From: Sulfuricurvum sp.
Lineage (GTDB): Bacteria; Campylobacterota; Campylobacteria; Campylobacterales; Sulfurimonadaceae
Reading direction: 5' to 3'
Assembly (NCBI GenBank): GCA_024762585.1
Contig: JANTHE010000008.1
Coordinates: 1 to 32,801 of the forward strand
Length of the DNA stretch: 32,801 bases
In this document: in pieces, positions 1 to 32,801 of the stretch
Layout: each line of letters begins with the position of its first letter
Numbering within the stretch: the stretch's first letter is position 1
Translations under genes and position numbers: made by a program
The notes under the pieces: generated by a model
Database searches by the model: none
What the model was told of the DNA's origin: nothing
The model's input: only the letters and a program-made list of their open reading frames with translations

Positions 1-538
1 GTTCAATCTCCTCATCTTCAACAATCCTGACTTCCGTTAGCAGTGCCCGTACCGGTTCGGCCTGTGAAGGGTGCAAAGAGACGCTGATTTCAGGAGCCGC
101 GTCGAACTCATCCAAAATGGCCTCGACCATACCCGCAATCTTTCCTGCATCGGCTTCGTTGAGATAAAAATATCGCAATATCTCTGCCAAACTGTCGATG
201 ACGATTTCATTGATTCTGTCGCGTGTGTTTTGTACGGCACGCTCCAAGGATTCATGCAGACCCGTCACAAGAGTTTCAGCGGCGATAAACCGTTCCCGCT
301 CTTCATGAAGCCGTTGTGCCAATTGTTCATTGCAACGCGCCTCGCTCTCTTCGAGCGCCTTGGCAAAACCGGCATCGTATGCCGCTTTTTTGGTCTCTTC
401 AAGCGCAGCAACATGGGCCGCTTTTAGCCTCATCAGCTCGCTCTTGTGCTCTTCAGCCTCCGCAGCCTCACTTTTTTTTGGAATCTGTGCATCATTCAAC
501 GGTCCAAAATCTTGTAACGCAAGCGATCTTTTCTGCAT
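1..538 (-). CDS. fliH: Flagellar export apparatus protein FliH (3' end cut by window edge)
   Basis: This is the last visible gene of the flagellar operon; 179 codons are present and it runs off the left edge without a stop. The start is an ATG at 538, preceded by an AGGG ribosome-binding site and lying 24 bp after the fliF stop. The product begins MQKRSLALQDFGPL, then has a long charged, Glu/Ala-rich predicted coiled coil (about residues 20-90, with an AAYDAGFAKALEE segment), then a more globular part (about 95-179). This matches the FliH/YscL family, which binds the FliI ATPase and delivers export cargo at the base of the flagellum. FliH usually follows FliG; here it follows FliF directly. 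The family call rests on architecture and position more than on sharp motifs, because FliH is poorly conserved. Confidence 0.8.
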   Translation of the reverse strand, partial: MQKRSLALQDFGPLNDAQIPKKSEAAEAEEHKSELMRLKAAHVAALEETKKAAYDAGFAKALEESEARCNEQLAQRLHEERERFIAAETLVTGLHESLERAVQNTRDRINEIVIDSLAEILRYFYLNEADAGKIAGMVEAILDEFDAAPEISVSLHPSQAEPVRALLTEVRIVEDEEIE

Positions 539-562
539 TTTTACCCTTTTGGCAGCCTTTCG

Positions 563-2179
563 TCAGGCAGCAGGAGTCTCTTCTTTGATCCATTTTCCGA
601 TGAGTGAAGCAATAATCTGCGGATTCTCATCTATGATATCCATAATGTCCATATAATTTTCATTGTCTTCGAGCACCATGACTCTGGCCTCCCGCTCGTG
701 AGCAGCTTTAAGCTCTTCTGCAACCTCTGAAGGCGCGGCCGCCTCATTCGCAGTGGCGGGAATCGGTTCTGGCGCTTTCTTGAAAAGTCGCTTCACAAGC
801 CACAGCAGTATGGTCAGCAAAATCAATCCCGCCAGTCCCAGTAGTCCGTAGATGATCATCTCTTTTTTCGTCATGGTATCCGCAACGGCCTGCGTCACGT
901 TCTCTTCGGTTTCAAACGGCACACTGATGACCGAAATTGTGTCACCGCGCTTCTCATCAAAACCGACGGCACTTTTAATCAGACGATTGTATGAGTCCAG
1001 TTCGGCTTCCGTTCTGGGGACAAATGTACGGGCTTCAGTACCATTGCTGTCTTTCGAGTGCTGATACTTTCCATCAATCAATACACCGATACTCAATTTC
1101 TTGATGGCGAATATCGGCTTTTCCGTATCTACCATCGATTTTGAGACATCATAATTCGTTGTAACATCTTTTTTCGAAGTGGTGCTGTTTGCAGTTGTTC
1201 CGGCTGTTGTTGCCGTTGTAGCAGGCACGTTCGAAGCGGTCCCGGGAACACCTGCCGGCGTCTTTTGGGTATCTTGTCCGCTCTGTTGTATTTTTCGCTC
1301 ACTGACCACCGCTGTTTTATCCGGATCGTACAGTTCATCTGTCTGACGCACGCTGCCGGTTTCAAGATCAACGGCGATGCGGACAACAACCTTCTCCGGA
1401 CCAAGCGCTTTTGCGAGCATGGACTGTACATTTTTCTCCAGCCGCCGCTCCAGCCGTTTTTTCGCAACCGCCAGTGTTTCCCCGCTGCCCACCTCGTCAG
1501 GCTCTTCGAGAATATCAGAAAGCACGCGGCCTCTGTTGTCTACGACAGTTACGTTAGAAGGATCCAGCTTGGGAACAGCGTGTGAAACCAGGAAGACAAT
1601 TGCCTTGACCTGCTCACGGCTCAAATCACGTCCGGGCCACATCCTGATAATGACGGAAGCTTTTGTGGAATCGGCTTCCCGGACAAAAATCGAATCTTTC
1701 GGAAGAGCAATGTTGACCTTGGCGTCAGAAATGGCATCGATCTGCCGGATGGTACGGACCAGCTCCCCCTCTATCCCTCTTAAAAAATTAACGTTTTCCT
1801 GAAACTGTGTCGTGCCCATCTTGGGCTCTTCAAACAGTTCCAGCCCAACGGCCTGAGCACGTGGAATACCCTTGGCGGCCAGCTTCAGACGAATATCATA
1901 TATTTTGGAGCGCGGAGCAAGAATGATGCTCCCGTCTCCTTGGACTTCGTAGGGAGTTCTGTTCTCCTGAAGCAATGAGAGCACATTTCCGGCATCATCG
2001 GGGTTCAGATGCGTATAGAGCACTGCAAAATCACGCTCTCCGGTATTGTTGTATACGATGTAAGACAATACGGATGCAAAAAACAGAAGTCCCGCGGCAG
2101 CCATCACGGCCTTGATGCCGCCCAGCCGTTCCACCAGCTCTTTTAATTTGCCCCGTATCTCTTCCACACTATTTGCCAA
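563..2179 (-). CDS. fliF: Flagellar MS-ring protein FliF
   Basis: The 538-aa product is a typical size for FliF, which forms the MS ring in the inner membrane and anchors the export gate and the FliG rotor. A first membrane segment lies at about residues 24-43. Ring-building motifs follow, including RGIEGELVRTI (134-144) and the IALPKDSIF region (157-165). A low-complexity Thr/Ala/Ser linker covers about 310-335, a second membrane segment about 441-463, and the cytoplasmic tail ends in ENPQIIASLIGKWIKEE, the FliG-binding type of terminus. The start is TTG at 2179: a GGAG sits 6 nt upstream and no in-frame ATG serves better. FliE ends 10 bp upstream. The intact tail predicts a FliG partner, which is not encoded next to it. 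Confidence 0.95.
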   Translation of the reverse strand: MANSVEEIRGKLKELVERLGGIKAVMAAAGLLFFASVLSYIVYNNTGERDFAVLYTHLNPDDAGNVLSLLQENRTPYEVQGDGSIILAPRSKIYDIRLKLAAKGIPRAQAVGLELFEEPKMGTTQFQENVNFLRGIEGELVRTIRQIDAISDAKVNIALPKDSIFVREADSTKASVIIRMWPGRDLSREQVKAIVFLVSHAVPKLDPSNVTVVDNRGRVLSDILEEPDEVGSGETLAVAKKRLERRLEKNVQSMLAKALGPEKVVVRIAVDLETGSVRQTDELYDPDKTAVVSERKIQQSGQDTQKTPAGVPGTASNVPATTATTAGTTANSTTSKKDVTTNYDVSKSMVDTEKPIFAIKKLSIGVLIDGKYQHSKDSNGTEARTFVPRTEAELDSYNRLIKSAVGFDEKRGDTISVISVPFETEENVTQAVADTMTKKEMIIYGLLGLAGLILLTILLWLVKRLFKKAPEPIPATANEAAAPSEVAEELKAAHEREARVMVLEDNENYMDIMDIIDENPQIIASLIGKWIKEETPAA

Positions 2180-2189
2180 ATCGACTCCG

Positions 2190-2480
2190 TCACACCTGCA
2201 TTCGCATTATATCTTGATAGCTTTCGAGCGCTTTGTTTCGAATTTCAGTCACCAGCTTCAATGCAATATCGGATTTCTCGATTTCATACACCAGCGACTC
2301 CATATTCTGAATAGTGCCATCTTTCAGAAGCGCTTCCGCCTTCTGTGCTTGCTGCAGCTGCGTATTGGCATCCGCTAGAAAATCATGCAGCAGCTCCGAG
2401 AAACCGGATTTTGAAGATTCCGCTTTGGATTCCGCCGCAACTGCGTTTATGCTCGCACTACCTACAGGATTGATCTGCAT
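2190..2480 (-). CDS. fliE: Flagellar hook-basal body protein FliE
   Basis: This 96-aa protein has the FliE signature: a variable N-terminus (MQINPVGSASINAV), then helices containing FSELLHDFLADAN and the conserved C-terminal helix with SDIALKLVTEIRNKALESYQ. FliE joins the MS ring to the proximal rod and sits in the periplasmic part of the basal body. The ATG at 2480 has a GAGG site 7 nt upstream. It lies 23 bp after flgC and 10 bp before fliF, so flgB-flgC-fliE-fliF follow the order seen in many bacteria and are very likely co-transcribed. Confidence 0.95.
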   Translation of the reverse strand: MQINPVGSASINAVAAESKAESSKSGFSELLHDFLADANTQLQQAQKAEALLKDGTIQNMESLVYEIEKSDIALKLVTEIRNKALESYQDIMRMQV

Positions 2481-2503
2481 GACTTTTCCTCATTTGTTTT
2501 GAA

Positions 2504-2923
2504 TCAAACTCTTAAAATTTCCAGCGACTTGACCAGCATCTCTTTGTGTGTATTAAATGCGGTCAGATTGGCTTCATAGCTTCGAATGGCCGATATCATA
2601 TCGACCGTCTCCCGCATTGGGTCTATGTTTGGCATTTGGACATTCCCGTTTTCATCCGCATCCGGATTTGCCGGATCATATTTTATTTTAAACGGTGCAT
2701 CATCTTTGATGATCTCTTTCACTGCAACTTTGGACAAAGGAACCCCGGGTCCCATTTTTTGGTCCAAAATAGTTTCAAACACAGGCAATTTCCTGCGATA
2801 GGGGCCTCCGTTCTCGCCGCCGCTGGTACTGTTGACATTCGCAAGATTACTAGAAATAAGATCCATGCGCACGCGCTGCGCCTTCAAGCCGCTCATTGCG
2901 ACATCCAATCCTTCAAAATACAT
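2504..2923 (-). CDS. flgC: Flagellar proximal rod protein FlgC
   Basis: The product (139 aa from ATG 2923) begins MYFEGLDVAMSGLKAQR, followed by the rod/hook signature SSNLANVNST (about 26-35), and ends with the coiled-coil-forming helix AIRSYEANLTAFNTHKEMLVKSL. FlgC is a rod component built on FliE and FlgB. A GTG at 2932 would give three more residues, but the near-perfect Shine-Dalgarno (2927-2936) lies right over that GTG and is correctly spaced only for the ATG at 2923. The flgB stop (2929-2931) lies inside the same ribosome-binding site, so the two genes are translationally linked. Confidence 0.93.
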   Translation of the reverse strand: MYFEGLDVAMSGLKAQRVRMDLISSNLANVNSTSGGENGGPYRRKLPVFETILDQKMGPGVPLSKVAVKEIIKDDAPFKIKYDPANPDADENGNVQMPNIDPMRETVDMISAIRSYEANLTAFNTHKEMLVKSLEILRV

Positions 2924-2926
2924 ACT

Positions 2927-2936
2927 GATCACCTCC
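2927..2936 (-). promoter_or_regulatory. Near-perfect Shine-Dalgarno deciding the flgC start
   Basis: On the minus strand this reads GGAGGTGATC, a full match to the anti-Shine-Dalgarno end of 16S rRNA, with 3 nt between it and ATG 2923. It overlaps the flgB stop codon. Confidence 0.8.
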
Positions 2937-3309
2937 CGCTTATGGCCATCTTCAGCTTTGACAACTCTTTTTTCATGCTCTCTACCATTGACTTGTACAT
3001 GATAGCGCTTTCCGCAAGCTTGGACATCTCTTCATCGATATTGACACTGTTGCGGTCATATCCCGAAGGCGAATCCATCGCCACCGTCTTAAAACTGCCT
3101 GCCGTATCGGCAGACAGATCCATATGTTTTGGGTCAGTCCGCTTCATCTCGATTGCGTCATCCAGATGTTTGGCAAACTGGACTGTTTTTGGTTTGTACC
3201 CCGGTGTGTCTGCATTGGCAATGTTACCCTGGATTACTTTTGTGCGCTCCAGATGAAATGCCGCGGCAGTTGAGAGGGCATCTGTTTGTGTAAAAACGCC
3301 GTCCATCAT
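2929..3309 (-). CDS. flgB: Flagellar proximal rod protein FlgB
   Basis: The 126-aa product has the rod-protein N-terminus with the signature IQGNIANADTPGYKPKTVQF (about residues 27-46), common to FlgB/C/F/G, and a C-terminal helix (LAESAIMYKSMVESMKKELS) that packs in the rod. FlgB is the most membrane-proximal rod subunit. The ATG at 3309 has GAGGT 6 nt upstream; a second ATG follows immediately. It starts 3 bp after the stop of the PflA-like gene and its own stop lies in the flgC ribosome-binding site. Confidence 0.95.
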   Translation of the reverse strand: MMDGVFTQTDALSTAAAFHLERTKVIQGNIANADTPGYKPKTVQFAKHLDDAIEMKRTDPKHMDLSADTAGSFKTVAMDSPSGYDRNSVNIDEEMSKLAESAIMYKSMVESMKKELSKLKMAISGR

Positions 3310-3312
3310 TTT

Positions 3313-5322
3313 TTACCTCTTTTCAGCCCGTTGACTTAAACTGTATGATTCGTACACGCGCATCGCGATAGCCGCCCAGTCCGTATTGCATGCACCGAGA
3401 CGGCCCGCTTGTGCTTCCACCTGCTCACCATTTCCCGTTCTTATACTGGATAATAGTACCATACTGTTTAAAAAACAATTATCTTTGATAACTTTTGTCA
3501 TCGGAAGAAGGATTTGCTGTGCCTTTGCATACTGCTTGTCATGCAAAAGCACAAGTATCAGCTCTTTTACAAATCGATGGCCGGTGCGCTGTTTGCTGTA
3601 TTCGTTTTCAAGAAAATCAAGATGATTCATGGCAAATTGCGTCGCCGCTTCCGAAGCACCATGTCGTAACCGATAATACGCTTTCAACATTGTGGCAACT
3701 GTATCATCATCTGCGCACGTTTGCAGTAATTTCTGCTCGGGGGCAATATCCTGCTGGCGCATCACTTTCGATTTTGCCGCCAATTTGGCATAGGCGCATC
3801 CTTTTGACTGCACGCCCTGAAGTGCCTGCACGGCATCCGCATACTTTTCCTCATCAAATAAAAAAGATGAAAGCAGCAGCAGGTCTTCGTCCGTATGCCA
3901 GCGCTGCGCAATGAAACGCAGCAGGTCCAGCCGGGCCTCGTATGAACCGCAGCGATTGAGCGCCTGAGAGATGTGCATCAGCACAGAACGGTCAAATACC
4001 GTCTTGAAAAATGCACTGTTCGCAGGATAAAGTACACATATCCGCTCCGGAGCAAGCGATAAAATACGCGGCTTCCACAAGGCTTTGATATATTCTCTTT
4101 GTTCAAAATCAAGTCGTGATGTCCCTATCAGCGAAATCTCCCAGGAGAGTCGCTCATCCAGCAGTGTCGTATTCAGCCCCAGGGCCATTTCTCCAAAATT
4201 GGCCAAAGCGTACCTTCCTACAAAATTTGTTCTGTTTTTGACCAGTGAAAGCGTCACGTAATGCTCCGGGTCACTGAATGCCTCTTCGTCCAGCGCCATG
4301 AGTTCATCGGTTATTTTCAAGTCATTTTTTGCCAGATAAATCAGCTTCAGTTTGGCAACAGTAGCGAGGTCCGTATCGGGAAATTTTTTGGCGACCAGAA
4401 AATAGTAGTTGGCGGCACTTTTCATATTCCCCTGACGCCAGGCCAGATCCCCCATTCGCATCAATGCCTTTTGCATCACGTCACTGCTTTTGACTACGGC
4501 GATAATCCGTCTGAAAAAATGTTCCGCAATCTGGTATTTTTTATCCCGGTAAGCACTTTCGGCCACCAGAAGGTAATAATCAGGATTATCGATGAGGTAG
4601 TGTTCATTATTGCGGTAAGTACGCTGAAAAAAATGCAATGCCTTCTCATAGTTCTTTTTCAGAAACTGATTCATCCCACGAATAAAGTCGTACTCTACTG
4701 CTGCGGAAGTTTTGAGCATTTGTATATTTTCCAAGATCAGATATTTGGTGGGAAGATCGATCTTGCGTTTCCATACAGCGATTCGCATCAAGCCGACCAG
4801 TCCTTTGGCCGTCTCCTTTTTGGTGGTTGCCGTTTCAATTGCTTTTTTGTAAAACACTTCGGCCCGTTCAGGAAAATCAAGGTTTTCATAGACCATCCCC
4901 TTGATGTAGTAATATTCCCACTCCGGCGAATCGACTCTGCCCATGTAAAGATTAAGATAGGCGATTGCCGTCCAGAGATATTTTTGTACCCCTGTTTTAC
5001 TGCCAATTTTCAAGTAGATTTTGCCTGACAGCAATAAAGCGGGAATAAAGTAGTCGCTCTCCGGATTTTTTACGAGAGAACCAAGTTTGTCGACCGCTTC
5101 GTAATAAGAGCCGACACGATACGCCTCTTCAGCGCGTTCAAACAGCCGCTGCTGCTTTTTTCGTTCTTCTTCTTGTGCCGGAGTGGTGTTGTTATTGTCA
5201 CCCGGCGAAAAATCGGGCTTTAGCAGTGTGTCAAGCTGGGTTTCGTTCAGATCACTTATATCCGGAGAAGCCGCCCCAAAGGCGTGAAGAAACAGTATAA
5301 AAAGCGGTACAAAAAACCTCAC
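3313..5322 (-). CDS. Secreted TPR protein, PflA-like flagellar motility protein
   Basis: The product (669 aa from GTG 5322) has a signal peptide, MRFFVPLFILFLHAFGAASP, and is then almost entirely helical TPR-type repeats (for example YEKALHFFQRTYRN, YQIAEHFFRRIIAV, YADAVQALQGVQ). That is the organisation of PflA, a periplasmic TPR protein of Campylobacter and Helicobacter that helps build the disk scaffold around the flagellar motor. PflA there is nearer 790-800 aa, so this is a shorter relative or analogue. A longer reading frame opens at 5397 inside fliK, but GTG 5322 is preferred: it lies one base after the fliK stop, has AAGG 6 nt upstream, and places the signal peptide at the N-terminus. 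The operon position between fliK and flgB supports a motor role. The exact orthology is inferred. Confidence 0.7.
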   Translation of the reverse strand: MRFFVPLFILFLHAFGAASPDISDLNETQLDTLLKPDFSPGDNNNTTPAQEEERKKQQRLFERAEEAYRVGSYYEAVDKLGSLVKNPESDYFIPALLLSGKIYLKIGSKTGVQKYLWTAIAYLNLYMGRVDSPEWEYYYIKGMVYENLDFPERAEVFYKKAIETATTKKETAKGLVGLMRIAVWKRKIDLPTKYLILENIQMLKTSAAVEYDFIRGMNQFLKKNYEKALHFFQRTYRNNEHYLIDNPDYYLLVAESAYRDKKYQIAEHFFRRIIAVVKSSDVMQKALMRMGDLAWRQGNMKSAANYYFLVAKKFPDTDLATVAKLKLIYLAKNDLKITDELMALDEEAFSDPEHYVTLSLVKNRTNFVGRYALANFGEMALGLNTTLLDERLSWEISLIGTSRLDFEQREYIKALWKPRILSLAPERICVLYPANSAFFKTVFDRSVLMHISQALNRCGSYEARLDLLRFIAQRWHTDEDLLLLSSFLFDEEKYADAVQALQGVQSKGCAYAKLAAKSKVMRQQDIAPEQKLLQTCADDDTVATMLKAYYRLRHGASEAATQFAMNHLDFLENEYSKQRTGHRFVKELILVLLHDKQYAKAQQILLPMTKVIKDNCFLNSMVLLSSIRTGNGEQVEAQAGRLGACNTDWAAIAMRVYESYSLSQRAEKR

Positions 5323-5323
5323 T

Positions 5324-7222
5324 CTATGCCTTGACACTGATACCCGGATGTTCCTTTGCAACTTCGACGGGACCAGACTCTTTTTCGGTATGGTCATACA
5401 CTTTTCGGGAGCGTTCGCGAATCGTCAAACGGTAAGACTTGAATCCGCTGTCACCCAGGATGGACTGAATTTCGTCACCCAGATGCTGTTCATGCATACT
5501 GCCGTACATCTCCCTCATATCAATCATCAAATTCAAATTGTCCTGACGCATTCTTGCGTGAATGATGACGTCATGGATGCGAAACTGCATTTTAAATGTC
5601 TGCTGTGTCTCCTGTGTTGCCTGCGCTTCGAGTTTTGCCGCTGTATGGGTCGAATGCTGTTGCGAGGAAAAATCGCCGGAATCCGCGGTACTGTCAAACG
5701 TCTGCACCATACCATCCGCCTCTTGCGCAACACGCATTACCTGCTGCTGTTGCAGATGCAAAGGCTCTTTAGCTATCGGCGCAGCCGTAAACACGGCCGG
5801 CGCAGCATCGGCTGTACTTTTTATTGCATCGGAGTGCTCAAAGACAGTGTCCCGTTTGGCTTCGGAGTGCCCTTTCGTCTTCGAAGTGCCCGATGCACTC
5901 TGTTGGGCAGGCACTGCATGCTTTGTATTACGCTTGGATTTTCCTGCAATGACCGGCACACTGTTTTTCATCTGCCCGCTTTCGTGCTGCATCGCTTCTG
6001 CAGCATATTTGTTCGCAGGCTTGCTGACTGCCGAAACAGAGACAGTCGGCACTGCACTGTTTTGTTTGCGCTGGGTAATACCGGGATCCTCTTTTTTTGC
6101 GCTTTTTAATTTCATGCCGCTGCTCTCAAAAAATCGATTGTCAAAGTCGAAACCCTGCTTTCCGGACGAGGCACTGTTTTCATGCTTGAGCGTCTCTTTA
6201 TTTGGCAACTGACTTTTTGTACTGCTCACATCTTTGCCGCTGTGTGTCTGCTTAAAACCGGTTGCTTGTCTTTGCACTTCGGCGACAACAGAAACGGACT
6301 GAGTTGAATCTGCGGATGCAGAAGACATCTGTTCTTTTGCACCTTTTTCTCGAAACATAATTTCTGTTGCCGCATCATTGCGCTGCTGCTTGCTTTGGGC
6401 TGCCCTCTCGACACCGGCACCCTCCTGCGCCAAAGGTTTTTCACTGCGTGCTGCGATGACAGAGTGCGCGTGGTATTTAGAAAAGTTCTGCCCCGGCTCC
6501 ACCGGCCTGACGCCCTTACTCATGCCGCTTACCTGCGCCTGCTCAGCGGACGGGCTGAAATTTATACTTTTCGCCTGCTGCTTTGTATTCGATCTATTTT
6601 TTTCCGTCTCTTTCGTTAAATGACCCACGCCTTTCCCGGGATCGATTTTTACTGCGCCCGAACTCCCCTCAGCACTGACTGACGACGGCGGTATTGCCGC
6701 AACCGAGGACGCATTGAGTGATTTTTGCAAATGCAGATGGTTCCCTGCCGCACTTTCTTGACGCACTGCAGACACTCCTGCAGCACGATTTTTGGACTCT
6801 GCAACAGGTATGGGCTCGCCCGTGCTTTCCGTTTTGATTTTATCGAGGCGCTTTGTAGTAAAGGTTTGCTGCGGGCGTTTACTCTCTTGATCATTACCGA
6901 TTTTTATGTCTGTATGTGCAGCGCTACTCGCATGCAGATTTTCCGCGTGCGGCAAGGCCTTTGCCCCACGGCGCATCGGCACGTTATTTTTCGTCCCTGC
7001 TACAGCTGCATCACTCTGCGCTGTACCTTTTTTAACATTATGAGTATCCCGCCCCTCATTTTTTAATGTTTTGGCCTCTTTTAAGTTGGCAGTACTCTTT
7101 GATTGCAGCAGTGCGTGAAACAATCCTTTAAAAGGATCGGCAGACTTTTTTTTCTTGCTGCCGCTACCGAGGGTTGTGGAGTGTATGTCAACAGCAGCAT
7201 CAGCATTAAAAACCGCACTCAT
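5324..7222 (-). CDS. fliK: Flagellar hook-length control protein FliK (putative)
   Basis: This 632-aa protein is the first gene of the flagellar operon. The first ~520 residues are low-complexity, rich in Ser, Gln, Lys and Ala and presumably extended, as expected of a molecular ruler. Only the C-terminus (about 545-610: MQFRIHDVIIHARMRQDNLN, then HEQHLGDEIQSILGDSGF and YRLTIRERSR) is compact and resembles the FliK C-domain that switches export from hook to filament subunits. There is no signal peptide, consistent with type III export. The ATG at 7222 follows GAGGAG. No other FliK candidate is visible. The call rests on architecture, the C-domain pattern and operon position, because FliK N-termini are not conserved. 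Confidence 0.75.
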   Translation of the reverse strand: MSAVFNADAAVDIHSTTLGSGSKKKKSADPFKGLFHALLQSKSTANLKEAKTLKNEGRDTHNVKKGTAQSDAAVAGTKNNVPMRRGAKALPHAENLHASSAAHTDIKIGNDQESKRPQQTFTTKRLDKIKTESTGEPIPVAESKNRAAGVSAVRQESAAGNHLHLQKSLNASSVAAIPPSSVSAEGSSGAVKIDPGKGVGHLTKETEKNRSNTKQQAKSINFSPSAEQAQVSGMSKGVRPVEPGQNFSKYHAHSVIAARSEKPLAQEGAGVERAAQSKQQRNDAATEIMFREKGAKEQMSSASADSTQSVSVVAEVQRQATGFKQTHSGKDVSSTKSQLPNKETLKHENSASSGKQGFDFDNRFFESSGMKLKSAKKEDPGITQRKQNSAVPTVSVSAVSKPANKYAAEAMQHESGQMKNSVPVIAGKSKRNTKHAVPAQQSASGTSKTKGHSEAKRDTVFEHSDAIKSTADAAPAVFTAAPIAKEPLHLQQQQVMRVAQEADGMVQTFDSTADSGDFSSQQHSTHTAAKLEAQATQETQQTFKMQFRIHDVIIHARMRQDNLNLMIDMREMYGSMHEQHLGDEIQSILGDSGFKSYRLTIRERSRKVYDHTEKESGPVEVAKEHPGISVKA

Positions 7223-7249
7223 GCAGGCTCCTCGGCATAGATGGTAACC

Positions 7250-7263
7250 ATTATAGCAAAAAT
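7250..7263 (-). promoter_or_regulatory. Sigma70-type extended -10 promoter of the flagellar operon
   Basis: The minus strand reads ATTTTTGCTATAAT with TATAAT at 7255-7250. A T-tract plus TGC before TATAAT and no clear -35 box is the housekeeping promoter form described for Campylobacter and Helicobacter. It lies 28 bp before the fliK ATG. I see no sigma54 (GG-N10-GC) or sigma28 match placed sensibly for this operon. Confidence 0.65.
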
Positions 7264-7551
7264 ACTCAAAATTTCAGCGCTGCTGTTTTTTCTGATAACA
7301 CAGTCGTGAAACAGGTGCCGCTTCGCATTGTTTAAATTCCAAAATACGGTTGCGAAATTGCATCCTGATGCTCACTGTTTGATTTTACTCATTTTTATAT
7401 GTATTAGCAGATTTTTTTATTTATTCGTGCTTTTATCAAGTGCCGTTGCCTATTTAACGCTACAATCCAAACTGATCAAAAAGTAATAAAGTCTTATTGG
7501 CTATAAACACAAAAAAATCCCTGCGGGACGGGTTTTAGCAGGAATATACTT

Positions 7552-7565
7552 TATTTTGATATAAT
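7552..7565 (+). promoter_or_regulatory. Extended -10 promoter for the EAL-domain gene
   Basis: TATAAT at 7560-7565 follows TTTTGA, the same T-rich extended -10 form as on the other strand. Transcription would start near 7572, only about 2 nt before the ATG of the 7-codon leader ORF and about 25 nt before the main ATG. Confidence 0.6.
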
Positions 7566-7573
7566 TGAAAAAC

Positions 7574-7597
7574 ATGATTCAAGGCCGTTGCGAATAA
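7574..7597 (+). CDS. Possible 7-aa leader peptide overlapping the EAL gene start
   Basis: A mini-ORF of seven codons (MIQGRCE) begins almost at the predicted transcription start and its TAA overlaps the main ATG as TAATG. The overlap would suit translational re-initiation. There is no Shine-Dalgarno for the mini-ORF and it may be chance. Confidence 0.25.
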   Translation: MIQGRCE

Positions 7598-9531
7598 TGT
7601 GGAAAAATAAAACGCTTGCCACCAGGATTGTTGTCCTTGTTGCGGCTGCCTTCGTTATTATTCTCATCGCATTTTATTTCACCGTCAAGCTCTTAAGCCA
7701 TGAAGCGCTGAAAAAAACCGAAAAAGAGAAAGCACAACTTATTATCGACACCGCATCGCCGCTGCTGGCGGTTCGTATGCATCTTCGACAAGATGAGAAA
7801 GTACGTATACTCCTCAGCCAGATGATGGAAAACCAAAATATTACCTCAGTAAAACTCATGAAGCACCATCAGGTTATTGCACAGGAGAGAAAACACGCCA
7901 CTCCCCTTCACTCTTCAGAGTATTTCACGCTTCGCCAGGAGATACGCGATCCGCTCAACAAAACCTATTTGGCCGACCTGGTGCTCTCTTACTCCAACGG
8001 GGCTTTCATCAAACAATCCAGAATGTATGACTTCACCCTGTTGATCGTCATGGAATTCCTTGCGCTGTTTGTCATACTTTTTACGCTGTATCTGAGAAAG
8101 CTGCTCAAACCGTTACGGCACCTCACTACGAAAATCAAAGATTTCGAGCCGGGCAAGACCATGAAGCTCCCTACCAATCTACGTTCAGATGAAATCGGAC
8201 AGATCAATGCGGCCCTCTCCGATATGAATGAACGCATCAGTGAATATGACTCGGCGCAGCGTGATAAAGCCGAACAGCTTGAATCTGAAATTTCGAAAAA
8301 AGCGGAGGAGCTTGAGCGGCTGCTCTTTACCGACAATCTGACAAACCTTCCAAACCGGATGAAGCTGCTCGAAGACCTTGAAGTTCGTATTGATTCGGTA
8401 TTAATCATTGCAAATATCGATGCTTTTCGTCAGATCAATGATTTTTACGGGCAGCAGGCCGGGGACCATGTCATCAAAAAAGTCGCAGCTGTTCTGGAGC
8501 AGTTTGCAACCCATTTTCCCAACATGCAGACCTACCGTCTCTCTGCCGATGAATTTGCTATCTTTTCGCAATTGCCGATTGAAGAAGATACCTTGAACGC
8601 ATTTTTGAAAAAAATCAGTGAATATTTTGATACCAACGCCATCACCTTTGAAGACATTGAGATCGATGTACATATTACCATGGGAGCGACCAGAAGAATA
8701 GAGCAGGCAATCGAAAAAGCCGATATTGCCCTCAAAAGTGCCAGAAAAAACCGATTGCCCTATCTTATTTACGATGAAGACCTCAATATTGAAAGCAAAT
8801 ATGAAGCCAATATGATGTGGTTGAGAAAACTGAAATTTGCCATGGCCAACGACAACATCATCCCCTTTTTCCAGCCAATTTTCGACAATCAGGATCATCG
8901 CATCGTCAGTTATGAATGCCTGATGCGCATGCGTGAGCGGGATGGGGCAATTTTGACACCATCTTATTTTCTCGAAGTCGCCAAACACGCCAGACTCTAT
9001 ACACGCCTTACCAGAATTATTGTAGAGAAATGCTGCGATCATTTTAGAGACCTTGACGCCTCCTTCTCCATCAATCTCTCCGCCGAAGATATCCATGAAA
9101 CCGCCACTAGAGATTATATTAAGAACAAAGTAATCGAAACCGGTGTCGGAAATCGAATGATCTTTGAGATACTTGAATCCGAGGGGATAGAAAACTACGA
9201 GGAAGTCAGCCAGTTTATCGATGAAATGAAGGCCATTGGCTGCCGCTTTGCCATTGATGATTTTGGAACGGGCTACTCAAATTTTGAACATCTGCTGCGG
9301 CTGAATATTGATATTATCAAAATTGACGGTACACTTATTGAGCATCTTGATAAGAGCAAGGGCGCTGTTGAAGTGGTGGAAACCATCGTTGAATTCATAC
9401 GGCGCAGAAAACTGGTCAGTATCGCCGAATATGTACACAGCGGCCCTGTATTTGACGTTGTCAAACGGCTGGGAATCGATCGTTCGCAAGGTCACTATCT
9501 GGGTGAACCAAAGGCCGATACCGTACAGTGA
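7597..9531 (+). CDS. Membrane cyclic-di-GMP phosphodiesterase: HAMP, degenerate GGDEF, EAL
   Basis: The 644-aa product has membrane segments at about residues 11-30 and 146-166 flanking a periplasmic sensor of about 115 residues. A HAMP-type segment (about 167-220) and short coiled coil follow. The GGDEF domain (about 243-390) reads SADEF at 316-320, so cyclase activity is unlikely. The EAL domain (about 405-640) keeps the expected metal and catalytic residues: E440 (YECLMRMR), N493, E527, D554-D555 (IDDFGTGYS), K575, E611 and Q631. It should therefore hydrolyse c-di-GMP, with the GGDEF half perhaps binding GTP as a regulator. The ATG at 7597 is chosen over a TTG at 7588, because AAGG at 7581-7584 is too close to the TTG. 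It diverges from the flagellar operon, which fits a motility or attachment switch. Confidence 0.88.
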   Translation: MWKNKTLATRIVVLVAAAFVIILIAFYFTVKLLSHEALKKTEKEKAQLIIDTASPLLAVRMHLRQDEKVRILLSQMMENQNITSVKLMKHHQVIAQERKHATPLHSSEYFTLRQEIRDPLNKTYLADLVLSYSNGAFIKQSRMYDFTLLIVMEFLALFVILFTLYLRKLLKPLRHLTTKIKDFEPGKTMKLPTNLRSDEIGQINAALSDMNERISEYDSAQRDKAEQLESEISKKAEELERLLFTDNLTNLPNRMKLLEDLEVRIDSVLIIANIDAFRQINDFYGQQAGDHVIKKVAAVLEQFATHFPNMQTYRLSADEFAIFSQLPIEEDTLNAFLKKISEYFDTNAITFEDIEIDVHITMGATRRIEQAIEKADIALKSARKNRLPYLIYDEDLNIESKYEANMMWLRKLKFAMANDNIIPFFQPIFDNQDHRIVSYECLMRMRERDGAILTPSYFLEVAKHARLYTRLTRIIVEKCCDHFRDLDASFSINLSAEDIHETATRDYIKNKVIETGVGNRMIFEILESEGIENYEEVSQFIDEMKAIGCRFAIDDFGTGYSNFEHLLRLNIDIIKIDGTLIEHLDKSKGAVEVVETIVEFIRRRKLVSIAEYVHSGPVFDVVKRLGIDRSQGHYLGEPKADTVQ

Positions 9532-9553
9532 TTTTCACAAAGGAGTTTTGATT

Positions 9554-10042
9554 TTAACACCGTTTTGTCAGCACAAAGTCATCCATTACAAAACCGCTTC
9601 CGATATCCTGCACCACCTCTTTAGCAACATCAAACCCCAGTGCTCTGTAAAACTGCAGTGACGGATTATGGCGATTGACCGTAAGCAAAAGTTGTTCATA
9701 GCCTCGTCTGCGTGCTTCGCTCTCGCAGGCTTCTATCATCATGCGCCCGGCACCGCGCCCGCGAAAATCTCTTAGCACATAAAGTTTGCTGATCTTCAAC
9801 GCGTCCGATTCAGGCACCGTTGCGTAATAGCCGCAGGGCAAATCATCAACGAAAACAAGCCAATAGTAAAAACCTTCATGCTCTATTTGCTCTGCAATTG
9901 CTTCGGCCGATTGAAAATGTTTCAGCATATAAGAAACCTGTGACGCGCCAATAATAGGTGTGTAGAACTCCCGCCAGATTGTTTCGGCCAAAGCAGCGCA
10001 ACTGCTGATTTGCCAAGGCTTTACTACCGCTTCTAAGCGCAT
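9554..10042 (-). CDS. GNAT family N-acetyltransferase
   Basis: The 162-aa product is a single GNAT domain: motif A appears as ISKLYVLRDFRGRGAGRMMI (residues about 86-105, with the acetyl-CoA loop RGRGAG), and motif B as NPSLQFYRALGF (about 127-138). The substrate cannot be told. The ATG at 10042 shares one base with the stop of the adaptor gene upstream (TGATG), so it is the third gene of the RND operon; a TTG one codon earlier is less likely. It converges on the EAL gene, 22 bp away. Coupling to a pump suggests it could acetylate the same toxic compound, but that is inference. Confidence 0.85.
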   Translation of the reverse strand: MRLEAVVKPWQISSCAALAETIWREFYTPIIGASQVSYMLKHFQSAEAIAEQIEHEGFYYWLVFVDDLPCGYYATVPESDALKISKLYVLRDFRGRGAGRMMIEACESEARRRGYEQLLLTVNRHNPSLQFYRALGFDVAKEVVQDIGSGFVMDDFVLTKRC

Positions 10043-10746
10043 CAAGGCTGATGGATCGATATTTCCACAACCCGGCCCAAAGGTACTTTCCCTTTTTTGA
10101 CCAGATCGACGCGGTAGTAGGAGACGTAGGTCTCATCCGTACTCGTCGCCGCTTTTTCAATGCGCCAGCCATCACTCCCCTCAACCGAAATATTCGCCTC
10201 CTCGAGCATCGCCCGGTCGCTAGCATCGACGTAGAGCACAAGGCGTCCGCCGCTGTGATCTTCCACTTTCATCAGCTTCGTACCCGGCGCGACATACTCT
10301 CCCTTGCGGACATAGAGCTTTTTAAGATACTCCCCGTGCAAAGCGATGCGCTTTTTGGCCAGCGTATCTTCAAGCTGGGCGATCGTGCTCTGCAGGTCGG
10401 CGGCCTGCATCTTCAGCCCCAGCAGTTCGGTCTTGTACTGCTCTTTGGTAAAACGGTTCTGGCTGGAGAGCTCCTTGATGCTGTCATACTGCGACTGCTT
10501 GAGTGCGATTTGCTCTTGGAGCAGCTGCAGCTTGCTGCGGTCGTTTTGCAGCCGGATATCTTCCAGACGATGATCGATCTCGATCACGATCTTGTCCAGC
10601 GGTTTGAGTTCATCGCGCTGATCGAGCATGACAATCGTTCCGGAAACCTCAGAAGTGACGGTCCGGGCGTCGTACGGCTCGATCTTGGCCTTGTAGGTGC
10701 CCGCCAGCAGCGGCGGGGCCAGCAAAAGCAGAAAATACCATTTCAT
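10042..10746 (-). CDS. Periplasmic adaptor (membrane fusion) protein of RND pump, short form
   Basis: The 234-aa product begins with a signal sequence (MKWYFLLLLAPPLLAG). A split biotinyl/lipoyl-like domain (EVSGTIVMLDQRDELKPLDKI near 33-53, and LYVRKGEYVAPGTKLMKVED near 143-162) flanks a coiled-coil hairpin (about 60-130). This is the core of HlyD/AcrA-type adaptors that join an inner-membrane pump to an outer-membrane channel. It is much shorter than AcrA-type proteins (about 380 aa), and the beta-barrel and membrane-proximal domains look reduced. The start overlaps the pump stop as ATGA and has AAAGGAG upstream. No TolC-type gene is present, so the outer-membrane partner must be elsewhere. 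Confidence 0.85.
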   Translation of the reverse strand: MKWYFLLLLAPPLLAGTYKAKIEPYDARTVTSEVSGTIVMLDQRDELKPLDKIVIEIDHRLEDIRLQNDRSKLQLLQEQIALKQSQYDSIKELSSQNRFTKEQYKTELLGLKMQAADLQSTIAQLEDTLAKKRIALHGEYLKKLYVRKGEYVAPGTKLMKVEDHSGGRLVLYVDASDRAMLEEANISVEGSDGWRIEKAATSTDETYVSYYRVDLVKKGKVPLGRVVEISIHQP

Positions 10747-13700
10747 TGCGTGCTCCTTTCGGGGGTGATTTTATTGATGACGGCATAGAGCGTCGGGACG
10801 TACAACAGGTTCAGTATGGTACCCCAAAGCAGCCCGAATCCGATTGAAACGGCGATGGGCTGCAAGATGACCGCCTGCCCGGTGGCGTAGAAAATGAGCG
10901 TAAAGAGCCCCAGAAACGTCGTGATGGAGGTGATGAGGATAGGGCGCAGTCGCAATGCGGCCCGCTCGAAAAAGGCACGCGCATCATGGGTGCCGTGCAG
11001 GAAATCGAGCATGATAATGCCGTCGTTGATGACGACCCCGGCAAGCCCCAGCAGTCCGATGATGCTCGGCATCGTCAGATTCATCCCCATCAGCTTATGC
11101 CCCAGCAGCGCCCCGACGATGGAGAGCGGGATCACCGAGAGAATGATCAGCGCATACTTGATCTTGGGGAAAATGAACAGCAGGGCGATCAGCATCAAAA
11201 AGAGCGCCGCCGCCACAGCCCGCTTCATATCCGACGCCAGCTGCCGGTTGCGCTCGCTCTCGCCGAACAGTTCCGCCTTGACGCCGGAGGCGCGCACCTC
11301 CTCCAGCACCGGGGCGATCGTTTTGAGCACCTCGGAAGGGGTAATGACGCGCTTGTCCACTTTGGCGAACACCGACTTGACCACCTTGCCGTCGCGTTTT
11401 TCGATCTTGTTGTAATCACGCCGGCTGACGAAATCCACGATATCGGCAAGGGCGACGAACGTGCCATCAGGCAGCGGATACTGAAACCGCATCAGCGCCT
11501 CGAGCCGGTCTTTGTCCAGTGCGCGCGTCTTGATCTCCATCACCCCGTTTTCGTTGAACGTCATCGCTTTGCGGCTGTCGAGAAAATAGGCCGAGAGGGT
11601 CTTTGCGACCGCCGCCTCGCTCAGCCCCAGCCGCTCGCCGTACGCGTTGACGCGTAGCTTCAGTTCGCGCTTGCCGGGTTCGAGATTGTTGCTGACCGAC
11701 ACCACCCCGTCTATCTGCGCGATCGCTTCCTGCACCCGCTGCATCGCATCGATGGTTTTGGCATCGTCGGGACCGCTGAAGTTGATCTGCACATCGATGC
11801 GGACCACGCCCGCGCGCTGTTCGCGCACCCCGAACTCTTCAAAAGCGTACTGTTTGCGCAAGGGCGCTATCACCCCGTCGAGCTTCTTGGCGAGTTCATA
11901 GGTATGTCGTGTGCGTATCTTTTCGGGATCGTCGTAATCGAACGAGAAGTTGAGTAGCGGAGCCAGGTAGCGGTCAAAGAGATTGTTCGGCGCCATATCG
12001 TACAGCTCCATCGTCACCAGAAACATATTCTCACCGCTCTCCGACTCCCCCGCCATGCTCACCCGCGAGCCCGTCACCGTCGAGACCGATTTGACGAAAA
12101 ACGCTTCGCGCTCCTGCATGACTTGGCGTTCGACCGCCTCGGCGACCTTCTGCGTCTCTTCGATGGGGGTGTTGATATCCAGTTTGCCCGTCACGTAGAG
12201 ATACGAGCCGTCGAAGACCGGAAAGAACTGAAAATGCATGCTGCGCAGCGTCAGAAACGTCAGCAGGGGGATGGTGACGAGGAAGAGCACCAGCGCACTT
12301 TTTTTATACCGGATAAGCAGGTGCAACAGCCGCCCGTACGCCCGCTGGATGCGCCCCCAGTCCACCCTGTTTTTCTGCTTTTTCAGCAGCTCCTCGGCAT
12401 GCAGCGGCAAAAAGAGAAAACTTTCTATCAGCGAACCGATGAGGATCATGATCACCATAATGGGAATCAGGATGATGAATTTCGAGATGGTCCCTGTGAG
12501 CATGAACAGCGGCAAAAAGGCGACCACTGTCGTCACCGTCGCCAGCGTCACGGGCAGAATCATCTCCCTGATGCCCTGCATCACCGCCGCATGACGCGCC
12601 ATCCCCTCATTGAGATGACGCTGAATATTCTCCGCCACCACAATGGCGTCGTCCACGACGATCCCGATGACAATGAGCGCTCCCAGCAAGGAGACGATGT
12701 TGATGGAGTAGCCGAGATAATAGATGAAGACAATGCCAATGGCGAACGAGAACGGAATGCCCAGTGCCACGATGGTCGCGATGCGGACATTGATGAGCAG
12801 GGCCATCGACAAGAAGACGAGGATGAGCCCGAACATCAGGTTTGAAAGCACCGTATCGAGCCGGCTCTCGACCGGCTTGGAGGTATCATGGTAGAAATCG
12901 AAATGGATCTGCGGAAAATCATTCTGTAGTGTTATGACGTACGTTCGCAGCTCTTTGGCCAGCACAATGGCGTTGCCGGTGTCGCCTTTGGAGAGGTTGA
13001 GCGTGATGTTGGGGCGGCCGTTGAAGGTCGAGACCGTCCTGTCCTGAGGATGTTCAATGACAATCTGCGCAATATCGCCCAGACGCACAAATTTTGCTCC
13101 CACGCCCAGCATGGTCTCCTCCCACCCCTTCACATCCGCTTTTCCGTGCACCGTCGAAAGAAAGACGAAATCGCCTTTTTGATCGATATTGCCGATGGGA
13201 TAGATATACGAAAGGTTCGCGACGGACGAGACGACGGCGGCACGGTCGAGCCCCAGCGCCTCGATGGCGTTTGAGTCGAGCCGAATCGACACCTCTTCGT
13301 CCGAATCGCCGTACATGGTGACGTCGCTGATGTTCGGATAGCGCGCCAGGCGGTTTTTGATGGTTTTGGCCTGCTCCACCAGCGCATCGCGCGTCAGGGT
13401 GTCGCTGGAGAGCGAGAGGCTGACCAGCGGGCGGTTGTGCACCGCAAGCGTCGCGGTGGGCTCGACCATGTCCGAGGGCAGGTACTGCCGGCTTTTTGCG
13501 ATGGCATCCCTGGCCTTGTTAAGCGCGTCGTTCGTATCTGCGCCCTCGAGCAGGGTGATGACAATGGCAAAGCTGCCCGGCCGAATGACCGTCTCCATCT
13601 TCTCGACCCCGTCCAGGCTGCCCAGCGCATCTTCGATGTCGCGCACCGCCATTTTGTCGAGATTGTCCGCGCTCGTACCCGCATAGGCACCACTGACCGT

Positions 13701-13838
13701 AATCCTGTCCAGCGCGATGTGCGGGAAGAGCTCTTTGGGAATGTTGACATACGCATTGACGCCCATGAAAAGCACAAAGAGCAGCAGCACATAGTTTAGG
13801 CGCTTGTTGCGGATAAAATAGTCGATGATATTCAGCAT
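10743..13838 (-). CDS. RND efflux transporter permease (AcrB/MexB superfamily)
   Basis: The 1031-aa product has the length and duplicated layout of RND pumps: a membrane helix at the N-terminus (about 14-31), a large periplasmic loop, a helix bundle with VIGIVVDDAIVVAENIQRH (proton-relay Asp pair near 394-395), a second large periplasmic loop, and a second bundle with LAGVVINDGIIMLDFLHG near 936. The lysine that AcrB carries in this last helix is not obvious, the segment reading INDG. The pump comes first in its operon, followed by the adaptor with a 4-bp overlap and then a GNAT enzyme. Substrate class is unknown; nothing marks it as a heavy-metal pump. The ATG at 13838 has no ribosome-binding site and lies 5 nt after a strong -10 box, suggesting a leaderless message. 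Confidence 0.92.
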   Translation of the reverse strand: MLNIIDYFIRNKRLNYVLLLFVLFMGVNAYVNIPKELFPHIALDRITVSGAYAGTSADNLDKMAVRDIEDALGSLDGVEKMETVIRPGSFAIVITLLEGADTNDALNKARDAIAKSRQYLPSDMVEPTATLAVHNRPLVSLSLSSDTLTRDALVEQAKTIKNRLARYPNISDVTMYGDSDEEVSIRLDSNAIEALGLDRAAVVSSVANLSYIYPIGNIDQKGDFVFLSTVHGKADVKGWEETMLGVGAKFVRLGDIAQIVIEHPQDRTVSTFNGRPNITLNLSKGDTGNAIVLAKELRTYVITLQNDFPQIHFDFYHDTSKPVESRLDTVLSNLMFGLILVFLSMALLINVRIATIVALGIPFSFAIGIVFIYYLGYSINIVSLLGALIVIGIVVDDAIVVAENIQRHLNEGMARHAAVMQGIREMILPVTLATVTTVVAFLPLFMLTGTISKFIILIPIMVIMILIGSLIESFLFLPLHAEELLKKQKNRVDWGRIQRAYGRLLHLLIRYKKSALVLFLVTIPLLTFLTLRSMHFQFFPVFDGSYLYVTGKLDINTPIEETQKVAEAVERQVMQEREAFFVKSVSTVTGSRVSMAGESESGENMFLVTMELYDMAPNNLFDRYLAPLLNFSFDYDDPEKIRTRHTYELAKKLDGVIAPLRKQYAFEEFGVREQRAGVVRIDVQINFSGPDDAKTIDAMQRVQEAIAQIDGVVSVSNNLEPGKRELKLRVNAYGERLGLSEAAVAKTLSAYFLDSRKAMTFNENGVMEIKTRALDKDRLEALMRFQYPLPDGTFVALADIVDFVSRRDYNKIEKRDGKVVKSVFAKVDKRVITPSEVLKTIAPVLEEVRASGVKAELFGESERNRQLASDMKRAVAAALFLMLIALLFIFPKIKYALIILSVIPLSIVGALLGHKLMGMNLTMPSIIGLLGLAGVVINDGIIMLDFLHGTHDARAFFERAALRLRPILITSITTFLGLFTLIFYATGQAVILQPIAVSIGFGLLWGTILNLLYVPTLYAVINKITPERSTQ

Positions 13839-13843
13839 GTGCG

Positions 13844-13873
13844 ATTATAGCGCCGCTGCTGCTCACCGGTCAA
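13844..13873 (-). promoter_or_regulatory. Promoter of the RND operon (leaderless arrangement)
   Basis: The minus strand has TTGACC (13873-13868), an 18-bp spacer and TATAAT (13849-13844). Only CGCAC separates the -10 from the ATG at 13838, so transcription should begin at or within about 3 nt of the start codon. Confidence 0.65.
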
Positions 13874-13884
13874 GCATATTGCGC

Positions 13885-13890
13885 TATAAT
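13885..13890 (+). promoter_or_regulatory. -10 box for the NifX-like gene
   Basis: TATAAT at 13885-13890, preceded by TTGCGC, diverges from the RND promoter about 35 bp away. Transcription would start near 13897, giving a leader of about 16 nt that holds a GGA ribosome-binding site. No good -35 box is seen. Confidence 0.55.
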
Positions 13891-13912
13891 CACGGGAAAA
13901 AAGGATTGTTTT

Positions 13913-14305
13913 ATGAAAGTAGCCGTACCGGTCAAAGATAACACCATGCAGTTTTTCGGCAATGCCGGGCATACGCCCTTTTTTGCCGTTTTCACCATTA
14001 AAGGCGCGGGAATGTTCCGTGCCTTCGAACTCGAAGCCCTGCGGAAAAATCCGCGCAGCGATCTCGACCATGAGCACCCCGAAGAGGAGCACGAATGCCA
14101 TCACGACCATGACGACAAAGCACATGTCAATGAGCATTTCAAAATGGGGAAAACCCTCGAAGACTGTGACTTCATCGTCGTAAAACGTGCGTGTAAAAAT
14201 ACAGCGGCAGCCATGGCCGAATATGGGGTGCATATCAAAAAATACTCCGGCGACCCCGCTAAAGCAGAAGCGGTACTGCGCAGCGTCTCGGCCCAACTGG
14301 GCTGA
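13913..14305 (+). CDS. NifX/NafY-type (dinitrogenase Fe-Mo cofactor family) protein with His-rich insert
   Basis: The 130-aa product has the fold pattern of the dinitrogenase iron-molybdenum cofactor family: MKVAVPVKDNTMQFFGNAGH with the Gly-Asn/His edge at the N-terminus, and CDFIVVKRACKNTAAAMAEY then GVHIKKYSGDPAKAEAVL at the C-terminus. These small ribonuclease-H-like domains bind Fe-S or FeMo-type clusters. Between the two halves lies an insert (about residues 50-76) with eight His and one Cys (including HECHHDHDD), a likely metal-binding loop. No nif genes are nearby, so a nitrogenase role is not supported; many family members are general Fe-S or metal-related orphans. The ATG at 13913 follows a weak GGA site. 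Confidence 0.78.
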   Translation: MKVAVPVKDNTMQFFGNAGHTPFFAVFTIKGAGMFRAFELEALRKNPRSDLDHEHPEEEHECHHDHDDKAHVNEHFKMGKTLEDCDFIVVKRACKNTAAAMAEYGVHIKKYSGDPAKAEAVLRSVSAQLG

Positions 14306-14480
14306 CGCAAAAACCTGAAAAAATATTAATTTTTTTCATGCAAAAAAAAATGCGGGGATTCTATTTTACGTAAAGCGCTATCATGCCCTTAGCTGTATCC
14401 GGTTTTTTCACGAACCCTCCTGTTTTTGAAACTCCTTTTTACTCCCGGATGCAGTTATTACTCCACCAAGTAAATACTTC
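14306..14480. other. Intergenic region between convergent genes
   Basis: About 175 bp, AT-rich at the left. It holds a run of nine A flanked by GC and TGC (about 14341-14352). No gene and no clear terminator stem with a U-tract is visible. Confidence 0.4.
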
Positions 14481-15038
14481 CTACGCCTGCACCTCGCAGT
14501 GTGACTTCGGCGTCTCCCAGAATTGGACCGAGTGTACTCGAACCCCCAGCGGTTTCATCTTCTGCTGAACAATCTCGAGCATCCATGCGCAGAGGTTTTC
14601 GCTTGTCGGCACGAAATCGACCACGACCATGCCTTCGTATTTTTCCCGAACCGCTTCGATGGCATTTTCGACCACTTCCAGCCGGGGGGTCCAGTACCCC
14701 TCCTCGTGCGATGAGAATTTTGTTTCGTCCATCATCTCCCCGGTACAGTAGTGCGACATCATGTCGAAAAAGAGCGGGTCGGAACGGTCGATGATGAACT
14801 TATGGTCGAGCACCGAGTCGAGCCACTGCTTGAACCAGTTGAGGTGTTTGAAGTCCGTCACCATTCCGTTTTCAAGCCGCTGTGCCTCTAAAAAGATCTT
14901 GATCTTGCCCTGATGTCCATGCAGGTGTCGGCACATCAGGCAGTTGTCCAGACTGTAATCCACGTGAAGACTCTGCGACCAGACCCGGTGACCGTAACAG
15001 AAATCAAACTGTTTGTCGATGATCCATTTCATAGGCAT
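14481..15038 (-). CDS. 6-pyruvoyltetrahydropterin synthase / QueD-like protein
   Basis: The 185-aa product carries the PTPS/QueD metal site: H17 (FDFCYGHRVW) with H40 and H42 in CRHLHGHQGKI, and C36 as the candidate catalytic cysteine. Other family elements are VTDFKHLNWF (about 59-68), LDHKFII (about 77-83) and a late PTSENLCAWML helix. QueD converts dihydroneopterin triphosphate to carboxytetrahydropterin for queuosine; related enzymes make other pterins. It is longer than typical QueD (about 120-140 aa), with an insertion near 85-115. It begins 2 bp after the stop of the FolE-like gene, which would supply its substrate. A second in-frame ATG at 15032 is slightly better placed for an AGAG site. 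Exact reaction uncertain. Confidence 0.8.
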   Translation of the reverse strand: MPMKWIIDKQFDFCYGHRVWSQSLHVDYSLDNCLMCRHLHGHQGKIKIFLEAQRLENGMVTDFKHLNWFKQWLDSVLDHKFIIDRSDPLFFDMMSHYCTGEMMDETKFSSHEEGYWTPRLEVVENAIEAVREKYEGMVVVDFVPTSENLCAWMLEIVQQKMKPLGVRVHSVQFWETPKSHCEVQA

Positions 15039-15040
15039 CT

Positions 15041-15832
15041 CTACTGAAACTTCAATGGAATCAGGCTGCGGTCGCGCTCAAAATCGCCGGTGACGAATAT
15101 GGTCGAGGTAGACGCATTGATGTCGCACGCACCGCGATAGGCCGCACAGCCGTGCTTAAGGTTTGAGAGGCTGACATAGACCGAATCGGTCTCGAACGTC
15201 TGTGTGATCTTATTGCCGATATAACGCGTGAGGTCCTCTTGCAGCCAGCCGCGGCGCGCGCACCAGTTGACAAAGCGGTTGATCTTGCTGATGCCGCCCA
15301 GTTTTTCGCGCGGGATGTAGCCCACGACCACGACCGAGCCCGCATCGGCCTGGTCCTGCCCAAAGCGGATAAAGTGGTGGCTGCAGACCGCATCGAGTTG
15401 CGTCGTCACAAAGACCGGTTCATGCGTCCCAGCCGTATTGGGAAAGGTCGCCATGCGCGGCTCGCGGTTCCAGCGCCCGCTCATCAGCTCACGGTCGTCT
15501 TCGGGGTCGGCTCCGCTGTACATCTTGGCGATGCGTCCCGCCGTGCCGATGTTTCCGCAGGCGGCCTCTTCCATAACATTCGGGTCGCTGCGGTCGATCT
15601 TGAGCGCATCGAGTACCCGTTCCATGTAAAACATCGTATGCAGGCGCATCACGTAGTGCGCTTCGGGCGACATCGACTGTCCGCTCTCATGAATATTCTC
15701 ATTGACCCGAAACGGCTCGATATCGCGGTACTCTTGCATCGCATTTTGCAATACCGCTTCATCGGTGTGGCCAAAATGGCAAAAAAAGCGTTCGCGCACG
15801 AATGCGTCGAGTTCATCTTGTATCGGAACCAT
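15041..15832 (-). CDS. GTP cyclohydrolase I (FolE)-like protein, long divergent form
   Basis: The 263-aa product has a FolE T-fold core in its second half. DAVCSHHFIRF gives C150, H152 and H153; GYIPREKLGGISKINRFVNW matches the conserved substrate-site strand; ARRGWLQEDLT follows; LKHGCAAYRGA supplies H227 and C229. C150, H153 and C229 match the zinc site of GTP cyclohydrolase I, which makes 7,8-dihydroneopterin triphosphate. The N-terminal ~85 residues are longer than in E. coli FolE (222 aa) and the protein is clearly divergent. The ATG at 15832 has GGAG 6 nt upstream. It is co-transcribed with the PTPS-like gene, so the pair probably makes a pterin or deazapurine precursor. It could be an extra copy beside a standard folE elsewhere. 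Confidence 0.8.
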   Translation of the reverse strand: MVPIQDELDAFVRERFFCHFGHTDEAVLQNAMQEYRDIEPFRVNENIHESGQSMSPEAHYVMRLHTMFYMERVLDALKIDRSDPNVMEEAACGNIGTAGRIAKMYSGADPEDDRELMSGRWNREPRMATFPNTAGTHEPVFVTTQLDAVCSHHFIRFGQDQADAGSVVVVGYIPREKLGGISKINRFVNWCARRGWLQEDLTRYIGNKITQTFETDSVYVSLSNLKHGCAAYRGACDINASTSTIFVTGDFERDRSLIPLKFQ

Positions 15833-15887
15833 CTTTCTCTCCGTCTTTGGATAGTCGTATTGTAGTGCAACTTGGTATCATTTTACC

Positions 15888-16457
15888 ATGCCTTTTAAAA
15901 TCACCCGTTTCAAAACCGTATCGCTGGAAAACCCGCAGTTCGTCCGCCCTATGCGCATCCTTTACACCCAAAACGGCCGTGCACTCAGCTGGGAGGCGGT
16001 CAAAAGCCACGACAGTGTCGCCGTCTTGCTGTATCATCGCGAAAAAAAAAGCTTCCTGCTGGTCAAACAGTTCCGTCCACCGGTCTATCTACATCACCCG
16101 GAGCACACCTGCACGTACGAGCTGTGCGCGGGCATCGTGGACAAAGATGCCACGCTCGTTCAGATCGCGAAAGAGGAGATCAACGAGGAGTGCGGTTACG
16201 ACGTGCCGGTTGAAAAAATAGAGAAGATCACCTCGTTCTTTACCAACGTCGGCATCTCCGGCGCCAAACAGCACCTCTACTATGCCGAGATCGACGAGAC
16301 GATGCGCATCCACGACGGCGGCGGCATCCACACCGAACAGATCGAGCTCGAGTGGGTACCGCTAACAGAGGCTAACGCCTTTGTTTTTGACGAAAACAGG
16401 GCCAAAACGCCGGGGCTGATGTTCGCGTTTTACTGGTTTTTCGCCACTATTTCCTAA
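15888..16457 (+). CDS. Nudix hydrolase, NUDT14 (UDP-sugar diphosphatase)-like
   Basis: The 189-aa product resembles NUDT14-type nucleoside diphosphate-sugar hydrolases along its length: RPMRILYTQNGRALSWEAVK, then HDSVAVLLYHREKKSFLLVK and QFRPPVY, then YELCAGIVDKD before the Nudix helix. The Nudix box is atypical at its start (the first conserved Glu is Ala88 and the Arg position is Glu), but the metal-binding run EEINEECG keeps E97, E100 and E101. Likely substrates are UDP-glucose or ADP-ribose. The ATG at 15888 has no Shine-Dalgarno and lies 6 nt after TATCAT, so a leaderless transcript is possible. An A9 run (16042-16050) sits in frame in codons 52-55. Its last 11 bp overlap the convergent Uma2 gene. 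Confidence 0.85.
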   Translation: MPFKITRFKTVSLENPQFVRPMRILYTQNGRALSWEAVKSHDSVAVLLYHREKKSFLLVKQFRPPVYLHHPEHTCTYELCAGIVDKDATLVQIAKEEINEECGYDVPVEKIEKITSFFTNVGISGAKQHLYYAEIDETMRIHDGGGIHTEQIELEWVPLTEANAFVFDENRAKTPGLMFAFYWFFATIS

Positions 16458-16992
16458 AACGCCTGAAAACACGCTCGAAGTCAATAGCGACGTCGCATGA
16501 AGTCTCTTCGAACCGATAAGTTTCGGTCGAAAACGTACCGGCCTTGACATAACGTCCATTCTCGAGCAGGAAAACTTCCGCCTGAAGCGTCTCGGGATAG
16601 GCCAGAAGATAGTACTTCACTCCCGCCGCTTCATAGCGGCTGAATTTATACCCTTCGTCCCGTTTCACTGTCGAAGATGAAACAATCTCCACAACCATTT
16701 CCGGGGCCTCTTTAATATATGCTCCTCTTTCTTCCTGACAAATCAGTGCGATATCAGGACGAAATACCGTTTCATCATCCAGGCGATAATCTGCCTCTCC
16801 CACAACCAGGCACGTTTCGCACTTCTCGATAGCATCGTTCAGCACAGCGATCATCATGCCGGCAATACCCTGATGCTCAAGCGTCGGCGCCGGTGCCATC
16901 GCAACCGGAACCCCCTCGAACAGCTCCCAGTCACCTTCGAACTGTGCATAATCGTCGTATATGTAATGCGGAATATAGTCGCGTGCACCCAT
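16447..16992 (-). CDS. Uma2 family (PD-(D/E)XK-like) protein
   Basis: The product (181 aa from ATG 16992) matches the Uma2/DUF820 family, a restriction-endonuclease-like fold of uncertain role: ELFEGVPVAMAPAPTLEHQG (about 23-42), VVGEADYRLDD and VFRPDIALIC with the putative catalytic Asp (about 74-92), and EMVVEIVSSSTVKRD (about 102-116), then YEAAGVKYYLLAYPE. The glutamate/Asp pattern of the nuclease core is kept. ATGs at 17010 and 17007 are rejected: the first lies inside the -10 box, and ATG 16992 has AAAAGG 6 nt upstream. It is a single-gene unit with its own promoter and ends overlapping the Nudix gene. No partner suggests a function. Confidence 0.85.
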   Translation of the reverse strand: MGARDYIPHYIYDDYAQFEGDWELFEGVPVAMAPAPTLEHQGIAGMMIAVLNDAIEKCETCLVVGEADYRLDDETVFRPDIALICQEERGAYIKEAPEMVVEIVSSSTVKRDEGYKFSRYEAAGVKYYLLAYPETLQAEVFLLENGRYVKAGTFSTETYRFEETSCDVAIDFERVFRRFRK

Positions 16993-17008
16993 GCCTTTCC
17001 TTTTCATC

Positions 17009-17014
17009 ATTATA
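17009..17014 (-). promoter_or_regulatory. -10 box of the Uma2-family gene
   Basis: The minus strand reads GCTATAATGATG with TATAAT at 17014-17009. A start near 17002 gives a leader of about 10 nt before ATG 16992. The position shows that the upstream ATGs cannot be used from this promoter. Confidence 0.6.
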
Positions 17015-17180
17015 GCATGCTCCTTTGTCGATGGGGAATCGGCGTAACATCATTGCCTTTAGTGGTGCCCTTTATTGCTACTTCACCGAGGAACAAACGC
17101 CATGTTCGATTCAACTCCGGGGTTTCACGACTTTGACATCTTTTTTAAATAGCATTTCAAAAAAATGCAAAGGAACCAGC
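17015..17180. other. Intergenic region upstream of the DUF1611 operon
   Basis: About 165 bp. An open frame in phase with DUF1611 runs back to 17025 but its residues do not look like the family, so it is read as leader. A TTGACA at 17133-17138 is a possible -35; the A/T-rich sequence 17 bp downstream is a poor -10. The ribosome-binding site AAGGA precedes ATG 17181. Confidence 0.35.
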
Positions 17181-18260
17181 ATGCAAAAGGCGCACGCCAT
17201 TGTCTACAGTGAGGGTTTTTTTACTGTAATGGACGGCAAGACAGCCAATGGCCTGGCAAGGCACTCTGAAACGTATAGAATCGTCGGGGTAATCGATAGC
17301 CGGTTTGCCGGGCGGGATGCGGGCGAAGTGCTCGATGGCGAGCCCAACGGAATTCCGATTTTTCAAAGCCTAGACGACGCACTGAATGCACTGGCGCAAA
17401 CACCGCAAACCTTCATTTACGGTATTGCGCCACTCTCGGGTGATTTTTCAACAGGGGAGATTGACCTGATGGAGCGGGCCATGGCCGAGGGAATGGATAT
17501 CGTCAGCGGCATGCACCGCTTTTTGGGCGACGACGCCTCTTTTATGGAAAAAGCCCGCAAATGCGGGGTCGCCGTGACGGATATCCGAAAGTATGAAGGC
17601 AAAAACCTGCGAAGGGTCTTTACGGGAGAGATTCTCAATGTATCTGCACCCCGTATTGCGGTATTGGGAACGGATGGCGCCATCGGCAAGCGCACGACGG
17701 CCACCATCGTGACACAGGCGTTGAAACACGCCGGGTATAACGCCGTCATGATCTCGACGGGGCAGACCGGCCTGATGCAAGGTGCGCGGTATGGTGCTCC
17801 GATGGATGCGATACCGGGGCATTTTGCCGCCGGGGTCGTCGAAGGGGAAATTCTCCGCGCATGGGAATCGGAGCAGCCAGATATCTTCATCGTTGAAGGA
17901 CAGGGCGCACTGACGCATCCCGCCTATCTGAGCTCGTGTGCCATCAGTCGAGGTTCACAGGCCAACGGCGTGATTTTGCAGCATGCCCCGATGCGCAAAA
18001 CGATGGGAGATTACCCGGATTTTCCGATGCCGAAACTTGAAGATGCCATCCAACTCAACGAGATGTTTACCGGTGCGCCGGTACTGGCGATCACGTTGAA
18101 TCATGAAGCGATGGATGATGCCGCCATTGACAAAACGATTGTGGCGTACAAAAAGAGGCACAAAAGAGCGGTGACGGATGTACTCAAGCGGGATACCCAA
18201 TGCATCATAGACGCCATCGAAGCGCACTTCCCCGACCTTATGAAAAAGAAAAAGCAGTGA
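17181..18260 (+). CDS. DUF1611 family protein (DgcN-like)
   Basis: The product (359 aa from ATG 17181, AGGA site 6 nt upstream) is a full-length DUF1611 protein. The N-terminal Rossmann-like part has YRIVGVIDSRFAGRDAGEVL and FIYGIAPLSG. The C-terminal part carries a P-loop-like GTDGAIGKRTTATI (about 161-174), then STGQTGLMQGARYGAPMDAI and FIVEGQGALTHPAY. A family member, DgcN, has been described as a D-glutamate N-acetyltransferase working with the epimerase DgcA; others are unstudied. Here the next gene is a racemase-like gene overlapping by 4 bp (GTGA), and a PurD-like ligase follows, so a D-amino-acid pathway is plausible. No DgcA homologue is present. Function beyond the family is inference. 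Confidence 0.85.
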   Translation: MQKAHAIVYSEGFFTVMDGKTANGLARHSETYRIVGVIDSRFAGRDAGEVLDGEPNGIPIFQSLDDALNALAQTPQTFIYGIAPLSGDFSTGEIDLMERAMAEGMDIVSGMHRFLGDDASFMEKARKCGVAVTDIRKYEGKNLRRVFTGEILNVSAPRIAVLGTDGAIGKRTTATIVTQALKHAGYNAVMISTGQTGLMQGARYGAPMDAIPGHFAAGVVEGEILRAWESEQPDIFIVEGQGALTHPAYLSSCAISRGSQANGVILQHAPMRKTMGDYPDFPMPKLEDAIQLNEMFTGAPVLAITLNHEAMDDAAIDKTIVAYKKRHKRAVTDVLKRDTQCIIDAIEAHFPDLMKKKKQ

Positions 18261-19325
18261 AGACGCCTTATATCGAGATTGATTTAAACAAAATTGCCCA
18301 CAATGCATCCCGGCTCAAAAAAATGTGGGGAGAAGCCGGTATTGACGTGATGGGCATTACCAAGGTTGATCTTGGAGAACCGCATCTTGCACAGACACTT
18401 GCAGATGCCGGTATCACTCTGCTGGGCGATTCACGCATCGAAGACATTATCCGCATGAAAAAAGCCGGAGTCGATGCAAAGTTTTGTCTGATTCGCACCC
18501 CTTTTCTCTCGGATGTCAAGCGGGTGGTCCGCTATGCGGACATCTCACTCAATACCGAGTTTGCCGTCATAAAAGCCCTGAACAAAGAAGCGATCAAGCA
18601 ACAAAAAAAATCAGGTCATTCTGATGGTGGAGATGGGAGACCGAAGAGAAGGGGTGCTTCCCGAACAGCTTCACGACAAGGTGGAAAAAATTCTTGCCCT
18701 TTCCAATATTGAGCTGATCGGCATCGGCGCGAATTTCGCCTGTTTTGGAGGCATCAAACCCAATCAGGAGAAGATGAACCACCTTTCGCTTCTGGCCGAC
18801 ACGATAGAGCTGCAGTTCAATGTTGAACTTTCGGTGGTTTCCGGTGGAAACTCTGCCAATTTCATCTGGTTTCAAGAGGGCGGCCGTCCGGGAAGAGTGA
18901 ATAATGTGCGATTGGGAGAATCGATTTTCCTGGGTGTTGAAACGCTTTACAGGCACCCGATAAAAGGGCTCTATCAGGATGCTTTCAAGATCGTGGCGGA
19001 AGTCATAGAGGTGAAGCAAAAGCCCTCTTTGCCAAACGGGGAGATGGCGCTCAACGCCTTTGGGGAAACGCCGCACTTTGAAGACAGGGGCACCATCCCC
19101 CGCGCCATCCTCGGTCTTGGCAGGGAAGATGTCGCCATCGACGGATTGACCCCGCAGATCGATGTCGATATTCTGGGCGGCAGCAGCGATCATATGATTC
19201 TGGATGCCAAGCAAAGCGCGCTGGTAGTGGGAGACCGTGTAGCTTTTTCTCCAAACTACTCCGCCCTGCTGTCCGCTATGACTTCACCGTTTGTCGGAAA
19301 AAAATTTATTGAAGGGGAAAGATGA
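18257..19325 (+). pseudogene. Ornithine/alanine racemase-like (Orr-type, PLP) gene with one-base frameshift
   Basis: Two adjoining frames together encode one full-length PLP-barrel amino-acid racemase of the ornithine racemase-like family. The first frame (GTG 18257 to the A-run) gives TPYIEIDLNKIAHN, the PLP-lysine motif VMGITKVDLGEP and GDSRIEDIIRMKK. The second (about 18603-19325) gives VILMVEMGDRREGVLPEQL, GIGANFACFGGIKP, VVSGGNSANF, VRLGESIFLG and the C-terminal SSDHMILDAK region. They join at an A8 run (18603-18610); removing one A gives a continuous frame. Without correction the first frame stops at 18712. The second frame also has an ATG at 18624, but that product would lack the PLP lysine. 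Causes could be sequencing error, slippage-based on/off switching, transcriptional slippage or true decay. Both halves look well conserved. The end overlaps purD-like as ATGA. Confidence 0.88.
18603..18610 (+). repeat. A8 homopolymer at the racemase frameshift
   Basis: Eight A follow CAAC. With seven A the upstream frame reads directly into NQVILMVEMGDRREG. This is the only position where a single indel restores the family pattern. Confidence 0.85.
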
Positions 19326-20620
19326 AAGTGTTGGTAATCGGCAAGGGAGGGCGCGCGCATGCGATGGCATGGAAGATTGCCGCATCCCAAGCAGTCACGC
19401 AGGTTTTTGTAGCGCCGGGCAATGCCGGCACAGCGATGGAGCAGAAGGTTCAAAACGTTCCGATCGGAATGGACGATGTCGATGCCCTGGTGGATTTTGC
19501 AAAAAAAGAGCAGATAGACTTGAGTGTCGCCGGACCGGTCATTCCTTTGGTGGCAGGTGTTGCAGACCGCTTCGAAGCAGAAGGCCTGGCTTTTTTTGGC
19601 GCCGGCCGGGCGGCTGCCGAGCTTGAAAACTCCAAAGCGTTCGCCAAGGCATTTTTAGCGCGTCACGCCATCCCTACGGCCAGGTATGAACTCTTTACGC
19701 AAAGTGGACCCGCTATTGAATTTATTGAAGCGCACGGCGCGCCTATTGTGATCAAGGCGGACGGACTGGCCTCGGGAAAAGGCGTCATCGTCGCCCAGAG
19801 TGTCGAAGAAGCGAACAATGCCGTTCGCGATATATTGGATGCGAACCGTTTCGGCGATGCGGGAGCGCGTGTGGTGATCGAAGAGTATCTTGAGGGCGAA
19901 GAGTGCAGCTTTGTCGTCATGAGTGACGGCATCAATGTGCTGCCCATGGTACCGTGCCAGGACCACAAACGGCGCGATGAAGGCGACACCGGCGTCAATA
20001 CCGGCGGAATGGGGGCCTACTCGCCTGTCGCTGCCGTCACGCCTGAACTGCATGCGCGCATTATGCACGAAATTATCATGCCGACCCTCACGGCGATGCG
20101 TGAAGCGGAAAAGATTCCCTATAAGGGATTTTTGTATGTCGGCATCATGATAACGCCCGACGGCGCACCCAAAGTGCTTGAATTCAATTGCCGTTTTGGT
20201 GATCCCGAAGCACAACCGACGATGATGCGCCTGCAATCCGATTTTGCACAGCATCTGCTAGCAGGTGTCCAAGGAAGGCTCGACAAAGAAGTCGCTCTAT
20301 GGGACGATCGAACCGCGCTGGGCGTAGTGCTTGCCCCTGCTGAATATCCTGAAAAATTTCAAGGCGGTGCCGTCATTGAAGGGCTCGATGAGACAGACGA
20401 TCCTGATCTCAAACTGTTTCATTCAGGGACACAACAGCGCGATGACGGGAGTGTCGTGACAACGGTAGGAAGAACTTTGACAGTGACCGCGCTAGCGGCC
20501 GACATGCATCAGGCAAGAAAAAAAGTTTATAGCAGAATTGAAAAAATAACATTCGATGCTATGTACTACCGCGCCGACATCGGCCATCGGGCATTATCCG
20601 CCGGGAGCCCGGCCTTTTAA
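19322..20620 (+). CDS. PurD-like ATP-grasp ligase (phosphoribosylamine-glycine ligase family) with altered motifs
   Basis: The 432-aa product aligns end to end with PurD: N-terminal domain, ATP-grasp core (APIVIKADGLASGKGVIVA, QDHKRRDEGDTG, NTGGMGAYSP, and KVLEFNCRFGDPEAQP with the metal-binding Glu/Asn) and C-terminal domain. PurD joins glycine to phosphoribosylamine in purine synthesis. Two near-invariant acidic positions are changed: the usual GGREHA reads GGRAHA (A12) and the usual GPEAPL reads GPVIPL (V73). The sequence is otherwise closer to proteobacterial PurD as I remember it than to Campylobacter PurD. With its operon partners this suggests a paralogue with a different substrate and a separate housekeeping purD elsewhere. 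A divergent true PurD cannot be excluded. The ATG at 19322 has AAGGGG upstream and overlaps the racemase stop. Confidence 0.85.
   Translation: MKVLVIGKGGRAHAMAWKIAASQAVTQVFVAPGNAGTAMEQKVQNVPIGMDDVDALVDFAKKEQIDLSVAGPVIPLVAGVADRFEAEGLAFFGAGRAAAELENSKAFAKAFLARHAIPTARYELFTQSGPAIEFIEAHGAPIVIKADGLASGKGVIVAQSVEEANNAVRDILDANRFGDAGARVVIEEYLEGEECSFVVMSDGINVLPMVPCQDHKRRDEGDTGVNTGGMGAYSPVAAVTPELHARIMHEIIMPTLTAMREAEKIPYKGFLYVGIMITPDGAPKVLEFNCRFGDPEAQPTMMRLQSDFAQHLLAGVQGRLDKEVALWDDRTALGVVLAPAEYPEKFQGGAVIEGLDETDDPDLKLFHSGTQQRDDGSVVTTVGRTLTVTALAADMHQARKKVYSRIEKITFDAMYYRADIGHRALSAGSPAF
20600..20618 (+). terminator. Intrinsic terminator overlapping the purD-like 3' end
   Basis: Stem GCCGG (20600-20604), loop GAGC, CCGGC (20609-20613), then C and TTTT. 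It lies in the last codons of the gene, encoding part of its SAGSPAF tail. The U-run is short, so efficiency is uncertain. Confidence 0.5.
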
Positions 20621-20624
20621 GTTA

Positions 20625-20651
20625 AAACGCCAAAGGGGGAAAGCCCCTCTA
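20625..20651 (-). terminator. Terminator-like hairpin after arginine kinase, relic of the dispersed repeat
   Basis: The minus strand folds AGAGGGG (20650-20644) with CCCCUUU (20638-20632) around CUUUC, and GGCGUUUU follows. The arginine kinase stop codon is partly in the stem. The plus strand, CGCCAAAGGGGGAAAGCCCCTCT, strongly resembles the first hairpin of the repeats at 22774 and 27705, so this may be a degenerate or captured copy acting as a terminator between convergent operons. Confidence 0.5.
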
Positions 20652-21677
20652 AAGCGCCTTCTCCGCCGCGATCAGCGCACTCACGCCGTCATACATATCC
20701 TGCACCGCCTGCACCTCGGTGATGCCCAGGCGGCGGCGGTTGCTGATGTCATAGACGCCGCCTTCACTTTCGCTGTGCTCGCCGTGGATGCCGCGAATCT
20801 GCAGGTGGTACTTCTCCGTAATCGCCTTGAACGCATCCATATCCCGGGCCAGTTTCGGCAGCGCGATATGCACGCTCGCGCGCATCGCCGTTCCCAGGTT
20901 GGTCGGACAGCTGGTGATGTAGCCCAGATGCTCCGAGAAGGCAAACGGCACTTTCTCGCCGATGGCATTGATGGCGGTGACCAGACGCGTAAAGACCTCT
21001 TTGATATCGCCACCAGGCTGCATCGAGATGATGCGCATCTCATCCTCTTCATTCACCCAGACCAGGAAGGTCTTGTCATGGTTGTGATAGATCCCCCGCC
21101 CTTCGGGCCAGTCGCGGTTGAGTCCTGCAGCTTCCAGGAAACGATCCCCCTCTTTAAAGAGGAAATGGTCTTTGATGAGCTGCTCCTGCACACTTTTGCT
21201 CATGCCCAATAGCGGGTAATAGGTGCCCTCCAGAGCTCCGGTCATGGACTCCAAACCTTCAACCACGCTTGCTTCGACCTCGTTGCGCTGCGACTTGGAA
21301 ATGGCGGGCCCCAACGGCAGTCCGGCGACGTTGCGCCCCACACGAATACGCGTAGAAAGGATAAACTCACCCTCCGGATCGGGGTTGGGAGCATTGAGAT
21401 GATCGGGATTGAGATCACTTTGATGCTTTTGCTCTTTGCCAAACCCGTGATACGCCTCGATGATCGGGTCGAACAGCGGGGCGAAAAGCGTATAGGACTC
21501 CTCGTCACCCGCATAGACACCGATTCCGCTGTCGGGATTGACGACACCGGAATTGATCGCCTGCTCCAGGGTAAAACCGTTGGCGGTCTTTTTGTCTTTG
21601 AGTGCTTCGAACACCTCGGGGGTTAGAAAACGGCACAGCATAGAGGTGCAGTCGCTTGGGAATGTCGGGTAAGTCAT
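20649..21677 (-). CDS. Arginine kinase (ATP:guanidino phosphotransferase, phosphagen kinase)
   Basis: The 342-aa product is a full-length phosphagen kinase. It transfers phosphate reversibly between ATP and arginine, buffering ATP as phosphoarginine. Every key site known from Limulus arginine kinase is present: specificity loop PDSGIGVYAGDEESY (S50-Y55), nucleotide-binding STRIRVGRN, NEEDEMRIISMQ with catalytic E211 and R215, SCPTNLGTAMRASVH with the reactive C257, and RGIHGEHSESEGG with catalytic E300. The N-terminal helical domain is also present, so this is not the bacterial McsB type, which lacks it. ATG 21677 has AAGGAG upstream and overlaps the small ORF before it. It ends the argB operon, which supplies its substrate pathway. 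Phosphagen kinases are patchy in bacteria and thought to be acquired from animals or protists; a few are known in sulfur-oxidising Campylobacterota. Confidence 0.95.
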   Translation of the reverse strand: MTYPTFPSDCTSMLCRFLTPEVFEALKDKKTANGFTLEQAINSGVVNPDSGIGVYAGDEESYTLFAPLFDPIIEAYHGFGKEQKHQSDLNPDHLNAPNPDPEGEFILSTRIRVGRNVAGLPLGPAISKSQRNEVEASVVEGLESMTGALEGTYYPLLGMSKSVQEQLIKDHFLFKEGDRFLEAAGLNRDWPEGRGIYHNHDKTFLVWVNEEDEMRIISMQPGGDIKEVFTRLVTAINAIGEKVPFAFSEHLGYITSCPTNLGTAMRASVHIALPKLARDMDAFKAITEKYHLQIRGIHGEHSESEGGVYDISNRRRLGITEVQAVQDMYDGVSALIAAEKAL

Positions 21678-21919
21678 GATTTCTCCTTAAAATGAAATTG
21701 GGCGCTCCGCAGGTAGTTTCCTAAGGTGCCCTTTGGCCACCGCGTGGCAAGATAGGCTTCAAACGTGTCAAACTCCGGTCGGTATAGCTGCTGGGACTCT
21801 ATGAGCTCCAGGGCGCGATGCAGCTTCCAAAGATGACCGAGTTCGACGTCGACGACCGCTTCGCACTGGCGCAGCAGTAACGCATCGGTATCGGGCAGGG
21901 GTTCGGGACGATGGCTCAT
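21674..21919 (-). CDS. Small conserved-looking protein between argB and arginine kinase
   Basis: This 81-aa ORF overlaps both neighbours by 4 bp (ATGA at each end), and the arginine kinase ribosome-binding site lies in its last codons. Such tight coupling argues that it is real. It is acidic at the N-terminus (PLPDTDALLLRQCEAVVDVE) with helical predicted segments. The stretch FDTFEAYLATRWPKGTLGNY weakly resembles a short motif (FxxFxxYlxxrW) in some phage- and regulator-type helix-turn-helix proteins. I do not recognise a family. It might tune or scaffold the two kinases; that is speculation. A GGTGATC site precedes its ATG. Confidence 0.7.
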   Translation of the reverse strand: MSHRPEPLPDTDALLLRQCEAVVDVELGHLWKLHRALELIESQQLYRPEFDTFEAYLATRWPKGTLGNYLRSAQFHFKEKS

Positions 21920-22767
21920 GGCTTGATCACCGTACCGACGCCTTCACTGGTAAAGATCTCCAGCAGCAGGGCGTGTTCGATCCGCCCGTCGATGATGTGT
22001 GCTTTTTTCACCCCGCCTTTAACGGCGTGCAGGCACGCTTCGACCTTGGGGATCATCCCGCCCGCGATCACTCCCGCCTTGCGCAGGGTCTCGATCTCCT
22101 GTTCGTTCAGCGTATGGGCAAACGCGCCATCCGCACGCTTGACACCCGGTGTATCGGTCATAAAAATGATCTTTCGCGCCCCCAGTGATGCAGCGATATA
22201 CCCCGCGGCGGTATCGGCATTGATATTGAACCCCGGGTGGTCACCCGAACCGGCACTTCCGATCGGTGCAATGACGGGAATAAACCGTTCAGCGATCAGG
22301 TTGCGGATCACGCTTTCGTCAATGGCGGTAATCTTTCCCACAAAGCCGTACTTCTCAAAATCGACCGGCTCGGCATGGATCATGCCCGCATCTTTGCCGC
22401 TGACCCCGATCGCCTTGGCGCCGTGCAGGTTCAACAGTGCCGTGATCTCCTTGTTGATCGAGCCCGAAAGTACCATTTCGACCACTTCCATTACCTGCGC
22501 ATCCGTCACCCGCAGTCCGTCGACGAAATGTGATCCGATCTGCAGCCGATCAAGCATCTCACCGATCGCATTCCCCCCGCCGTGCACGATCACCGGCTTG
22601 ATGCCGACAAGGTACATCAAGATGATATCGCGGGCGAATTTCTCCTTGAGCACGGGCGAGGTCTGCGCCGAACCGCCATACTTGATGACAAAAATTTCAT
22701 CTTTATATTTCAAAATATAGGGCAGTGCATCCAGCAGTACCCCGACCTGTTCGATCTTTGCTTTCAT
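21916..22767 (-). CDS. argB: N-acetylglutamate kinase ArgB, arginine-sensitive type
   Basis: The 283-aa product phosphorylates N-acetyl-L-glutamate, the second step of arginine synthesis. It shows FVIKYGGSAQ (nucleotide site), VIVHGGGNAIGEML (substrate loop), GFNINADTAAGYIA and MTDTPGV. The N-terminal extension with LLDALPYILKYKDE is the kinked helix that in Pseudomonas and Thermotoga enzymes forms the hexamer and confers arginine feedback inhibition, and the tail LLLEIFTSEGVGTVI fits that class. Its ATG at 22767 follows TAAGGAAAAAA, which begins directly where a repeat hairpin ends. It leads the argB > orf81 > arginine kinase set. Confidence 0.95.
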   Translation of the reverse strand: MKAKIEQVGVLLDALPYILKYKDEIFVIKYGGSAQTSPVLKEKFARDIILMYLVGIKPVIVHGGGNAIGEMLDRLQIGSHFVDGLRVTDAQVMEVVEMVLSGSINKEITALLNLHGAKAIGVSGKDAGMIHAEPVDFEKYGFVGKITAIDESVIRNLIAERFIPVIAPIGSAGSGDHPGFNINADTAAGYIAASLGARKIIFMTDTPGVKRADGAFAHTLNEQEIETLRKAGVIAGGMIPKVEACLHAVKGGVKKAHIIDGRIEHALLLEIFTSEGVGTVIKP

Positions 22768-22773
22768 TTTTTT

Positions 22774-22866
22774 CCTTACACGCCAAAGGAGCGAAGCCCC
22801 TTTGGCTACGTTAACACTGGGTTTGCTTCGGCAGCAGGCCCACGCGCCCTTGGCGCTTTTGATTAT
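22774..22866. repeat. Intercistronic hairpin repeat, copy 1
   Basis: A 93-bp unit. Hairpin A (22782-22806): GCCAAAGGAGC, loop GAA, GCCCCTTTGGC, 11 bp with one G.U in the minus-strand RNA. A middle segment CTACGTTAACACTGGGTTTG leads to a TTCG mini-loop, then hairpin B (22844-22856): GCGCC, CTT, GGCGC, then TTTT. It lies directly upstream of argB: hairpin A ends about 8 nt before the argB ribosome-binding site. It differs from copy 5 at only a few positions. Confidence 0.85.
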
Positions 22867-23006
22867 CCTTACACGTCAAAGGAGCGAAGCCCCTTTGACT
22901 GCGCTAACGCTGAGTTCTCCAACGACGCGTCATTTAGTGCCTCACTTGCACTGCCCTTTAGCGCTTGTCGGCGGAGAGCCCGCGCGCCCTTGGCGCTTTT
23001 GGTTAT
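22867..23006. repeat. Intercistronic hairpin repeat, copy 2 (long arm)
   Basis: A 140-bp unit in tandem with copy 1. Hairpin A is GTCAAAGGAGC/GCCCCTTTGAC: the outer C-G of copy 1 is T-A here, a compensatory pair. The middle is longer (about 47 bp inserted) and is bounded by TTCTCC and GGAGAG, which can pair. It ends with the same GCGCC-CTT-GGCGC-TTTT hairpin B. Confidence 0.85.
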
Positions 23007-23051
23007 CCTTACACGTCAAAGGAGCGAAGCCCCTTTGACTGCACTAACGCC
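23007..23051. repeat. Intercistronic hairpin repeat, copy 3 (truncated)
   Basis: Only the first 45 bp, hairpin A of the copy 2 type (T-A outer pair) plus CTGCACTAACGCC, ending about 10 bp from the stop codon of the CxxC-protein gene. The middle arm and hairpin B are missing. Confidence 0.8.
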
Positions 23052-23060
23052 ATTCACGTA

Positions 23061-23468
23061 TTAGTTGACGCCCAGCTCTATCAGCTGCACGCCGAATCGT
23101 GCGGCCATGCCTGCGAGTGTCGTGTCTTCACACAGCGAACCGCAGGTCATTGTCGCAATACTGAGACCGTACGCCATGGCGTTGATGAGCAGCGAACGCT
23201 CCTGCCGTGAGAGCGGACTGTTTTCGGGTTTGACGTAAAACAGCACGCCCGGCCTGTCCTCGGAGACCCGATACGCTTCATCAATACTGCAAAACGTCTG
23301 AACAGGACCATAGGGCAGCGTCGTGCTCTGCACTCTGCTCCCCTCTGCGTCCGGCCGAACAACACTGACGACATGAAACCGCTCAAACACTTTCGCCGCC
23401 GCATCGACTATGGCCTGCTCTTGCATTTTGGCACACTGTTCACAATAAACGATCGCATCATTTCGCAT
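23061..23468 (-). CDS. Hypothetical protein with N-terminal CxxC
   Basis: The product (135 aa from ATG 23468) is not one I recognise. It begins MRNDAIVYCEQCAKMQEQ, with C9 and C12 as a possible metal or redox pair, and has alternating beta/alpha predicted elements (VFERFHVVSVVRPDA, GVLFYVKPENSP, MAARFGVQLIELG). Two further Cys lie near 110-114 (MTCGSLCED), so four cysteines could bind one metal. An upstream extension to 23609 is rejected, because it reads as noise and ATG 23468 has GGAAAA 7 nt upstream. It lies between the K+ channel genes and the repeat cluster before argB, all on the same strand. Confidence 0.7.
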   Translation of the reverse strand: MRNDAIVYCEQCAKMQEQAIVDAAAKVFERFHVVSVVRPDAEGSRVQSTTLPYGPVQTFCSIDEAYRVSEDRPGVLFYVKPENSPLSRQERSLLINAMAYGLSIATMTCGSLCEDTTLAGMAARFGVQLIELGVN

Positions 23469-23532
23469 AGTATTTTCCGCTTGTCTGTGGGTTGATGAAA
23501 TTTTACGGGGATAAAATGTAACCTTTGTGAAA

Positions 23533-24237
23533 TCAAGCCGTTTCGCACCGTTTTTTAAGTGCTTCGAGCTCTTTGAGCCTGCCGACAACCACCAGGGTAT
23601 CTCCCGCATCGAGCTTGTGGTCGACCCCTTTGCTCAGATAGATAAGCTCCTCTCCGAGCTCTTTGTCGATAATGGCGATCACCACCACCCCCTTGGAGCG
23701 AAAGTCGATCTCACCGACCCGCTTGCCGTCAAAACAGCTGGCCGGCTCAATGACAATCTCGGCGATTTTCAGGTCGTTTCGATCGTAAATGATCGTATTG
23801 AGCGCTTCGCGCACGGCGGGGCGTGTGAGCGCGTTGACCATCTGCTCGACCGACGCGTCATAGATATTGATCACGGTATCTGCCCCGGCGAAACGGAGCT
23901 TGCGGGTATTCTCCTCGGAGTTGCTGAGCGCGACGATGGTGGCGTCATGATAAAGCTCGCGCAGGCTCAGTACCAAAAAGAGATTGTTGGCCGTATGGTC
24001 CATGGCACAGTAGAGCAGGTGGCGGCCGGGGTCGATGCCGAGTGCGCGGATGGAGTCGTTGTGCTTGGGATTGAACCGGCGTACATCCGTCACGCCGTCG
24101 TCCATGGCATCTGTGTGGTTTTGCTCAAGCATCGTCGCCACCCGGATACCGAAACCGTCATGTTTGAGCCTGGAATACATGGCGCGGCCGAATTTGCCGT
24201 AGCCAAAAAGAACAATCGCCTGTTTTCGCTCCATCAT
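23533..24237 (-). CDS. TrkA-like K+ channel regulatory protein (RCK N and C domains)
   Basis: The 234-aa product has a Rossmann nucleotide-binding domain (AIVLFGYGKFGRAMYSRL at about 6-23, then NNLFLVLSLRELY and GADTVINIYDAS) and a TrkA-C domain (about 155-225: IVIEPASCFDGKRVGEIDF and GDTLVVVGRLKELEAL). Such RCK subunits gate K+ channels and transporters in response to NAD(H), ATP/ADP or cyclic dinucleotides. Its ATG at 24237 shares a base with the channel stop (TGATG), so the two proteins are made together and probably assemble. The ligand cannot be read from sequence. Confidence 0.88.
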   Translation of the reverse strand: MMERKQAIVLFGYGKFGRAMYSRLKHDGFGIRVATMLEQNHTDAMDDGVTDVRRFNPKHNDSIRALGIDPGRHLLYCAMDHTANNLFLVLSLRELYHDATIVALSNSEENTRKLRFAGADTVINIYDASVEQMVNALTRPAVREALNTIIYDRNDLKIAEIVIEPASCFDGKRVGEIDFRSKGVVVIAIIDKELGEELIYLSKGVDHKLDAGDTLVVVGRLKELEALKKRCETA

Positions 24238-25775
24238 CACTGCGCCTTTCGTTTGAAATGGTCCACCGCGCTGCTGTGTCCCAGCACGATCAGCTTGTCC
24301 GAAGCCTCCAGCGGCCAGTCGTCATCGGGGTTGAAGTGAAATACCGAACCCTGTTCATCGTTGCGTACCACTCCCAGCAGCACCAGCCGGTGCATCGCCG
24401 TACGCAGCTCCCACAGCTCTTTGCCCACAAGGCGCATGCCGACCGCCACCTCGTCGATCCGCTCATCCTCGCGGCGCAGCACAATGGAACGGACTGCCTC
24501 GAACGCGACCGGTTCGCCGGCGTAAACCGCCCCCATCATCGCCGCGAGCTCCTCAGGGAGAATCACCTCATCGACCCCGGCATAACGCAGTTTATCGGCG
24601 ATCTCGCGGTCGCTCACGCGCGCGGTGACGCGAATGGCGGTGTTAAGGCTCTTGACATTGATGGCAATAAAGGCGTTTTGTTCATCATCGGAGGTGAGAC
24701 AGAGTACCTCGCGGATACGCTCTTGCACCCCAATGCGCTCAAACACCTCACTGCGCGTCGCATCGGCGCAGATGCTGCGGTACCCCATGGCGTGTGCGCG
24801 CTGTGCCGCCGCCTCATCGGCATCGATCACGATCAGCTCGCTGCGCTCCTGCTCCAGCCCTGCCGCCACCTTGCGGCCCATGATGCCGAATCCGCACACC
24901 ACGATGATCTCGCTTTTTTTGCCGACCTCCTGCATCACGCGGTCCTCGCGCAGTTCGCTCAGCCGCTCGCCGAACGAGGAGACGATGATGGAGGTCAAAA
25001 ACGAGATCAAGCCGATCCCGGTCATGATGATCAGCATCGACACCACCCTTCCTTCGGGCGTGACCGGCGAGATATCGCCGTACCCTACGGTCGAGATGGT
25101 GATCAGTGCCCAGTAAAAGGCGTCGAACAGCGTATGGATGTTGGGGTTGTCGTTATCACCCTCGAAGACGTAGAGCATGATCCCGGCAATAAAGACGAAA
25201 AAAGCCGTCAGCGTCAACAGGGTGACGAGCTCGAATTTTTTGGATTTCAGAATGAAGAGGAAACTGCTGAGACTCCGGGCGTATCGCAGCATCTTGAACG
25301 CCCGGAAAAGCACCAGTATCCGCAGCACCCGGATCTGCCGGTAACTTGGCAAAATGGCGATCAGGTCAATGATGGCCGAGGGGGTCGTCACGTAGCTCCA
25401 TTTGTCCTTGAGCACCACGCCGAACAGACGCGGCAGGGAGAGCGGCTGCGAGAGAAACTGCGCCTCTTCGTACAGACGGATCACCATCTTGTGCACGTCA
25501 CTGTAGACCCACATACGCAGCAGGTATTCCGAGATGAAGATGGAGGTAACAAAATAAAGATCGAAATCATCGAGCCACTGCGGTACCGGCTCTTTCACCT
25601 CAATGACGAGGATAAAGACGCTCGAGAGGATGATAAAGATCATGAAAAAATCGAACCAGCGCTTATAAGGATAGCGGTCGTTCTCCAGCAGGTCGTAAAA
25701 AAAACCCTTGATGCGCCCATAGCGTCTGGAACCGCTTATAAAATAGGCAAACCGGACTAACAGGCGTGTTATCAT
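24237..25775 (-). CDS. Six-transmembrane Kv-type potassium channel with RCK domains
   Basis: The 512-aa product has a voltage-sensor-like S1-S4 unit. S4 contains YRQIRVLRILVLFRAFKMLR (about 145-164) with regularly spaced Arg. The pore follows with the K+ filter TISTVGYGD (226-234) and the inner helix GIGLISFLTSIIVSSFGE. A cytoplasmic TrkA-N domain starts at about 288 (IIVVCGFGIMGRKVAAGL), and a TrkA-C domain covers about 425-505. It should be a K+ channel gated by voltage and a cytoplasmic ligand. It is followed by a second RCK protein overlapping by 1 bp, so the channel may have a mixed gating ring. AAGGAG lies 10 nt before the ATG. It lies 50 bp after the kinase gene. Confidence 0.92.
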   Translation of the reverse strand: MITRLLVRFAYFISGSRRYGRIKGFFYDLLENDRYPYKRWFDFFMIFIILSSVFILVIEVKEPVPQWLDDFDLYFVTSIFISEYLLRMWVYSDVHKMVIRLYEEAQFLSQPLSLPRLFGVVLKDKWSYVTTPSAIIDLIAILPSYRQIRVLRILVLFRAFKMLRYARSLSSFLFILKSKKFELVTLLTLTAFFVFIAGIMLYVFEGDNDNPNIHTLFDAFYWALITISTVGYGDISPVTPEGRVVSMLIIMTGIGLISFLTSIIVSSFGERLSELREDRVMQEVGKKSEIIVVCGFGIMGRKVAAGLEQERSELIVIDADEAAAQRAHAMGYRSICADATRSEVFERIGVQERIREVLCLTSDDEQNAFIAINVKSLNTAIRVTARVSDREIADKLRYAGVDEVILPEELAAMMGAVYAGEPVAFEAVRSIVLRREDERIDEVAVGMRLVGKELWELRTAMHRLVLLGVVRNDEQGSVFHFNPDDDWPLEASDKLIVLGHSSAVDHFKRKAQ

Positions 25776-25825
25776 TGTTTACGAACTCCTTAAAATTGCG
25801 AGTAGCCTATATGAAAAAAATGTAA

Positions 25826-27688
25826 TCACTGTGAAACGGGAAGACGAAACTCAAAACAGGCCCCTTCGCCATCGTTATGTGCCGTAATGGTGCCGCGCAT
25901 CTTCTGCGTGATGATCAGATGCGTCATATACAGGCCAATGCCGGTGCCCTCAATCTTAGTACTCACATGCGGCTCGAAAAGAGTCGGCAGAACCACCGGA
26001 TCGATCCCGCCGCCGTTGTCGCAAAAGCGCAGTAGATAGCCTGTCCCCTCTTCACTCAGCGTGATGCGGATTCGGCGTGTATCCCCGCCATGTTCCACCA
26101 GTGCTTCGCGCGCGTTGTTGAAGAGGTTCAGCATCGCCTGCGCGAACTCTCCCTCCACTCCCTCGCAGCGCGCCTCGCGCTGCGGCAGGTTCAGTTGCAC
26201 GTCGATATGGTGATAGGTGAGCGCCCCGCGCACGATATTGTAGGCCTGTTCGATCGGCGCGCGCAGATCGAACACCGTGTCGGTACGCTGCGGCGAGAAG
26301 AACCGCCTGAAATCGTCGATGGTCTGCGACATGAACTTGATCTGGGCATTCCCCTGAGTCAGGCGCTCTTGCAAATAGGCGTCATCGAGCTCTCCAAACG
26401 CCTGCGCGGACTCCAGATTCATAAAGATGCCGCCAAGCTGCGCGAGCGGCTGGCGCCACTGATGCGCGATGTAGCTCACCATCTCCCCCATCGACGCCAG
26501 ACGCGACTGCTGCAGCAGCAGGTACTCCTGCTCCTGCCGCAGCCGCGCCTCTTCGCGCACTTCGCGCCGCAGCTCCTCCTTGACCGCTTCATGCTCGGAG
26601 ACGTCGCGGCCGATCAGCTTGAGGTAGCGGCTGTTGATATTGACCGACTGGGTGCCGGAAAATTCGTAACGGCGTTCACCGATGATGCAGGAAAACCCCT
26701 CCAGCACGCCCTCCGCTTCGAACCGTATGTGGATTTGCTCCCAGGCATCGCCAAACAGCCTGGAGGGGTGACGCTCCAGCATCGCGGCGCCGAAGGTATC
26801 GAGTGAACGGCGGTTCATCCAGTGCACTGTCTGCTGCTCGGGCATGTCGAAAATCTCGATGATCGCTTCGGGCAGCAGGTCCATGATCTCGCGCGCATGG
26901 CGCAGTTTGATCTGCAGCATCCGCGCGACATTGCCCTTGACGTGCGTGAAAATATCGCGATCGGTCAGCAGCGCGTAGGCCCGCCCCTCCTGCGTCACCA
27001 CCACGCGGCGGATATGGCGCTGTTTCATCAGCGCGATCACCTCCGTCACGCTTGCCTGTGCATCGACCGTAATGACCGGTGAAGACATCCGGTCCCCGAT
27101 ACGCTCCTCGAGCCTGCCGTGCCGAAACCCCTCGTCGAGGAGATCCTGCTCGGTCAAAATGCCAACGACTCGGTGTGCCTCTGTGACGACGACCGATCCG
27201 ATCCGCCGCTGCCGCATCAGGTGCAGCGCATCGGCCGTAAACGCTTCGGGCGGAAGGGTGCCCAGCTGCGGATTCGGTCCCAGCAGGTCCGCCACGCGCA
27301 GGTCGACTTTGTAGACATCCTCTTCGAGAAAATCGAACAGGTCCTCTTGTAGCACGACTCCGGCAAACCGCCCGCGCGCGTCGACGAGCACCAGCCGCCG
27401 GATGCTGTTGGTCACAATGAGGTCGAACGCCGCCTCCACCGGACGGTCTTTCATGGCCGAGATCACCGGGCGGCTGGCGAATTCCAGCGCCCCGCGCTCA
27501 TGTTCCGCGCCCTCGTCCAGCGCGCCGAGAATCCGCCCCTCGGTGATGACGCCAACCGGAAAATCGTCCTCCAGCAGCACCGCACAGCCGTGGCGGTTTT
27601 GCAGCATGAGCGCCATCGCCTCGCGCAGTGTCGCCCCCGCATCCAGCGCAAAGCCGTCGCAATGTGCAATCCCGATCAGGGCGCTCAT
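25826..27688 (-). CDS. Sensor histidine kinase with four N-terminal CBS domains
   Basis: The 620-aa soluble protein has no membrane segment. Four CBS motifs occupy about residues 1-252 (for example AVLLEDDFPVGVITEGRILG, GSVVVTEAHRVVGILTEQDL and RRVVVTQEGRAYALLTDRDI). A PAS-like region follows (about 265-365), then a coiled coil. The H-box is SYIAHQWRQPLAQLGG with H409. The ATPase domain has N524/N525 (NLFNNAREAL), DNGGGI (D557) and GTGIGLYMTH. CBS pairs bind AMP, ADP, ATP or SAM in other proteins, so this kinase may read energy state. The partner is presumably the response regulator just upstream. AAGGAG at the start lies immediately after a repeat hairpin. Confidence 0.92.
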   Translation of the reverse strand: MSALIGIAHCDGFALDAGATLREAMALMLQNRHGCAVLLEDDFPVGVITEGRILGALDEGAEHERGALEFASRPVISAMKDRPVEAAFDLIVTNSIRRLVLVDARGRFAGVVLQEDLFDFLEEDVYKVDLRVADLLGPNPQLGTLPPEAFTADALHLMRQRRIGSVVVTEAHRVVGILTEQDLLDEGFRHGRLEERIGDRMSSPVITVDAQASVTEVIALMKQRHIRRVVVTQEGRAYALLTDRDIFTHVKGNVARMLQIKLRHAREIMDLLPEAIIEIFDMPEQQTVHWMNRRSLDTFGAAMLERHPSRLFGDAWEQIHIRFEAEGVLEGFSCIIGERRYEFSGTQSVNINSRYLKLIGRDVSEHEAVKEELRREVREEARLRQEQEYLLLQQSRLASMGEMVSYIAHQWRQPLAQLGGIFMNLESAQAFGELDDAYLQERLTQGNAQIKFMSQTIDDFRRFFSPQRTDTVFDLRAPIEQAYNIVRGALTYHHIDVQLNLPQREARCEGVEGEFAQAMLNLFNNAREALVEHGGDTRRIRITLSEEGTGYLLRFCDNGGGIDPVVLPTLFEPHVSTKIEGTGIGLYMTHLIITQKMRGTITAHNDGEGACFEFRLPVSQ

Positions 27689-27704
27689 GTTTTACTCCTT
27701 ATAG

Positions 27705-27820
27705 TACGCCAAAGGAGCAAAGCCCCTCTGGCTGCGCTAACGCTGTGTTCTCCTCGGCGGAGGGCGCCCTGAAAGAAGTGCCCTTGGGGTGCCCACGCGC
27801 CCTTGGCGCTTTTGATTGAC
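27705..27820. repeat. Intercistronic hairpin repeat, copy 4
   Basis: A 116-bp unit. Hairpin A (27708-27732): GCCAAAGGAGC, loop AAA, GCCCCTCTGGC; the T-to-C change keeps pairing as G.U only in the minus-strand RNA. The middle arm contains TCTCC and GGAGG that can pair around CGGC, then sequence unlike the other copies. It ends with hairpin B GCGCC-CTT-GGCGC-TTTT. It lies directly before the ribosome-binding site of the histidine kinase gene. Confidence 0.85.
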
Positions 27821-27911
27821 TTTACACGCCAAAGGAGCAAAGCCCCTCTGGCTACGTTAACACTGGGTTTGCTTCGGCAGCAGGCCCGCGCGCCCTTGGC
27901 GCTTTTAAATA
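27821..27911. repeat. Intercistronic hairpin repeat, copy 5
   Basis: A 91-bp unit in tandem with copy 4 and nearly identical to copy 1, including the TTAACACTGGGTTTGC and TTCG parts and hairpin B. Hairpin A (27828-27852) has loop AAA and the CTCTGGC right arm. It ends 7 bp from the response regulator stop codon. Confidence 0.85.
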
Positions 27912-27917
27912 CTTTCA

Positions 27918-28610
27918 TTATGCGGTTCCCAGTCGGTAGCCGATGCCGCTGACGCTTTGGATGATGCCCGGATAGGTTTTTTTGCGCAGGTTTTTGATCT
28001 GCGCGCGTACGGCGTCGCGCGTCATCGGCGCTTCGGGCCAGATCTCGTACTGAATCACCTCATAGGTCAGCGTACGTGCAGGGTGGGCAAGGAAAAACTC
28101 CAGCAACTCCATCTCCTTGCGCCGCAGCAGCACCTCCGTACCACCATTGAGCAGGCATTTTCGCTCCTGATCGTACCGAAACCCCTCTCCGAGCTCTACG
28201 AGTTTTGGAAAACGCGTCTGCAGCTCCTGCGCGGCTTTTTGAAGCGCTTCGAGCAGCTCTTCGCCGGTGACGGGTTTGACCAGGTAGCGCGTCAGCTCCA
28301 GCTCCACCGCCTTGAGCAAAAAAGGGCGGTCGGTGTAGGCGGTCATCATGATGATGCGGATGTCACCATCTTCGCCGCGAATCCGCTCCGCCAGGCTCAG
28401 CCCGTCCATCCCCGGCAGGTTCAGATCGAGCAGCGCAATGTCGAACGTCTCCGTTTTCAGTGCCTGAAGCGCCGCCTCCGCGCTGTCCAAAGCCTGCATA
28501 TCGGTAAAAAAGCGCCCCAGAAACTCGCCGAGCTCCTCGCGTACCGCCGTTTCGTCCTCGACATAAAGCAGCCGAAACGGCGACAGCAGTGCCCGCACCT
28601 CTTTCATCAT
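27918..28610 (-). CDS. OmpR/PhoB-type response regulator
   Basis: The 230-aa product has a receiver domain (about 12-120) with acidic pocket E18/D19, phosphoacceptor D62 (ALLDLNLPGMDG), T90 and K112 (LVKPVTG). A winged-helix DNA-binding domain follows (about 140-228): EVLLRRKEMELLEFFLAHPA, YEVIQYEIWP, RAQIKNLRKK and SVSGIGYRLG. It is the likely partner of the CBS-histidine kinase, although two repeat units separate the genes. Its ATG at 28610 overlaps the dioxygenase stop by 4 bp (ATGA), an unusual coupling. A second ATG one codon later is equally possible. Confidence 0.93.
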   Translation of the reverse strand: MMKEVRALLSPFRLLYVEDETAVREELGEFLGRFFTDMQALDSAEAALQALKTETFDIALLDLNLPGMDGLSLAERIRGEDGDIRIIMMTAYTDRPFLLKAVELELTRYLVKPVTGEELLEALQKAAQELQTRFPKLVELGEGFRYDQERKCLLNGGTEVLLRRKEMELLEFFLAHPARTLTYEVIQYEIWPEAPMTRDAVRAQIKNLRKKTYPGIIQSVSGIGYRLGTA

Positions 28611-29338
28611 GCCAGCTCGATCTCCGGGTAGTCGCTCGACCGCGTTCCCGGCAGCGCTGCGTTCCCCGCCCCTTTGACCGTATAGACAAAAGAAATCTTC
28701 GACGTCTGCGTCTGATTGGCGAAAGCATGGTGCAGGGTACGGCAGTGAAACAGCACGACATCGCCTTTTTGAAGGTCGAAATGCACTTTTTTCGCGATCA
28801 ACGCGTCGTTTTCGGGCAGCCCGGTCATAAAGCAGGTCTTGGCGTCGAACTGTTCGGGCGTGAAATCGAGCCGGTGGCTGCCGGGGATGAACTCCAGCAC
28901 CCCGTTGTCCATCGTCTCGTCACCCAGCGCCAGCCAGACGCTGACAAGGTTGTCGTTCTCGAAATGCCAATAGCGGCGGTCCTGATGCCAACAGGTCTCG
29001 GTACTTCTCGAGGGCATCTTGGTCATGATGGAGTTGTGGTGCGCCAATGTGAGCACCGGGGTGTCATGCAGCACCTGCGCGAGCATGGGCCGTATTTCAG
29101 GGTCGGTCATCCAGTCGCGGAACGCCGCCCTGCGGTCGTACACCTGCCGCAGCCGCCGAAGGGTCAGGTTGTCCGTATCGACATACTCCCCTTCCGTCTC
29201 AATGGGAGCTTCGCGTTTCTCTATCTCCGCTTTGGCGGCTTCGAGGATCGTATCGCAGCGTTCCGGCGGCGCGAAACCGTGCAGCAGAATGAACCCGTCA
29301 CGTTCGAACTGTTCACACTCTTGTGCCGTTAATCTCAT
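28607..29338 (-). CDS. Phytanoyl-CoA dioxygenase (PhyH) family Fe(II)/2-oxoglutarate oxygenase
   Basis: The product (243 aa from ATG 29338) has the PhyH iron triad: HxD in CWHQDRRYWHFEND (about 118-131) and the distal His in VVLFHCRTLHHAFANQT (about 196-212). The MDNGVLEFIPGSHRLDF segment is also characteristic. The usual 2-oxoglutarate-binding Arg near the C-terminus may be replaced by Lys in TSKISFVYTV. Substrates in this family vary widely (lipids, ectoine, phosphonates), and none is indicated here. ATG 29338 is preferred over 29344, because AAGGA sits 6 nt before it but only 1-2 nt before the other. It is the first gene of the long minus-strand run. Confidence 0.88.
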   Translation of the reverse strand: MRLTAQECEQFERDGFILLHGFAPPERCDTILEAAKAEIEKREAPIETEGEYVDTDNLTLRRLRQVYDRRAAFRDWMTDPEIRPMLAQVLHDTPVLTLAHHNSIMTKMPSRSTETCWHQDRRYWHFENDNLVSVWLALGDETMDNGVLEFIPGSHRLDFTPEQFDAKTCFMTGLPENDALIAKKVHFDLQKGDVVLFHCRTLHHAFANQTQTSKISFVYTVKGAGNAALPGTRSSDYPEIELA

Positions 29339-29356
29339 CTTCATTCCTTCACGGAG

Positions 29357-29362
29357 ATTATA
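29357..29362 (-). promoter_or_regulatory. -10 box of the dioxygenase/response-regulator operon
   Basis: The minus strand reads GTGCTATAATCTCC with TATAAT at 29362-29357. This gives a leader of about 12 nt before ATG 29338. It diverges from the next promoter within 30 bp. Confidence 0.6.
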
Positions 29363-29384
29363 GCACCGTGACGATGAGTTTCGC

Positions 29385-29390
29385 TATAAT
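29385..29390 (+). promoter_or_regulatory. -10 box of the CBS-PAS-GGDEF-EAL gene
   Basis: TATAAT at 29385-29390 in TTTCGCTATAATATTT, with GAGGAA then ATG 29412 downstream. No clear -35 box. Confidence 0.6.
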
Positions 29391-29411
29391 ATTTCCTTAA
29401 CGAGGAAACCG

Positions 29412-32400
29412 ATGAAAAACAGCATTGCGGATTTGATTCAGGAACATTATATTTCTATCCCGAGGGATACTGCTTGCAAAACGCTTATCGATACCCTGCG
29501 GCATGCGCACGCCTCCCAGGCGCTGGTCGTCGATGAGGGCGCCGTTGTCGGGGTGGTGACTACGCAGGATATTCTGGCACGCTATCTGCAGTCGCACGAC
29601 TGCATGGAGGGTCGGATTGACCGCCTGCTCACGTCGGCGCCGCTGCTGATTCCCCATACCACCGACCTCTCAACCGCCTATGCGCTCTTTCGGCAGTACG
29701 ATGTGCGCCATATCGTCGTCACCGACGACGAAGAGAAGCCGCTGGGACTGATCGATGAACAGGGCTTACTGACGCACCTGCCCAGTGAAGTGCTGCTGCA
29801 GACCCGCAGCGTCGCCTCGCTGATGCAGCGCCGTCCGCTCACCCTCGAAGAGCGAATGAACATCCATGATGCATTTGCCGCCATCTATGCCCACGGCGGC
29901 GACGCGGCCGTCATCCTATCTAACGGCGAGCCCGTTGGCATCCTCACCGAATTCGACCTGCTCGACGAGATTGGGCGCAAGGTCCCGAAGCACCAACCGG
30001 TCGGCAGCGTCATGAGCACACCTTTGATCGGCATCGAGCCTTCCGTCTGCATTCAGGATGCCGCCGGGCAGATGCGCGAACACCGCGTCCGTCACCTTGC
30101 GGTACTTGAGCACGGCACGTTGATCGGCCTGCTCAGCGAAAACGACCTGCTCCGCTTCGCGGCCTCGCCGCAGGCGGCGCTGGTGCACGACACCATCGAA
30201 CACACCCCCCACCTGCTTCGGCTCCACAAAAGCGGGGTGGACGAAGGCGTGCTCATCGAGCATGTGCTCAACCGCACGCCCGGGATTATCTTTGTGCTCG
30301 ATCCCGACACCGACCGCATCCGCTACATCAACCCCGGCGTCGAGGCTGTGCTGGGCCTCACGCCCGACGAGATCCGCAGCACCGAGGGTGCGGTGAAGCA
30401 GATGGTGCATCCCGAAGACCGGCAGCGCTTCGCCGATGCCCTGGCGGCGCTTCGGAAGGCCGAGGAGAGCACCACGGTCGATTTTCGTATTTTTGACAGC
30501 CGCGGTAGAACGCATCAGTTTCGCTGCACCCTCGGACGTTACAGCCATAACGGAAGCAACCACAGCATCGTCGGTATCGCCTCTGACATTACGCAGCTGA
30601 TACAAAGTATTTCCGACACCCGTATCGCCCAAAAGCAGTTACAACACCTCTTCGAACAGATGCCCGATATCTATTATCGTACTGACATCGAAGGAAATAT
30701 CATCCTTGCCGGCGGTGCAACACCTGACATTTTGGGCTATACCCAAAACGAAGTAATCGGGCATAACGCCAAAGAGTTTTATATGAATGCCGAAGAGCGC
30801 GATGCATTTTTACAACAACTGCAGCAGCATCCGGAAGGCTACAGGACGCGCACCCAGACGCGTCACAAGCAGGGGCATCCGGTCTGGGTAGAAACCCATG
30901 CGCACATCTGGCGTCATCCTGACGGCACTGCGGGAGGCGTAGAAGGTATCATCCGAAATATCGATGCACAGAAACGGCTCGAAGAGGATTTGCAAAACCG
31001 CGAAGCCCGTTACCGCACCCTCTTCGAACACTCCCCCGCCGGCATCGTCTATGCCGACCGAAACGGCATCATTCTCGACTGCAACGACGCGGCGCTCGAC
31101 GTCTTCGGTGCGACGCGCGATCAGCTCTGCGGATTTGACCTGCTGCACGGGCTCAAAGACCCCACACTGCTGCACGCCGTCAAGACCGTACTGCAAAAAG
31201 GGGAATCCGGGTATGAGGGGTATTATCGCTCCGTCGCTTCGAACAAACTGAGCTACCTGCATGTTACCATGCAGGGCCTGTTTTCTCCGGAGGGAAAGAC
31301 CATCGGTTTTATGGGACTGCTGTTTGACCGCCTGGAAGAGAAACAGGCTTCTGAAACCAGCGAGCAGTTTCTCAAAATCGCGCCGGTCATCATTGTCGCA
31401 CTCGACCGTGACGGCAACATCACGAAGATCAACGACAAGGGCACGGAGTTGCTCCACCAGACCGCAGAGGAGTTGATCGGTAAAAGCTGGTTCGATGTGG
31501 CAATTCCACCGAGCGAGCGTGAAACGGTACGCAGGGTCTTCGAGACCATCATGCATGGCAAAGCCGACTATCCCGAGTATTTCGAAAACACTATTCAGAC
31601 GCCAGACGGTGAGAGGCTGATCGCCTGGCACAACCTGTTGCTGCGTGACGACAAAGGTGAGCCCGAAGGCACCCTCTCTGCCGGTGAGGATGTCTCACTA
31701 AAACGCTTGGAAGAAGAGCGTCTGCGGTTGCTCGGCGCAATGTTTGACCGAATCGATGAAGGTGTCATGATCTGCGACAACCTCACACGCATCATCGATG
31801 TCAATCCGGCTTTCAGCACGATAACGGGATACAACAGAAACGAAATCATAGGAAAAAAACCCTCTGCACTCGCATCGGGAATTCATGACACCCTTTTTTA
31901 CACCCAGATGTGGGCACAAATAGAGCAAACGGGTTCGTGGCAAGGAGAGATCACAAACCGCAACAAAGAGGGAGAAAGCTATCCAGAATGGCTCTCCATC
32001 ACTGCACTGCGTGACGAGTATGGCGACATCACGCACTACATCGGGCTCTTTTCCGATATTTCGCAGCTCAAACGCTCCGAAGTAAAGATGCGCTATCTCG
32101 CCTTGCATGATGTGCTCACGGGACTGCCCAACCGCCATCTGCTGCAAGAGCGCATCGAACAGACCATACTGCATGCCAAGCGCGAAAAGCAGCAGGCCGC
32201 CGTGCTCTTTATCGACCTCGATGACTTCAAACATATCAACGACCTCTACGGGCACGATGTCGGCGACCGCATCTTGAAAGAGACAGCGAGGCGGCTGCAG
32301 CGTACGCTGCGAGAAGAAGACACGCTTGCACGGTTCGGCGGCGATGAATTCATCGCGCTAATCTCTGCCATTGCTTCTGCAAAAGACACTGTTTTTATTG

Positions 32401-32801
32401 CAGATAAAATCATCTCTGCTCTGCGTGAGCCTTTTGAACTTGACAACACCCTCCATTATCTCGGAGCCAGTATCGGTATCTCTATTTATCCAGACGATGC
32501 CAGGGAGGCTACTACGCTGATCAGCGGTGCGGACACCGCAATGTACCGCGCAAAAAATGCCGGCAAAAACCGCTATGCCTTTTACACCAAATCACTCAGT
32601 GAACACCTCAAACACCGGGTTGAAATGGATAGAGCGCTCAAAGAAGCGATTGACAAAGAACAGTTCATTGTCCATTTCCAGCCGCAGGTGCATGCCAAAG
32701 AGGGAAACATCGACGGACTGGAAGCGCTGGTGCGCTGGCGGCGCGATGACGGCTCACTGGTGCCGCCGATGGCATTCATTCCGCTGCTCGAGGCCAGCCA
32801 C
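29412..32801 (+). CDS. Giant CBS4-PAS5-GGDEF-EAL cyclic-di-GMP signalling protein (3' end cut)
   Basis: One open frame runs from ATG 29412 (GAGGAA upstream) to the window edge, 1130 codons without a stop. Order: four CBS motifs (about 5-255; for example ALVVDEGAVVGVVTTQDILA and LAVLEHGTLIGLLSENDLLR), then five PAS domains starting near residues 280, 412, 536, 651 and 772 (the last with DVNPAFSTITGYNRNEIIGK). A GGDEF domain follows from about 896 (LALHDVLTGLPNRHLL), with a canonical RFGGDEF (F975-F980) and an inhibitory-site RxxD at R967-D970. The EAL domain begins at about 1088, with GLEALVRW (E1104). It should make c-di-GMP, and may also degrade it if the missing EAL part is intact. No membrane segment is seen. 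The CBS4 head mirrors that of the histidine kinase nearby. Confidence 0.93.
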   Translation, partial: MKNSIADLIQEHYISIPRDTACKTLIDTLRHAHASQALVVDEGAVVGVVTTQDILARYLQSHDCMEGRIDRLLTSAPLLIPHTTDLSTAYALFRQYDVRHIVVTDDEEKPLGLIDEQGLLTHLPSEVLLQTRSVASLMQRRPLTLEERMNIHDAFAAIYAHGGDAAVILSNGEPVGILTEFDLLDEIGRKVPKHQPVGSVMSTPLIGIEPSVCIQDAAGQMREHRVRHLAVLEHGTLIGLLSENDLLRFAASPQAALVHDTIEHTPHLLRLHKSGVDEGVLIEHVLNRTPGIIFVLDPDTDRIRYINPGVEAVLGLTPDEIRSTEGAVKQMVHPEDRQRFADALAALRKAEESTTVDFRIFDSRGRTHQFRCTLGRYSHNGSNHSIVGIASDITQLIQSISDTRIAQKQLQHLFEQMPDIYYRTDIEGNIILAGGATPDILGYTQNEVIGHNAKEFYMNAEERDAFLQQLQQHPEGYRTRTQTRHKQGHPVWVETHAHIWRHPDGTAGGVEGIIRNIDAQKRLEEDLQNREARYRTLFEHSPAGIVYADRNGIILDCNDAALDVFGATRDQLCGFDLLHGLKDPTLLHAVKTVLQKGESGYEGYYRSVASNKLSYLHVTMQGLFSPEGKTIGFMGLLFDRLEEKQASETSEQFLKIAPVIIVALDRDGNITKINDKGTELLHQTAEELIGKSWFDVAIPPSERETVRRVFETIMHGKADYPEYFENTIQTPDGERLIAWHNLLLRDDKGEPEGTLSAGEDVSLKRLEEERLRLLGAMFDRIDEGVMICDNLTRIIDVNPAFSTITGYNRNEIIGKKPSALASGIHDTLFYTQMWAQIEQTGSWQGEITNRNKEGESYPEWLSITALRDEYGDITHYIGLFSDISQLKRSEVKMRYLALHDVLTGLPNRHLLQERIEQTILHAKREKQQAAVLFIDLDDFKHINDLYGHDVGDRILKETARRLQRTLREEDTLARFGGDEFIALISAIASAKDTVFIADKIISALREPFELDNTLHYLGASIGISIYPDDAREATTLISGADTAMYRAKNAGKNRYAFYTKSLSEHLKHRVEMDRALKEAIDKEQFIVHFQPQVHAKEGNIDGLEALVRWRRDDGSLVPPMAFIPLLEASH

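Follow-up and report, generated by a model that had tools for sequence, protein, structure and literature searches.

A mobile repeat with a pseudoknotted core upstream of argB in Sulfuricurvum and in several families of Campylobacterota

The array upstream of argB and its fold

Three tandem repeats precede argB in a 32,801-nt stretch of Sulfuricurvum sp. DNA (contig JANTHE010000008.1, hereafter the window). Are they a leader of this gene or part of something larger? A preliminary description treated the repeat as an argB feature, but it proved to be a dispersed mobile family, present in both orientations and beside unrelated genes. The array is made up of members of a family of short mobile repeats (MITE/REP/ERIC-like) that is unnamed and restricted to Campylobacterota. 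The features of the window are as follows.

21916-22767, minus strand: argB (acetylglutamate kinase), the gene that follows the array in sense direction (TIGR00761, 252.5 bits, cut-off 151.3)
22772-22862, minus strand: copy 1 of the core, nearest argB (covariance model R1, 86.8 bits, E 1.9e-24)
22782-22806, minus strand: hairpin A of copy 1, GCCAAAGGGGC-TTC-GCTCCTTTGGC, with one G.U (sequence; covarying pairs)
22806-22809, minus strand: GTAG tag directly 5' of hairpin A, its G being part of the outer hairpin A pair (sequence; YAG conserved)
22810-22817, minus strand: mini-hairpin GY(GTTA)RC, in copy 1 GTGTTAAC (Y-R pair counts in 205 copies)
22824-22836, minus strand: hairpin B, 4-bp stem TGCT/AGCA, loop GCCGA (covariation; pair counts)
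22838-22840, minus strand: pseudoknot partner RGC (GGC in copy 1), pairing with GCC of loop B at 22830-22832 (R-Y counts in 205 copies)
22844-22856, minus strand: hairpin C, GCGCC-AAG-GGCGC (sequence; minimum-energy fold)
22865-23002, minus strand: copy 2, its hairpin B loop extended by a 47-nt insertion (R1, 66.4 bits, E 2.5e-18)
22921-22967, no strand assigned: the 47-nt insertion of copy 2, itself hairpin-forming (sequence)
about 23005-23051, minus strand: copy 3, only the 3' part in the sense direction (GCGTTAGT-GCAG-hairpin A-CGT; R1, 25.0 bits, E 6e-6; sequence)
23061-23609, minus strand: upstream gene, with zero family matches when Pfam and NCBIfam were searched
27698-27788, minus strand: second copy of a second locus, in which an insertion separates hairpin C from hairpin B (R1, 75.9 bits; sequence)
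27818-27908, minus strand: first copy of the second locus, between response regulator and CBS/histidine-kinase genes (R1, 86.0 bits)

By the covariance model the window has five copies, each on the minus strand (three before argB and two at the second locus, where copy 27698-27788 ends a little 5' of the SD and start of the kinase gene). Of the 91 sequences in the model, 90 come from other genomes and copy 1 is the 91st. A chance origin of the array is excluded by the E-value of copy 1 and the roughly 30 BLAST copies genome-wide. Start-to-start spacings are 93 and 140 nt. The sense strand of copy 1 reads toward argB and the CGT end of its core lies about 12 nt 5' of the argB ATG, while the sense-direction 5' end of copy 3 is missing just past the stop codon of the upstream gene. 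The three tandem copies were recovered by both sequence and covariance model, the third being truncated. The extra bases of copy 2, given earlier as about 47, number exactly 47; they lie in the hairpin B loop with the arms CTCC/GGAG intact, and a similar insert occupies the same position in L048 and L039. The exchange of the outer hairpin A pair was also as described (C-G in copy 1, T-A in copies 2 and 3). The 11-bp hairpin reported on the plus strand is shared by the copies, but there it has an A.C mismatch (GGAGC/GCCCC); on the minus strand it is fully paired with a G.U. On the plus strand, hairpin C of copy 1 is followed by TTTT and resembles a weak intrinsic terminator. A 160-codon plus-strand frame (22582-23064) across the array was taken as chance, as it overlaps argB in antisense and is broken by the 140-nt spacing. 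The window also contains, at 20649-21677, a complete gene for an arginine-kinase-like ATP:guanido phosphotransferase, a kind of gene unusual in bacteria.

In sense order, the core of about 80 nt consists of hairpin C, G-RGC-N, hairpin B (4 bp, loop GCYGA), AAC-NN-A, GY(GTTA)RC, G-YAG, hairpin A and CGT. Both hairpins named as the unit in the preliminary description are present, but the unit is longer, with a 5' hairpin C, a pseudoknot and the GTTA mini-hairpin. The predicted fold of copy 1 beats shuffled sequences (z -2.75) by a method that is blind to pseudoknots. When 19 pairs were compared in 91 sequences, 95.6 % of the pair cells were standard. The covariation score was 0.667, against 0.257 (SD 0.010) for shuffled sequences and at most 0.21 for slid pairings, and it comes from related sequences whose counts are not independent events. 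A covariance model and a covariation test across copies had been proposed at the outset, and excess covariation is what they gave.

Among changes from standard to wobble pairs, G.T outnumbers A.C by 119:13; one conserved G.U pair contributes 45 G.T cells, and without it the ratio is 74:12. This excess identifies the folded strand as the minus strand of the window, that is, the argB mRNA sense. RGC and GCY form a minimal H-type pseudoknot around hairpin B with loops of about 1 nt and 2 nt. Its variable R-Y pair is GC in 128 copies, AT in 70 and another combination in 7 (198 of 205 copies pair), and covariation is absent from a nested alternative pairing, R30-N50, in the 205 copies. The Y-R pair of the mini-hairpin, in 205 copies, is CG in 106, TA in 88, TG in 9 and CA in 2. 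YAG/GTAG before hairpin A is near-invariant in A1, the tag being partly in the search pattern. The invariance of the core as a whole is partly imposed in the same way, with hairpins A and C, the left arm of hairpin B and RGC lying outside the pattern.

These comparisons of sequences indicate that the core fold is under selection as a single strand. The first proposal had been selection for RNA or cruciform structure. Covariation upholds the selected fold, but two points speak against a double-stranded cruciform: the asymmetry between G.T and A.C singles out one strand, and a cruciform would predict no pseudoknot. Length changes are confined to loops, as had been supposed, and the view that the array is not decayed coding sequence is supported. 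Three pairs of loci with alike flanks in different species of the window's genus (L046/L198, L190/L193 and L049/L176) have cores whose stems are different along their whole length, which could reflect either compensatory change in situ or the substitution of one copy for another.

Spread and mobility of the family

The draft Sulfuricurvum genome of the window contains 38 copies by the model and about 30 by DNA search (BLAST). Seven other genomes of this genus were compared; six have 10-35 model matches and the seventh (G003) has 2. Two Sulfurospirillum genomes have 47 and 54. A degenerate core pattern matches at least 118 stretches of species-representative genomes, and the records listed belong to Sulfurospirillum, Sulfurovum, Sulfurimonas, Sulfuricurvum, Hydrogenimonas, Arcobacter and unplaced Campylobacterales/Campylobacterota, some of them under older labels (e.g. 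Helicobacteraceae or Epsilonproteobacteria); one MAG among the matches listed is labelled only 'Proteobacteria'. In a draw of 298 Campylobacterota genomes, matches were observed in 53, from four GTDB-like families, and most other families of the phylum in this draw gave zero. At least four Campylobacterota families have the repeat.

No Rfam family scored above its gathering threshold for the element (only tRNAs were found elsewhere in the loci, and a tfoR match with E 4.7 was considered chance), and no paper naming it was found in the published literature. The earlier statement that no named element matches it therefore agrees with both sources. In the viral collection (IMG/VR) one copy was found (L168:5713-5739), so that phages or prophages may carry the element; as this is the sole viral contig with a match, viral spread was not accepted as the explanation. 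Sulfurospirillum also carries a second, related type (L299:1492-1592, L291:1510-1590 and L296:1431-1518), which shares only the 3' half (GGTTAGCGTAG or CTAACGTAG, hairpin A and CGT) and has a distinct 5' half (CTGCCTCA..TGAGGCAAGCTTYAGT).

Mobility was observed when the element-bearing regions of one Sulfurospirillum genome (G241) were compared with 2.4 of the 3.03 Mb of another (G254), the two being about 95 % identical there. About ten element sites are common to both. Precise absences in G254, with their target duplications, were found for L240 (TAT), L243 (ATA), L249 (TTA), L258 (AAT) and L286 (TAAT), and less clean ones for L295, L251 and L298; at least five clean insertions, each with its target duplication of 3-4 bp, thus distinguish these close genomes. 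At one shared site (L285:1323-1430 and G254 219557-222538), the G241 copy has a 17-nt extension of hairpin A which the G254 copy lacks, indicating a loop-length change at a fixed site.

The Sulfurospirillum insert (124-137 nt) consists of the core, a 5' hairpin AGACTTCTTGCAAAA..TTTTGCAAGAAG and a 3' hairpin AGAGTTCT..AGAACTCT, and shows the marks of an IS5-type MITE (short, no ORF, TIR-like ends, TSD and insertion polymorphism). G254 also contains an IS5-type element of about 0.9 kb with ends AGACTTCTTTCATAACCC, a 3-bp AAT duplication and a frameshifted DDE_Tnp_4/HTH_Tnp_4 transposase. Nine terminal bases (AGACTTCTT) and the duplication length match between this IS and the repeat within the one genus, and it is a candidate mobiliser of the family. 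The clean insertions with duplication, together with the IS5-type-like ends, show that the family is mobile.

MITE interiors normally drift. The repeat resembles IS5-family MITEs in its AGACTTCTT ends and 3-bp TSD, as in the G254 DDE_Tnp_4 element, but across the family it is the interior that is conserved, and the ends vary from lineage to lineage; in the genome of the window, several copies have other outer inverted repeats (GGTGCCCTACAATGCCATTAAGCTAAGA). As this is the reverse of ordinary MITE decay, the core itself appears to be selected. Freshly inserted copies retain the fold in both orientations. A replication-strand bias (117:71 with the fork, the origin being assumed at base 1) was rejected as a sign of single-strand transposition, since leading-strand gene bias by itself could produce about as much.

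Gene context and recurrent operon sites

The copies are intergenic. At the named loci, 48 are sense and 28 antisense between co-directional genes, 20 lie in convergent and 10 in divergent gaps; in a wider set, with orthologous and tandem copies included, the numbers are 74, 51, 37 and 24. Divergent gaps are the least used class, and the orientation bias between co-directional genes is modest in both sets (48:28 and 74:51). In G254, sense copies score no better than antisense copies, which are equally intact, so landing is not restricted to sense. Many genes (e.g. tsaD and prfA) have copies in both orientations, as expected from independent insertions, and recurrence near a gene can therefore be independent insertion. 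One copy (L026:1501-1600) lies directly 5' of an apparent 16S rRNA gene in the window's genome.

Sense copies recur at the grpE-dnaK junction (six loci: L086, L089, L128, L159, L189 and L194), at nifS-nifU (five: L055, L079, L088, L112 and L184) and at rplJ-rplL (two: L076 and L113), in Sulfurimonas-type genomes of several species. By coordinates, grpE is followed by a sense copy in at least six genomes (G002, G005, G017, G183, G307 and G338; G002 and G005 are the source genomes of L194 and L189) from several GTDB genera, and its presence there is patchy inside genera among the matches listed. Judged by eye, hairpin A stems are common to several species (ATGG..CAT at dnaK, GTAG..TAC at nifU), which favours inheritance over repeated insertion. 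Some of the sense copies at these junctions end in a fixed module of hairpins E/F and SD (TTCCCTT, an AT-rich hairpin and AAGGA), which lies directly 3' of the core and just before ATG in 12 of 12 cases; the loci scanned were chosen for containing the core, so that this is linkage there and not genome-wide exclusivity.

Explanations and significance

We favour, at about even confidence, the reading that the repeat is mobile, that its single-strand fold is under selection and that its sense copies serve as intercistronic or 5'UTR RNA elements. The mobile-repeat part of this reading is well supported, and the RNA function of sense copies is what we infer from sequence patterns. IS transposases recognising lineage-specific ends (IS5-type in Sulfurospirillum) would move copies in trans, and sense copies landing between co-directional genes would sometimes be kept. 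The transcribed core would then be a stable RNA obstacle or a processing or leader element. Compared with the upstream cistron, the downstream one would be expressed more strongly or be more stable, either because decay in the 5'-3' direction is blocked or because the downstream gene gains an SD and a protected leader of its own. RNA is preferred because the retained copies are sense and stand before genes whose products (DnaK and L7/L12) the cell requires in excess. Copies before dnaK, nifU and rplL are probably RNA control elements, and argB would be one such retained site, probably a young one. A further-reaching form, tentative and somewhat doubtful, is that the pseudoknotted RNA module is portable cargo: a sense landing would supply a leader that lifts the downstream gene, for example as an exonuclease-resistant RNA blocking RNase J, and operon stoichiometry would be tuned by transposition phylum-wide. 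The leader would be the core with the fixed hairpins and SD, lifting dnaK over grpE and L7/L12 over L10.

The main rival to an RNA role is that the fold is selected as ssDNA. The element would be a large REP-like substrate, its GTAG and imperfect hairpin A read by a Y1 (HUH, RAYT-type) transposase, and RNA would be irrelevant. The strong DNA mini-hairpins (GTTA and TTT loops) are equally compatible with a ssDNA role, fresh insertions retain the fold whichever way they face, and Y1_Tnp occurs in 13 of 13 Sulfurospirillum genomes tested. RAYTs usually sit among their own REPs, but none of 33 Y1_Tnp loci has a core within about 1.5 kb, and the complete genomes G005-G007, with 24-31 copies, have zero Y1_Tnp matches. 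Short target duplications and IS5-like ends are also unexpected of Y1 single-strand transposition. The hallmark of GTAG REPs is a GTAG tag that abuts, on the 5' side, an imperfect palindrome in which a G.T is conserved, and GTAG repeats are listed for Sulfurovum sp. NBC37-1 (PMC3733652). The tag is present, yet a RAYT/REP assignment was rejected given the missing co-location and the absence of Y1_Tnp from complete genomes rich in copies, and we consider the ssDNA reading unlikely. An integron attC site was also rejected, the GTTA core being, by eye, unlike the R' and R'' boxes.

That the repeat is an ordinary MITE with a functionless core, its stems covarying merely through common descent and quasi-palindrome correction (templated repair of hairpin mismatches), is less probable again. 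It would account for the TIR-like ends, the short TSD and the intactness of G254 copies independent of context, and palindromes are prone to templated correction. R-Y covariation in the pseudoknot is beyond the reach of such correction, however, the one-strand G.T preference is unexplained by it, and the unpaired core is constant across several families while outer sequences differ between lineages. Least probable, and in our view very improbable, is a riboswitch or leader of argB and other genes that senses one metabolite or global signal. SD and ATG do lie close behind sense copies, sometimes with the fixed two-hairpin platform, but the neighbouring genes lack a common pathway, many copies are antisense or between convergent genes, and the element jumps. 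The copies do not follow the riboswitch pattern of sense placement upstream of functionally coherent genes, and the element is not an argB riboswitch.

Compared with known systems, the repeat shares with GTAG-tagged REPs/REPINs and their RAYTs the tag, an imperfect palindrome with G.T, intergenic location, multiple copies and tandem groups. GTAG REPs are single stem-loops of 20-40 bp with the tag 5' of an imperfect palindrome (Di Nocera 2013, PMC3733652). In contrast, the element has a core of about 80 nt (conserved unit about 80-90 nt) with three hairpins, a pseudoknot and a mini-hairpin, besides extra terminal hairpins and a short target duplication, and several host genomes are without RAYT. 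ERIC, NEMIS/Correia and RUP are short non-autonomous elements with structured RNA, intergenic and found in operons, and are thought to affect mRNA fate in one orientation. They resemble the repeat as short mobile elements with strong RNA structure in intergenic and operon positions; the repeat differs in a core with conserved unpaired bases and a pseudoknot, common to several families of the phylum, and in its recurrence at grpE-dnaK and nifS-nifU in several species. Bacterial MITEs that act through RNA are already a known kind of element (reviewed in PMC2229807). With viral xrRNA the likeness is an analogy of function: a compact pseudoknotted fold able in principle to stop a 5'-3' exonuclease, with no sequence or Rfam relation.

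Three points are new: the pseudoknotted core common to several families, its absence from Rfam and operon junctions at which sense copies turn up repeatedly. The preliminary description had missed the pseudoknot, the mobility and the spread across Campylobacterota. A multi-copy structured element thus lies outside Rfam in a large bacterial phylum, with covariation fixing its pseudoknot and folded strand from sequence alone, and the annotation is corrected in that the repeats are not argB-specific leaders. MITE mobility and cis-acting RNA, usually studied apart, would be joined in one element. The hosts include many sulfur- and hydrogen-oxidising relatives of Campylobacter with dozens of copies, and the occurrence of one fold with different stems at dnaK, nifU, rplL and argB provides natural replicas, a testbed for mobile repeats as possible suppliers of operon control.

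Follow-up and report, generated by a model that had tools for sequence, protein, structure and literature searches.

Why would a short repeat lying between a response regulator gene and a histidine kinase gene carry a hairpin whose substitutions preserve pairing on one DNA strand and disrupt it on the other, and does such an asymmetry mean that the repeat acts within the mRNA of its neighbors? The locus that raises this question lies in a Sulfuricurvum sp. contig, the whole analyzed stretch of which (32,801 nucleotides) is here called the window. The first-pass annotation had proposed that the element works as RNA read in the same direction as the surrounding genes. Strand-specific structure need not imply action in the mRNA of neighboring genes, two ideas that are often merged, and this family offers a natural experiment on the point: there are many copies, their gene orientation is near-even, one hairpin (A) is wobble-biased, and an unbiased hairpin serves as an internal control. 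We conclude that the two copies at the locus, copies 4 and 5, are probably a non-autonomous, REP-like mobile repeat of ~85 nt, one strand of which (R, the minus strand here) would act as a folded single strand.

Our observations on copies 4 and 5 themselves are held with high confidence (Table 1). As first described, the gap between the two genes carries two copies of the repeat (27706-27906), sense to both genes, and all copies in the window are sense to its genes. The stop codon of the regulator lies ~11 nt upstream of copy 5, 17 nt separate the end of copy 4 from the kinase start codon, and the copy 4 terminus directly precedes the kinase ribosome-binding site. From this arrangement, a regulator-kinase mRNA, if the genes are co-transcribed, would hold two R-folded copies before that ribosome-binding site, and an influence on kinase expression is possible. 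A sigma-70-like promoter was sought in the gap and none was found, so the idea that the element supplies its own promoter was rejected. On the plus strand the T-run after each hairpin B scores as terminator-like, directed against the genes. At the DNA level, sequences in the genus are too diverged for a clear orthologue of the intergenic site to be recognized.

Table 1. Positions of the repeat copies, their parts and the adjoining genes in the window.
Feature	Position	Strand	Remarks
Copy 1, complete element	22780..22860	-	Ends immediately upstream of argB
Copy 2, with ~47-nt insert in hairpin M loop	22873..23000	-	83.5 bits
Copy 3, truncated to hairpin A and core	23013..23055	-	38 bits
CBS-domain HATPase histidine kinase gene	25826..27688	-	Domain matches
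Copy 4, complete element with insert	27706..27813	-	Model R1, 74.8 bits
Copy 4, optional 25-nt insert ACCCCAAGGGCACTTCTTTCAGGGC	27766..27790	-	Between hairpins B and M
Copy 5, complete element	27826..27906	-	Minus-strand reading; model R1, 105 bits; R-orientation order: hairpin B, PK1/hairpin M, PK2/core, GTAG, hairpin A, CGT
Hairpin A, copy 5	27828..27852	-	Wobbles G27848·U27832 and G27844·U27836
GTAG tetranucleotide, copy 5	27852..27855	-	Family tally
Core, copy 5	27856..27869	-	AAC (27869-27867) with GTT (27861-27859), PK2; mini stem GT/AC
Hairpin M, copy 5 (TGCT GCCGA AGCA)	27870..27882	-	Covariation
PK1, copy 5	27876..27886	-	GGC (27886-27884) with GCC (27878-27876) of the M loop; covariation
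Hairpin B, copy 5 (GCGCC AAG GGCGC)	27890..27902	-	TTTT next on plus strand, terminator-like
OmpR-type response regulator gene	27918..28610	-	Response_reg and Trans_reg_C

Copy 4 differs in its tag, GCAG in place of GTAG, and in a 25-nt insert that the first-pass annotation does not describe; the insert has GGGC at either flank, and others resembling it are present in further copies. The remaining copies of the window, 1 to 3, are grouped at 22780-23055. Copies 1 and 5 share 96% identity over 85 nt, as their reported near-identity would have it, and a recent duplication of copies is plausible on that basis. Similarity within the family is far above chance (E ~1e-35 by blast), and the core pattern gave two matches where zero were expected. 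In the same window we also noted half of a degenerate hairpin A copy (CGCCAAAGGGGGAAAGCCCCTCT) at 20629-20650, between convergent genes, and an ATP:guanido phosphotransferase gene (PF00217/PF02807) at 20649-21677, near argB, in a Campylobacterota genome.

What, then, is conserved in the repeat? The conserved region runs from approximately AAGCGC to CGT, and the sequence beyond both limits is unrelated. Read along the R strand, the family consists of hairpin B, RGC, hairpin M with the loop GCYGA, AAC, the core AGYGTTARCG, GTAG, hairpin A with a TTT loop and an internal G·U, and CGT. Over ~165 copies the tag is GTAG in 143 and GCAG in 11. Hairpin A has 11 pairs, nine of which show double changes. 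Mutual information calculated from 167 copies with no structure supplied recovers stems B, M, A and the mini stem, and also yields two crossing pairings that correspond to the pseudoknots PK1 and PK2. The R-Y pair of PK1 (columns 33-43) is GC in 92 and AU in 64 of the 167 copies, and both states coexist inside one genome, while PK2 draws on about a dozen compensated copies. With the pseudoknots included, 97.7% of cells in the alignment (A4) are paired, compared to 31-46% with slid partners and 79.9% in shuffles, and there are 314 compensatory cells vs 87 in shuffles. In another genus, the second pseudoknot of a divergent tandem variant is formed, by inspection, of GCC and GGC. Covariation of this kind allows us to predict both hairpin A and hairpin M, along with the PK1 R-Y pair, with high confidence, and PK2 with moderate confidence; as modeled, PK1 would have loops of one, zero and two nt, which is feasible for a compact H-type fold.

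Optional modules are found within the element, namely in the linker between hairpins B and M (as in copy 4), the M loop (as in copy 2) and the loop of hairpin A, where they are flanked by TTT. Separately, small palindromic modules (TGTAGCGAAGCG...GACAAC; CAAGGAAACATCGC...CCCTTG) recur nested at the hairpin loops of the element (loci L016:1463-1600, L213:1000-1138, L209 and L210), looking as if small repeats insert into one another's loops.

The family extends well beyond the window. A covariance model (R1) built from 21 copies finds 39 copies in the host genome, where a 90-nt blast query had matched 29 places. The element is carried by 64 of 100 order-level relatives, with a maximum of 39 copies each, and by 23 of 47 genera; element-rich genomes have 20-40 copies, mostly single or head-to-tail. 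The exact core pattern, searched in one genome per species, matched 101 stretches, and the 80 named records among the matches listed, which include Sulfuricurvum, Sulfurovum, Sulfurimonas and Nitratifractor, are all Campylobacterota. A phage search gave no copies and the element is almost absent from phages and plasmids, the matches on mobile replicons being one viral contig and one Sulfurovum plasmid; carriage by phages or plasmids was therefore rejected. Rfam returned no match to the element at gathering score (only tRNAs) and none up to E = 1. We conclude with high confidence that these copies belong to a family of ~85-nt repeats dispersed through Campylobacterota chromosomes, one that annotators of these genomes could mask or annotate by covariance model. 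A divergent variant that lacks hairpin M forms a tandem array at L297:2567-3023 (genome G031), which has 6.1 copies with a period of 74 nt and 99% identity and ends just ahead of a gene start.

The central observation of the first-pass annotation concerned hairpin A and was borne out. The plus-strand T-to-C changes in its right arm in copies 4 and 5 give a G·U pair when the minus strand is read (G27848·U27832) and A·C when the plus strand is; the inner position at which all five copies have A opposite C likewise becomes G·U in the minus-strand reading (27844/27836 in copy 5). The T-to-C change counts once, because it is shared by inheritance between copies 4 and 5 and does not represent two independent events. 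Across the family the inner G·U is found in 145 of 166 copies, and, leaving this conserved internal wobble out of the tally, hairpin A of 167 copies has 114 G·U vs 13 A·C; collapsed per genome, position and pair type the ratio is 98:13 (p = 3e-17). Hairpin B has no bias (24:25 per genome), making it a fair but imperfect control given the poorer alignment there, and hairpin M has 10:5.

Does the asymmetry depend on the direction in which the neighboring genes are read? With genes called by a simple longest-ORF rule, the flanking context of the 167 aligned copies is sense to both neighbors in 40, antisense to both in 34, convergent in 27 and divergent in 14 (27, 17, 12 and 9, respectively, in a smaller set). 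The G·U:A·C ratios of hairpin A are 31:3 in sense, 20:2 in antisense, 19:3 in convergent and 6:3 in divergent contexts. This comparison, with 40 sense copies vs 34 antisense and an antisense bias that is equal, does not support the proposal that the element acts as an RNA transcribed along with its neighbors. Copies lying antisense as often as sense, with no strand bias in wobble pairs, had been named as the pattern that would speak against it; copies are indeed antisense nearly as often as sense, yet the wobble bias persists. Since antisense copies are as biased as sense ones, the constraint is a property of the element and not of a reading directed by its neighbors. Both the strand asymmetry of hairpin A and its independence from gene orientation are held with high confidence. 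They indicate that the R strand is functional, as RNA or single-stranded DNA, whatever the local transcription, and that some agent moving along with the element most likely selects this strand in single-stranded form. Either nucleic acid could be the form concerned because DNA hairpins also accommodate G·T better than A·C. Replication orientation was considered as a signature of single-stranded DNA, but the mild leading-strand bias of 155:93, taken from non-independent genomes with the terminus assumed opposite dnaA, could be explained by ordinary gene-strand bias and was rejected as such a signature.

These counts bear on two alternatives. The first is that the element is a cis-acting RNA of operons (an mRNA stabilizer, a processing site or a means of translation control) kept through sense transcription with its neighbors. 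The sense orientation of every window copy, the end of copy 4 immediately before the kinase ribosome-binding site, the RNA-like character of the pseudoknots and G·U bias, and inverted dimers immediately upstream of rRNA genes (16S in the host genome, 23S in another genus) are all in keeping with it. However, gene orientation is nearly even, antisense copies are equal in wobble bias and, as described below, sites are polymorphic between sister species, making this explanation quite unlikely, even if the mild sense and leading-strand biases (40:34; 155:93) leave room for some transcription-linked selection. Alternatively, could palindrome correction through template switching, together with strand-asymmetric mutation, mimic selection on structure? 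Template switching homogenizes inverted repeats, and at those pairs of stem A where wobbles are most frequent the G·U types fit a C-to-T change. Palindrome correction is nevertheless argued against because it would erase the internal G·U that the family retains, and the covariation of the pseudoknots does not amount to a simple palindrome. Similarly, a gene-strand mutation bias would flip sign between sense and antisense copies, whereas no flip was seen and hairpin B is unbiased. The wobble and covariation counts thus largely refute this second alternative, which we regard as highly improbable.

If a constraint travels with the element, does the element itself move? In collinear stretches shared among the sister genomes G004, G005 and G007, several copies are missing at the orthologous site in a sister genome, and whole units are either present or absent. 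The copy at 991741 of G004 is flanked by TGAA twice where G005 and G007 have one TGAA, and the copy at 1735493 of G004 is flanked by TTTA twice where G007 has it once. These are the only two clean empty sites, others bearing extra flanking sequence; the duplications are 4 nt in the two clean cases and ~6 nt, imperfect, in a third, and at the remaining sites none could be recovered. Both clean insertions fall on a stop codon that the duplication preserves (reading frame by inspection). The inserted unit carries 10 to ~38 nt of non-conserved sequence on its B side, and comparing this filler with the flanks of the other fetched copies gave no match, so its derivation from those flanks was rejected. 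Among tandem gene pairs, copies lie closer to gene 3' ends than to 5' ends (48:26, p = 0.014). From these site comparisons we propose, with moderate confidence, transposition with a 4-nt duplication.

A major question arising from these observations is what moves a GTAG-tagged, pseudoknotted repeat in complete genomes in which neither a Y1 transposase nor a reverse transcriptase was detected. GTAG-tagged REPs have been described in many phyla, and Sulfurovum sp. NBC37-1 is named with both GTAG and CGTC types (PMC3733652). Our element could accordingly be a classical GTAG REP family, moved as single-stranded DNA by a RAYT (Y1) transposase, its upstream pseudoknots being a family-specific extension. 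The prevalence of the tag, a palindrome with a conserved mismatch, positions close to the 3' ends of genes, inverted dimers in some cases and the GTAG REPs reported in Sulfurovum (PMC3733652) agree with such an origin. Against it, Y1_Tnp has no match in nine of 18 genomes with at least 20 copies, among them the complete genomes G005, G006, G007 and G035, which have 20-36 copies, and many genomes without the element among the 100 relatives do have Y1_Tnp. Where complete genomes have both, the nearest Y1 gene is 1.5 kb from an element in one and >13 kb away in five others, and Y1 genes in complete genomes are not flanked by the element. With no evident association over the 100 genomes, the RAYT link was rejected. 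Additionally, IS200/REP-type transposition is not expected to produce a 4-nt duplication. We therefore consider a RAYT-moved REP unlikely.

A second candidate mover is a DDE transposase, with the element a MITE of an insertion sequence whose enzyme makes 4-nt duplications and the folded strand incidental. The duplications themselves suit it, as do some host-genome copies enclosed by IS-like terminal inverted repeats. The flanks do not generally have terminal inverted repeats, however, and none occur at the clean insertions; the mean stem score of flanking inverted repeats is 9.3 vs 8.9 for mismatched flanks. A DDE MITE is consequently very unlikely. An outer closing stem was rejected similarly, since flanking inverted repeats are confined to a subset of the host genome and the family mean is near that of mismatched controls. 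The IS-like repeats (AAAGGGC[AG][CT]CTCTAATGCCATTAAG...) enclose several host copies (L006, L007, L009, L012 and L004) and are apparently a separate MITE. A retroelement or SINE-like reading was also set aside: a search for reverse transcriptase (RVT_1) gave no match in G004-G007, G022, G035, G053, G079 and G098, so that the enzyme was undetected in most complete element-bearing genomes tested, and supply from outside is possible. Our confidence in any named mobilizing enzyme is low.

How does the element compare with known systems? GTAG REPs and REPINs (Di Nocera 2013, PMC3733652) resemble our family in having an imperfect hairpin with GTAG at its foot, many G·T pairs, sub-families marked by compensatory changes, a location near gene 3' ends and some dimers and clusters; hairpin A alone may already appear in Figure 1 of the paper. 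Two traits of GTAG REPs were found here: a tetranucleotide (GTAG or GYAG/GTRG) at the foot of the palindrome and, in hairpin A, an imperfect palindrome of 20-40 nt with compensatory variation. In contrast, our unit is ~85 nt and has two pseudoknots as well as hairpins B and M ahead of GTAG, it is mostly single or head-to-tail with no flanked RAYT gene in the genomes tested, and it has 4-nt duplications at two insertion sites. Neither is the solo hairpin its unit: in five genomes nearly all sites with GTAG and the hairpin are full B-M-A elements, with one solo exception, in G005. REP elements are not known to have a conserved pseudoknotted part upstream of GTAG, and our unit is set apart from GTAG REPs by this part, by the rarity of hairpin-only sites and by Y1 genes that the repeat does not flank. 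The element is thus REP-like in outline and, on the features tested, falls outside the RAYT-mobilized REPs. Inverted dimers resembling REPINs or BIMEs were seen in rRNA operons, most copies being single or head-to-tail. Dimers with the shared centre CCAATCGCACTAGTGCGATGAG lie upstream of the host 16S rRNA (L025, G000:C69:7784-7936) and, in G035 (L293-L296), just before the 23S rRNA of both operons read, with model matches at four sites.

Other comparisons are more distant. CGTC-tagged REPs (PMC3733652) are likewise palindromic repeats reported in Sulfurovum for which no dedicated transposase was found, but the conserved end here is GTAG...CGT, and the stems and loops depart from the CGTC type, which is described with CCA tails and with AT as the first pairs. 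Bacterial MITEs with target duplications are also short, dispersed and non-coding, and 4-nt duplications occur at two sites here, whereas our element lacks general terminal inverted repeats and its structure is strongly strand-specific. The guide or bridge RNAs of transposon ends (omega RNA, IS110 bridge RNA) resemble our element in a fold that is compact, pseudoknotted and RNA-like and that ends sharply on the 3' side, but our element has no Rfam match and, as yet, no nuclease or transposase gene linked to it as a partner.

The explanation we favor, a mobile repeat recognized through its R strand, would work as follows. One fixed strand, as the sequences show, is kept foldable, with hairpin B, a first, compact H-type pseudoknot between RGC and the GCY loop of hairpin M, a second, small pseudoknot between AAC and GTT inside the core AGYGTTARCG, the GTAG tag, hairpin A with its conserved internal G·U, and CGT. 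Mobilizing machinery would recognize this folded strand, as for GTAG-tagged REP elements, and, if so, the strand constraint would follow the element and not the neighboring genes. Copies may survive preferentially at gene ends, and sense copies within operons, as between the regulator and the kinase, would add stable mRNA hairpins as a by-product. More tentatively, and with considerable doubt, the family may represent a phylum-wide class of element in which the unit is a pseudoknotted strand, the enzyme is neither Y1/HUH nor a reverse transcriptase, and insertion takes place at gene ends with 4-nt duplications. Copies next to tRNA genes (L008, L015, L021 and L032) are antisense, with hairpin A toward the 3' end of the tRNA at a distance of ~10-15 nt.
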